From Cladocopium goreaui (Eukaryota; Sar; Dinophyceae; Suessiales; Symbiodiniaceae): a stretch of DNA of 64,000 nt. Shown here one piece after another: positions 1-64,000 of the stretch. The notes under the pieces were generated by a model. That model was not told the DNA's origin. It was given only the letters and a program-made list of their open reading frames with translations, and made no database searches. The first letter of the stretch is position 1. Every line of letters begins with the position of its first letter. The position numbers and the translations under genes are program-made. The stretch covers positions 88,493 through 152,492 of the forward strand of contig CAMXCT020001439.1 of NCBI GenBank assembly GCA_947184155.2, given 5' to 3'.

Positions 1-2
1 AT

Positions 3-1532
3 TTGGTCCAGAATACAGAGGATTTGTCTTCCTATTCCTGGCGGCGAGCAGCGCCCACAGTGGGCACTTTGATGAAGCTGACGCCTCTCGAGCTATGTTC
101 ACTGGGGGACTGGGCAGATCGTTCCCAGATCCCAAAGGAGGCGACAATGCCTATGCACTACAGTGCAGCTAGGTATGAGTCTTCATTGAGGACCAAGCAC
201 ATTGTGAGGTTGGCCATGGAAAAGCTGCTTGCCCATGAGTCATGGGAGACCATCCCAACAGAGACCTATGCTGAGGCCCTGGAGTATGCGCGCCAGAACG
301 TTGACAAGGTGCTGAAGCAGGAATCCAGGGTCATTTGGGCAGCTCCTTTGACGAAGGCGGAGATGCAGGCGCGTTTCCAGCTGTCGGAGGCTCTCAAGCT
401 CAAAGCTGCGGCCAAACGAGAGGAGGCACAAGCCAAGGGTGGCCTGTCTGCGATGCCGGCATCCCTCAACGGGAAGGTGCTGAGCGCATTCATGAAGAAT
501 GGGGCGCCTATTTGTGGAGCCTTTCAGACAAGGTCTTGCCCCTTGGAGAAGGAAACGTGTCCTGGTCGCCATGCATGCGCCATTCTGCGCAAAGCTGGAC
601 GAGTTTGTGGTGGAGGCCATCCGGCATGTGAATGCCACGACAAGAAGTTCATCAAGGTGGAGGAGATGACTGGCGAAGGGCCTGGTTCGGGATCTGCTAA
701 GGCCAAGCCTACTAGCAAATCCACGGAGGAGCGACCTCCGGAGCCAGCTGCCCCTCCGAGGGCGTCAGTGAGGCGCTCAAGGTCCCCACAAGAGCCGCCG
801 TCTAAGGCACCGCCAGCGAAGAAGGCCAAAGCAGCCCCAGCTCCACCTCCAGCGCCATTGCCAGCCCTGGTTACTAGTTCGGAAGAAGAAGAAGTTGAAG
901 TCGAGGAGGAGGACCTTCCGATTCCAGAGGCGCTGGATACTCGAGGGCCCGACCAGAAGTTCGACAGGTTGGCGACAGTCCATGGCAAGACAGCGGAGAG
1001 CCCGAGCCTTATTTATCAGAATAGGGCAGGGGGCAAGCTGTGGCTGAGTGGAATCCCAACCAGGAACACGGCAAATCGCTTTCCAAAGGGAGTTACCCTT
1101 CAGATTGCGTGCATGGCCGAAGCCCCATCATCCAGAGGAGGAGTGGTGCTCACAGATGCCCTCTTGAAACACCTGTGTGTGGCCCATGGTGGTTCAAGGA
1201 ACAGGGACTTCGAAGAAGGCAGGCGCTCGTTGGACATTCCGGGGATCATCCATGAAGAGGGTATGAGGTCGTGGGTGGACACGACTCTCAGGACCAGCTC
1301 CCTCAGGAACCCGTTCCCAGAGCCCTGTGGCTACATTGCGACACTTCGTTCAAAGGTCCACCTGGAGCTCAACAACGGCCAGACCCTCTGCTCCCACAAG
1401 CAATCTGCCGAGCGTGCAATCCGCTTGGTGAAGCCAATGACGACGCAGGACATGAGGGAGGCTATGGCTTGGGGCCGCGCTTTTTGTGACGGTTGTTTGG
1501 TGCGAGCAGCAGCGAGCTGGCATCCACGCTGA
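3..1532 (+). CDS. Gag-like zinc-finger protein of a dinoflagellate retroelement, 5' partial
   Basis: The frame is open at the left edge, so the true start is probably outside the window. About 509 residues are visible. A helical N-terminal part is followed around residues 171-212 by a zinc-binding segment: a C-x7-C-x6-C-x3-H finger and then a C-rich CG..H....C knuckle. The same layout occurs in the gag-like ORF at 1973-3178, which indicates a retroelement nucleic-acid-binding coat protein. Next come a proline/lysine-rich linker and an acidic run (residues ~298-310). The C-terminal ~190 residues are not recognised. No reverse transcriptase follows in frame, and 440 bases later a second gag starts, so this element looks cut short on its 3' side or interrupted. 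Retroelement gag is fairly secure; the exact family is not. Confidence 0.6.
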   Translation: MVQNTEDLSSYSWRRAAPTVGTLMKLTPLELCSLGDWADRSQIPKEATMPMHYSAARYESSLRTKHIVRLAMEKLLAHESWETIPTETYAEALEYARQNVDKVLKQESRVIWAAPLTKAEMQARFQLSEALKLKAAAKREEAQAKGGLSAMPASLNGKVLSAFMKNGAPICGAFQTRSCPLEKETCPGRHACAILRKAGRVCGGGHPACECHDKKFIKVEEMTGEGPGSGSAKAKPTSKSTEERPPEPAAPPRASVRRSRSPQEPPSKAPPAKKAKAAPAPPPAPLPALVTSSEEEEVEVEEEDLPIPEALDTRGPDQKFDRLATVHGKTAESPSLIYQNRAGGKLWLSGIPTRNTANRFPKGVTLQIACMAEAPSSRGGVVLTDALLKHLCVAHGGSRNRDFEEGRRSLDIPGIIHEEGMRSWVDTTLRTSSLRNPFPEPCGYIATLRSKVHLELNNGQTLCSHKQSAERAIRLVKPMTTQDMREAMAWGRAFCDGCLVRAAASWHPR

Positions 1533-1972
1533 CCTTGTCAGGAGTGGCGCACCAGAATTCATTTGAATAAGAGACGCACAGGGCCGATTTTGGTAAGCTG
1601 ATCAATGTGGTCCATAGCTTGCCCGTAGGCTAACATGCATTTGAACCATTTGAGAGCTTGACTTCTGCGTGGAAAATGGCCCTATCAACATCCGGGAGGA
1701 TGAAGTCATGACAGGCTGTGATAACTAGTCTTACCGGTATGTCATGAGGTGGCTTACACAGGTATCTGTGAGGACAAGCTACATGATGTGCGCCGGGGAT
1801 AGAGACTAGGATACAGTCTGTCGTACCCCTGAGGAACAGGGGAGTTCTTGTCTTACCCCCCCTGTCACCTCCTTCTGTCCCTGGATGGCAGGTGATGTGC
1901 AGCATGCGGGAGGCATGTTTGGGGGTGAGCAGCTTTGAATGTTCAAGTCATACAAGGAGTTACCTTGAGAAA
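1533..1972 (+). other. Probable untranslated leader of the downstream retroelement
   Basis: No convincing coding frame is seen. The stretch separates the stop of the first gag-like ORF from the second gag. It is rich in short G/C blocks, including a C-run at about 1857-1862, and ends in the second gag ORF. It is read as the 5' untranslated part of the second element from position alone. No long terminal repeat partner was found beyond 6835. Confidence 0.3.
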
Positions 1973-3178
1973 ATGACTAGTGTTCGATTGGTTCCGGTGG
2001 AGAGTACCACCATTCAGGAAACCATGGAGTCTCTAGGGCTGAATTTTTCGTTGGACCCCGTTGTGACCAAGGCGTTGTTGGCCACCAAGATTCAGAACCT
2101 TGAGGAGTTTCGGTTCCTCTTTGAGGATGAGTCGAAAGTCGACACGTTCTTGGCCAAGTTGCAACTCGGTGATGATAGGTTGATTCAAGGCTCTAGGCTG
2201 CGTAGAGCTTGGACTGCAGTGACCTTGTACTACAAGAACCAGGACCAGGATAGGTCCAAGATCAGTGTCAGCGATCTTGATACTATGTTGGCCGACACGG
2301 AGTTGCGTGATGTCAAATCCAACTTCTGGGTTCGGTATCGGATGAGATTCCCACCAGAGATCCATCCAGCTGATGCCACACTCTCTCGGATCAGCAGGGA
2401 GCTATCCAAGAGGATGCTGTGCGTATATAACTTGTGGAAGGTTCGCACTTTGCAGTACCAGCTCCACACGACTCAGAAGAAGCGCAAGCTGGCGGAAGGG
2501 CTCTATACTGAGGAGGCTGAGGACGAGGACAAGATCCCTCATGACTGGGAGAACTATCTGGATCGTCTCCTCACTTTGCTGGTCGCATATGCCATGGCGG
2601 GAGTGACCCCCAGGGCTAATGTGCGGGATGCCTCGGCGGAGAAGACCCTTGGCGCCGACTCGACAACCTTCGTGGAGGTGCCGCTGGATGTCGTCATGCA
2701 ATATTTCTACAGAGCGAAGCGTCAGTCAAGTGCACTGCCGTTGTCACAGAGGTTAGCCTGGCTAGAATCTCGTGACCTTGAGGATCGCTCCGATTGGGTT
2801 GCCAAATTTCGGGAATCATCCAAGTCCTTGGGGGAGGTCATCAAGGAGACCTGTGTGGCACGTGATGCCCATTGGGTACCACACGCGGTGCCCGGAGCAC
2901 TCAAGGCAGAGGCGAGCAAGCCCACCACAGTGGCTGCGGCAGCAGTTCAGCCACCATCCCAGTTTGCGCTGGGCAAGCCGGTCAGTGGCAAGAAGGTGGC
3001 CAAGGTGATGCGCGATGGCTCCAAGATTTGTCAGGCCTTCCAACATGGACAGTCCAAGAACCCCAAAAGCTCTTGCCCCCAAGGTCAGCACAAGTGTGGT
3101 ATCGTGGTTCGTGGTGAACGCATTTGTGGTATGCCGGGGCATGGAGCCATCCAATGTCGGGCGAAGATTTCGCCATGA
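1973..3178 (+). CDS. Gag-like protein of readthrough retroelement
   Basis: About 401 residues if translation starts at the ATG at 1973. An in-frame ATG at 1892 would add 27 residues; 1973 is preferred because the added residues look like leader. The body is mostly helical, with a charged KKRK segment. From residue 353 to the end is a cysteine/histidine block: C-x14-C-x4-H, then C-x4-H-x4-C. This is the same kind of finger and knuckle as in the upstream ORF and is expected to bind RNA. The ORF ends at TGA 3176-3178, the next codon is CGG, and the same frame stays open into the RT polyprotein. Expected role: coat protein of the element, made alone or as the front of a gag-pol fusion. Confidence 0.65.
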   Translation: MTSVRLVPVESTTIQETMESLGLNFSLDPVVTKALLATKIQNLEEFRFLFEDESKVDTFLAKLQLGDDRLIQGSRLRRAWTAVTLYYKNQDQDRSKISVSDLDTMLADTELRDVKSNFWVRYRMRFPPEIHPADATLSRISRELSKRMLCVYNLWKVRTLQYQLHTTQKKRKLAEGLYTEEAEDEDKIPHDWENYLDRLLTLLVAYAMAGVTPRANVRDASAEKTLGADSTTFVEVPLDVVMQYFYRAKRQSSALPLSQRLAWLESRDLEDRSDWVAKFRESSKSLGEVIKETCVARDAHWVPHAVPGALKAEASKPTTVAAAAVQPPSQFALGKPVSGKKVAKVMRDGSKICQAFQHGQSKNPKSSCPQGQHKCGIVVRGERICGMPGHGAIQCRAKISP

Positions 3179-6100
3179 CGGGGCCCAGCGGGAGAGGCGG
3201 GCACTTCTGCTGGGCAGGATGAGGCAAGACCCGTAGACAGAGTTGACTGTCAGCTGCCACGGATGGCGGACCTTTATGCGGGGCCTAAGACACCTCTGTC
3301 CAAAGCCTTCATCTTTTGTGGTTGGGAGACCATTTCCGTGGATTGGATGTTGGATAGGAGTCATGACCTATCCAACAGTCTCAGGCAGCAATCGTTGCAT
3401 GAGCAGTTGCAGTCCGTGTGCTTCATCGCAGCAGCTTTGGATTGCTCCACCAAGAGCCGCGCGAGGGAAATTCCGCGGGACTTTGGTGATGGGCGCCCAC
3501 CACCCCGGCCGTTGCGATCTGAGCAACACCCGCTGGGTCTCCCTGAGCTAACAGGGTCTCAGCTGACACGGGTGGAGCAGGACAATGCGGCTGCAAGCTT
3601 CGTGCTGTCCGAGATCGATCAGTTGGTGGACAGGGGTGGTGGATCAGTCCGCGAGAACCCATACAACAGCCTCCACTGGTGGACACCGGATGAGGTGGCG
3701 ATGTGGGAGAGCGGTCGCTGGTCCGATCAGCGGTATTCAGCCTGCTGCTTTGGTGGTGCCAGATCGAAGCTGCAGCGGCTGCGCCACAACATTGCAGAGA
3801 TCGCCCAATGGCCTAGAGCTGACTGCAACCATTTCCATGATCCCCAGGAATGGGAACCTTGGGTGCAGGATGGTAAGCGCCATTTTCCTTCAGCTGAGGA
3901 GTCCGAGTATACAGCAGAGCTATGTTTTGCAATTGCCACGGCAGCTTCGTGGTGGGCAGTGCGTGTTGGACACGCCAAGCTCTATGTGCCGAGGTCCCCA
4001 TCGCCGAGCTGCACCGGACATCGGGACCATTGGCTTGACCTCGATCCCAGAGCACTTCGTGAGTGGGCTATGACCCCACTAGCCATCAGCCTGGGTTTGA
4101 GACCCTTGGACACAGCTGAAGCAGCTAGGGTGCCCACGAGAGCATGTGTTGAAGATGTATTGCAACAGGGTGCACTTCCCCCCGGTCATGTGTATGTGGG
4201 GCTTGGAAGTCATACTCACCGCCTGCCGACCACCAAGTGGAAGTCTCCATGGCAGTTGGGCGTGAATTGCACCCCTCAAGACTGGGTCCCCTACTACGTC
4301 CAATACATCAGGGAGACACTCTGGTGCGAGTTGGATGAGCTCGAGGGGTCAGTGCTGGTCTGTGATTGCCCAGCGGCCCAAACTTGCGAGGCCGACCTCC
4401 TAGCCGGATTGATTTTTGATCGCTTGAGTGAGCAGGGCCCGCGGGGTGCCCCACAGGTGGTCCAAGGTCAGCATGGCAGGAGTCACCAGGGAGTTACCCG
4501 ACGTGTCCTCTTGTCGAGTGTAGCGCAGGCTACAGGCATCCCTTTTGGGCCATTCTACATTCTGCAGGAGTCCTTGGCGCTAGCTTTCAAAAAGCTTTAT
4601 CCAGGAGAGTGGTTCGAGGGAGTGGCCATCCCCTTCGTGGAGGACTTAGTGAACCAGCACCCACTTGACCTGTATGTGCGATGGCGCCACCAACAGGGGC
4701 TGGACATGGAGGGCAGCTGCAACCCCGTGTTGGCAGCCCCTTCAGTGCGGCAGAAGATGAGGACGGCAGAAGGTCAGCAGGTGGGAGCGATCAACCACAG
4801 AGCGGCGCTGGCCCCTCTTCTGCCCTTTCACCTTCAGCCAGACCAGCACTTTGAGCAAGCCCTTCAGCTCAGCATGCAACCGTTGCCTACTGAGGGGCTT
4901 CCCATTTTGGACGATGACCTGAGGTTTGCTGCATCTTTCTCCAGCCTGCCAGGAGTGGACCTGCGTAGGTTGCGAGAGCGCTCCATGGGCATCTTATCTG
5001 AGATGAAGAGACGGTGGAGCTCGATCACGGCCCATTTGAGACACAAACAGACTGAGGCCATCAGGACAGCAACAATGCAGCGTGATATCGGTTTCACTGC
5101 AATTCTCCTTCTTGTAGCCAATTGGGGCGATGTGACACTGCCAGCAGGCCTGTGTATGGGGCTTCCAGCAGTGGGGTATGCGCCGCCATATGGCATTTTT
5201 CCGGAACAAGTTGCCACCCGTTTGACGCGTGAGGATGTACTCCAGGACTGGCAGAGCCACAACAACACCATTTTGGCTCGGCTCAAGCCAGATGCCGATG
5301 ATGAGTTTTTGTTGCAGCAAAGCCTCAAAGATGCAGAGAAGGGATTTTGTGGTTTGCCCATGACTGCAGAGGAACTGCAGCGTTGTCTGGGTGCGGAACC
5401 CTACCGGTTGATCCCTCGATGCGTCATCACACAATCCTCGGGGAAGCAACGAGTGATTGACGACGCCTACGTTGGCTTGCAATCTGAGCGCTCCAGTGAC
5501 GCGAACAAGCTCACCCTTTGCTCAGCGCTGCGGCCGGCCCAACACCTGCAGTATGCCTACGCCTTTGGGAGTTCACCCAACTGGGAGGCAGAAGAATGGG
5601 AGTCCGGAGGTGAGGATTGGCCGGATGCCTATCGTTTTTGCCCTATGAGTTGGGATGAGGCTTTGTGCTGCATTGTGGCCTTCTTCCATCATGAATGGCA
5701 ACAACCAGCGTTTATGATTTACACAGGTTTGCTATTTGGTCTTCCTCTTGCGGTCACATCTTTCAATCGATACAGTCGTTTTGTGGAGGCTTTATCACGT
5801 CGATTTGCCTTTTGTTTGACCAGTCTGTATTTCGATGATGCTCACTTGACAGACCGCAAGTCGTGCCGAGGATCAGGTCAGAGAGCTATGCAGACCCTTA
5901 ACAACCTTTTGGGCACACCATTTTCCGAGGAGAAATGTCAGAAGATGCAGAGTACCGGCACCTTCCTGGGCCTGGATCACGACTTCAGTCAAGTCCATTT
6001 GAAGGGTCTGGTTCAGTTTTGGGCCCGTGAACGCATCGAGACCAAGTTGCTTCACCTCATGCAGACCGCCGAGGACTCCGGCAAGCTGCAACCAGGGGTG

Positions 6101-6835
6101 GCGGCCAAGCTCTACGGCATCGCCAACTTCTTTGAGCTTGGCGTGTGGGGGCGCATTGGCTGCGGTGGCTTGGCCCCAATCAAGCATAGACAGCAGGAGC
6201 GCTCCGCAGAGTTAACTGAGGAGTTGCGCCAAAGCTTTGACCTGCTGCGCACTGTCATCACCACCCGTCCCTCTCGCCACATTGAGATCTGGCCACATGC
6301 AGGGCTCCGCTTCCTCGCTGCTTCGGATGCTGCGTTGGAGAGCCCAGGTCAGGGGACTGGGGGCTTCTTGGTGGTGTGGCATGACGATCACCGGCAACAC
6401 CGAGAGGCGTTTGTTTCTCTCATTCCCCCATTGGTGTATAGCCTATGGGAGCCTGGTGACAAGAAGATTGCCCAGTTAGAGCTGCTGCAAGTGCTTTACG
6501 CTTTGTTTTCTCGGCCGTCCAGATTTCGAGGCAGACGAGGTCTCTGGTTCATCGACAACACAGCAGCGTTGATGGCATTGATTCGAGGTCGTTCTGACAA
6601 TGCAGATTTAGAGCATATGTCACGGTTGATTCATGTTACTCTTTTTGGTCTTAAGGCTTGGTTTTTCTGGGAGTGGATCCCTAGTAAGGCCAACTGGTCT
6701 GATGAGATCAGCCGTGCAGGCCTCCAGGCAACATGGCACAAATGCCATGGGTTCACCACGCATTTTGCATTTTTCCCCTTCGAGATTTGGTCTCTACCAC
6801 TTCCCGCGTTTCTCCGGGTTGTGGAGTTTCTCTGA
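3179..6835 (+). CDS. Pol polyprotein: DUF4326 domain, reverse transcriptase, RNase H
   Basis: The frame is continuous with gag from the codon after its TGA; the first ATG is at 3263 and residues here are counted from it (1190 aa). Residues ~310-395 match DUF4326: a V-Y-V-G start, P-T-T-K-W-K-S-P, then an L-V-C-D-C-P core. RT motif A is E-D-W-P-D-A-Y-R (D785), motif B is the L-x-F-G-L-P-L-A-V-T-S-F-N-R block, and motif C is Y-F-D-D at 856-859. The RNase H fold has candidate acidic residues D1022 (S-D-A), E1073, D1098 (I-D-N-T) and D1147 (W-S-D-E). The protein stops ~40 residues later, and no integrase, tyrosine recombinase or endonuclease domain is visible. It looks intact. It could be DIRS-related or an unclassified dinoflagellate family. 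Confidence 0.75.
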   Translation, partial: RGPAGEAGTSAGQDEARPVDRVDCQLPRMADLYAGPKTPLSKAFIFCGWETISVDWMLDRSHDLSNSLRQQSLHEQLQSVCFIAAALDCSTKSRAREIPRDFGDGRPPPRPLRSEQHPLGLPELTGSQLTRVEQDNAAASFVLSEIDQLVDRGGGSVRENPYNSLHWWTPDEVAMWESGRWSDQRYSACCFGGARSKLQRLRHNIAEIAQWPRADCNHFHDPQEWEPWVQDGKRHFPSAEESEYTAELCFAIATAASWWAVRVGHAKLYVPRSPSPSCTGHRDHWLDLDPRALREWAMTPLAISLGLRPLDTAEAARVPTRACVEDVLQQGALPPGHVYVGLGSHTHRLPTTKWKSPWQLGVNCTPQDWVPYYVQYIRETLWCELDELEGSVLVCDCPAAQTCEADLLAGLIFDRLSEQGPRGAPQVVQGQHGRSHQGVTRRVLLSSVAQATGIPFGPFYILQESLALAFKKLYPGEWFEGVAIPFVEDLVNQHPLDLYVRWRHQQGLDMEGSCNPVLAAPSVRQKMRTAEGQQVGAINHRAALAPLLPFHLQPDQHFEQALQLSMQPLPTEGLPILDDDLRFAASFSSLPGVDLRRLRERSMGILSEMKRRWSSITAHLRHKQTEAIRTATMQRDIGFTAILLLVANWGDVTLPAGLCMGLPAVGYAPPYGIFPEQVATRLTREDVLQDWQSHNNTILARLKPDADDEFLLQQSLKDAEKGFCGLPMTAEELQRCLGAEPYRLIPRCVITQSSGKQRVIDDAYVGLQSERSSDANKLTLCSALRPAQHLQYAYAFGSSPNWEAEEWESGGEDWPDAYRFCPMSWDEALCCIVAFFHHEWQQPAFMIYTGLLFGLPLAVTSFNRYSRFVEALSRRFAFCLTSLYFDDAHLTDRKSCRGSGQRAMQTLNNLLGTPFSEEKCQKMQSTGTFLGLDHDFSQVHLKGLVQFWARERIETKLLHLMQTAEDSGKLQPGVAAKLYGIANFFELGVWGRIGCGGLAPIKHRQQERSAELTEELRQSFDLLRTVITTRPSRHIEIWPHAGLRFLAASDAALESPGQGTGGFLVVWHDDHRQHREAFVSLIPPLVYSLWEPGDKKIAQLELLQVLYALFSRPSRFRGRRGLWFIDNTAALMALIRGRSDNADLEHMSRLIHVTLFGLKAWFFWEWIPSKANWSDEISRAGLQATWHKCHGFTTHFAFFPFEIWSLPLPAFLRVVEFL

Positions 6836-7467
6836 GTGCTTTGGGATGAAGTGCATTGGGAGAGATTCAACCTGTGTAGCCTCCTGAGTTTACAGGAGTG
6901 CGGAACAGGGTGTACGGATCCAACCAGTGCTGCTGTGCAGGAGACTACCTGCACAGCGTTCCAAAGCACTATCCTGCGAGGAGCAGGTTGAGACCGCACG
7001 AAGAGTTTGGGAAGAAAAAACCATGCGGATGTGAGCCTGGATAGAGTGAACCTTTTGAGTATCTATGCTTTACATCTCACAACTAATGTATATATATATA
7101 TAATAGTGTATAATATATACACGTGTTAATCAACGCTTCAACTGGTATTGGTAAAGTTATTCATTCTTGTTCGTAATCTTCCCGCTTTGGTTTGTCGAAT
7201 GCCAATGTTGTGTTTGCTCTCGATTGCTCTCGCAATATCCACTCCATTTCAGTGAAATCATCTGAGACAAAATGAGTTTTTTCCATAGTTTTTCCATGTT
7301 TTTCATGGCCCTGGGACACTGGAGACCCCAGGAAGAGGGCTATCCCAGCGTGAAACACGGCCGTGACTTCGAGCTCAGCGGGACGCCTGCGCAGCTCAAC
7401 GTCTCCAAGACCCTCTACGACTTGTGACTCGGCAGAACTCGGCACAGCCCAGGGGACCAACAGATTG
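6836..7467. other. 3' flank of retroelement and AT-rich spacer
   Basis: The first ~170 bases after the pol stop are GC-balanced and probably the element's 3' untranslated region. A TA-rich tract follows at 7086-7122. Around 7320-7430 the plus strand has a short frame (G-Y-P-S-V-K-H-G-R-D-F-E-L-S-G) with coding-like composition. It may be an isolated exon; it was not recognised. Confidence 0.3.
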
Positions 7468-7573
7468 TACCCTCTGGTAAACTAACAAAAAACAATGGAA
7501 AATCACAATTTTTAATGGGTAAATCCACTATAAAAAACCATTTTCAATAGCTATGTTAAATTACCAGAGGGTA
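7468..7573. mobile_element. MITE-like inverted-repeat element, copy 1
   Basis: The ends are TACCCTCTGGTAA and its exact reverse complement, 13 of 13 bases. The interior is AT-rich and also folds back partly. There is no coding capacity. Three further copies of similar length lie at 16490, 20604 and 23120. The outermost TA on both sides could be a TA target duplication, as for Tc1/mariner or PIF-type MITEs; the superfamily is not established. Confidence 0.7.
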
Positions 7574-7575
7574 GG

Positions 7576-7650
7576 TTGATGGTCATTGATGGTCATTGAT
7601 GGCCATTGATGGTCATTGATTCATTGTGATTCATTATGATTCATTTGGTA
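7576..7650. repeat. Short 10-bp tandem repeat (GGTCATTGAT)
   Basis: Four near-identical 10-bp units are followed by degenerate TGATTCATT units. It is directly adjacent to MITE-like copy 1. Confidence 0.8.
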
Positions 7651-8141
7651 GAGAGTTAACCACGTATAGCGTTGGCTTTCCAACATGAGCTATACAGAGT
7701 CACTTTTGTCCAAAATGATTTCATGCAGATCTTAAGCCATAGTGCCATACTACATTTCGATTCGTTGCAGCCTCTCGCTGAGGAAAAAGATGTGCAGGTT
7801 GCGGCTGCGTGCTCAAGACGATTTAGGCCTGGCTCCAGTGACGAAGTGGCTGTGGGTCACAATTTCAGAACCCAAGTCCAAAATTTGAGAGATGTAGATC
7901 GACAATCTGGACCCACAGAAATCTCGAAGCTGTGAATGGTTTAGTTTCTTCAAACTCGGCTATGGTACTCATGGTATGGATTGGAGTTCTAATTGTATAT
8001 ATAATACAATATAATACAATGCAATATGATATAATATATATATATAATTATAGAATATTTCTATAATATAAATGTATCATTGTATTTCAAAGAACTCCAG
8101 GGAAGCTGTTTACTCCGGCTTTCTGTTCGCAAGGAATCCAG

Positions 8142-9130
8142 GTGGTGGTGGAGGTGGGCCTAGGGCTGGGCGTCTTTGCCGGTGACGCCCTCGGCATTGG
8201 CAACAATGTGCGCCAGCTCTCGGCCGCTGGGCGAAAAGCCGTGGAAGGGTTGTGGGAGGCTTGAACTATGTGGAAATATCTTGAAATATCTTGAAATACT
8301 CAGAATGAGCAACATTTCATCATGTTTTATAATGTTTTATGTTTTATCCATAAGTGGTCCATAAGTCTTGCAGATTTCTTGTGTTGCAGTTTTGATTGAA
8401 ACTCAATACCGCTGAATACAGCAAAATTCGCAACCTCTGGATTTCTGCTCCAAGGCTATGGCGATGCAGAAAGTCTTGGAGGAGGAGCAGTTCAAAAACA
8501 TTTGCCTTGTGGTGCTTTCCTTGTACCTCAGCAGCCTCAGCGGCCTCAGCGGCCTCAGCGGTCTCAGCGAAATGTTTGGTGTGGCCATGGCCATGAAGAA
8601 ACCCAATGGTGGGTGTCATCGAGGGAATCAACAAACATGGGGGAGAATCACCACATGGGAATCATCGAGGAATGATGGTCTTTCGGTCTTTCTTCCTTTT
8701 TGGAGTATAAGACTAAGATACACCACATTGCTTCCATCAGACAGAGGATTTATCACCCCCAACCAGATGGAGAATCCCTGAAAGTGGCCGAGGCCCGTGT
8801 TCTATCAGAACGACAACTACGACGTCTATGAGAAGATTTTCAGTCGTGAAGACAGTGGCTACCAGGGCACCGTTCCAGTTCTGTTGATGGACCAGGTCGG
8901 ATTGTCCGAAACCAGCTGATTTTGTTGAAGCAGTGCAACATTCAGGGACTGAGCGGCTAAAGATGGCTCAAGCAAACACGATCCGCTTTCGCACTTTAGA
9001 GGAACTTCGGGTCTTGAAGTCTTGCGAGTTCTCAATGTTTGAGAAGACCGCCATTTTGCCAAGCTACCCCAATCTCATGCAGGACATGCACGCCATCGCA
9101 GTGGCAGCTGCTGGTTGCTTGCTGGCATGA
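8142..9130 (+). CDS. Unrecognised exon islands, possibly one multi-exon gene
   Basis: Three coding-like islands follow plausible AG acceptors on the plus strand. 8142-8249 reads V-V-V-E-V-G-L-G-L-G-V-F-A-G-D-A-L-G-I-G. 8791-8895 has F-Y-Q-N-D-N-Y-D-V-Y-E-K-I-F and ends at a CAG|GT donor. 8946-9130 contains R-F-R-T-L-E-E-L-R-V-L-K and runs to a TGA. A fourth weak frame at ~8455-8580 contains a CAGCGGCCT repeat. No family was recognised, and splice phases between the islands could not be made to agree with confidence. They may be exons of one gene, of several, or remnants. An upstream frame at 7770-7930 could belong here too. Confidence 0.3.
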
Positions 9131-9230
9131 TCTGGCATGCTAGCTGTTCGGAATGGTCACCGTCTGATAAATTCCCGAATATTCCCGAATTGCGGAGGTC
9201 TGAAGAATTGGTCTCCCCCATGATAGATTG

Positions 9231-9820
9231 GTGAATATTGGTGAATATTGGTGAATCTTGGTGAATATTGGTGAATATTGGTGAATCTTGGTGAATATTG
9301 GTGAATCTTGGTGAATATTGGTGAATATTGGTGAATATTGGTGAATCTTGGTGAATATTGGTGAATCTTGGTGAATATTGGTGAATCTTGGTGAATATTG
9401 GTGAATATTGGTGAATATTGGTGAATATTGGTGAATCTTGGTGAATCTTGGTGAATATTGGTGAATCTTGGTGAATATTGGTGAATCTTGGTGAATATTG
9501 GTGAATCTTGGTGAATATTGGTGAATCTTGGTGAATATTGGTGAATCTTGGTGAATATTGGTGAATCTTGGTGAATATTGGTGAATCTTGGTGAATATTG
9601 GTGAATCTTGGTGAATATTGGTGAATCTTGGTGAATATTGGTGAATCTTGGTGAATATTGGTGAATATTGGTGAATATTGGTGAATATTGGTGAATATTG
9701 GTGAATCTTGGTGAATCTTGGTGAATATTGGTGAATATTGGTGAATATTGGTGAATCTTGGTGAATATTGGTGAATCTTGGTGAATATTGGTGAATCTTG
9801 GTGAATATTGGTGAATATTG
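9231..9820. repeat. 10-bp minisatellite, 59 units in two variants
   Basis: The array is 59 consecutive 10-bp units in perfect register. Each is either GTGAATATTG or GTGAATCTTG, differing at one base. From 9441 to 9660 the two forms alternate strictly, giving eleven 20-bp dimers; outside that block the order is irregular. A 227-codon minus-strand frame through it is a by-product of the period and is not called a gene. Confidence 0.95.
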
Positions 9821-9830
9821 GTGAAAGTGT

Positions 9831-11715
9831 TAACTTTCAAAGCTGATCAGTGCAGGTATGGGCTTCACGGTTGGTGAGCTCAACCCTGCGGATTCCCATG
9901 GCATCTTCGGGGAGCCTGGAAGCCAAGGATGAAACATCCAGGGAGATTGAGCCAGGGCCGTCTGGTTTTTTGAACATGAGAAGTGGAGGTGCTCAGAAAA
10001 CCAGGTCTTGCCTACTAACTTCATGTATTTCATGTACAGAAAATCCTGGTGGGGTTTCTGATGCATTCGATTTTTGACTCCGCGAGTAGCTGAGGTATTG
10101 GCAGAACTTTGGGCCTGGCACAGAGGAGACTTTCGCGTCTAGAGTTCCCAAGGAAGAGCGCATGGATGAATATGGATGCCTCTGGTCTTTGGGGATGTTT
10201 CCTCCGCCGTCTGGAACACCCACAATTTCATTTTTTGGGATGTGCAGTCCATCTCTTTGGTGGCCAGAAGGTTACTGCAGGGTTATGTACAATGCACACT
10301 GCTCTGGTCGCAGGAAAAGCTGGCCTTAACCACCTGTGGTTTGTTGACGCAGCATCATGCCGCCATCTCAAAGCTTGGGGCACTGGAGGTGGTTACCCTC
10401 TTGTAAGCAGATATGGCAACGGAAACTAACTTGGAAACTTGGAAATTAAGGCTTACATTAGATTGAACACGTACGGGTGGAGTTTTTGCGCGTAGCCACT
10501 CAGCCACTCTACCAGTGGTGGCTGAGTGGTGGCTGAACATCCATTTTCGAACGGCCTTACAATAGACACTGCTACCATCTTTTGTGGCATGAGAATCATA
10601 TTCTGCGGCAAGGATGCCAAATGACAATTTTTCCAGTGCTGGATAGCCAACCAGCTTGACAATTTGAATTAGCGCAGCATGAAACTGTTTGGAACTGGGC
10701 AAGCCTTGGTTTGACAGACATAGTATTACATGATCTTATATGTATTCTTTCAGGGTTGCCAAATAATAACACAAACCATGAAAAATCAGACTTTCTGATC
10801 TGGATACTTTTTTTTGGCAGCAACGTGTAAAACGGTGTCTTGATCTTTTCATTGTTCAACCTCCCAAAACTTAGGAACCAAGGGGAGGTGGTTGCATCCA
10901 AAAGTATGGATTAAAACTTGGGAACCCCCGGAATCTGTGTTTTTTTTTTTCCGTGCAGAATTCACTTTCCGAATTTTGACCCCTGGAACCACCTGAAAAC
11001 CCCAGCTGCGACGTCGTTTCACGAGGCGGTGAATCCTTCAGTGACGGATAAGAATAAGTACATTGCAGTAGATGTACCTGAGCCCACCCGGTGAAGCTCT
11101 TATTAGGTCCGGTATGGTCCGGTCAAGGCAAACATCCACTGAAATCCACTGAACATATGGACATTTTCATTTTAGATGTATTCGGATATCCGGGTATCCG
11201 AAAATTGGGGATAAACTCCCAAAGAACCACACCAGTTTGGTTGACACTTTCTTTCACCGTTTTCACGATTCCTGGACCCCCTCATATTTTCTTTGGGTTT
11301 ACTACACACAACTTTGGGCCGACAGCCCTTCCTATATCCCAACAGTCGTCAAGTGGAACCTAAAGAACTCACCTTTTGTTCTGTTTCACTCAGTGCAGGG
11401 CCAACGTTTGCCTTGTCACTCTGGATGACCTGCAACTGAATCTGCAGTGTTTTGCTAGAATTTTGATTAACAAAATATATTGCATGAAACAGGCAGACAT
11501 GGTGACTTCTCAGGGAAAGGCCATCCCAGGTTTTAGCGAGTCAGAAGTAGACCCCGAGTCAAAAAAGGCATGATGATCACGATGTCCAATGAAGTCTGGA
11601 CATTTTGAGTTTTGGTTGTGCTTTGTTTTGTGTTTGTGGGCTGAGCTCAGTTCATTTCCAAGTCAGCTCCCGGAGTTTTTCTCAAGGCGCGGCCGGAAGA
11701 TTTTTGTTTCGAGCC
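9831..11715. other. Spacer upstream of the MSH5-like gene
   Basis: No recognised gene. Short coding-like frames occur on the plus strand at about 9850-9930 (G-F-T-V-G-E-L-N-P-A-D) and 10176-10400 (R-L-L-Q-G-Y-V-Q-C-T-L-L-W-S-Q-E-K-L-A-L). They could be exons but match nothing known to me. A 12-bp perfect inverted repeat with a 10-nt loop lies at 10496-10529. The last ~100 bases before 11716 may be the 5' untranslated region of the next gene. Confidence 0.35.
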
Positions 11716-14700
11716 ATGGCCATGGAGGATGCAGTGATGGAAGAACCTGAGGACCCTGCGAGCTTCGCAGATCTCTCGGTGATCTTTGCCGTTTGTGCTG
11801 GAAAAGCTGGACGCTGTGGCATTGCCTATGTGGATTTGGAAGATGCAGAGCGGGTGCTATGTGTGGCGGACGTGATGGATCCCGACTTTACTCAGTTGGA
11901 GCGCGGCACAACTGCAGATTGAGACAAACTTGAACCGGTGATTCAAACACAACCTGCCAGAATAGGACAGGTTTTTTCTTGGTTTGATTGCACATCATTT
12001 GTTGCCTTTTATTGCGCTGCCAAGTCGAAGTAATGTAGTTGCATCTTGGCACATTTCCTTCCCAATTTCCATGCCTCACCATTTCGCGATGTGTTGCGCT
12101 TGCAGCGGGAGTCAAGTGAAAGAACTGGAGTCGAGTCACCCAATATCTCGCGCCACAGGTTGGTTTGAACACATAAATCGTGCGAGATGATGATCTAATG
12201 ATTAGAAATCGACCTTCATATTTTTTTGAGATGGTTTGAACATTTTGAACTCAGAAAATCACCAAGCTCAGTGGAGGTTCAGCAGAGGTTGAGGTTTCCA
12301 AAAAGGCAAAAAGGTTTCTACGCCTCAGCAAGGTCTGAAGCAGCAGATCCTGGGCCAGCGGCACTTGGGCGCCGTGTCGGCACCACGGCAGGGGCTGTGC
12401 GTGTTGCCCTCGCGGTCGCCGGCGGAGTTGGTGGAGACGGCGGCACGGCCCCTGACTCAGGTGGGGGATGTGCTGGGCGGTCTGGGAGTAGCGGATCAAA
12501 TTCTTGTAGCATCAAGAGTCAGAATTGGAATCAGATAGGTTTTAATAAGTTCATGATGGGTTGATGCTCACTTGTTACACTTGTTACAATTGTTCAAAGT
12601 TGTGGTTCTTGAGCGGTGCTTAGCCAATCATTGTCAACTGTTTATGTCAATGTCAAAGGTTGATCACTCTTGTGGTGGATGGTGGTGCATGGTGCCAGAC
12701 ATTGCCTGAAGCCCTTGGCAGGATGATGATGGGAACGAGCCCTTCCCCACTACCTTGCTGAAGGCTGGCGATTTTGCTGTGGAAGGAGCAAAGCCGCGAC
12801 TGGCGCAGCTGTGGGCAAAGCTTGACCAGGATTTGCCATGCAACATGGCGTGACCAAGTGACCTTAGTCAAGTATATCAAATGCAAAAAATGCAGACATG
12901 CACAGTAGAACTGCAGTGGTTGTGGACGTTGTGACATGGTGACATCGTTGAAGAGGAAAGAGAATAATAGTCTAATCATGTCTAATAGACATGAACAATT
13001 GCACAAGTTACTCAGTGTTTGATGTCAACATGTTTCTTGGGTTCCTTAGCTCCAAACCTTTGCTTTTGAGGCACAACCCCTCGCAGCAGTCCGCTGGCAG
13101 CTTTGGATGGAAATGAGCAGTTGCTTCGTGCGGCTGGCGGTCTATTGCGCTTCCTTGAGCAGAATGCGACTCTGCTGGGGGATTTGCAGGGCCGATGGCA
13201 AGGGCCGTGTGTCCAGGACAGCTCTCAGTTGCAGAGATTAAAGAAATATAAAGAAATGTAGCGAAGGTGAATGCATGTTGAACATTGTTGCACTATGTCT
13301 GATTTGACCTTTTGGTTGTTTGGAGGACATTCGCATTTTCTCACCGGATGATGCTGTGTTTGTCGATACCCAGACCATGATCGCGCTTCAGATTTTCCAG
13401 GACCCTAGGGCTAGTCCTTCAACAAGGTGGCGAAGTGTGGAGCTTCCCCGCTTTACAATGTTTACAATTCCTATTGTTTTCTTATGTTTTCTTGCTTTTC
13501 AAGGCACAACATCTTTGGATATCTTTGGTACATACTACCGATACTAGCCATGTTCCCAAGTTGGATCTCGGAGTCTTTGGCTATTGGATCAATTGGATCG
13601 CTCCGCTAAAGGCCCTTTGTTGCTCCCTTATTTGAAGCAGATCCAAGCCCTTGAGATCCAAGTCCAAGTTGTGTCTTGTAAGGTATCGGTATGGGTTAAC
13701 TGTGGGGTATGTTCACTGATGTGCAAATAGAATTTGTTCAACACCGGCATCATTCTAGGATTTTCTCGACGACCCATATGGTCATATGAGATCATATGAG
13801 TCATATCTTCAAAGACGGGACACCTAAACCCACCAAGTGATGATCTTCCAAAGTATAAGTCAGATTAAGTAAGACCTAACCCATCCGCCATGGATGTCAT
13901 GGATGTCATGGATGTCATGGATGCCAATGCCATGGGACTCAGGAGCAGCACAACCTGTTGATGAGGGCCAGCAATAGGCCTTCTGAAGGCCTCTCGTTGT
14001 GGAGCCTCCTGGAGCCCCTGGTGGCCTCCCCGTCGGGTGCCAAGCAGCTGAGACGTTGGTTGCAACAGCCCAGCACCTTGGAAGCCTTGGAACTTCAGAG
14101 AGTTCAGAGGTTGGATTTTGGAAGCCCATGGAATTCTGGTTTGATGATTTGAGTACATTTATATAATGGATATCCATTTCATGCTGTCTGCTAGAGATGA
14201 ATTATGTACATAGAGATGACTCAAGATGACTCGTATTGAAGAATTGGATCACTGACATCCAGTGCACAAGTTGGGACAATTTGACAAGATCATCTTGTGC
14301 ATGCAGATACAACCCAAATTTGAAAGATTTTGAGTGGTTGTGATGGTATTTTCTTCCATTCTTTTTTCCAGCCAGATTTTAAGGAGATCTTGGCCGGTGT
14401 TATTTAGAGGCTTACTTTTCATGATCATTCCCACAACTTTGGGAAAGTCAATGAAACGTAGGTGGAAAAAAGACTAAACCATCCATATTTACCACATCAA
14501 ACCACACTAAACCAATCTAAACCACACTAAGCCACATTAAACCACAATCTAAACCACACCAAGCCACATGAAATGCAGCGTTTTGATCCATTTTGGCTGG
14601 GAAACTCTTCCCCCATTCCAACACGGCCGAGGGGCATGGCCGAGGCCGCCAGGTGGAGCTGCTGCAGCAGCGGCACAGTGCCGTGGAGCAGCTGATCTCG

Positions 14701-14739
14701 TTGCTGCAGGGCGCCGGGGCCGAGCTGGTCCCTGGGCGT
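11716..14739 (+). CDS. MSH5: MutS homologue of MSH5 type, N-terminal half only (spliced)
   Basis: Seven exon-like islands occur in order. 11716-~11905: start, with C-G-I-A-Y-V-D matching the MSH5 'GYLGIAYYD' region. ~12333-12520: L-K-Q-Q-I-L-G-Q-R-H-L-G-A-V. 12722-~12830: D-F-A-V-E-G-A-K-P-R-L. ~13087-13218: A-A-G-G-L-L-R-F-L, the 'ALGGLLKFL' block. ~13325-13427: V-D-T-Q-T-M-I-A-L-Q-I-F. 13943-~14105: E-G-L-S-L-W-S-L-L-E plus L-R-R-W-L-Q-Q-P, the MutS core block. 14653-~14739: start of the lever region. MSH5 acts with MSH4 in meiotic crossover formation. The clamp and the Walker ATPase domain are not found downstream, so the gene is either truncated or continues through unrecognised exons. 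Exon borders are approximate. Confidence 0.6.
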
Positions 14740-14820
14740 AGAAAAGATACATGCAATGTATACATGTAAGAAAATATACTGTAGTACATGTTCATGATAG
14801 AATGTGATATGTGATACATG

Positions 14821-15030
14821 CTATAGGCTATATATATATATGTATTATATAAGTTATTATATATATATATTATATATTAAGGGGCTCCGCCCCCTGCCGC
14901 CGACCCCTGGGCTGAGCCTGCGATCAGCTTCTCCATGGCCCTGAAGCACACACACACACACACGCATATATAAAGATATATATATATATCTATACATATA
15001 TATATATATATGTATGGTTATACACTGCAA
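14821..15030. repeat. TA microsatellites around a GGGGC-TCC-GCCCC hairpin motif
   Basis: TA-rich tracts at 14830-14879 and 14965-15012 flank a GC-rich block at 14880-14910 that includes a 5-bp stem/3-nt loop and CCGCCGACCCC. A CA repeat precedes the second tract. The GC block recurs, partly inverted, at ~37325 and ~49830, each time next to TA-rich DNA. Confidence 0.6.
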
Positions 15031-15839
15031 AGTTAGGTGTGCGTTGATTATGTATACATAGGTGCAATTCTGCTAAGGGGCTGACATGACAAAGCCAGAG
15101 TAGAAACATAATTATATCAGTGGTTCAATCTTGCTTGGTTGCCGAATCAAGGCTGTCTGGTGCCATGCTTTTGCAGCTTTTGGATCGATAGTGTGAGAAG
15201 TAGCAGCACAGGCACACTGGGACAAATTTCACCCGCAATAGCGAGGGTTGTTTGCGCTTTTTGTCCGGCCATGGATCACATTGAATTCAAAGTCCCTGCT
15301 GGGTGCTACACAGAAGCTTCTGTGAAGGACGCAGCCAGCATTTGTTCCACCAGCTGTTGCGAGCAGAAGTCTAGGCAACCAACTACTTGTAGCTGCAACT
15401 AGCTGATTGGTTCTGTTGCGGTGCCGAGAGTTGTGACATTGCAGGAACTGAGAGCCTTCCTCAGCTGCACGCATCGGAAGATCGGCGAAGGATCTCTTCT
15501 GTGGCGCGTGAGGCTCAGAACTTGACATTTTGGACCACTTTTGCGAGGTTTGGTAGATTTCGCCTGTTGGTCCTGGAAATGGTAAAGTCACAGATGATCA
15601 CAGATGATTTCGCCGTTTCGCGACGATTTACGTCTTTGTCTGTAAGACATTTTAAGAAGCCTTTGTGGTGGGAGGCTTCAGTTGGCCGACATGAAAGAGG
15701 CGCCATGGGGAATATCTTGATTTTCATTATCTGAGCACATGAGTTGTTTTTTTTTTGCGGAAAACCGTTGATTAATATAACTATATCATAAAATATCATA
15801 TATACATACATATTTATATATATATATATACATGTATAG

Positions 15840-15871
<32 letters not shown>

Positions 15872-16039
15872 GTAGCTAAGGCTGGCCATGATACTGGGAT
15901 TGAACTGGTAATCGAAAAACGCCCTGAAGTTGACACAACAGTGGCCATTTTAGAAAAATGGCTAGTTTTGCAAAAAAATACTTTGCGTTGCCAACATATT
16001 AGTTCCACCAATCTTGCAGCAGTTCTGCTCACATTGCAG

Positions 16040-16990
16040 GAATTTCAACGAAAGATGAGCGACTTTGACCGAAAGAAAGCCATGGATATGCGAACGCTCA
16101 GCAAGGTCTGGCTGATTTCACAAGTGGTTTGGGGATTTCTCAAGTACGATTTCACCTCGTGGATTCCCATTGTTGTAGGAATGTCGGTGTAGGAATTGAA
16201 GGGAAACCTTCAAAAAAATACACCCCTTTATCTTGGAAAACACATAATACTGCTAAACAAATCATGTTCATAAACACGATTATATAAATGCATGTTTCAA
16301 CCAATTCAATCCAATTCATACATTAATGTGAAAGTTGGCATGTTCAGAAATGCAATCTAATACGAATTAATCTAATGTGGGTAAAAGAATCATAAACCAT
16401 CTCCCAAATCACCATATTTATAGGTGGTATGTTTACCATTCCCAGGCATGGATGGTTTATGGCATTGCTTTCATTGTTTTACCATGTTTTACCCTTTGGT
16501 TATTTAACATGCCATGGAAAATCACAATTTTTAATAGGTAAACCATCTATAAATGGGCCATTTTCCATGGCTATGGTAAATAACCAGAGGGTACCATGTT
16601 TTACCCCACATTATTGGTGTTGATTTTCGCAGAACGTCAGGACTTTGAGAAGAAGGTGGAGATTGAGGCAGCGAAGCTTCGAGCGAGAACCAAGGAGCTT
16701 CGATAGTCGCCGTGTCGCACCATAAAGTTGGGCCGGAAAAAACAAGCGCAAAAAATGAACTGTTGGACCCAAATCAGAATAGATCTTATATATATATATA
16801 CATATATACATATATATATAACACATTTTGGACCCAACATGAATAGATCTAATCTATATATATATATACACACATATTGCACTATGATCACCAGCTGCCA
16901 TGAGGACCAGTTGGATTCCACGACCAAGCGGACCATCATGGAAAATGAACAAATGGCTTGGGGCTTGGCACTGGGGAAACCTGCGGACTG
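16040..16990 (+). CDS. CFAP157/BBOF1-like coiled-coil protein, fragmentary exons
   Basis: Three plus-strand islands. 16040-16105 begins after TTGCAG and ends at AAG|GT: E-F-Q-R-K-M-S-D-F-D-R-K-K. 16641-~16703 follows CGTCAG: D-F-E-K-K-V-E-I-E-A-A-K-L. ~16894-16990 contains T-T-K-R-T-I-M-E-N-E-Q-M. The last motif resembles the T-T-K-R-A-I-[KR]-E-N signature of the ciliary/basal-body coiled-coil proteins CFAP157 and BBOF1. The first two islands join in phase. No N-terminal or later exons were found nearby, so this is a partial gene or remnant. Coiled-coil character is clear; the family is moderate. Confidence 0.4.
16490..16593. mobile_element. MITE-like inverted-repeat element, copy 2
   Basis: It starts TACCCTTTGGTTA and ends TAACCAGAGGGTA (one mismatch). 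The inner part also mirrors itself (CCATGGAAAA near the left, TTTTCCATGG near the right). Its interior shares AAAATCACAATTTTTAAT with copy 1. Confidence 0.7.
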
Positions 16991-16999
16991 ACAGGGGCT

Positions 17000-19150
17000 A
17001 TGAACGAGTTTCTAGAACTTGGAAATTGATCTCTTGAAAGGATTGAACGTAGCTTTGTTGACCATAGTCAAGAGAGATAATCAAGCACAAACCCAAACAC
17101 AGCAGAAAAATACTGTGCTCAGCGGAGGACTATTCTTACTTAAGCTGGTCAAGGGCATTACTCAACGTCTGCCAAGCGTTTTATGACCACCATGACGACT
17201 AATATTTCAGAAATGTAATATATACAGATTAAATGATATATAATACAATATATATATACACATACTATCTATGATAGATGTGGTAATCCCAATGCTAGCA
17301 CCCCCTTTATATAACAATAAGAAATCATGATGACCTGCATATATATATATATACACATATATATATGTGCTAATATATGTATGGTTTCTAAATATAAACC
17401 ACCAGATAAGAACATGATCCCCATTATCATCCCCATTATATGATACTCCCATTTTAATGACTATGTATTTATCAGACAGTCATATATACTCATTATTGTT
17501 TTACTATGTATAATTCCATTATCCCATGATATATAGAGACTATACACCAGAAAATAAACATGTGTTTAATGTTATATCATGGCACTATCCCAGAGGCCGA
17601 GTATCATATTATCGGTGGTATATAATCCCATGATTCCATCATTACTATTATCACGATGGTTCGCCAGGTACTACCACCATCATCATCGTGCTTATAGTTT
17701 ATGACGATCGGTTAGGGGATATCAACCATGATACTAAAAGATACCGTCTAGGGAAATGCTTCGCGATCGAAGATTTTACGAAATGAGCGCAGAAAATGAA
17801 GGCTGTCGAGGGCGCGAATAAGCAGCCTTATTCGCACCCTTTGCGTTCACACAGGGTAGAACCTTTTATGCTGAGCTGTCAGTGTTTATTTCATGGGGTG
17901 TGAAGGTTTAAGATCTATCAATGTCAGAAGGTTCCCAGTTCTGCAAAATGGCGTACTCCATGATAACTTTGTAACAAATTTCCAGAAAGTAGACGAATAT
18001 GTTTCATTCCCAGTACATCTCCATGTTTCGTTATAGCTGTACCTCAATCCCTATGAATTTCCATGAGCACTCACCATGTTTACCCATGCCATGTTTACAC
18101 GATATCTTATATATACCTTTGATACACTCTATCCCATTATATACTATTTATTATAAACTATATACCATATACCAACCATATATTTACTATCCCATTACCC
18201 TATTATCGTTGATATCCCATTGCTATACCATTGCGACAATGTTGTAATAATGGTATAAAAATGGGATTTTACTGGTGGTATTAGCAATTTACTCCCATCA
18301 TCATGATTATGGTTGACGATCATCGGTTTGGTGATATCAACTATGATAATTCTCATGGTTTTCCCCTGGTTTTCCCATGGTTTCGCATGGGTTTCCTATG
18401 GTTTTCCTACGACGGAGGTAAATGCACCACTCACTCTCGTTTTCTTTATATCTCTTTCTCTCTCTCTCTTTCTCTTGCTTTCTCTCTCTCTTTCTCTCTT
18501 TCTCTCTCACTCTCTCTCTCTCTCTCTGTCTGTTTAGCGCCGTTGCGCAGGTGGGCCGACAGCTGGAGGTTGTGGCAGCAGGGGCATCTCAGCATTGCCG
18601 GGAGCGTTGGATTGCTGGAAGTTTTCATCGGCTGGGTTGGGAGCCCTGGGGGTGCTTACATCGTTGGTAGAAAGGGTCACCCCCGGGGTAACAAAAAATA
18701 TATATTATAGGTATTGGTTAATAATGGTTACACCATACCCATGTGGAAAAAAAAACCACCAAGGTGCTTGAGAAGTTTGGGGCTTATGGCATTCGGCTGG
18801 TGAAGAAATACACCAGGACAGCTGCAGAAGTGGGGGTGGCGTTGTTAAAAAAACTTTATATACGGGGGACCATCATGCTTAAGAATCCTACCAACTGATT
18901 GGATTATATAATTTCCATCCATGGATCAATCATCAGTATCCCGAGTAAAAGACATGAAGATAGCATTTTTGGAGCCCTTTTTCTATTCAGTATTACTTAT
19001 TATATTCAGATGATACACCCATCCTAAGTATATGTTTTTTTAATTCATATAATGTGATATAATATGAATAATTTTTTTTTTGGCTTTGATTGATATGATA
19101 ACAAGTTTATTCGTTTGGTTGACTGGTTTCAGTTTCGAGATTCCGAGCTG
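17000..19150. other. AT-rich spacer with microsatellites; unrecognised coding-like frames
   Basis: It is mostly AT-rich, with TA/ATAC tracts at 17220-17265 and 17340-17380. A 9-bp perfect inverted repeat with a 2-4-nt loop (GCGAATAAG/CTTATTCGC) lies near 17813-17836. A CT tract occupies ~18438-18533. Coding-like plus frames follow at ~18540-18680 and ~18755-18850 (K-V-L-E-K-F-G-A-Y-G-I-R-L-V-K-K-Y); neither was recognised. Confidence 0.35.
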
Positions 19151-19154
19151 GCAG

Positions 19155-19243
19155 GTGTTGGTGCACTGCACCCGGGCCGCTCCTGCAGTGTGGCCGTGGT
19201 GGCGGCATTTCTGATGCAAAAGGAGAAGATCTCCCTGGGAAAG
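19155..19243 (+). pseudogene. Dual-specificity phosphatase active-site exon, damaged
   Basis: The exon lies between a GGCAG acceptor and an AAG|GC donor. The first codons read V-L-V-H-C-T-R, the start of the DUSP loop V-L-V-H-C-x-x-G-x-S-R-S. One base appears missing in the G-run near 19174-19177; past it, in the next frame, the sequence is G-R-S-C-S-V-A-V-V-A-A-F-L-M-Q-K-E-K-I-S-L. At the position of the invariant loop arginine there is TGC (Cys, 19184-19186), one transition from CGC. Both the frame and a catalytic residue are therefore broken. No flanking phosphatase exons were recognised. Confidence 0.6.
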
Positions 19244-19259
19244 GCGAAATCGCTGGGTT

Positions 19260-20428
19260 TCGGAGCTGATTTCATGGGATTGTACCAGGAATCATGGGAT
19301 TTAACCGTTTAACCAGAAAATAACATGGATTTTATATGATTTTAACATATTTGACCAGTAAACAACTTGGATTCCTGGGTAAACTGACAGGTGAATGGCA
19401 GGTGTGCTGGAACTGGAAGAATTCATGAAAATCAACTGTTGGCGGGAATCTGCATTTGACACTCTTGAAAGAAAAACGACGATTAGCCGAGCCCACCATC
19501 AGTCTTCTGAGGCCCTTCTGTCCATCAAGGTGACTTGACTGGCATCTCAAGGCCGTCCTTGGTTCTAGTTGGCCGGTTGGCCACAAAAACAACCATGTAT
19601 TTCATCATAAATCATATATTTTACCATATTCATATACTTATACCATTTTGATACACCATATAGCATATATGGTATCATATAGCCAATTTCTTATGTAGTC
19701 ACAGAACCACATGTATTTCACCATCTTAAAAGATAGTACAATATGTTTTACCATACTATCAACCACATACATATAGGAATCCATATTATGGTTCAACACA
19801 TTCTTACATGTATATCAAATGCAATATATCATAACATTGCAACCAGTGTATATACAATGCAATAAGTTCTGCCCACATTACATGTTATCATTGCATATGC
19901 AATCATACCTATGTGATCCTATATGTATGCACACACACACATATATATATATATACACATATGTATATATATATATATGTAATCATATAACCATATTAAC
20001 TATATCCGTTTAACCATATTATTAACTATATTATCAACCATATCATCAAACATATTATTAACCACATGATTAACCATATTATTAACCATATTGTTAACCA
20101 CATTTTTAACCATTGTATTCATCCATATGTACACACACACATATATATATATATGTGTTTGTATGTATTTGGATCAATTATACCGACTTCACTGCGACCT
20201 CAGTGGAATCATGGTTAAGGGAAATCATCCCCAAATGGCTTTACCCAGATGTATGTCAATCCATATGAAATCCATATCAAATCATCCCAAAAGTTGTGTT
20301 TATGTCTTATGGAATGTATGTGTTTATCCACACCAGATTCTTTTATGATACTTTTTACATCCACATCCCAAAATCCATATCAAAATAGTAGTTATCCTCC
20401 CTGAGATCCACATTTCATCTTCCCTCAG
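19260..20428. other. AT-rich spacer, no recognised gene
   Basis: It holds many variants of ACCATATTATTAACCATAT at 19980-20110 and TA/ACAC microsatellites at 19930-19980 and 20130-20160. No gene is recognised. Confidence 0.5.
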
Positions 20429-20524
20429 GAGAAGCGTCCTGAGATCGACTGTAGGACCAACTTTTTGGACCAGCTTCGGTCTCTGGAGGAGGGGTCGCTG
20501 GGGCGGCCGGCCATCCGCGCACGA
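20429..20524 (+). CDS. Unrecognised exon-like island
   Basis: A frame opening after CCCTCAG reads E-K-R-P-E-I-D-C-R-T-N-F-L-D-Q-L-R-S-L-E-E. Composition is coding-like and acceptor context is good. No family was recognised and no partner exon is evident. Confidence 0.25.
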
Positions 20525-20603
20525 AAAAACCACAATTTGGGGTGGGGCGGGGACACCCTTAAATTGACGCCAGATTGGAACTGGATCCTGGAATTTGGAT
20601 GGT

Positions 20604-20713
20604 TACCCTCTGGTTATTTACATAGCCATGATATAGATGTCCCATTCATAGATGGTTTACCTATTATATACAAATGGTGATTTTCCACGGCTATGTTAAA
20701 TAACCAGATGGTA
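20604..20713. mobile_element. MITE-like inverted-repeat element, copy 3
   Basis: It starts TACCCTCTGGTTATTTA and ends TAAATAACCAGATGGTA, with one mismatch across the 13-bp terminal repeat. Length and AT-rich foldback interior match copies 1 and 2. Confidence 0.7.
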
Positions 20714-21573
20714 TTTCAATTTCATGCCAGATTTCCTGTTTTCTTTGGACTCCCGGCTGTGAATTTCTTCCGTGTTTTAATGGGTGGCGCCAGGAGGAGC
20801 TTCAAGTGGTACCTGTATGTCCCATGACCCTGGAGGCAACGAAGGGTCCAGATGGGTTACCCCCAAACAAAAACCAGCGAAGTAACCCGTTATATCCCGT
20901 TATTGAAATAGCAGGGGATTGCTTTTCTAGATAAAGGCTATGTATATATACACACGCGTATATATATATATATATGCATCGGATTTGAAGATTTTTGGGG
21001 TTTGTTTGAGAATAGTTGCCCCATGCCCTATTCCATCCATCGATTAATTTATCAGCATTTTTTTTTAAAGCTTGTTAGGGGCAAATATACCCGATTCTCA
21101 GACAGAACCCAAACCATATGAGGTTAGTTATTCCCATTATTACGATAGTTTAAAGTTTAGATTCGCATTCTACCATGTCATACCATCATTTCCATGATGC
21201 TTTCCCGTTTGAGGCTTTCCAGCTCCTTCCCCAGAGGAGTGGTTAGACTCTGTCAGGCGGCCGGCGCGCTCAAGAACGAGCTGTCTGAGGTCAATCCTAA
21301 GGCCTGTTAGCACGAAGAATGCGACGAAGGATGGGATTTCATAGGATGAAATACTGTGGATGGTTGCGAAATCCGAATCACCAGTTGAAAACGGTGGTAA
21401 ACATCCCATGATTCATCGGGTGTCAACCATCCTTTGGTGCAGGATTTCGCAACCATCCACAGTAGGATAGGCTAGGATACATAGGTGAGTGACGATCAAT
21501 ACCCCCGGTAGATAGGCTATGTTTTCATCAACCCCCAGGTAGATTTGGCACAGCAATCTGCCCCTTCTGGCAG

Positions 21574-21634
21574 GTGATTATGGAGATTTCCTTCGATGGG
21601 CAATCCGTAGGGCGGATCGAGTTCGAACTCTTCT
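21574..21634 (+). CDS. Cyclophilin-type peptidyl-prolyl isomerase, first exon
   Basis: The 61-base exon lies between TGGCAG and a TTCT|GT donor. It reads [20 protein letters not shown], the first two strands of the cyclophilin fold (family pattern: V-x-x-x-I-x-x-G-x-x-x-G-R-I-x-x-E-L-F). The catalytic exons should lie downstream, but the next kilobase is microsatellite and none was recognised. It is either the start of a long-intron gene or an orphan exon. A further coding-like island at ~21200-21345, upstream, is not assigned. Confidence 0.55.
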
Positions 21635-21714
21635 GTGGCTGGGCTGAAAGGTGGCTTAGAGAACCCATGGCTTACCCTGAGATACTGGGGTTTCATGGGA
21701 TATAATGGATATCA

Positions 21715-22250
21715 TCATATATACATATATACATATGTACATATATACATATATACATATATACATATGTACATATATACATATATACATATATATATAT
21801 ATACATATACACATATATACATATATATATATACATATACATATATACATATATACATATATACATATATACATACATATATACATATATACATATATAC
21901 ATATATACATATAGACATATAGACATAAAGACATATATATATATATACATATATACATTTATACATATATACATATATATATATACATATATATATATAT
22001 ACATATACACATATATACATATATACACATATACACATATATATATATATGTATACATACACATATATACATATATATATATACATAGACATATAGACAT
22101 ATATACATATATACATATGTGTATATATATATATATGTTTATATCAATATACAGATGCACATATACACATCTATACATCTATACATGCACATATATATAT
22201 ATAAATATAAATATATAAATATAAATAAATATATATATAAATATGTACAG
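21715..22250. repeat. ACATAT microsatellite
   Basis: It is a ~540-bp run of imperfect 8-bp ATATACAT units with TA stretches. Long frames exist on both strands but are products of the repeat. Confidence 0.9.
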
Positions 22251-22254
22251 ATAG

Positions 22255-22857
22255 ATTAGATAGATAGATAGATAGATAGAAAAATAGAAAGATTAGATTA
22301 GATTAGATTAGATTAAAATAGATAGATTAGATAGATGGGATAGATTGGATAGATGGGATAGACTAGATAGATTGGATAGATCGGATAGATTAGATTCATT
22401 AGATAGATTAGATAGATTAGATAGATTAGATAGATTACATAGACTAGATGGATTACATCGATTAGATGGATTAGATCGATTGGATAGATGGGGTAGATTA
22501 GATATATTGGATAGGTTGGATAGATTGGATAGGTTGGATAGATTGGATCGATGGGATAGATTAGATGGATTGGATAGATTGCATAGATTGGATAGATGAG
22601 ATAGATCAGATAGATTAGATGGTTTATATAGATTACATTGATTAGATGGATTAAATGGATTAGATGGATTGGATCGATTGGATGGATTAGATAATTAGAT
22701 GAATTAGATAGATTAGATAGATTAGATAGATAGATAGATAGATAGATAGATGGATGGATGGATGGATGGATAGATCGATCGATAGATAGATAGATCGATA
22801 GATAGATAGATCGATAGATCGATAGATAGATCGATAGATGGATGGATAGATAAATAG
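22255..22857. repeat. GATA/GATTAGATA-type satellite
   Basis: It has four parts: GATA units at 22258-22280, AGATT units, then a degenerate ~10-bp AGATAGATTG field to ~22730, and GATA/GATG/GATC units to 22857. The open minus frame is a by-product. Confidence 0.9.
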
Positions 22858-22859
22858 CC

Positions 22860-24530
22860 AACAACATGATAATTCGGTGTCATTGAAATCGCCCTTCACC
22901 CTCTCCAAAATGGTAGGTTTTAAATTGGGAACATGATGAACCAGTGCATTTTGGCCAAGATTGAATCGAGCCCCAAATAATCATCCGAAATGAATAGTGA
23001 AGGGAATAAATGTGAGTTACTATTTTTCATAACTGAACATACATGAACGATAGATAGATTTACCATCTAGTAAATCTCCAGATGTTTTTTTCCCCTCCAG
23101 TTTAGGAACGCTTGTGATTTACCCTCTGGTAAACTAAAACAACTATGGGAAATCACCATGCTATCAACGGATGATGCTTAAGGGGTTTTCCTAAGGCAGT
23201 GTAAAAACTACCAGAGAGAAAGGCAAAACATGCACAAGCGTTGCATTTTCCATTGCATCTGGGTTTGTCAGAAAATACGGCATCTGCAAATCCATTGGTT
23301 GATGATCATTTTCTCCATTGAATAGCCAGACCCATCGTACGCGTGTTGAATTTGGAAGCTGAGATGCCGATCACGAGCATTTAAGTGTTGGTAAATTTAA
23401 GAGGTATATCCAATTAGTAGGGTATAAAACATGGCACTAGAGAAAATCGTCATTTGAATTGACAATTCAAGTCAACGCGATTGATGTATGGGATCTTTGT
23501 TTTTTGATTCCTATAAATATCCACATGTGTCCAAAAAAATATCTTTTACCAGGGATAGTGTTGGCTTTGCCACAGGTATATTATTGGCAATGTTCTTCAA
23601 TAATAGCCCCCATATCAGAATCAGGATGCAAACTTCGGTTTTAGACTAGGAGGACAGACCACGATACAGAAATATACAGAACAGGTAACATGGATTTTTG
23701 GAAAAACGAAACACCAAATTGGAGGATACGATTTGGGGGTCAAAATTATTGCACCGCAACCTTTGCCCCGAAGAAGTCTTTTTCTCATCTTGTCAACACA
23801 CAAAATTGGTACCCTGAATGACTTGAATCAGAGCCATTGATGGTAGGCCGCCAGTGCCTGTATCGCGACCACAGCTCCCTTCCAAGCCTCTTGGCCAGGC
23901 ACATGGATCTGGCATAATCTGGTGATTTGGTGTACTATGGAAAGTGACTTCCATATCATAAAGCGATATATAGAAAGTTGACGTATTTTCAAGCCGCGTG
24001 CTGCCCAGGGGCTTGAATTTACTAAGTCTAAATACATGGAATATATCCAGGCATGTTTCATACATTCCGTAGCTGATTGCAAACATGTTGTACCTTCGGT
24101 CAAAGTACAACTGGGGAGACGGTCCCCGTGTACATTCGGTCAAAAAGGTGGGGAACTTGAACACAGGTGGTGTTACACCACCTGCGTAGCACATTTCTTG
24201 TCTTATGTAGAATGCATGCAAGCAACAAAAACAAAACCACAACATTATAATGATACGCACACACACACACATATATATACACAAGATGGAAGATCATTTT
24301 TTTTCGCGTACTTCTGATTTGGAGTGTCCACCTTAATTATCATGGTTCTGGATTCCTGGGTGAAAATCTACTGTAAACGGTGGTTTCAACTATCCAAGCC
24401 TCCAGTTCGGGTGGTCTTTCGAGTGTCCCGTGCACTTGGTCCATTTTTCCTGAGGTTGAACCATGGCTGAAATAGGCCAATACCCTGAGCTAATGGTGGC
24501 CAAGCATGGCCCGCTGCTGACCTAAGACGG
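22860..24530. other. Spacer; only MITE-like copy 4 and a CA tract recognised
   Basis: No gene recognised. A CA repeat lies at ~24259-24272. Frames of 60-160 codons on both strands show no family features. Confidence 0.4.
23120..23219. mobile_element. MITE-like inverted-repeat element, copy 4 (degenerate)
   Basis: The left end TACCCTCTGGTAA is intact and identical to copy 1. The right end CTACCAGAGAGAA is diverged. Interior similarity is weaker than between the other copies. Confidence 0.55.
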
Positions 24531-24750
24531 GACGAGCAAAGCCTCTCCAGTATAGTCGGGAAACATGGGAAAAGCTCGGATAAAGTTGGGAAAAATGCGA
24601 AAGCAGTCGCTAAAGTTGATATTTTGGCATTCGACCTTTTTCGACAACAGCAACCAGCTGTGTGTCTAGACATTGATGTGGTTCTCTTGAATTGGACGAT
24701 GTTCAAAAAGAATCTCGGCATTGACATCCAGTTCTGTGACTCAACGTAGA
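24531..24750 (+). CDS. Unrecognised exon-like island
   Basis: The plus frame contains V-G-K-H-G-K-S-S-D-K-V-G-K, then A-F-D-L-F-R-Q-Q-Q-P-A-V-C-L-D-I-D-V-V-L-L-N-W, and ends at TAG 24748-24750. Composition is coding-like. No family recognised; it may be a terminal exon or a remnant. Confidence 0.25.
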
Positions 24751-24993
24751 TCGAATGAGGAGAACGAAGTTTTTGGGGTTACCCGGTGAGCCAGCATAAC
24801 CTTGGAGAGCTCTGGAAAGCTTGACACATGGTGACAATTTATAAGAAAATGGCGACGGACCTGATAGACTCTTTTTTTTGGGCACAAAACGACTGAGATT
24901 TGCTGAACTTAGCGACTTAGAGGTTGAATGACTTGAAGTTTGAAGGCTCAAGTGCATCGATAGCGATGTGGACCGGCCACGGGAGTCGTGCTC

Positions 24994-25242
24994 GCCAACC
25001 ATGCTGGCGTAAACTGCATGCGGCCTTCCATGCGGGCGGGAAATGCATGCGGCCTACCGTGCTGGCGGTAAATGCACGAGGTGCTGATTGGCACATAGCG
25101 GGTTTAGCCCGTGCCCGAAAGGGCATCCCTAGTGGGAGACAGTGCCAATCGGCACCTCGTGCATTTACCGCCAGCTTGGTAGGCCGCATGCACCGACCAC
25201 CCGCATGGAAGGCTGCATGGAGTGTACTTCAGCATGGTTGGC
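24994..25242. repeat. Foldback: 101-bp inverted repeat with 47-nt loop
   Basis: Arms 24994-25094 and 25142-25242 are reverse complements with scattered mismatches. The inner ~31 bases match at 30 positions. The loop contains a small hairpin, TGCCC-GAAA-GGGCA. It lies ~640 bp upstream of the likely start of the OTU/PIF1 gene and may be a terminal or regulatory structure of that element (inference). Confidence 0.85.
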
Positions 25243-25384
25243 ACATGCTGGCACTGTTGCTGGTCCGCAGGACTATCGAGCAGAAAGGCAACCTGGATGT
25301 GGACGTTCTCGTTAATCCTGCTGTTCCGTGTGTTCTTCTTCTCTCGCGTTTTCGTTTGCGCCTTTTTCTTCGTGTTGTTGTTCT

Positions 25385-25447
25385 TGTTGTCCTGGTTGTT
25401 GTTGGTGTTGGTGTTACTGTTGGTGTTGCTGTTGGTGTTGCTGTTGG

Positions 25448-25489
<42 letters not shown>

Positions 25490-25626
25490 GGTTGTTGTTG
25501 TTGTTGTTGTTGTTGTTGTGGTTGTTGTTGTGGTTGTTGTTGTTGTTGTTGTTGTTGGTCTTGGTCTTGGTGTTGGTGTTGGTGTTGGTGTTGTTGTTGT
25601 TGTGGTGGTTGTTGTGGTTGTTGTGG

Positions 25627-25663
<37 letters not shown>

Positions 25664-25766
25664 AGTTGTCGTTGTAGTTGTAGTTGTCGATGTCGTTGTC
25701 GTTGTTGGTGTTGTTGTTGTTGTTGTTGTTGTTGGTGGTGGTCTTGGTGTTGGTGTTGGTGTTGGT

Positions 25767-25832
<66 letters not shown>

Positions 25833-25834
25833 CA

Positions 25835-25865
<31 letters not shown>
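25385..25865. repeat. GTT microsatellite
   Basis: It is ~480 bp of GTT units with interspersed GGT, GTC and CTT variants. Upstream-extended frames through it encode poly-Val or poly-Leu on plus and poly-Asn on minus, and are not treated as protein. Confidence 0.95.
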
Positions 25866-25866
<1 letters not shown>

Positions 25867-25880
25867 TCCTTATTCCTGCT

Positions 25881-28800
25881 ATGGACCTTGCTGCTGCAAG
25901 CTGGAACAAAAGCAACAGTGATAGTGTGGACGATGGTGTAGGTCTCGGTCGCGGAGTGGTAGCGTGCAGTGTCACTCTGCCGACCCAACGTTTGCCGAAG
26001 CGATTTTGCGGGGGTGGCCCGCCACCAGAAGCGAAAGAGCTCGTAGCTGCAATCTGCTTGTCGGTTCTGCAAGACGAAAAGCGCGTCACTGCAGTGCTGA
26101 ACCAATCTTGGGTGGACACCTGGCACGGCTGGGAAGAGTTAAAGGCGGATGGGTCGGACACTGTTGCCAGGAACGTCGCAGAGCGTTTGCTGCAGATCGC
26201 TGGCGTCAATATGCCCCGAAACATGATGACCAATGCATGTCGGTTGCAGGAATTGACTGCTCGCGGCTTGCACCTCAAAGTTGCATCGTCGCATGGTGTC
26301 AATAACTGCCTCATCGATTCACTTTTGCTGTGCCTCGTTAACAAAGGCTTGACTCCACAAGAATACACCATGGCCGAACGCAAAGCGCTATGTGCCACAT
26401 GTCGAGAAGATTTGTGTGTGCGACACGGGGTCCCCCGTGGTGTGTACCTGGATGGGCACCGGGATACACCACGTATCCTCGATTTCTTCGTGCGACGACT
26501 GTGGAAGCTTGATGTTTCTCTTCGGGTGTTTTTTTATGATTGCATGGATCACGGAGAGTTGGGCATGGCAAGTACAGAGTTGTCGCACGTGGATTTCACC
26601 TGGGGTGACCGCGTCGTGTATGAACGCCAGACGCTGCATGTGTACAATCACACAGATCCGACAGGACAAGGCTATCATTTTGACGCGTTGGTTGGTGCCG
26701 TGGCGCAGAGTGGGAACCAACGAAAATCATGTGCGAGAGGAAGCCAAGCGCACACAACCGAAGATGAAGGATCGAGGCACGAAGACCGAGGCCACAGACC
26801 GCCTAGCATGGAGTTGCAACGAGTTCATCAGGCCTTGGACGGATTTTTCCGGTCACGCGGCACTGGCATCAACGTGAACACGCAAGACGCTCGCGACATC
26901 ATGGAAGCTTGGGATGATGCGGAGAGATGCTCGGTGAAACTGCATATGCTATTGCAGGCGAACACAACGTACATGGATGCGGGCATGCATGCTGCGCGAC
27001 GCTTGCTTGGGGAATGGCGCGCGCACTACGCAACATACACCCAAGGTCCCGGGCAAAGATTAGGCGAGTCGATGAGCGGAAAGGGCGGGAAGAAAGAAGT
27101 GGAACCGGCCGCAGAGGCGGAGGCTATGGAGGTGGAGGAAGCTGTGGCAAGCAATCGGCAGAAACTATCGGAAACGGAGGTTACCGACAAGGATGCAAGC
27201 AGCACCGGGAAGAAAGCAGCGGCCAAGAGGCCGCTGGCTGAAGGCCTGGGTTTGCCTCGGAAAAGGTTACGCGGAAAACAGCCGGTGCCCGAACAAGGTC
27301 TAGCAAGGAACGATGTCAAAGGAGATGATGCATTGGATCACGGCCTTGCACTCGATGAGTATATTTTGCGGACATGGCACGCTACACACGGAAACCCTGA
27401 CCCACGAGCCCAGGGTGACATGGTGTTAGAGGCGTTGGGAAAACAGTTTCGGAAGAAACCCACGTTGCCCCATTGGATGGCTATAGCAACACGAGATGCG
27501 GCTTTCGATTTGCCGGATTACATTTGTTCTTTCGAAGGGTGTAATTTTGAGTCGGAGCTAGCGGAAGCGTTTGAAGAACATGTTTGTCAAGAGCATCGCC
27601 GGGCACTGGAACCTTTGGCATCCAAACCAGCAACCAAGGCAAAGATGTTGGAAGCATACCGGGCAGGTTTAACCTGGGCATGCCAGCAAGATGCACCCAC
27701 AGCTCACATTGCCATTGATAGGCGTTGTCTGCGGCAGTATCGCGACTCGCAAAGCGGTGACAAGATCGGGGCCGGCATCTGTTTACTTTGCGCGCGCCGG
27801 TTTCCGTATGCCGACGCCATGGGCGAGGGCGATCGCATACAATGGAAACAATTGGCGGGGAAGTCGCATTTTCTTGGCCTGTCTTTGGAAGAAACAAAAC
27901 GATGGCTGAGTTTAGACACGTATTGGAGCACCTATGCCATGCAATACGGGAGAACAGTCCGAGAACGCTTGCGCGCCGAGTTGCAAGATTGGTGCGCTGA
28001 TGTCGAACTTGATGGGCAAAATTTGTCGATAATATGTTGTCCTGAAGACAAAGTCTGCGCAAAGCGCCGCCCCCCTGGTCGGATCTGCTCGGCGTGCTGG
28101 GCGCCAGTATGCATGCATTGCCGGGACAGCTTGCGCGCAAAAGAGGCGTCCAGGCTGGCGTTGGCGAACGACATGTTAGTTTTTTATACGCCCCGCATGA
28201 TTTACAAGGAAGAAGTTACTTTCATGGAATTAGTGTGCGCCAGCCCGTGTTTTACTGCCATGGCTTGCTTCAGTTTGGAGAAGAAGTTGCTAGGAGACCG
28301 GGCATTGGATCAAGATGCGTTCATGAATCGGAACCGTTTGGTTGCCCGAGGGAATGCCACAACCTTCCCATTAGCGTGGGAAGAGTTATTGCAAAACTTG
28401 CAAGCAGCATCTACAGAAGCAGCTGCGGGAGAAATACGCCTACCAAAAGTTGGGGTCGAATTGGCTGCGGTAATCAACGTAATCATCAAAGCAGGAGGAC
28501 CACTGTCCGAACGCGATGACGCCACAAAGATCATTCACCAAGCTCGCGTGCGGCGGGCCGTCGTGCTGCAGCTGATTGCCGATGCGAAGGCCCGGGAACA
28601 CCCTGCCTACAACTTTCTGAACATGAACGAAGTAGTGCAGCGTGCCGAACAGCTGCCAGAAGATGGTGTCCCAGCAGAGATCGTCGCTTGGTTGCCTCAT
28701 GACACAGACTTGGATAACGTGCAGCGCCAAAAAGCAGCAACGCCAACCCGGGCCATGTTGTCGGAAGCAGACGTGCAAGCCGAGTTTGCGTACATGTGCA

Positions 28801-29121
28801 AGCCGAACGCTGTAGTGAGCGAGCGTACAAGCGGCGGCTTCGCTGATCCTAATGCAACGCACGTGGCAGCCTTGCAGGCCGTGGTGCAGACACGCGAGGC
28901 GTGCAGAGCTGAAACCACCACGGCGGTGGTTTACACCGGCAATCGTTTGTTGGGTCAATTTGAACCGTGGTATTTCGCGTTTGCCTTTGCTTTTCTCTTC
29001 CCGTATGGAAGTGGAATGCCGGATCCGCCAAGCTGGAGTCCCAAACTTCGGCACCGCCGTCCACCGGATGCTTTGCGTGTCGAGTTCGCAACTTGGATGC
29101 GTTGCATGGCCCGGCGCTGTG
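25881..29121 (+). CDS. Helitron-like replicase gene, 5' part: OTU-like protease and C2H2 finger
   Basis: The frame is open from 24924, but ATG 25881, right after the GTT tract, is the sensible start. About 1080 residues precede the assembly gap. An OTU-like cysteine protease region has the nucleophile in N-N-C-L-I-D-S-L (C143) and the histidine in G-Y-H-F-D-A-L (H266). A charged linker follows. A C2H2 finger starts at C549 (C-x4-C-x12-H-x4-H). Later there is a C-x2-C-x4-C-x2-C block, K-x-x-G-R-I-C-S-A-C-W-A-P-V-C-x-x-C. Near the gap, F-A-F-L-F-P-Y-G-S-G-M-P-D resembles the start of the Helitron helicase-like N domain. OTU plus PIF1 is known from Helentron/Helitron2 proteins. The frame changes across the gap, as expected for an arbitrary 100-N filler. 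Confidence 0.7.
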
Positions 29122-29221
29122 NNNNNNNNNNNNNNNNNNNNNNNNNNNNNNNNNNNNNNNNNNNNNNNNNNNNNNNNNNNNNNNNNNNNNNNNNNNNNNN
29201 NNNNNNNNNNNNNNNNNNNNN
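29122..29221. other. Assembly gap (100 N)
   Basis: Exactly 100 N bases inside the Helitron-like gene. Coding frame is phase 0 (mod 3) before and phase 1 after. The catalytic HUH part of a Rep domain, if present, would be expected in this region. Confidence 0.99.
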
Positions 29222-32200
29222 GAGGCTGCCAGAAGAAAGAAAACATGGGTGTATGCAAATCAGACTTTCCACGCGATCAGTGGCTGTCTGACTCTGCGAA
29301 AGTGCTTTGCCCATGCCAGCTCCAATCTCATGGCTTCAGTCTAACGGGTCGTAAGAATCGGTTAGGGGCCCTTCATGGTCCGTACGGGCATCCTTACTTG
29401 AATCCTTGCCATCCAGCACTTTTAGCTGGGATGCGAGGTGGGAACAATGACGTCCAAGTGCCGTACAGGTTGCCGTACGCGTGTGCAACGTGTGGCGACT
29501 CGCTTTCGGGCAAAGAGAAACAACTCATAGCGTTAGCGGCCCAACGTGCCCAAGATGCGCAAACAGGTTATTGCAGCGATTATTGTTCCAAAAATCAGCC
29601 CATGGGGTTCCACGAGATCAAAGAATTTCAAAAAGGGCACATCACTTTACATGCATCATTAAAGCAGGCGGACGTGGATCACATTGGCAAAAGACATGCC
29701 AACCGGTTTTTAAGTGATGCCTACTGCAAAGGCCTGGTGCGCGGCCAAGTGGAATGTTGCAACCTGCGTGCCAACCACATCGATGGCTCGATTGTAGCCG
29801 CAGAACGTGTTTCCTCGTGCAACTTTACGATGTTTCCTGGGCACGTTTATTTGCAGCTACTGGAAAAGTTGGAAGGAAAAGAGTCCGGGTCCGATATAGC
29901 ATATATGCGAACCCGTAAGGCGCCAGGATCTGGAGCGCGGCATGTGCGGGAAGCGGCGACTGGCCAAGCATATAGTCATCGGCCGTCGGACTCCGAGTGC
30001 TGGTGGCTGTCCCCATACGAGTTCACTATGCACTGGGAACTGGTTCCTGCGCGCATCCCGCATTCTCGCGCTGAGTGGGAAGCAGCAAATTCCGACGCAT
30101 GGGATGTAGCACTTACGCCGGTCGGCGAACAAAAACTGCGAAGTAGCCCGCAGCAGGCTGCTGCCAAATTGAAGCCCAGCACGGACTACCGGTTGAAAGT
30201 AATTCGTTCCCGCGACCGCGTTTGTTTTGCGTCCACTGCGGCCACTGCAGTGCTTCGACACAACTGGTACCTGCAGCGCCGCGTGCGCCCACGGTGTCCT
30301 CATTTCGCGAATGCCCCGGTGCCACAGCGCTGGACCGAAAAGGCGGATCGGAACGCCCGATTGACGTGCGTTTATTTTCGCGCATGGACCTTAGACATGA
30401 CGCGGGCAACATCACAAGTCCCGCACTTAAGTCAGTTGTTGGGACCGCATGAGACTTGGGAAGATGCTCTGCGAGAGTGGCTGCTTCGGTTGCCCTGCGC
30501 CGAAACAAAGCGCCACGTCGGCAACTTCTTGTCTGTGTATCGTGTTCGACCCAGCGCGGAAGCAGACGTCAACAGCGACGACGATGGTGTGGACGAACCG
30601 TTTACACTGCGTCCGGCCGATGTCGCGGCGGCGCTCCGCACGCAATTCCCGGCTCAGAAAGCGAGCAGCTGCAAAGCCGCAAACGACGACCGGGCAAACC
30701 GCATCGAATCAGCAATGAACACAGCAGATGGACTTTGGCAGGCACCTGCGCTGCCTCACAGACGCCCTGAAGCAAGCACACGGTACTGTGCCTTGGATCC
30801 GAAGGCAATGCAACAAGCTGCCCGGAAACGAGTCGACGCACGAGCAGTTGCTTCACCCGTACCCAGTTGCGTGGCAGCGCGCCCCTGTCGGGCATCTGTT
30901 GCGGAGGTGCGAACGTGGGCCGCTGCTTTGCCGCATGCACCATGCAACGCGGAGCAGCGAGCCTTCTGCGAGCTGGTCGCGGCACGCGTGGAAACAGAAC
31001 TGGCGGCCAGCACCTCCACCGCAGGGTGTGGCCATGTGGCGTCAGAACCGCTTCGCTGGGTCTTACATGGTGGTCCTGGAACAGGAAAATCTCACACATT
31101 AAAGTTTCTGCGGCAGGATTTATTCGAAGACGTGCTCGGCTGGCACCACGGCGTTGACTTCCAGATCGTCAGTTTTCAAGCTGTTATGGCTGAACTGCTG
31201 GAAGGCGACACAATACATCATGCGCTGGGATTGGACTGGTCAGGCGACAGAACTCAGAGTTTGGCACGCGCCATGGAATGTGCAGGTCGCAGCTTGCAAT
31301 GGCGATGGTTGATTTTGGATGAGTTTAGCATGGTGAGCGCTGAGTTGCTAGCGCAGCTTGAACTTCGGTGCCGCGAGCTCATGCGGGACCTCAGCCTAGC
31401 TAAGTATGACGGCAACGGGAAAATCCGACCGTTCGGCGGGTTGAACGTGATTTTGGCCGGAGATGTCTACCAACTACCACCACCAAAAGGAACATTCCTA
31501 GGGGACATCCCATGGGATTTGCTTGCCGGACGCAAGAGCACGAGACAGGCCCCGGGACATCAAGGTCAAACGCTTCTCTGGGGCGAGGCCGCAGCAGGGA
31601 TGCAAGGGATGACAGAACTGGTGCGCTGCGAGCGCACGCAAGACGCTTGGCTGGCTGAGCTCCAAGGAGAACTTCGTCATGGGCAGCTATCAGACGATAA
31701 CCACAAGTTTCTTCATGGGAAACCAACTACGGTGCCAGGCAGCTGGATTGCTGGGCATGCAACGTGCGAACAACCAGGTTGCGCCGCATTGCCCACACTA
31801 GGTTTACGTCCAGAAGCCATACAAGAAGCCGAATGCAGCTACTGCGCCGCTGATCGGCGTTCTCGCATACTTGTGGCGCAAGGGGATGCGGACCCCCGGT
31901 TTCAGAACGAATTTGCTGATGCAGTTGCAATTTTCGGCACCAACGACATCAAATATCATGTCAACAAGCTTCGCGCCATACAGTGGGCAAATGCCAGACA
32001 AAAGCAAGCATACTTGTTTGTCGCGCAAGATGTTGCATCATCCGTGGTCGTGCAGGAGAAGCCGAATTTGACAGCGGAGAAATTGCAATGGCTGCAGCGA
32101 CACGACAAAGAATGCGGTGGGCTATACGGCGTGTTGCCGTTGTGCGTCGGCATGCCTGTCCGTGCAACAGACCACTTGGACCGGAAGCGCGGCATTCTCA

Positions 32201-33744
32201 AGGGCACCAAAGGCCTCGTCGTGGGTTGGTCCGAGATTGCCAATGAGACGCCTGCACCTGAAGGAGTTGTGTGCAACGCATTGCCAGCGGTGGTGTATGT
32301 GAAGTTTGACACCGCGACATCGTGGCAGATACCAGGTATGCCAGATAGCAACGTGTACCCTGTCGGACCCTGCAGACGCGTGTGGTACTTGGACCGGCAA
32401 CGCAAGAGCCCCAAGCTACGTGTGTCGCGCACGCAATTTCCACTTGCGCCCCAATTTGCCATCACAGCGCATGTAGCGCAAGGGCAAACCATCAAAGAAG
32501 GCGTGATGACCGATCTTTGTATCGGCCCAATGGGCAACCCATTCACGGTTTACGTTGCAATCACCCGCGTCCAAGGCCGTGGGAAGCTGCTGATCTTCCG
32601 CCCTTTCGACGCCGCGCCATTCCAAAAGGGAATCGGTTTGGGCCGGGACCTTCTTCTGCGACACCTCCGCGGCGACGCCATCAACTGGCAGGCGTTGCTC
32701 GCAAAATATTGCGAAGAACGCGTGTGTTCAACTTGCGCAGAACGAAAACAAAGCACAGCGTTCACATCTGGCCAATGGAAGCGCAGCGACACGGACCGGG
32801 TGTGTCGCGAATGCACAAAACATTATGCAGATGCTGGAACCCCGTGGCAATGCAACGTGTGCAAGCTGTGGCATGTCGAGACCAATTTCCCAGAAAAGCA
32901 TCGCCAACGGCAATGTAGTTTTTTCCGTGTTTGTTTGACATGCGAAGTCAAGAAGCCATGTTTCAAATGCGGGGTTCCCAAGGCAGAGAAAGACTATGGC
33001 CCTGCTGCCTGGAAAGCTCGCCATGCTGACCGACGCTGTTGCCGTGAGTGCGTCCAGAAGCTGCGGGGGTATTGGTCTTGCGCCGAATGTTCAGAGCGAA
33101 AACCACACGCAGAGTTTACGGCTTGGCGCGAAAGCCACGATTACAGTCAAGATGGCACGCAGTGTTGCAACACGTGCATCAGTTTAGCCTTGGTGTGTCA
33201 AATTGCCCGTCGCGCGAACGAACGGTTGACACCGCTGCGGCGGCGCGAGAAAAGTCGACGGCATCAGGCCATCATAGACGAAGTGCGCCAAGAAATTCTG
33301 GAAAGGACCAGGCAGAAAACCACGATTGCGTTCACCCAAGACATGCAAAGCTGCAAAGACCGATTGCCAGATTGCGCCACAGGTTCCGTGCGCCCTGAGG
33401 CTGCCACCGCAAGCGCAGCCAGCCACGAGGAACCACGCCCACCAGAGACGGATGTGACAGCAAAGAACGGCAAACAGATCCGCCGGTACCAATGTCCATT
33501 CTGCCAGCAACAAGTGAAAAGCACTGTGGAGACTGGGCAAATTAATCACTCGTTTGCGTGCGGAAAATTTTTCCGTGTCGTTGGCGGCTTTGTCACCGGT
33601 CGCATTCACAAACACGCATGCCCAACGTGCGCAACAATCGTTTACTCAGAAAAGGCCGCTGGCCAAATCAAAGCCAGGCACAGAAACTCTGCCGGACGCA
33701 CATGCCGCCGGGAAAGCTGGAACGTGACGGCAACGCTGGACTAA
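29222..33744 (+). CDS. Helitron-like replicase gene, 3' part: Rep-like region, PIF1 helicase, Stc1-like zinc tail
   Basis: About 1507 residues from the gap to TAA 33742-33744. Just after the gap, G-G-N-N-D-V-Q-V-P-Y-R-L-P resembles the N-N-D-V-Q segment of Helitron proteins. Y-C-S-D-Y-C-S-K (tyrosines at 29569 and 29581) resembles the two-tyrosine Rep motif. Helicase: Walker A G-G-P-G-T-G-K-S (31069-31092), Walker B L-I-L-D-E-F-S-M (~31309-31332), A-G-D-x-x-Q-L-P-P, T-A-H-V-A-Q-G-Q-T near 32464, and V-A-I-T-R near 32554, all as in PIF1. From ~32719 to 33180, three or four C-x2-C blocks of Stc1 type follow one another. The C-terminus has two more C-x2-C...H-x-C modules. Likely role: rolling-circle transposition protein. 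No stop or frameshift was seen. Confidence 0.75.
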
Positions 33745-33975
33745 TAACACTGCTAGTTTCCAACTTGCTTGCGTCCTTGTGCCGCTCGCTTTCGTCTTGT
33801 CCAGCCAGCCGTCCAGACAGTGCCAAGCGTCACTGTCTGAACCCGCAAGCTTGACCTGCCTTTCTGCACTGCATGCCAACTGCCAACTTGCTCATGGTTT
33901 CCTGGAGCTGGCTATCGTTCTGCCCAGCTTCCAAGACGTCAATTTCTGAACCAGCTAGAAACTATAGCTCCAAAC
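33745..33975. repeat. Degenerate leading units of the 215-bp array
   Basis: Directly after the helicase stop, diverged pieces of the array unit are visible (G-C-C-A-A-C-T-G-C-C-A bases, TTTCTGAACC, CTAGAAACT). They grade into the regular array. Confidence 0.6.
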
Positions 33976-36900
33976 CTTGACTGTATATACCTGCGTTTCT
34001 GCACTGCCAACTGCCACCCTGCTCGTGTCCTCCTGGAGCCGGCCTTCGTTCTGCACAGCTTCGGTCCAGCTGGAGTCCAAGGACCGTGTCGCAGGGCTAA
34101 AACACCATGGCAGTGAAGGACGGATTGGGCCCGCGGCCCGTATCCCAGACTGCCAAACGTCACTTTCTGAACCGACTAGAAACTAGCTCCAAACCTTGAC
34201 TTTTCCTGCGTTTCTGCACTGCCAACTGCCACCCTGCTCGTGTCCTCCTGGAGCCGGCTTTCGTTCTGCACCGCTTCGGTCCAAGCTGGAGTCCAAGGAC
34301 CGTGTCGCAGGGCTAAAACACCATGGCAGTGAAGGACGGATTGGGCCCGCGGCCCGTATCCCAGACTGCCAAACGTCACTTTCTGAACCGACTAGAAACT
34401 AGCTCCAAACCTTGACTTTTCCTGCGTTTCTGCATTGCCAACTGCCACCCTGCTCGTGTCCTCCTGGAGCCGGCTTTCGTTCTGCGGCTCCAAACCTTGA
34501 CTTTACCTGCGTTTCTGCACTGCCAACTGCCACCCTGCTCGTGTCCTCCTGGCGCCGGCTTTCGTTCTGCACCGCTTCGGTCAAGCTGGAGTCCAAGGAC
34601 CGTGTCGCAGGGCTAAAACACCATGGCAGTGAAGGACGGATTGGGCCCGCGGCCCGTATCCCAGACTGCCAAACGTCACTTTCTGAACCGACTAGAAACT
34701 AGCTCCAAACCTTGACTTTTCTTGCGTTTCTGCACTGCCAACTGCCACCCTGCTCGTGTCCTCCTGGAGCCGGCCTTCGTTCTGCACAGCTTCGGTCCAG
34801 GCTGGAGTCCAAGGACCGTGTCGCAGGGCTAAAACACCATGGCAGTGAAGGACGGATTGGGCCCGCGGCCCGTATCCCAGACTGCCAAACGTCACTTTCT
34901 GAACCGACTAGAAACTAGCTCCAAACCTTGACTTTTCCTGCATTTCTGCACTGCCAACTGCCACCCTGCTCGTGTCCTCCTGGAGCCGGCTTTCGTTCTG
35001 CACCGCTTCGGTCCAAGCTGGAGTCCAAGGACCGTGTCGCAGGGCTAAAACACCATGGCAGTGAAGGACGGATTGGGCCAAGGCCCGTATCCCAGACTGC
35101 CAAACGTCACTTTCTGAACCGACTAGAAACTAACTCCAAACCTTGACTTTTCCTGCGTTTCTGCACTGCCAACTGCCACCCTGCTCGTGTCCTCCTGGAG
35201 CCGGCCTTCGTTCTGCACCGCTTCGGTCCAAGCTGGAGTCCAAGGACCATGTCGCAGGGCTAAAACACCATGGCAGTGAAGGACGGATTGGGCCCGCGGC
35301 CCGTATCCCAGACTGCCAAACGTCACTTTCTGAACCGACTAGAAACTAGCTCCAAACCTTGACTTTTCCTGCGTTTCTGCATTGCCAACTGCCACCCTGC
35401 TCGTGTCCTCCTGGAGCCGGCTTTCGTTCTGCACCGCTTCGGTCCAAGCTGGAGTCCAAGGACCGTGTCGCAGGGCTAAAACACCATGCAGTGAAGGACG
35501 GATTGGGCCCACGGCCCGTATCCCAGACTGCCAAACGTCACTTTCTGAACCGACTAGAAACTAGCTCCAAACCTTGACTTTTCCTGCGTTTCTGCACTGC
35601 CAACTGCCACCCTGCTCGTGTCCTCCTGGAGCCGACCTTCGTTCTGCACCGCTTCGGTCCAAGCTGGAGTCCAAGGACCGTGTCGCAGGGCTAAAACACC
35701 ATGGCAGTGAAGGACGGATTGGGCCCGCGGCCCGTATCCCAGACTGCCAAACGTCACTTTCTGAACCGACTAGAAACTAGCTCCCAACCTTGACTTTTCC
35801 TGCGTTTCTGCACTGCCAACTGCCACCCTGCTCGTGTCCTCCTGGAGCCGGGCCTTAGTTCGATGAACCCGCTTCGGCCCAAGCTGGAGTCCAAGGACCG
35901 TGTCGCAGGGCTAAAACACCATGGCAGTGAAGGACGGATTGGGCCCGCGGCCCGTATCCCAGACTGCCAAACGTCACTTTCTGAACCGACTAGAAACTAG
36001 CTCCAAACCTTGACTTTTCCTGCGTTTCTGCACTGCCAACTGCCACCCTGCTCGTGTCATCCTGGAGCCGGCTTTCGTTCTGCACCGCTCGGCCAAGCTG
36101 GAGTCCAAGGACCGTTTTGTAGCAGGGCTCCTCTCTTAAAACACCATGGCAGTGAAGGACGGATTGGGCCTGCGGCTCGTATCCCAGACTGCCAAACGTC
36201 ACTTTCTGAACCGATTAGAAACTAGCTCCAAACCTTGACTTTTCCTGCGTTTCTGCACTGCCAACTGCCACCCTGCTCGTGTCCTCCTGGAGCCGGCTTT
36301 CGTTCTGCACCGCTTCGGTCCAAGCTGGAGTCCAAGGACCGTGTCGCAGGGCTAAAACACCATGGCAGTGAAGGACGGATTGGGCCCGCGGACCGTATCC
36401 CAGACTGCCAAACGTCACTTTCTGAACCGACTAGAAACTAGCTCCAAACCTTGACTTTTCCTGCGTTTCTGCACTGCCAACTGCCACCCTGCTCGTGTCC
36501 TCCTGGAGCCGGCTTTCGTTCTGCGGCCCCAAACCTTGACTTTACCTGCGTTTCTGCACTGCCAACTGCCACCCTGCTCGTGTCCTCCTGGCGCCGGCTT
36601 TCGTTCTGCACCGCTTCGGTCTAAGCTGGAGTCCAAGGACCGTGTCGCAGGGCTAAAACACCATGGTATAGTGAAGGACGGATTAGGCCCGCGGCCCGTA
36701 TCCCAGACTGCCAAACGTCACTTTCTGAACCGACTAGAAACTAGCTCCAAACCTTGACTTTTCCTGCGTTTCTGCACTGCCAACTGCCACCCTGCTCGTG
36801 TCCTCCTGGAGCCGGCTTTCGTTCTGCACCGCTTCGTTCCAAGCTGGAGTCCAAGGACCGTGTCGCAGGGCTAAAACACCATGGCAGTGAAGGACGGATT

Positions 36901-37262
36901 GGGCCCGCGGCCCGTATCCCAGACTGCCAAACGTCACTTTCTGGACCGACTAGAAACTAGCTCCAAACCTTGACTTTTCCTGCGTTTCTGCACTGCCAAC
37001 TGCCACCCTGCTCGTGTCCTCCTGGAGCCGGCCTTCGTTCTGCACCGCTTCGGTCCAAGCTGGAGTCCAAGGACCGTGTCGCAGGGCTAAAACACCATGG
37101 CAGTGAAGGACGGATTGGGCCCGCGGCCCGTATCCCGACTGCCAAACGTCACTTTCTGAACCGACTAGAAACTAGCTCCAAACCTTGACTTTTCCTGCGT
37201 TTCTACACTGCCAACTGCCACCCTGCTCGTGTCCTCCTGGAGCCGGCTTTCGTTCTGCACAA
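33976..37262. repeat. ~215-bp tandem array, about 15 units
   Basis: Units begin with CCTTGACTTTTCCTGCGTTT at about 33976, 34192, 34408, 34709, 34924, 35139, 35355, 35570, 35787, 36006, 36231, 36446, 36750, 36966 and 37182. Most are 215-216 bp. Two carry an extra ~85-bp internal restart (at ~34494 and ~36533), giving units of ~301-304 bp. Each unit holds a GGGCC-CGC-GGCCC hairpin and CTAGAAACTAG. A 67-68-codon frame is conserved in every unit on both strands, but the period is not a multiple of three. It is adjacent to the Helitron-like gene, so it may be that element's 3' region. Confidence 0.9.
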
Positions 37263-37980
37263 ACTCTTCGCCCCTTCTGGCATCTTGTTGCTAGTAAGGC
37301 CTCCTCTGACGCGCTCCCCTGCTGACGGCAGGGGTCGGCGGATTATTATTTTTATTATTATTAACAATAATACATATATATATATGTGTGTGTGTATGTA
37401 TGCATATACATATATATATATATACGTACATATGCATGAAACATATTCCGTTCTAAATCGCCCATGATATTGTGTGCATACACCAGCACATGCACAGTAA
37501 CAAGTGCTTTATGATGCTTCGGCAATCAGTTGGTTGGTGTTTGATACGGACCCGACAATTGCTCCCCAACTCCGAGGAGTCTTCAAGTAAGTAGATTCAA
37601 GGAGAATTCAATAGAATTGATGGGTCATGATTCTCATCCTATGTCCATGGAACTAATAGGGCCCCCCTGGCTGACAGGACTTTCATTCATCTTCCCATAT
37701 GGAATAGGGATTTCTCATGGGAGTAGTATGGGAGTAGTATATAGTAGTATGGGAGTAGAGTGGGAATAGAGGTCCCATCTGCCAGGGGGTCCCCATACCA
37801 TTATATCGACAAGTATAGTTTTGGAGAATACATGGTCATTTGTCCCAACTATTATCCCAAGCTATTTCCACATTATTTCCACTATGTTCATACCCTTTGG
37901 TCGTTGAACATAGCAATGGAAAGTGGTCCATTTGATTTTTATACCTGATTAAAGCAAAGTGATTTGCAGTGGCTATTGCC

Positions 37981-38088
37981 ATTATCCAACTATTATCCCA
38001 AAACTATTATCCCAAACTACTATCTGAAACTATTCAACCACTATTATAGTAGTTTGGGATAATAGTTATGGGATAATAGTTGGATAAT
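37981..38088. repeat. Near-perfect 43-bp hairpin
   Basis: Arms 37981-38023 and 38046-38088 are complementary at 42 of 43 positions with a 22-nt loop. Each arm contains two CAACTATTATCCC-like subunits. Confidence 0.9.
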
Positions 38089-38290
38089 AGCAACTCAGCC
38101 ACTCTTTCTCTTTAAATTCCATGGATCCTTTCAGGGATTCCTCGCTTGCGGCCATACGTTCGTTTATCCCTGCTAGGCCATCTCCATCGCTCCCTGGTTG
38201 GCGGCCTCGTGGCCGCACCAAGTGCACCTAAATGGCAGACGGGAGCATCGAAATTTCCAAAATAACAACATGAATAATAATGACAATAAC

Positions 38291-38357
38291 TACTACTACT
38301 ACTACTACCACTACCACCACTACTACTACTACTACGACTACTACTACTACTACTACT
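38291..38357. repeat. CTA microsatellite
   Basis: It is a ~67-bp run of CTA units with a few CCA/CGA interruptions. Confidence 0.9.
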
Positions 38358-39589
38358 GATAATGATAGATATGCTGTATATATCTGTATATATATACCAG
38401 TATCATATGATGATTAAATGATAATGTAATATATTCTGCTTGAGAGCTGTCAGTTCCCAGGCTGATGAAGAGTTGTGAGTCTCTATGGCCATCATGCTTT
38501 TGTGTCACGCAGGAACGGAACCGAGCCCAAGTCATGTCAGTCTGTGGCCAAGAATATGTCAACAGGGCGGACATGGGAGAGGTGGTTGCCTGGAAAGTTC
38601 CATTCCAAGAGTGATTTGGACATGTGGGCATGAGTCGGCTCAAGAAGACCAAAGATTCCGCTAATGCCTGATTGATTTGTTGTGAAGTTTGCAATTTCTT
38701 GGTTGAACGATCATAAGAAACTCCTCAATTGACCCCCATAAGATTCGGGTAGTAAATGGCACCAAAGTTTGACCGATGTGAAGTCGTGGATTTTGCAACT
38801 TTCTTGGATACTGTGCAGCTTGGCTCAGCCCTGGTTCATCGATGTTGCTCATCCCCCATGGACAAATCCTTCCAACCCTTCAGTTGCTGACATGACCCTA
38901 GGCATCCCTAGGCATATTATGTTCGGCATCTGATCTGCATTGATTTGCATCTGATTTGTTGCTCAGATGATGTGGCTGACCACCTTGGGCTGTTGTGCGA
39001 GTTGTGAGATTGAGCAAGAACGGCAGCAACACCAGGAGCATGAACAGCAACCAACAGTGATGCAACAAGATTCGACATACACAAAGCATTGAAAACTCAG
39101 AGAATCAGCGCTAGACCCTTGCACTTGCGATCCGCGCCATGGCGTCAAAGCCGTCATAGCCATGACATGGCGCCAGCGGCTCCGGCGGCGAAGCCGCCGC
39201 CGAAGCACTGGAGAGAAGCTCTGCCCCCTTGCAGCAGGAGATGTTGAGAGACGCCAAAATGGAGGGTTCAAGACATGCTTCTGGGAGATTATCTGGGATA
39301 TTATCACTCAAATATCTCAAATATCCTATCATTATCCTATCATACCCCATTACATTAATACTGGATATACTGGTATGGGCCAGTAATGAATTAATGACTG
39401 CCCAATATACATGGGATCATGAACTGATTCACGAGATGTTTTCAAAATGTGCGCTTTTAAGGATCTGACATTTTGACTACTTGAAAGGTATTGCAATTGA
39501 TCTGGGGTCTGTGGAAATGGATTCTTGGGTCTTTCAAATTTAATATATGGTGGTATTGAATTGTATTATAGATACCTTATTATTTCCCC

Positions 39590-40060
39590 TATACAGTAAC
39601 CAATTGGTTGATTAAATGGGTATCATCTTACCATTGGTTTGTTAATGTATTTATCTGTTTTCTACCATGCTCATGGATTATTAGTTCCCCCTATGAGGTA
39701 ACCAGTGGGTAGATAAAATGGATATCATCTTACCTTTGGTTATTTACTATATCATGCTCATGGGTAACCATATGTGCATTATTCCACCTATGAGGTATAA
39801 CCAATTGGTTGATTAAATGGGTGTCACCTTACCATTAGTTATTTCATTTATCGATTTGTTTTCTACCATGCTCATGGATAATCATATGTGCATTATTATT
39901 TTCAATCTTAGGCAACCAATAGGTTGATTAAATTGGTATCATCCCAGTATCGGTTATAGTTATTTTTTCTATCCTATTCTTTGGATAAGCAGGGGTCCAC
40001 TACCACTTCCCTTATAGGATACCCGACCAATTGCTGGATTAAAATGGAATGGGTGCCATC
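39590..40060. repeat. Degenerate ~100-bp tandem repeat, 4-5 units
   Basis: Units share an ACCAATTGGTTGATTAAATG-like start, then a TATCATCTTACC-like block, and in most units CATGCTCATGG. The last unit, near 40020, is weak. No coding capacity. Confidence 0.7.
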
Positions 40061-40756
40061 CCTTTATAGGGTATGTACTATATCACTATATCTATTCATT
40101 TCAACCACGGTGGTATCCCCATATACCTTTGATATAAAACCACAAATATTATCCCTGATGGTCATTCCTTTACTGAAGGACTAATTTTCCCCATTATTTC
40201 TATGTTTATATCATATCCATTATCCAACAGAACCTTCAACCCCACACCACCACCCGGTGGGTGGTGGCCGGTGGCCACCACAACCAGTGAGCAGTTCCTG
40301 CCAGTCGGCTGGGATTTTGGCGGATGGGCCCGGTGTGCTGTCTACCATCAAAATATTACCCCGGGTTGCTGGAATCTACAAAGGACAATTTTTTCATTAA
40401 CTATTCCCCATTCATGGTGATGTTAATACTGGTACTAAATATGTGCAGGTTCACTACCAGGATTTTTATATAACGGATGTTACGTTTCTGTTTTCCGCTT
40501 AGATTTGAATTTTATATCTGTCTCTGTGACAAAGAACCCTAGATTCCAATACTATAGCGTTAATGTGTATACAATTACAAGCCTTGAAGCAAAATCAGGC
40601 AGATTTCATACGATAAATATCCATCTGCAATTTTCAAATCCGCAAAGATCCTTTTCTGGACCTTTCAATCAGAATTACAGGGAAGAAGCATTAAGCAGTG
40701 ATATCTAAAATTACTTTACTTCGAGTGATCCCCACCCTGGCATTTCAAGTCATATA

Positions 40757-41012
40757 TCCTGACATATATTTTGACATTTTACCTAACGTTCTACCTGACA
40801 TCTATTCTGATATTCTATCTGGCATATCTTCCAGCATTTTATCTAGTATATATTTTGGCGTTCTATCTGGTATATATTTTGGCATTCTATGTGGCATTCT
40901 TTCTACCATATATTTTAGCATTCCCTGTGGCATTCTATGTGGCATATATTCTGGCAATCTATTGGCATATATTCTGGCAGTCTTTCTGGCATATATTCTG
41001 GCATTCTATCTG
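40757..41012. repeat. ~24-bp degenerate tandem repeat
   Basis: About ten units of the form GGCATATATTTTGGCATTCTA. A hydrophobic open frame runs through (134 codons), but it follows from the repeat and is not called a gene. Confidence 0.75.
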
Positions 41013-41020
41013 GCCGCTGT

Positions 41021-41262
41021 GGTCCAGCGGTGCCCACTGAGCTCGGAAGGTCCCAGGTTGAGGTCCAGCCGTGCCCACTGGGCTCCGAAGGCCCTAGGTT
41101 GAGGTCCAGCGGTGCCAGCTGGGCTCGGAAGGTCCCTGGTTGAAGTCCAATTCAATGGTGCCCACTGCGCTCAGAACCTTGCGGTTGAAGTCCAGCCGTG
41201 CCCACTCAGATCGGAAGCCGGCAGTTGAGGTCCAGCAGTGCCCACTGCGCGCGGAAGTTGGC
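41021..41262. repeat. ~41-bp minisatellite, about 6 units
   Basis: Units contain GTCCAGCGGTGCCCACTG, CTCGGAAGG and GGTTGAGG. It is abruptly GC-richer than its neighbours. A purine-rich GGAGGAG tract follows at 41290-41400. Confidence 0.85.
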
Positions 41263-41459
41263 GAAGAGATTGGCGAAGAGTTGGCGAGGCGGAAGTGGAC
41301 ATGGAAGTGGAGGCAGAGGTGGTGGAGGAGAAGGAGGAGGACGAGGAGGAGGTGGAGGAGAAGGAGGAGGAGGAGGTGGAGGAGGAGGAGGAGCCGGAAC
41401 AGCCGTGATAAAATCTAAGAACCCTCACCTGGCAGGTGGGGAATTCAAATTATTAAGTT

Positions 41460-43985
41460 AGTTATTTTGTCCCAGAACTATCTTTTAACAATGGTAAATT
41501 TAGATATTAGCTTTCCAAGGCCCAACCACACGGATGATTACATATCAAATTCCCTTGGCTATTATCATTGACATGGATTAACCAAGCTCAGACCCCTTCA
41601 GCTGAGCTATAAAACACTGGCAGCCCATGTGAAGATAGGTTCCATTATCGGAAAATTGTTCTGGTTTAGGCATAGGTAAAAAACAATCATCAGGGGTTAT
41701 ATTGTTGCCTTCAAATGTTAATTAAGATACTGCTATATATTCTATTAGAGTCCTTGCTCACCTTTGTGACATTCCTGGGATGGCCTCCAGCTCCACAGTC
41801 TCGAAAATCTGTCCTTGCTCACCTTTTCTTCACACCCTCGGGACGGCCGCCAGCTCCGCATTCTCACATGGCTGCAGCTGCCAAGATGCATGCAGCCGGG
41901 CTGCTCCACAGAGCAACTCCATTGTGCCAAGTGTGGCCAAACTAGCCCAAGATCAGCTTTGCAAACTGGCAACCCTCATGGGAGTGCTTGGTCTTGGACA
42001 TAAGACACAAGCCATACGCGCCACGCTGGGCCGCCACGAGCTCAGGCAACTTCGTCCCAAGTCCAATGCCTTGGAAACGCGGGAGCACGACCAACCGTGT
42101 CTCAAGCCACTGTGTGCCGCCGTTTCCCTGGCCAGATAAGTCGCCCGCAAGTCCGGCGTCATAGGCTGCTCTTCAGATCGCGGAAAGCACGCCTTGAAGG
42201 CCTTGTATTCTGGCCACTCCTTGTGCAAGGTGCACCTCGTCCTTCTTCCTGCCCTCTCTCAGAGGGAAGTTGATAGCCATGATAGGGGTGGGTAAAATAT
42301 AATCAAACGAAGACTGATGATGAAGAGCCAATGACAATGATGACAATAAATTGGGATGTCCCAAACCAAATTTCTCCTAGGGGTATGGGAGGTGCTGGGT
42401 GGCTCTTACCTGCCAGACGTCCCAAGCCACTGTCCCCGCAGGAGCTCAACCACCTATGGCCTATGAAAGCTCCCACTTTGACCTTCCAGTTTCTTTCCCC
42501 CATCCCTCACCAATACAGTCCTCATCCCCCGTAGTATTTGCCCCACTCCGCTCAACCATGTGGGAGCCACGCTCAAACCAGTTGGGAGCTAGAGTGGGGC
42601 TTGACAGCACAGCAGTTGGTTTCCACCTGCACACAGTACAGGTTTAGGAGTTTCCAATCACCACCAAAAGGTTTGAATTTTGGAGTGTCTTGCTGGTATG
42701 TGAGAAAATGGGATATACCCAACACTAGTTCTTTCAAATGGGGATTTGCTTTGACAAAAATGAACAGGCAAACCCACTGTGAAAGTAAACATCCTTATAA
42801 AAACAACTGCCTAAACTTCCCATTTGTGGAAATGCATTTTGCACCTACTATTGGCTCGGGAAACGCAACACGGATGATCATACAAGGGGCCTGACGGAAG
42901 GCAGGGTCAGCTCCGCTGGTTGGATTGGAGGATATTTATTGTTAGGAACCCAAGCTAATTTCTAAACCCCAAATGGTGTCTTTTTTCAGGGCAGCTCAAG
43001 CTAGTTTCAATAGATGATTTTCCCTGTGCTTTCCTAGCTGAAGATCCCATGTAAACCTTAGCATTCAAAATGGTTAGTTGGGTTTCCTTTGCAATGTCAG
43101 AGCTGGGTATTAGACTGTGGTGTGTGGGCCTTTTTATTCCCCAACCAAAAAAAATATAACAATGATTTTTTAGTAGCTTCTCACTTCAACTGATCATCTG
43201 ACAAATTATGTTCAATCAAACCAAACCAGTGTTTCATTACAGTGATATATTGACGCAAAACAATTCGACATAGTAGCAATGCGATGGCTTGTGTCAAGTT
43301 GAGGCGCTATGATATGGATGATGTATACTTTTATTTCTTAAATATAATGGAGAATGGGGCAAAGAAATAGCTCATAAACTCCCACAAATGTTTCAATTTT
43401 TAAGCCACACCAGCAGAGTCTGGCACCCCCACCGCCTCAGGAACCCAAAGTCCCAGGCTCGTCACATGGCCATTTGGCTGCAGGGCCTGGGTCACATGGG
43501 CAGGTCTGGGTGAACCCCAAAAAATATATAAGTAGTCCAATTCCATTGATATCAAATGTGCATCCCAAATACATTCGCTTTTACGTCAAATGATAAGTAG
43601 GCAATAATAAGGGGAATTGGCTCACCAAGATTTGTAAGGCCTGCAATTGATCACGCAATTTGGTGTAACCAGCATGTTTTCCCAATGCCCCAAAGGCTGT
43701 GGAATTTTGTGTTTGACAAACGCGCCGGGTGAGCACACGGAAGCATACACAATAGCAAGAGTATGAATGCTATTTGTTTTCATTCCTGCCCACCCGCACT
43801 GTGGCCATGGACAGCGTTCCAGCAGTTTGGTTTGGAACCTATAACATCATTGGCCACCTTTCTGCCGCTACCGTTTCTTCCGCCAGCCACTCACAACATG
43901 TTGGGACCAAGACAATTAATTGAAAGTGGGGGTGCCCCGTATGATGGAAAAACAGGGTTCATTTGGGCAAACCCCAGATTCAAGG
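41460..43985. other. Spacer with one weak minus-strand exon candidate
   Basis: Mostly unremarkable DNA. At ~42110-42225 on the minus strand a frame reads C-T-L-H-K-E-W-P-E-Y-K-A-F-K-A-C. This resembles the last zinc half of a MYND finger with the final His replaced by Tyr, but no first half was found. No other gene recognised. Confidence 0.3.
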
Positions 43986-43989
43986 TAAT

Positions 43990-46900
43990 TAGAGCCTTTG
44001 AAAGGCTAATTATCCTAATTATCCTAATTAATTAGGATGATTAGGATAATTAGCCTCCTGGAGAGCCTTTGGAAGGCTAATTATCCTAATTATCCTAATT
44101 AATTAGGATACTTAGGATAATTAGCCTCCTGGAGAGCCTTTGGAAGGCTAATTATCCTAATTATCCTAATTAATTAGGATGATTAGGATAATTAGCCTCC
44201 TGGAGAGCCTTTGGAAGGCTAATTATCCTAATTATCCTAATTAATTAGGATACTTAGGATAATTAGCCTCCTGGAGAGCCTTTGGAAGGCTAATTATCCT
44301 AATTATCCTAATTAATTAGGATGATTAGGATAATTAGCCTCCTGGAGAGCCTTTGGAAGGCTAATTATCCTAATTATCCTAATTATTGCTAAAGCCTCCA
44401 GGGTCCAGACCTTTGATTTTGCTAATTATCCTAATTATCCTAATTAATTAGGATACTTAGGATAATTAGCCTCCTGGAGAGCCTTTGGAAGCCTAATTAT
44501 CCTAATTATCCTAATTAATTAGGATAATTAGGATAATTAGCCTCCCGGAGAGCCTTTGGAAGCCTAATTATCCTAATTATCCTAATTAATTAGGATAATT
44601 AGGATAATTAGCCTCCCAGAGAGCCTTTGGAAGGCTAATTATCGCAATTATCCTAATTATTGCTAAAGCCTCCAGGGTCCAGACCTTTGATTTTGTTAAT
44701 TATCCTAATTATCCAAATTAATTAGGATAATTAAGATCATTAGCCTCCCGGAGAGCCTTTGGAAGCCTAATTATCCTATCCTAATTATCCTAATTAATTA
44801 GGATAATTAGGATAATTAGCCTCCCAGGGAGCCTTTGGCAGCCTAATTATCCTAATTATTCTAATTAATTAGGATAATTAGGATAATTAGCCTCCCAGGG
44901 AGCCTTTGGCAGCCTAATTATCCTAATTATCCTAAATAATTAGCCTCCCAGAGAGCCTTTGGAAAGCTAATTATCCTAATTATCCTAATTATTGCTAAAG
45001 CCTCCAGGGTCCAGACCTTTGATTTTGTTAATTATCCTAATTATCCTAATTATCCTAATTATCCTAATTAATTAGGATAATTAAGATAATTAGCCTCCCG
45101 GAGAGCCTTTGGAAGCCTAATTATCCTAATTATCCTAATTATCCTCATTAATTAGGATAATTAGGATAATTAGCCTCCCAGAGAGCCTTTGGAAAGCTAA
45201 TTATCCTAATTATCCTAATTATTGCTAAAGCCTCCAGGGTCCAGACCTTTGATTTTGTTAATTATCCTAATTATCCTAATTATCCTAATTAATTAGGATA
45301 ATTAAGATAATTAGCCTCCCGGAGAGCCTTTGGAAGCCTAATTATCCTAATTATCCTAATTAATTAAGATAATTAAGATAATTAGCCTCCCAGGGAGCCT
45401 TTGGCAGCCTAATTATCCTAATTATCCTAATTATCCTAATTAATTAGGATAATTAGGATAATTAGCAAAATCAAAGGTCTGGACCCTGGAGGCTTTAGCA
45501 ATAATTAGGATAATTAGGATAATTAGCTTTCCAAAGGCTCTCTGGGAGGCTAATTATCCTAATTATCCTAATTAATTAGGATAATTAGGATAATTAGGCT
45601 TCCAAATGCTCTTTGGGAGGTTAATTATCCTAATTATCCTAATTAATTAGGATAATTAGGATAATTAGGCTTCCAAAGGCTCTCCGGGAGGCTAATTATC
45701 TTAATTTTCCTAATTAATTAGGATAATTAGGATAATTAGAATAATTAACAAAATCAAAGGTCTGGACCCTGGAGGCTTTAGCAATAATTAGGATAATTAG
45801 GATAATTAGGCTGCCAAAGGCTCTCTGGGAGGCTAATTATCTTAATTAGGATAATTAGGATAATTAGGCTTCCAAAGGCTCTTCGGGAGGCTAATTATCT
45901 TAATTATCCTAATTAATTTGGATAATTAGGATAATTAGGATAATTAGAATAATTAACAAAATCAAAGGTCTGGACCCTGGAGGCTTTAGCAATAATTAAG
46001 ATAATGAGGATAATTAGGCTGCCAAAGGCTTTCTGGGAGGCTAATTATCCTAATTATCCTAATTAATTAGGATAATTAGGATAATTAGGCTTCCAAAGGC
46101 TCTCCGGGAGGCTAATTATCCTAATTAATTAGGATAATTAGGATAATTAGGATAATTAACAAAATCAAAGGTCTGGACCCTGGAGGCTTTTGCAATAATT
46201 AGGATATTTAGGATAATTAGCCTTCCAAAGGCTCTCTGGGAGGCTAATTATCCTAATTATCCTAATTAATTAAGATAATTAGGATAATTAGGATAATTAG
46301 GCTTCCAAAGGCTCTCCGGGAGGCTAATTATCTTAATTATCCTAATTAATTAGGATAATTAGGATAATTAGGATAATTAGGATAATTAACAAAATCAAAG
46401 GTCTGGACCCTGGAGGCTTTAGCAATAATTAGGATAATTAGGATAATTAGCTTTCCAAAGGCTCTCTGGGAGGCTAATTATTTAGGATAATTAGGATAAT
46501 TAGGCTGCCAAAGGCTCCCTGGGAGGCTAATTATCCTAATTATCCTAATTAATTAGAATAATTAGGATAATTAGGCTGCCAAAGGCTCCCTGGGAGGCTA
46601 ATTATCCTAATTATCCTAATTAATTAGGATAATTAGGATAGGATAATTAGGCTTCCAAAGGCTCTCCGGGAGGCTAATCCTAATTATCCTAATTAATTAG
46701 GATAATTAGGATAATTAGGCTTCCAAAGCTCTTTGGGAGGCTAATTATCCTAATTATCCTAATTAATTAGGATAATTAGGATAATTAGGCTTCCAAAGGC
46801 TCTCCAGGAGGCTAATTATCCTAAGTATCCTAATTAATTAGGATAATTAGGATAATTAGCAAAATCAAAGGTCTGGACCCTGGAGGCTTTAGCAATAATT

Positions 46901-48480
46901 AGGATAATTAGGATAATTAGCTTCCAAAGGCTCTCTGGGAGGCTAATTATCCTAATATCCTAATTAATTAGGATAATTAGGATAATTAGCCTTCCAAAGG
47001 CTCTCCAGGAGGCTAATTATCCTAATTAATTAGGATAATCCTAATTAAATTAGGATAATTAGGATAATTAGGCTGCCAAAGGCTTTCTGGGAGGCTAATT
47101 ATCCTAATTATCCTAATTAATTAGGATAATTAGGATAATTAGGCTTCCAAAGGCTCTCCGGGAGGCTAATTATCTTAATTATCCTAATTAATTAGGATAA
47201 TTAGGATAATTAGGATAATTAGGATAATTAACAAAATCAAAGGTCTGGACCCTGGAGGCTTTAGCAATAATTAGGATAATTAGGATAATTAGCCTCCCAA
47301 AGAGCCTTTGGAAGCCTAATTATCCTAATTATCCTAATTAATTAGGATAATTAGGATAATTAGCTTTCCAGAGAGCCTTTGGAAGACAAATTATCCTAAT
47401 TATCCTAATTATTGCTAAAGCCTCCAGGGTCCAGACCTTTGATTTTGTTAATTATCCTAATTATCCTAATTAATTAGGATAATTAGGATAATTAGGGCTA
47501 ATTATCCTAATTATCCTAATTAATTAGGATAATTAGGATAATTAGGAGAATTAACAAAATCAAAGGTCTGGACCCTGGAGGCTTTAGCAATAATTAGGAT
47601 AATTAGGATAATTAGCATTTCAAAGGCTCTCTGGGAGGCTAATTATCCTAATTATCCTAATTAATTAGGATAATTAGGATAATAAGGATAATTAGCAAAC
47701 TGAAGGGTCTGAAACCTCAAGACTTTAGCAATAATCAAAATAATTAAGATAATTAGCTTCCCAAAGGCCCTCCAGAAGGCTAATTTTCAATAATATCCTA
47801 ATTAATTAGGATAAACGGGATAATTAGCTTTCCAAAGGCTCTCCAGAAGGCTAATTATCCTAATTAAACAGGATAATTAGAATAATTAGGATAATTAGCA
47901 AACCAAGAGGTCTGTAGCCTCGGGGCTCTGCCAATAATCAGGATAATTAGGATAATTTGCCTCCCAAAAGCTTTCCAAGACAATGGGGAAAATTGCCATA
48001 GCTGGGGTAATTAGCAAACCTGAAGTTTCAGAGCCTGGAGGCTTTACCTATATTCAGGATAGTTAGGATAATTAGCCTTCCAAAGGCTCTTCGGACTGCT
48101 AGTTATCTTAATTTTCTTAATTAATTAGAATAATTCGGATAAGTAGCCTTTCGAAGGCTCTTCGGAAGGCTAATTATCCTGATTATCCTAACTAATAAAT
48201 TTATAAGATAATTCAGATAATTATCAATTATCAAACCAAGAGGTGTGGAGCCCGTGGGCTTTAGCAATAATTTCAACTCAATAAGGAGAATTAGCTTTCC
48301 AAAAGGGTATCTGGATTGCTATATGTTCCTAATTATCTTCATTGATTAGGAGAACTAGAATAGTTGGGAACCAAAAGGTCTGGAGCCTGGGATGTTACCA
48401 ATAATTAAGATAGTGTGGACAATTAGCCTTCCAAAAGGTTTCCCGGAATGCTGATCCCCAGAATTTTGGTAAGTATCCTA
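43990..48480. repeat. 4.5-kb array of palindromic units with orientation switches
   Basis: The core unit is a palindrome built from TAATTATCC repeated toward a central AATTAATT and its mirror (up to ~42 bp perfect). Two spacer types alternate. Type 1 is GCCTCC(C/T)GGAGAGCCTTTGGAAG. Type 2 contains CCTCCAGGGTCCAGACC followed by TTTGATTTTG. Spacers read forward to ~45440, reverse from ~45465 to ~47280, forward to ~47510, and reverse to the end. From ~47700 to 48480 units become steadily more diverged. Nothing coding. Confidence 0.95.
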
Positions 48481-49965
48481 ACGATACTGAGGATAATTAG
48501 TGACACAATCTGTTTTTGAGGCAACTAGTGCACACACATCTTGTGAAGCTGTTTTTTTACTTCAGTTTGTTTTTTTGCGAAACCAGTTGCATATGGTTAC
48601 TTTACTTGAGAGAGTTTACCTGAGATCTATGTCTATATAAATTTGTATTTACAACATTTGCTTGAGAGACCCTACGCAATGTAGTTTCGATAGCGTCAGC
48701 TAATTAACGGTTAGTTCGTGGGATTGTTGGTGTCAACAACGATGTGGGAAAATACGATGGCCGGACGTGCTTGGCCATCGTATTTTCCCACATCAACTTG
48801 CGGGTGAAACCCACTTACATGTGAAACCCAAACTTCTCAAAACATATATACAATACATAAGTAATCTCACAAATCTACAACTGCAGATGCAACGCAAAGG
48901 TTTTCGGAAAGACTGCATCATAAGGATCCTTATAATGCAAATGAAGCGGTAGGTAATATATATATATATGTACATATGCATACATGATTATATAGTAGCA
49001 AATAATAGGTGAATAATAAAACACAAGGTGTGTAAATGGGAGGGTTTATTTTATATTTGTTTGATTAATGCTGAAAGGCCCCAGGCCCAAACTCTCGTTG
49101 AACTCACCGAGGAACTGCTGACAGGGGGGTAAAGAGGTTTGGTGGGTGGTGTGTGTGTGTGTGTGCAGGTGGGGTTCTTACTATTTCTTGAGTCTATATC
49201 ATAGTTATTTATCAAATATATGTCAGGAAAATATCTATCAAATAAATGTCATAAATATATGTATGTCTTGAAAAAGGATGGAAGGCCTGAAAGTGCGAAG
49301 CACTGAAAAAATGTGTATATATATATATGAATCTTGTTTGATTAATTGTGACCTTGCTAATCCATCGACCCCCATTGGGGGTGTGCATCAGCGCTTCTTG
49401 TCACCTGACATCCTGACAACAGGGGGGTGCATAAAGAAAAAATATGACACATTGTTGGGAGTGTCCCCATAAGAAAAGGGTATGAAATATTTTTGGGAGT
49501 GTTCCCATAATAAGAGTTGGTTGGGTATGAGGCAATGTAAATGGGACTATGTCTGCAATAACGGGAGTATAATGGGGTTAGTTATGATATAAATGGGGAT
49601 CACTTAACATTATGTATATATATAAATGGTGGTTAGTTATGATTAAATGGTGTTTTTGCTTACTGTACCGCCTGCATATATATATATATATACATATATT
49701 TACCCAAGATATTCTGGATGATTATGCTCCTTAAATAGTTTTATGCGAGGATGTGTATATTATGTATCGCTGACCTCGCCGAGCTGCTTGAAGATAAGAA
49801 CGCTCATCCATCATCTTCCCTTTTTTCCGGGGTCGGCGGCGGGGGCAGCAGCCCTTATATGTAAACACATGTTCCATGTCTGATTTGACCTTTTCTATTT
49901 TTGATTTGTTTAGTTTGATCTGGTTTTACCTGCCTGTATGCGCACAACATCGCAAGTCTGAAGAC
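48481..49965. other. AT-rich spacer, no gene recognised
   Basis: It contains TA microsatellites (48956-48970, 49676-49692), a GT tract at ~49150-49165, and the CGGGGTCGGCGGCGGGGG block near 49829 related to 14880-14910. No recognised coding region. Confidence 0.5.
48741..48794. repeat. Perfect 22-bp hairpin with 10-nt loop
   Basis: Arms 48741-48762 and 48773-48794 match at all 22 positions. The flanks do not extend the pairing. Whether it is transcribed is not known. Confidence 0.9.
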
Positions 49966-50520
49966 TCCCCAAAAGCTCTGGTTAGGCTAATTCCTGCCTA
50001 TTAGGTTATTTTAGTTTTTAAGGTTAAATTCGATCTATTAGGTTCTGTCTTTTAGGTTATTTGCTTTTTGCCTAAATAGTGTATTTAACCTCAAAACTGT
50101 CTTGTTTGAGACTTGGTTTTTCTTTCACTAAACTATATTTTCAACAGTTTAAACTAAAGACACAGTCTTTTTCCATATTTGTTTCCTTCGGGATTTTTGA
50201 ATTACATGTTCTTTTTGGCAAATAGTTTTTCAAATGTTTCTTCGTTGTGATGTATGTCGTTTTCTTTTCATATATGCGGATCTGAAGTGATTTTTTGTGC
50301 TAAAGTGAAGCCTTTTGTGCTAAAGTAAATCGATAAATTTCCGTCGGATATGTTTTAGATGGGGCAAGCCAACACAGCATGGAAGCAACAAAAACACATA
50401 TCCAAAACAAATCAAAACAATATATGGGCAAATGGGTGTCTCAAAATGAGGTGTCCTTTTTTGACCCCAAAACGGTTACTTTAAAGGGAAAAAAGGTCAC
50501 CTCATTTTCAGACATACCTA
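49966..50520. repeat. Left inverted repeat flanking the DIRS-like element
   Basis: Three colinear blocks recur in reverse complement near 61205-61715: CCAAAAGCTCTGGTTAGGCT (49973), GATGGGGCAAGCCAACACAG (50359), and AAAAAAGGTCACCTCATTTT (~50491). Spacing between blocks is ~385 and ~132 bp here against ~344 and ~127 bp in the other arm. The arms are diverged between blocks. Confidence 0.7.
50440..50512. repeat. Short internal inverted repeat
   Basis: AAAATGAGGTGTCCTTTTTT is mirrored ~45 bp later by AAAAAAGGTCACCTCATTTT with one mismatch. A related copy lies at 61211-61275, where the second half is shortened. It sits inside the flanking inverted repeat. Confidence 0.65.
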
Positions 50521-51029
50521 AGCAAGAAAAAAACATGTTTTGCAACAATGGCAATGGATAGTTTTTGGGAGCGCCAAGCCAGCACAGGATGAAAAACCAA
50601 AAACAAGAAGAAACATGAAACCAACAAATGCAAAAACAACAGCACAAAGTAATAAATCAAAAAATGTGAAAACAATTGTCCAAAACCTAACTTGTCAGCT
50701 GCATCGTTTATGAAACTCAGAGGAGTTCACGTGAATCCGCGGGTGCTCATTGCTCATGGGTGTTCATTTGTGTTTTTCATTTTTTCGGCTGCCACCCATT
50801 TAGCTTACTCAGTGGGTTTCCGTGCTCAAAAAGAAAAATCAAAGTAAGTTTTCGTGAGGTTCGCGCGCAATTTTTGGGTATAAAATGGCCAACCAAGAAA
50901 ACAAGTTTAGACACTTGCTGATTTGGTTGGTGGTTTTGTCTCATGCGCTGCTATTTGGCTGCAATACCTTTGTCTTGGTGACCAGATGGCCTGAGTTCTT
51001 GGTCAGCTTGGACTCGATTGTTATTTTTA

Positions 51030-53010
51030 AGATAAATTTGGGGCTAGAGAACCCCAAATCATTGGCAAACCCTGGCCTTGAAGGGCATTTTTTGAAATCA
51101 ACTTGAACGTTGGCCAGTAACACATTCATAAACAAAAGCTGTCAAGACTGGAAGGTTTTTCACTTGTAAGAAAGTAGTGGCAAGCACAAAATGTTTGAAG
51201 AATTGCTTGGTGAGGATTGGTTGTATTCAAGTTGTTTTTGCAAAAACTAAACGGAGCAATCCAGCCAAGACTTGATCAATCACTAAGGGGGTCTTCATCC
51301 CTCAAACCTTTTTACATCAAAACACCTGCCCAAAGATTTGCAATCACCTGGGGCTCTCCATCCTTGGCCTTTCTCCCCATTGAAAAAACCAACGAAACCA
51401 CCAAACAATGCAAATGACTTGAGGTGATCAGCATTCATGTCTTTGAGGCAAGTAAACCCAGAATATACCCAAAATAAAGAGAAGGGTTGTCAATCCCAGA
51501 GCCCATCCATTACTACGTTTTTTTCTTCTTCAAACCTATTTTCAAGAAAATGCAATCCAACCCAGAGTTAATCAATCACTTGGGCCTTCCCATGCCAATC
51601 CATGTCCTGAAAACTAATCCACTTGTTTTGCAGTGACTTGGGGCCCTCCAGTCATCAAATTCATTCACATGTGCATGAGAAAATTTCTCCCAGAAAGTGT
51701 ATGGTTGAAGATTTGTTGATGGAAAAAAGTGATTGACCAAACATGTTTTTGACAAAAAACATTTAAAGAAAACAAGATTTGTTTAAATAAAATCAAGATT
51801 TTTGCTGAATAAACATCATTTGTTTGACTAAAAACCAAGATTTTTTGGAATAAAACCAATATTTTTTTGAAAAAACCCAATATTTTTTGAAGATGTTCGA
51901 GGAAATGAGGTGCAAGTTTGATGTAAGTTTGCATCAAATTTACATTTTTGAGGTGTAAGTTTACATCAAACTTACACTGAGAAGTGTAGGTTTGCACTTG
52001 TATGTGCAAGTTTGATGTAAACTTACACTTGTGATATGTAAGTTTGGTGTAAACTTACACTCTTGATGTGTAAGTTTAGTGCAAGTTTGATGTAAATTTA
52101 CACCTCAAAAGTGTAAGTTTGATGCAATTTCCTTGAAAACCTTCAAGAAATCTTGGATTTATTCACAAAAATCTTGGTTTTATTCAAAAAACTTGGTTTT
52201 TAGTTTAAAAAAATCATTTTTATTCAAAAACAATGATTTTATTCAAAAAACATTTTTTTTTGTTTAACATGTATTTTTTCAAAAAAAAATTGATCAGTCA
52301 CTTTTTCCATGAAAAAAAATCAACCACACACATTCTCGGAGAGATTTTCCCATGCAGATGTGAATGAATTTGATGACTGGAGGGCCCCAAGTCATTGCAA
52401 AACATTTGGATTAATTTTTAGGAAATGGATTGGCATGGAAATGCCCAAGTGATTGATTAACTCTGGGTTGGATTGCATTTTCTTGAAAATAGGTTTGAAG
52501 AAGAAAAAAACACGTAGTAATGGATGGGCTCTGGGATTGACAACCTTTTTCCTTCTTTTTGTAAACATGCACCTGAAAACTGCAAAACCCAAAATTTAAA
52601 CGCAGCTTCCAGGTTTAACTGCATAGAAAATATGAATGCTGAACATCCCAAGTCATTGTTTTTTTAATCGCATTTTTCTTTAGCATAAATGTCAAGGATG
52701 GAGAGCCCCAGGTTATTGTTAATCTTTGTGTTGGTTTTATAATATCGAGGGCTGGAGGCCCTTTAGTGATCGATCAAGTCTGGGCTGGATTGGCCGTTTA
52801 GTTTTTGCAAAAAAAACTTGAATACAACTAATCCTCACCAGGACTTTCTTCAATTTTTTTGCCGACCACTGCTTTTGACAAATGAAAGGCCATCCAGTGT
52901 TGACAGTTTGTCTTTATAAAACTATTGCTGCCCGAACTGATTTCAAAAAAGGCCCCTTCAAACCCTTGGATTGCCGATAATTCAAGAAAGAAATCAGCCC
53001 AGGGCTGGGA
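51030..53010. repeat. ~2-kb diverged palindrome
   Basis: The left arm (~51030-51990) and right arm (~52040-53010) are colinear reverse complements with moderate divergence and small gaps. Anchors: AATCCAGCC near 51268 mirrors the right arm near 52785; CCAACCCAGAGTTAATCAAT near 51557 mirrors ~52460; GGGGCCCTCCAGTCATCAAA near 51640 mirrors ~52380. The centre (51905-52120) is a cluster of GTAAGTTTGATGTAAACTTAC-like small palindromes. No gene. Confidence 0.85.
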
Positions 53011-53417
53011 CCTCCATCTCAAGTTCATTCTTTTAAGTTCAAAGAAAGTGGATGGAAGCAAAACAAAACGACAAACAAACAAAAACACATGAACACCCAT
53101 ACATACGCATGAACAACCATGAACATCCATGGACGCCCATGAGCACTCGAGCGCGCATGAGCACCCATGAACTCACATGAACTCGTGTTTTCCAAATGAG
53201 TTCTTATTTTGGGTTGTTGGCTATGCGAGTTTTTGATTTGATTGTTTTTTTGAACTGAACATTATTTCTAATTTTATGTTTTATGTTTTTTGTTCTGTCC
53301 TGTGGTGGCTTCGTGCCCCAAAAAAATCCTTGCCGATTTTTGCAAAACATGATTTTTGATTAATATATATGTATATAGTCATTCATTTATTTATTCAAAT
53401 ATAAATATATATATATA
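53011..53417. other. Spacer between palindrome and duplication
   Basis: It contains a short ACCCATGAAC/CATGAACACC minisatellite at ~53085-53180 and TA-rich DNA at 53360-53415. No gene recognised. Confidence 0.5.
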
Positions 53418-53938
53418 TGTAAATGCTTCTGTAAGCTGCCCACCACAAGCTCACTGCATGCCGAAACGGCCACATATTTTCGGCTTCCACAGCGCCAGTA
53501 ATGGCTCGGTCTGCGCCCAGCAGCTGAAGGCAGCGGCAGCACCACATCTGGTAGTAGAGCTCGAAGAAAGCTGCAAAGGAGACCAGGATGTAGTCCAGCT
53601 GCACCAAAAGCAAGCCTCAGATGCTAGCAGCTCCATCCAACCAGTGCAGTTTACTGGGGAGGAGGGACGGGCCGATGAAGCTGGCAGCGACCAGTCACAT
53701 GTACATGCGCAGCCATGTAAATGCTTCTGTAAGCTGCCCACCACAAGCTCACTGCATGCCGAAACGGCCACATATTTTCGGCTTCCACAGCGCCAGTAAT
53801 GGCTCGGTCTGCGCCCAGCAGCTGAAGGCAGCGGCAGCACCACATCTGGTAGTAGAGCTCGAAGAAAGCTGCAAAGGAGACCAGGACGTAGTCCAGCTGC
53901 ACCAAAAGCAAGCCTCAGATGCTAGCAGCTCCATCCAC
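53418..53938 (-). repeat. 298-bp direct tandem duplication, hydrophobic frame on minus strand
   Basis: Copies at ~53418-53640 and ~53716-53938 are almost identical over ~223 bp. On the minus strand each holds a frame with L-L-L-V-Q-L-D-Y-V-L-V-S-F-A-A-F-F-E-L, which looks like a membrane segment. A TGA separates it from a further hydrophobic stretch upstream. It lies just downstream of the recombinase stop. It could be the element's 3' region or a captured exon; not recognised. Confidence 0.6.
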
Positions 53939-54002
53939 CATAAGAAAAGGCGCGAGGGTGTAAAACACGCTGGAGCCAAACAAGGCAAAGCGTTGTAGCC
54001 CC

Positions 54003-57000
54003 TCAGTGGGAAAGGTGCAGAAAGCAAGCGGCAGCAGACCGCACTGCATGTCGTGACTCAGGAGGCAGGTCCGTAAGGAGCGATATGGCTCCGACTTCTT
54101 GCAAGTATGACTCCAGGGTGCTCAAATGCCTCAAACGCATAGACCACAGCAAGTCGGTTATGTTACCTCCTCGCCGATAGAAAGAAACAGCTCCGCCACC
54201 TCGAAGACCACCAGGCGTGATCTGAAGCTCTTTGGCAACCTGGAGACAGCGCAGCAAAAAATCCCAGCGTCTCCTGTAGTTCTGTGCACTTCCAGGGAAA
54301 AGCGGCTCGCTCCGAGCCGCGCCCAAGTAAACAAGCCCTAAAAGCTTTACAACATAGGGCACGGAAATTTTCAGGTGTTGCAACTTTGCAAACCCCCTGT
54401 GCATGGTCTTTGAAGACTTCAGCAGGACAAAAGCAGCGGCCGTCTCATGCATCACATCCTCAGGCAGTAGCAGATCACCGCGAGTGCAGCGTAAGACTTC
54501 GCCAACTCTAGCAATGCCATAAAAGCTCACCAAGGTGATGCCACACCACCGCTTCCATCCATGTAACCAAGCCACTGCCACGAGCGCTTCAACCAAAGAC
54601 TCAGGGACAGGCGCTCGGTGTCTAGTAGGTTCAGCTTTCTCCCAACGGCTAGCTAGGTCCCAGCAGATGGAAGCAAAAGGCCGTAGCGTAGGGATCTTCC
54701 TCTGGGCTGCAAGCACCAAATGCCTGTAGTAGAGCAAGGATCCACCAGCCACAAACTCCGCATCTCCAAAACGTCGTATGGCGTGGGCAAGAAAGAGAGG
54801 CACTGCAAGAAAAAGCTGAACAAGGTCTCCACTAACATAGTTTCCAGCCCAAGACAGAAACTTGTCCCATTGCTTTTCTCCCAAGGACAGCGAGGCAAAG
54901 GTCTGCAAGGGCGCTTGCTCAAGTGAAAAGTTTCGCACACTGCGGTTCATCCTAGGTCCTGGGTTTGCAGCTTCACCAATCCTGTCGTTGGTGCACTTCG
55001 CGCAGCCGGCGAGACTAAAAGGTCCACTCCACTCTGCAGCTTCTAAACAAGCTGAGGCAATCACTTTCGCAAAGCCCCTAGGGTAAGGTTGTGCCACTAG
55101 TGTCCAAGGGATCCGCAGGGTTGGATGCTGCCCCCGCAACTTCAAATGAGTCTTCTCGACGCACTTGCAAAGCATCCGAAGGCCGCATAGTTTGGGCAAG
55201 TTGGTGCCAACTCTGGTTCGCTTTCTCCACGGCGCTCCAAACCTACAGTAGTCAGCTCTAAAAACATGGGGAGAGTGAGGAGAGGCAAACTTCTGGAACT
55301 TCAGCTGCTTCCACAAAAAAGAACTGTCTGGGTTTTCGCACCAAAAGAAAACAATGGGCTCAGCCATCTCGCACGCTTCATGCACCTCGGCCTGAAAATC
55401 GGCCATGTGGTTCCCCTCCATCAGCTTTTCCCGCATGCTAAAAGAAACATCAGGCTTGCCACGGGGGAACTGCGAACAACGCACAGGCGGCGTGATGGCT
55501 CTTGAAAAACTTCTGCAGACCAAGGCTGAGCCGCACACCTTCACGGCTTTAAGCTGTATGAGACGCAAAACCTTCTGCTGATTCCCTTTGTCAAGCAGAT
55601 CTTGGTCTGCACCACGGCCGATCTCAAAGGTGACGACCCAAGGACAGCCGCCACGCAGCAGCGCACGAGCCACGGCACCAACCCCAGTATAAAGGTCAAG
55701 AGCGCCAGCCACTAAAAACTTTCGCTGAGACCCTTTGGGCCACCAAACTTGCTTCACAGAAAAACTTTGCAAAATACTCACTGCTTCTTCACAAAGCAGA
55801 CAGCAATCTGCAGCCACGGCAGGCCTGGCATCATCAGGCACGCCCGGTCCGGCCCAGGCCTCAGTTCTCACACGCCGGCCGGTGCGTAAATCCAGCGGCT
55901 GGCACTCAGGAGGGAAGGCAGCAGCTGGCGTCCTCAGCAGCTCGGCTTTATTCATCCAAGCGTCAAAGTCTGCATGTTCACCCTCAAGCAAAGAGTTCCA
56001 CCACGGCGGACAAGACTGGTCAGGTTCTGCTGGCTCAGCGGCCCTAGTAGGTCCATCAGCACGGTTCAAACCAGAAGGCCAGAACCCATACGCACTGTAG
56101 AGGTCAGAGCCAATGCAAACTGGTATGGACTTGCTCAGCTCAGCATTGAGGGCTTTGGACGAACCGCGCCCTTTCACGAGGCAACCCAAGGCGACCTGCG
56201 AGTCAAGGGCGTAGCCCACTCTACAGCTGGTGTGTCTGACAGCAAGCCTACTTTCCTCTAAAAGGTGGGCACGTAGCTCACCAATGTTGACATGAACAGC
56301 TCTGGGGTGAGCCTTTCGCCATTCCTCCTTGTACAGCATGCACCGTGCCAAAACTTCCCAAAACGGGTGCACATCAAAAACTTCACCACCTGGCAGCTCA
56401 TCCTCAGGAAGCAGCAGCTGTTTAGCCTTAAGCCATGCTTTTGCAGGAGGGAGGAGTTTTGACCAAACACTCCGAGAAAGCGAATGCCTTTGTACTTCTT
56501 TGGCTACTGGCAGCGGCAACTCACAGGAAACAGCGGCCATGCCCCAGTCCGAGGCGTCAGTGGCTCTCAACGTTGGCAGAGTCTGTGCGCGTAAGTTCAC
56601 CACCGCGCAGAAACTAAGCGGTATCAAACAAAACAGCTCATCTGTCAGCTTGCCGGACAGCCGTAAAACCTGGGAGTCATTCTCAGAAGCGGCAATCGCA
56701 TCAAAGACAAAGTTGAGCACAGCCATCAGCCGCCTGCGGAGGCAAAGAATTGAGACATAGGAGCCCACCATTGACCGCAGCAGGCCGATGGTGACCAGGC
56801 CTAGAGAGCAAACTCGCAAGGTCACCAACACGAGAGGCCACATCCTGCTTTCATTAGGCCTGACAGTACCCTTTTTGCCATCAACTTGGACGCCCCAAAA
56901 ACTTCCAAGCGTGGCATTGTCAAAGGACTTCTTGTCATTCACCGGCAGACCAACTTCGGCGTACTTCGCCATGATCTTGCCCAACCGCTCAGTGCTGCAA

Positions 57001-58530
57001 GTAGAGGAGGTCTCTGGGTTACCATCAAAGTAAGATTCCAGCACCTTCTCCAAGCATACAAGATCGTCAATCACGATCCCAACAGAGAGGAGCCCACGAG
57101 GGACAGGTTGCTTCAGCTGCAGCAACTCATGGGGCTGAGCACCACCGCAGGACAAGACCAGGCGCATACGCGCGCCTTGCGCAAACTCACATGAGTTGGT
57201 GTCCCCCATAGCCAAGGTGTTCAGACCTACATAGCCACCAGAGGAGAAGCTCCGTCGGAATATGAACTCCAGGTCTTCCTTCTCAAGGTAGGGGCACAAA
57301 ACATTCCTCCGGCATCGCTCCTCACTCACCAGGAACTGGTAAAAGAAGTCTCGGATGTCGCGTCCAGACATGACCAAAATCTGCCCATCAGCGAGCTCAA
57401 TGCCGCCGAGGCATGTAGCACTTGCCATAGTTTTGGTCCACGTGGTGAGCACACGCTCAGCACAGTTTGCAGGTCTGCTGTCAAGGATCAATCGATCCCT
57501 ATCCAAGTCCTTCGGGACGCCGAAGAGCCCCGCATATAGCCCTCGGTCAACAGCAGAAGGGTCAACAAAGCCAAGCCTGCCAGTGTCAGCCATAGCGCGA
57601 AAAAGCAGGTTTCGCTCATCAGCGCATGCATGCACAGAGACACGCGGGGGCTCCAACCGCAAATCATCCAACCTGCACTGCAAGGGGAACTGATAGACCT
57701 TGGCAGTCTCCTCATCAAAAAAAGGCAAGGGATCAAAAGCAGGTCGGCCAACAAAAGAAATACGGGAGGCCTGGATCGGCTTGGCAGTAGTGAAAGGGAC
57801 AGCATCACTCTCATCAACAAAATCGCCGAACTCGGCCCCAAAGGAAGCCCCCTCGTCAAAAAACTTCGTCACGTTCGCAGCTCTACAGTCATAGCTGCCT
57901 GTACCCAGTCCAGCAGCGGTCACAGAGGCAAAGGCCCGATGAAGCGCGTCCAGTTGATCGGAGGCGCTTTCAGACTTCGCTGCAGCTCGCGCCATCTCGC
58001 CAGCTGTGACCTCAAAAATTGAATTCCCATCCTCGCTGAGGCTCTCAAGTAGGCGAACTCTTGCCCACTGCCGGCCCGAAAGTTTCCGGCCCAGCCAAAG
58101 GCAGCTTGGACAAGCTGGGGGCTTGCCGAGGTAAAGCCAGTTGAAGGCCAAAATCACCAAAACAGTCCTCCGCTTGCGCCACATTGAGCCAGCTGCACCC
58201 CCCGCTCTAAACACTTCTGGATAGGGCAAGGGCATCGGCCAGAGAGGTCCCAGCGTAGTGCACTCATCAAGAGGGCAAGGCTCATTGCTGAGGAAGCTAT
58301 GCACAAAAGATCTCAGCTTGCTGCAATGCCTAAGCAAGTGCTTGATCAATGAATTCACCAAAAAAGGAACCTTCACTGTAGGAGCTCGCAATCCAGGGAC
58401 GATGACCTTCTTCGTGTCTTCATCCACCCTTCTCTCAAGCCCCTCAGCGTCAATGCTATCTAATTGGTCGGGCTCGCTTCGGACCCTGTTTTTGTTTTTG
58501 CTTTTGCTTTTGGTTTTCTTGCTGCATCCA
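54003..58530 (-). CDS. DIRS-like pol: RT, RNase H, methyltransferase, tyrosine recombinase
   Basis: The minus frame is open from 60071, but above ~58490 it only shadows gag; residues here are counted from 60071. RT motif C is V-I-D-D-L (D1002-D1003), preceded by D-I-R-D-F-F-Y-Q (motif A). RNase H: D1172 (T-D-A-S-D-W-G), E1265 (N-I-G-E-L), A-L-D-S-Q, and N-R-A-D-G-P-T. Methyltransferase-like region ~1455-1620: L-D-L-Y-T-G-V-G-A-V motif I, then V-C-R-S-F-S, like C5 motif IV. Tyrosine recombinase at the C-terminus: R1855 (A-R-V-G-E), R1957 (G-G-L-R-G-G-G), Y1989 (L-E-S-Y-L-Q). This order is that of DIRS-type retrotransposons, which integrate as circles through the recombinase. The usual H of the HxxR box is G. 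The frame is unbroken. Gag precedes in the +1-offset frame. Confidence 0.85.
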
Positions 58531-60199
58531 TGTTGGGGTCGTCTCCAGCCTTTTTCCCAAGACCTCTCCTCTTCGTCACATAGTCCTCCGCCTCCTTGAG
58601 ATGGGCTAACATCACTTCTGACCACCGAGGGTCCAACAGTTTCGAGAACGGGCTCTCTCCGTCCGAAACATTTGGGGCCACATGTGCGCTCAAAGACGCA
58701 AAAGGGGGCCCTGGCTCCAAGCTCAGCTCCGATGCAAGGGTCCAGCTTCCCCTGTCGACTGAGCACTGATCTATCTGCAGCACCAAAAGCGCTGCCTTGG
58801 CCCTGGCATGGGCTACACGTCCCTGCATCAAGTCGTCCCATATGCCACAAGCCGCCCAGGCGCAGTGAGCCGTAGCTTTGTAGGCTCCCACTCGTGAGCG
58901 GTGTTCCAACCAAGCGCGGGCGCTCAGATGTTGCGCCGGAGTAGGCATCCCCGGCACTTGAGTCTGGCTCAGCATGTCTTCCATCAGCAGCTTCTCGACC
59001 ACATTCGACACCTCCTCCGGCGTCTCCACCAAGGCTGCGCGCAAGGCTCTTCTCGCAGCTGAAGCTCTCTTCAGCCCTGGGATGCCAGCCGCATCTGAGC
59101 TCGTCCCGCCTCCAGCCGAATCCAGGGCTTGGTCTATTTTCGAAGCACTGGCCTTCTTCAGCTTGTCGGCAGACAGCTGCTTCATGATCTCCGTCAACTT
59201 GTCCAGCGCCAAAGCAACTGAAGGTTCCTCTTGCCTGGCAGGAGAGCCAGATTCGCCTGTGTCCTCCTCGCCATCTGACTCTGAAAGCACAGCAGCAGCA
59301 GAGCTTCTCGCCTTGGGCTTTGCGCCAGTTTGACGCAAAGCAGGCTCTCTCAAGCGGCGTGCACCAGCAGGGTCCACGGCAAGCAGCTTCTGCATTTCTC
59401 TCAAGCTCTCCTCGGAGATCCCAGCACCAAGCGCTGCGGCCACGACCGACTGATCCATGCCCTGAAACCTGGAAGTCGTAGCTGAAGAAGGCATCACCAG
59501 AGGCGGACCTGGGGCGATGCTCACTTTCTGCTTTGTCTTGTGAGCCGGCTTTCCAGCTACCATCTTCTCTTCCACCAGAATCTTCACATTTTCGGCAAGG
59601 CCAGCTAGAACATCTTCCAACTGGGCGACTCTTGTATGAAGCTCGGCTGATCCACCACCGCCGCGGCCGTCGCCCAAAGCACCGCTCTCTGCACTCAAGA
59701 AGGAGAAGTGCTCGGTGAGCGCTTCCGCAATCGAGGCAGCAGCGGGTAGAAAACCAGCTTCGCCGTCGAGCTTGAAGACATAGTCGCAGGCCTCGTCCTC
59801 CTCCATGATTCGAAGCTCCGCATAGACCTCGGCAGACAGGTAGCCCATCCAGACCTTGATGTACTTGTCCTCCACCATCTCGAGCCGGTCCGCCGCAGTG
59901 GTGCTCGCCAACTCCACAAGAGTAGGCTTGGAAAGAACACCGGGCGGAAGCGCTCTCCGCGCAATCGTCCTGTGCCAAACTTGGTGAGGAAAAGCAACCA
60001 GAGCCCGACCGTCCACTTCTGCAGCAAGTATGCACTGAATTTTCACCCCCATCGGAGTGGTGTACAAGCATAGCACAAATTCTGGATCTGCCTCCCCTGA
60101 CGCTTCCACAACAAAATGTAGCTTGCCAATTTCGTCAGGGATCCCATCCATAGTGTCCATGATTGGCCTAAGCAGGCCAGCTGAAGCCAGCGCCAGCAA
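58460..60199 (-). CDS. DIRS-like gag/ORF2 protein
   Basis: A 579-residue frame starting in the end of the 222-residue ORF. The front part (residues ~20-190) is a globular-looking domain, then a G-rich loop, a helical coil (~195-220), an acidic S-E-S-D-G-E-E-D segment near 305 and a helical region to ~560. The tail is lysine-rich (K-P-K-A-K-A-K-T-K-T-K-like). It ends at TAG 58460-58462 inside the pol frame. No zinc knuckle is visible. Position suggests a capsid-type protein of the element. Pol lies in the frame reached by a -1 shift; an A-rich tract (58489-58519 in plus coordinates) covers the overlap but holds no canonical X-XXY-YYZ heptamer in the gag frame. Confidence 0.6.
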   Translation of the reverse strand: MLALASAGLLRPIMDTMDGIPDEIGKLHFVVEASGEADPEFVLCLYTTPMGVKIQCILAAEVDGRALVAFPHQVWHRTIARRALPPGVLSKPTLVELASTTAADRLEMVEDKYIKVWMGYLSAEVYAELRIMEEDEACDYVFKLDGEAGFLPAAASIAEALTEHFSFLSAESGALGDGRGGGGSAELHTRVAQLEDVLAGLAENVKILVEEKMVAGKPAHKTKQKVSIAPGPPLVMPSSATTSRFQGMDQSVVAAALGAGISEESLREMQKLLAVDPAGARRLREPALRQTGAKPKARSSAAAVLSESDGEEDTGESGSPARQEEPSVALALDKLTEIMKQLSADKLKKASASKIDQALDSAGGGTSSDAAGIPGLKRASAARRALRAALVETPEEVSNVVEKLLMEDMLSQTQVPGMPTPAQHLSARAWLEHRSRVGAYKATAHCAWAACGIWDDLMQGRVAHARAKAALLVLQIDQCSVDRGSWTLASELSLEPGPPFASLSAHVAPNVSDGESPFSKLLDPRWSEVMLAHLKEAEDYVTKRRGLGKKAGDDPNMDAARKPKAKAKTKTGSEASPTN

Positions 60200-60836
60200 C
60201 TACTCGGCGCGCTTCACGATCAGAGGGCGGCCCGATGAACACAGACTCGCCACAATCTTCTCCTCTCTTCACAATGGCCCTGAGAGCGGCCAGAGTCCGG
60301 CAAACGCGAACTGGGTCCAGCTCCTCGCCCTCAAAGGTTTTGAAAACTACCCAGACCCGACTGGACAATGGGATGTCTTCTCTGCCTGAAATGCCGCGAT
60401 GCTCACCGTTGATGCACCTGGAGATGTGCTCAGCGATTCGATCACAAACAGCTTCGCGCTCCAGCCAAGACAAAGTGCACCTGGAAGTCGATGTAGATCC
60501 CACCGAAGTAGTGGGAGATGCCGCTCCACTCCGTGATCGAGACGCCGCTTCGTTGAAGCCCCTGACCACTGAGAAAGAGCCGTCGCCGGATTCGCTGCGA
60601 GGGGGAGTGCGGGAATCTCGAGAGTCCCCGTAGCCACCTCTGCTGCCCGCCGCCGAATGCTCACTCGGCTCAGGAGAAGCTCTGCTGTCGTCCCCACGTC
60701 GTGCTCGACGAAGACGCTGCAATTCACCCCTGAGATACCTTACCTCTTCCTGCAGCTCGTCCACTATCTCCTCAAGAGCAGTGAGGCGAGCTTCCATGTA
60801 AGGCTCAGATGAGCCGGTGCAAAGGGCGCTGCACAC
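60168..60836 (-). CDS. DIRS-like ORF1, coiled-coil protein
   Basis: 222 residues. Residues ~14-45 form a clear heptad coil (L-T-A-L-E-E-I-V-D-E-L-Q-E-E-V). A serine/arginine-rich low-complexity middle follows, and a C-terminal folded segment with W-L-E-R-E-A-V-C-D-R-I-A-E-H. Its stop overlaps the next ORF start by 32 bases. Likely an oligomerising accessory or coat protein of the same element; not assigned to a named family. Confidence 0.55.
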   Translation of the reverse strand: MCSALCTGSSEPYMEARLTALEEIVDELQEEVRYLRGELQRLRRARRGDDSRASPEPSEHSAAGSRGGYGDSRDSRTPPRSESGDGSFSVVRGFNEAASRSRSGAASPTTSVGSTSTSRCTLSWLEREAVCDRIAEHISRCINGEHRGISGREDIPLSSRVWVVFKTFEGEELDPVRVCRTLAALRAIVKRGEDCGESVFIGPPSDREARRVVAGAGFSWPA

Positions 60837-61092
60837 TGGCAGGCACCGATGAGACCAGCTGCCTGATAGTGATCTGGTACAGATACAGCCTCAGCCCTAC
60901 AAGAGCTTCCAGCACAGGTCCCAGCAAAAGGCCCAACAGCAGCCCGCAAATGATGGATGGCAAGTGAAAATCAGTCCACCTAGGCGGGGGGCAGAAAACA
61001 GCAGGAGGTGAGATCGTTGCCCCCTCCAGCAATTTCCAGAAAACAGCCAGCGAAGTTCCGGTCGAAACTCCGGTGGCCAAGGCTCTGCTCAT
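60805..61092 (-). CDS. DIRS-like leading small ORF, single membrane segment
   Basis: 95 residues with a strongly hydrophobic stretch at ~50-72 (I-I-C-G-L-L-L-G-L-L-L-G-P-V-L-E). It overlaps the next ORF by 32 bases, the same overlap as between ORF1 and ORF2. It could be a real first ORF of the element or a chance frame in its leader; the matching overlap favours the former slightly. Confidence 0.35.
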   Translation of the reverse strand: MSRALATGVSTGTSLAVFWKLLEGATISPPAVFCPPPRWTDFHLPSIICGLLLGLLLGPVLEALVGLRLYLYQITIRQLVSSVPASVQRPLHRLI

Positions 61093-61204
61093 GCTCGAAC
61101 CGGTGAAGCTTGGTATATATATATATATATGTAATGTTATGTATTTTTATATACAGTATAATAAGTATATATATATATACATGTGTTTGTGTGTGTGTGT
61201 GGGG

Positions 61205-61715
61205 GGGCTGCCTCAAAATGAGGTGTCCTTTTTTCCTCTCAAAGAACCCTTTTTGGAACCAAAAAAGGACAGACATATCCATGTATATACAATATATATA
61301 TATATATGTATATTGACAGGTGTGTTTTTTTTTGTCCTGTGTTGGTTTGTCCCATCCAAAATATATGTTTTCTGGTTTTCTTTTGTATGTAGTTTTTCAG
61401 CATCATTTTATCGGAAAAAATGTATCAAACCAAAAAGTGTTTCATTGGAGATTACAATGTAGATAGATACATTTATATATAGAGAAAACGAAGTTGATCC
61501 AAAAAAAGGTACCAAAACAAGTTATTCATATAAATAACCTATAAGAAAAAACATATTCATATAAATAACCTAAAGAAAAAATGTTATTTGATCATTCTGA
61601 CTATTCGGTAAAACAGTTGTTTTACCTAATAGGTAAAAACAAAATTTAACTAATAGTCAGAAAACCAGATATAACCTAATAGATAGAATTTAGCCTAACC
61701 AGAGCTTTTGGGTCA
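61205..61715. repeat. Right inverted repeat flanking the DIRS-like element
   Basis: Reverse complement of the blocks at 49966-50520, in mirrored order, including AGCCTAACCAGAGCTTTTGG at 61693-61712. A TA/ATAC microsatellite at ~61282-61312 interrupts this arm. A GT tract and G-run lie just inside (61183-61207). Confidence 0.7.
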
Positions 61716-64000
61716 TTTCAATTGCATATGCATGAACGAAAAACATGCAAATTTCTGTCTGCTAGAAGGTCAATATGTATGGACCACAACGGCCCAAAAT
61801 CCATACGCATTTTTTCTAGTGGCAAGAAACCGATTATACTAACACGCGAAGACAAGAAGAGAAATGCAAAGAAAAGGCAACAGTTGACCAAAGCTGGCCA
61901 AACCTGCCCTGAAGAACACAGTTTTCCAATGCGGCAACAGCACTCAGGTACTTACAAGACAAAAGTAAAGAGGCGTAGGCAGGCATGGAGTTGAAGAATG
62001 GTTTTTGGCTCCGCCTTGTCTAGATAGCCCATCCTTCTACCACCAAGCCAAGGAGATGGTCTGTGGATTACAGTAAGATGCAGAGGACAGGATATTTTTT
62101 CAAAGATTTGCTTCACTGTCCCTAGAGGTGGCAATGTGCCCAGTCCAGAAAGAGCACACGAAGACAAGACAAGGAATGCTAAGACAAGACAGCAAGTGAG
62201 AGAACCTGGCCCAGCCTTTTCTAAAGACAACCATGCCAGTGCAGCAACTAAAACAGACAACAAAAAATGAGACGGGGAGCAAAGACATTTTGTCGGCCCA
62301 TATCGGCCCACATCGGCCCAAAATTTGTCTCGTGAGCTAACCTTTCCACCTGAGCAGCAAATTAAAAAAGAACCTGACAAAAGACGCAAAGGATAGAAGA
62401 TGGTTTCAACCAGCCCTTGCCCCACAACCAAAGCTATTTCATGTCAAGAGGAATTAAATAGCCCCCCCCTGTCCATCCCAGTAGCAATGTGCAAATACAA
62501 GAAAAGAAACGCCAACGAAATACAACAGTTGAGAGAAGCTGGCCCGCCTCCCCTCAAGAGCCCTTCCACTGCAGCAACAGCAACTAGATACAAGACAAGG
62601 AATGTAAACGCCAAAGATTGATAATTGATTATCATCTTAAATTTGTTTAGAGGGAAACCCTTCCACCCCAGAAACAAGAAGGAGATACAACACACATCAA
62701 CACACAAGAGGTACAACAGAGGAGAAGTTGTTTCAAGAAACCTTTGCCCAATCATCTTGGCTACGTAGAAGAAGCGTTGCCTCATACTGTAGTTCCTAAA
62801 AGAGCACCCTGTCCACCCCAGAAACAACAAACAAGGACAAACAACCACAAGAAGAGGACTGCAATGCAAAGGCACCAGTTGAGAAGCTGTCCCAGCAACA
62901 GCAAGTAGAGAATCACAAGACATCAAATGTAAACGTGGAAGAAGAAGGTGATAGTTGATTATCGGCCAAAGCTTGTTTAGAGAGAAACCGTTCCACCCCA
63001 GAAACAAAAAGGAGTAACGATACACAAGAGGTGCAATAGAGGTGAGGCTGTTTCAAGTAACCTTTGCCCCATCGTCTAGAGCGTGGCTAGGTCAAAGAAG
63101 TTTTGCCTCATGGCCCGTAACGACGGCAACCTGTCCACCCCCAGCAACAACAAGCCAGGACACGAAAAGTAATGAAAAGGAAAGACGACACAGTTGAGAG
63201 AAGCTGGCCCCTTTCAAAAGAATTTCCACCCCAGCAACAGCAACTGGAAACAAGACAAGAAACATAAAAGAGAAAAAAGGAAATTGGAGTACCGATCCTC
63301 GGCCGAACCTTGCGCAGAGAGCAAACCCTTCCAGCCCAGTAATTGAAAGGAACTATATACAATTCGTTGACAATTCCCGAAAAAATACAAAAATGACGGT
63401 AAGTTTTTTTAAAGTAACTTTTGCCCCATCATCTAGGCTACTTGGAAGAAGCGTTGCCTCATACTGTAGTCCCTAAAAGAGCAGCCAGTCCACCCCAGAA
63501 ACAACAAACAAGGACAAACAACCACAAGAAGAGGACTGCAAAGCAAAGGCAGCAGTTGAGAAGGTGGCCTAGCAACGGCAAGTAGATAGTCACAAGACAT
63601 CAAATGTAAACGTGGAAGAAGAAGGTGATAGTTGATTATCGGCCAAAGCATGTTTAGAGACAAACCGTTCCACCCCAGAAACAAAAAGGAGTAACGATAC
63701 ACAAGAGGTGCAATAGAGGTGAGGTTGTTTCAAGTAACCTTTGCCCCATCATCTAGAGTTGTCCCTAAAGACGGCAACCTGTCAACCCCAGCAACAACAA
63801 ACAAGTACAAGAGGAGGAATGCAAAAGAAAGACGCCAGAGCTGAGAGAAGCTGACCCCATCCCCTTCGAAAGCCCTTTCACGCCAGCAACAGCAACAACA
63901 AACAAAACAAGAAAGGTGGAAGTGAAAACCTCAAAGAGCAACCTGTCCACCTCAGAAACAGCAAACAACCACAAGAAGAGGAGTACAAAGCAAAGAGAAC
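61716..64000. repeat. Repeat field on a TCCACCCCAG motif, with a 676-bp-spaced duplication
   Basis: From ~61925 to the window end, a motif of the form TCCACCCCAGCAACAACAA or TCCACCCCAGAAACAA recurs about 14-17 times, roughly every 100-130 bp. Blocks 62715-63085 and 63392-63758 are near-identical at a 676-bp offset. Minus-strand frames repeat F-L-G-W-T-G-C-S-F because of the motif. No convincing gene. Confidence 0.75.

Follow-up and report, generated by a model that had tools for sequence, protein, structure and literature searches.

We propose that a retrotransposon of the dinoflagellate Cladocopium goreaui very probably makes its polymerase by programmed readthrough of a UGA stop codon, such that one frame would yield Gag and some Gag-Pol. 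The element lies in a stretch of 64,000 nucleotides (contig CAMXCT020001439.1; hereafter ‘the window’). We favor this reading because what surrounds the stop is the anatomy of readthrough: an invariant UGA, a frame shared by gag and pol, conservation that sets in right past the stop, and a hairpin, or possibly a pseudoknot, at a fixed spacing from it.

Layout of the element and of its gag-pol junction

All features of the element are on the forward strand. A frame that is open from position 1787 closes with TGA at 3176–3178; the next codon is CGG (3179–3181), and from 3179 the same frame is open again as far as a TGA at 6833–6835 (1218 codons). The gag-like ORF2 (1973–3178; 401 codons) ends in a Cys/His finger that is followed by six residues and then by the UGA (3176–3178), the proposed readthrough stop, for which the evidence comes from a copy census and from genome scans that left this triplet free (see below). 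Past the stop there is an in-frame spacer of 28 codons (3179–3262) that contains no stop, and then the first in-frame ATG (3263–3265). The gag stop, the CGG behind it, the long open frame beyond and the open codons ahead of the ATG had been described in the earlier note, and each was reproduced here. UGA might also be supposed to encode tryptophan generally in this host; we rejected this idea, in that gag-pol contains 46 TGG codons and no TGA outside the junction.

The pol frame (3179–6835) comprises a conserved N-terminal domain followed by DUF4326-like, reverse transcriptase and RNase-H-like regions. The domains that had been claimed for it were partly borne out: DUF4326 (4175–4405; E 1.1e-4) and RVT_1 (5669–5974; E 7.7e-6) were recovered as Pfam matches that are both slightly under the curated cut-off, whereas no RNase H model matched the window’s pol at E ≤ 1, so that the RNase-H-like C-terminus is a reading of motifs by eye.

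We take the element to belong to the DIRS order (that is, to be a tyrosine recombinase retrotransposon) rather than to be a retrovirus-like LTR element, because it has an A-coding-B-A-B layout and a tyrosine-recombinase-like ORF upstream of gag. The C-terminal part of this ORF1 occupies 3–1532 of the window, and its open frame starts about 0.9 kb before the window; it contains a Cys/His finger-like motif and, seen by eye, an R..K..R..W..Y series that may be the tyrosine recombinase catalytic motif. A Pfam search of ORF1 gave no match. The element as a whole exceeds the window, in that the start of its 5′ repeat lies some 2.3 kb upstream of it. Named protein matches are from Symbiodinium and Effrenium, in keeping with a dinoflagellate host. 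We fetched 20 further copies, which are 94–99.6% identical to that in the window, most of them over 5.6 kb. One B repeat (6858–7118) is present in the window’s copy; a second B was found in 14 of the 20 other loci, and two of the rest end at contig ends. Four of five copies compared (L010, L022, L025 and L026; not L012) have, between B1 and B2, a second A with 100% identity to the 119-bp A at the 5′ end; the window’s copy has no such second A. Defects of the window’s copy are a deletion of 153 bp from ORF1 at 1218/1219 and the absence of the 3′ A2-B2.

The UGA is conserved among copies and families

Comparison of genomic copies had been set beforehand, in the earlier note, as the test by which readthrough could be refuted, and the proposal came through it. 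The junction was sought in the window and in L009–L047, L049–L088, L091–L101 and L102–L104, a total of 94 sequences, the majority of which had been picked by pol or gag similarity, with L102–L104 coming from a pattern scan. TGA occupies the junction in 90 of the 94 (86 by script, L060 by eye, and three more). As for the remaining four, the stop is deleted in L029 and L032, L068 has no recognisable junction, and L097 is cut by a contig end. TAA, TAG or a sense substitution was found at the stop in none of the 94, and a frameshift in the spacer affects one of the 90 UGA-bearing sequences (L030). One of these copies, L009, has the same flank as the window’s copy and so is not an independent insertion. 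Furthermore, when the 1.17-Gb genome was scanned with the triplet left free, TGA was found in 51/51 sites of family A, a count that is a lower bound, and in 13/13 sites of family C; a reversed control pattern gave no match in either scan.

The codon after the UGA behaves differently. Across 86 sequences, it is CGG in 51 (families A and A′), CAC in 29 (family B) and AGG in six (family C). Of the TGA-CGG pair to which the earlier note had drawn attention, the TGA has held and the CGG has not: we rejected CGG as the key stop context, since it is not kept outside families A and A′. The conserved signal is UGA plus the hairpin or possible pseudoknot, rather than UGA-CGG.

Families A, B and C are well separated, with protein identities of 54–57% in gag and 51–52% in pol, and 39% between A and C over the first 76 residues of pol; all three carry UGA at the same position, and frames of family B reach 1626 codons when read across one TGA. 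From these protein comparisons we conclude that the position of the stop is old. Wider searches were also made. A divergent gag query produced 533 candidate places, of which 103 were scored; among these, a gag frame of sufficient length to reach into pol was present at one alone, C5827, which is the deletion copy L032. Divergent pol queries (P0019, P0024 and P0033) mostly recovered the same families. A pattern search of viral contigs gave no match, and that of genome contigs matched ten stretches, none of which was confirmed.

The gag homologues in protein databases point the same way. Of 200 that were found, 120 were listed, and 118 of these were new. Among the matches listed, the terminal finger is present in 73 of the 118, and 71 of the 73 end 4–9 residues past it, with 56 distinct tails; the 45 listed homologues that do not have the finger were left out of this count of ends. 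Six database proteins have gag continuous with pol and a stop position that can be aligned; all six (P0051, P0055, P0058, P0092, P0180 and P0181) carry tryptophan at precisely this position, which reflects either a TGG codon or a TGA that was translated by the gene caller’s other code. In eight more proteins (P0029, P0032, P0038, P0047, P0053, P0054, P0056 and P0059) gag and pol are joined otherwise, whether as gene models or by rearrangement; these have no tryptophan at an alignable stop position, and they were not counted.

The spacer behind the stop

If ribosomes do pass the UGA, the 28 codons behind it should be translated, and the spacer does have the look of coding sequence. Its diversity at the three codon positions is 0, 0 and 2.32% across the first 20 sequences of family A, with L009 excluded; that is, it varies at third positions only, as is the tendency in gag (1.12, 0.41 and 5.32%) and pol (1.12, 0.48 and 5.81%) of the same set. 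The corresponding values for flanking non-coding DNA are 0.96, 1.36 and 0.71% on one side, and 0.89, 1.21 and 1.49% on the other. The codon-position signal is weaker when more sequences are pooled: 40 family-A sequences have 3, 3 and 8 variable spacer sites by codon position (6/14 at positions 1–2), and all families together have 7, 5 and 17 (12/29 at positions 1–2; L009 and L030 left out of both counts). Families A, A′, B and C have in common, right behind the stop, the protein motif P..EA..S.G; because the hairpin and this motif overlap, constraint on the protein and on the RNA is not fully separable. The methionine encoded at 3263 is replaced by Ala in family C (L067, L093–L096) and by Ile in L031, and Val, Leu or Phe stands in its place in some homologues.

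A hairpin and a possible pseudoknot at fixed spacing from the stop

A search for a stem-loop downstream of the stop, which the earlier note had recommended, returned a strong candidate: the predicted hairpin begins 5 nt past the UGA and consists of an 11-bp stem (stem 1; 3184–3194 paired with 3204–3214) that encloses a 9-nt loop (3195–3203). In the window’s copy, 3183–3215 adds a twelfth pair. One copy of each family was folded in 33-nt windows along gag-pol, and in each of the three this hairpin proved the most stable: it ranks first of 4829 windows in the window’s copy (family A), of 4833 in that of family B and of 4835 in that of family C, and is offset from the T of the TGA by 7, 7 and 8, respectively. 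A larger fold of 121 nt around the window’s junction is only moderately more stable than shuffles (z −2.04). Synonymous diversity in family A points to the same place: the minimum of 320 windows falls over the stop, at 3158–3217 (0.0, against a mean of 6.2%).

Pairing in stem 1 is maintained across the families. Among 19 unique sequences, 98.1% of cells are paired, two-sided changes affect 14 cells, and covariation scores 0.333; none of 500 shuffles reached any of these values, and when the register is slid, pairing falls to 47–68%. On the other hand, two pairs have changed on both sides and further pair types number eight, and neither figure exceeds shuffle level (457 and 287 of 500, respectively), so that the covariation, which derives from three deep families, is confined to two pairs and few lineages. 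We also considered whether such a hairpin might be there by chance. Of 127,922 positions of the window (both strands), 239 have 10 or more of the 11 pairs at the same spacing. A hairpin of this kind accompanies 21 stop triplets: 19 of them are in a palindromic satellite at 44–48 kb, and the other two are a minus-strand triplet at 40151 and the UGA described here. We rejected a chance hairpin on this window-wide count.

The loop has a predicted partner of its own. In the window’s copy, GCGGG (3197–3201) can pair with CCCGT (3230–3234); we name this proposed helix stem 2. The partner lies 14–17 nt past stem 1, and the pairing is GCGGG/CCCGU in family A and GCGGC/GCCGC in families B and C. With the most favorable of eight offsets, all five pairs can form in each of 25 unique sequences, in which stem 1 has 268/275 pairs. 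Stem-2 pairing alone is weak against shuffles (fractions of 0.016 to 0.12 in six sequences). In L102, the CCCGT segment is intact though several neighboring letters differ. Together, hairpin and loop pairing describe a possible H-type pseudoknot geometry. The window’s minimum-energy fold instead contains an outer pairing, ACGGG/CCCGU, that uses the same CCCGU in family A; we set this aside in favor of the loop pairing because it has no visible counterpart in family B.

Proposed mechanism and alternative explanations

We hypothesize that most ribosomes would terminate at the UGA of gag, and so release Gag, and that the proposed H-type pseudoknot, from 5 nt downstream, may hold a minority of them; these would decode the UGA with a near-cognate tRNA, for which tryptophan is the best fit, and would then proceed via the spacer into pol, so as to produce Gag-Pol at a low, fixed ratio. 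We infer that readthrough occurs, and the same holds for its efficiency, for the identity of the inserted amino acid and for the relevance of the ratio to replication. A broader version of this proposal, which we hold with less assurance but consider on balance probable, is that, in an entire superfamily of dinoflagellate tyrosine-recombinase elements, the balance of Gag and Gag-Pol is governed by UGA readthrough with tryptophan inserted, and that this readthrough is driven by a retrovirus-like pseudoknot whose origin is separate from that of retroviruses.

Among the alternatives, the one that deserves most attention is that pol is made separately, by reinitiation or by internal initiation at the AUG past the gag stop (ATG 3263), with the hairpin serving that start. 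Reinitiation is an established mechanism, chiefly after short ORFs (PMC3542737), and this very methionine opens 13 of the 23 listed stand-alone pol predictions (bearing in mind that gene callers pick starts mechanically). We nevertheless consider a separate start unlikely: the methionine is not universal, conservation between families extends to spacer codons ahead of the first in-frame AUG, and such a start requires neither UGA over UAA or UAG nor a common gag-pol frame in every family. Production of pol from its own mRNA, through splicing, spliced-leader trans-splicing or an internal promoter, has precedents in the trans-spliced leader of dinoflagellate mRNAs (PMC12014239) and in a cryptic promoter at the Tca2 junction in yeast (PMC2194720), yet it predicts none of the invariant UGA, the conserved in-frame spacer and the fixed-spacing hairpin, and we regard it as quite improbable.

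Two further explanations concern the UGA codon itself. Some selenoprotein mRNAs likewise have a stem-loop just 3′ of the UGA; redefinition of the codon as selenocysteine seems highly improbable all the same, in that the fused homologues have Trp, not Cys, at the site, and an Rfam search of 1500–7200 gave four sub-threshold matches (E 0.24–3.9), all on the minus strand and none of SECIS type. The alternative that the earlier note had itself raised, namely that the stop is just a nonsense mutation, here in a copy that no longer functions, might appeal to the damage elsewhere in the window’s copy; it is refuted by the copy census, since an identical UGA at 51/51 and 13/13 sites and in three families leaves it with virtually no probability. 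We therefore prefer programmed readthrough to reinitiation, a separate mRNA or selenocysteine, for none of these predicts that an invariant UGA and a conserved in-frame spacer should occur together.

Were this reading correct, gag-pol stop-readthrough, for which gammaretroviruses and RNA viruses are the best-known cases, would have evolved in tyrosine-recombinase elements as well, and would operate in dinoflagellates, a group in which translation has received little study. The signal is compact and naturally replicated, with at least 51 family-A sites in one genome and three divergent families; it would allow one to test what rules UGA readthrough obeys and how dinoflagellate release factors behave. 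The earlier note knew of no description of such readthrough in dinoflagellate elements, and this agrees with our own search: in the open-licence literature, we found stop readthrough reported neither for DIRS-order elements nor for dinoflagellate retroelements or dinoflagellate nuclear mRNA. In particular, the word ‘readthrough’ is absent from the main text of the SymbioDIRS paper (PMC5890265), and the terms ‘read-through’ and ‘stop codon’ are absent from the available text of an overview of DIRS1-like elements (PMC3266345).

Comparison with known systems

The SymbioDIRS elements of Symbiodinium, as they are described in PMC5890265, have a tyrosine recombinase in its own ORF, an A-coding-B-A-B arrangement and a pol with a divergent reverse transcriptase. 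The present element resembles them in its repeats, in its separate tyrosine-recombinase-like ORF and in a pol whose reverse transcriptase is likewise divergent. It differs in that those described carry a Dnmt3 domain in Pol, whereas Pfam DNMT models gave no match to the window’s pol at E ≤ 1.

With regard to the stop signal, type II viral readthrough, which is used by alphaviruses, tobra-, peclu-, furo- and pomoviruses and coltiviruses, combines UGA-CGG or UGA-CUA with an extended stem-loop about 8 nt downstream (PMC3542737). Family A resembles this type, in that it has UGA-CGG and a stable 3′ stem-loop. In contrast to type II as described there, CGG is absent from families B and C, the loop may form a pseudoknot, and the stem starts 5 nt past the stop as against the roughly 8 nt that are typical of viruses, a spacing that counts against readthrough.

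The Tca2 element of Candida albicans also has a gag-UGA-pol arrangement with a potential pseudoknot (PMC2194720), and in these respects the two elements are alike. When assayed with a reporter in yeast, the Tca2 junction did not bring about readthrough, which a cryptic promoter mimicked, and Tca2 pol is reported to arise from gag-pol RNA through an unexplained bypass (PMC2194720); the failure of that reporter counts against the readthrough reading and is the chief caution to it. Tca2 is, however, a fungal LTR element, whereas here the element is of the DIRS order and its stop is conserved across deep families; given the unexplained UGA of Tca2, a comparison that is so well conserved is valuable.

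Murine leukaemia virus has an in-frame UAG at the end of gag, then a short spacer, a 3′ pseudoknot and pol (PMC2194720). The junction described here follows this plan, with an in-frame gag stop, a short spacer, a possible 3′ H-type pseudoknot, and pol beyond. The particulars differ: the viral signal, that of a vertebrate retrovirus, is UAG followed by a spacer rich in purines, whereas here it is UGA with a 5-nt spacer in a DIRS-order element of a dinoflagellate.

Differences between copies of the element

In one genomic copy, L032 (candidate place C5827; family C), a short in-frame deletion takes out the gag stop together with part of the hairpin that is proposed as the readthrough signal, and the outcome is a gag-pol fusion frame of more than 1500 codons; the rest of this copy is damaged. 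The window's own copy is reduced at its 3' end: the second B repeat, which is present in 14 of the 20 other loci, is absent (window 6836-7118), as is the A2 repeat. The flanks of another copy, L009, are the same as those of the window's copy; L009 is either a duplicate of this locus or another haplotype. Elsewhere in the window, a satellite (44000-47900) is built of palindromic units of ~71 bp (TAGGATAATTAGCCT...) that occur in both orientations.

Coding modules

By eye, a Cys/His finger-like module occurs twice in the window's copy, in the tyrosine-recombinase-like ORF (ORF1; window 3-1532) and at the end of gag (3000-3175); the two look alike, as if the module had been duplicated inside the element. 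At the N-terminus of pol (3263-3520), the residues DLYAGPN...AFIFCGW...VDW may resemble motif I as it occurs in DNA methyltransferase-like folds, though none of the Pfam DNMT models gave a match at E<=1. The window's ORF1 also carries an in-frame deletion: relative to other copies (L025:565-717), it lacks 51 codons at junction 1218/1219. The Pfam models Y_phosphatase3 and DSPc match this extra segment weakly, under the cut-off, and it contains HCLSGRHRAG, a CX5R signature like that of tyrosine phosphatases.
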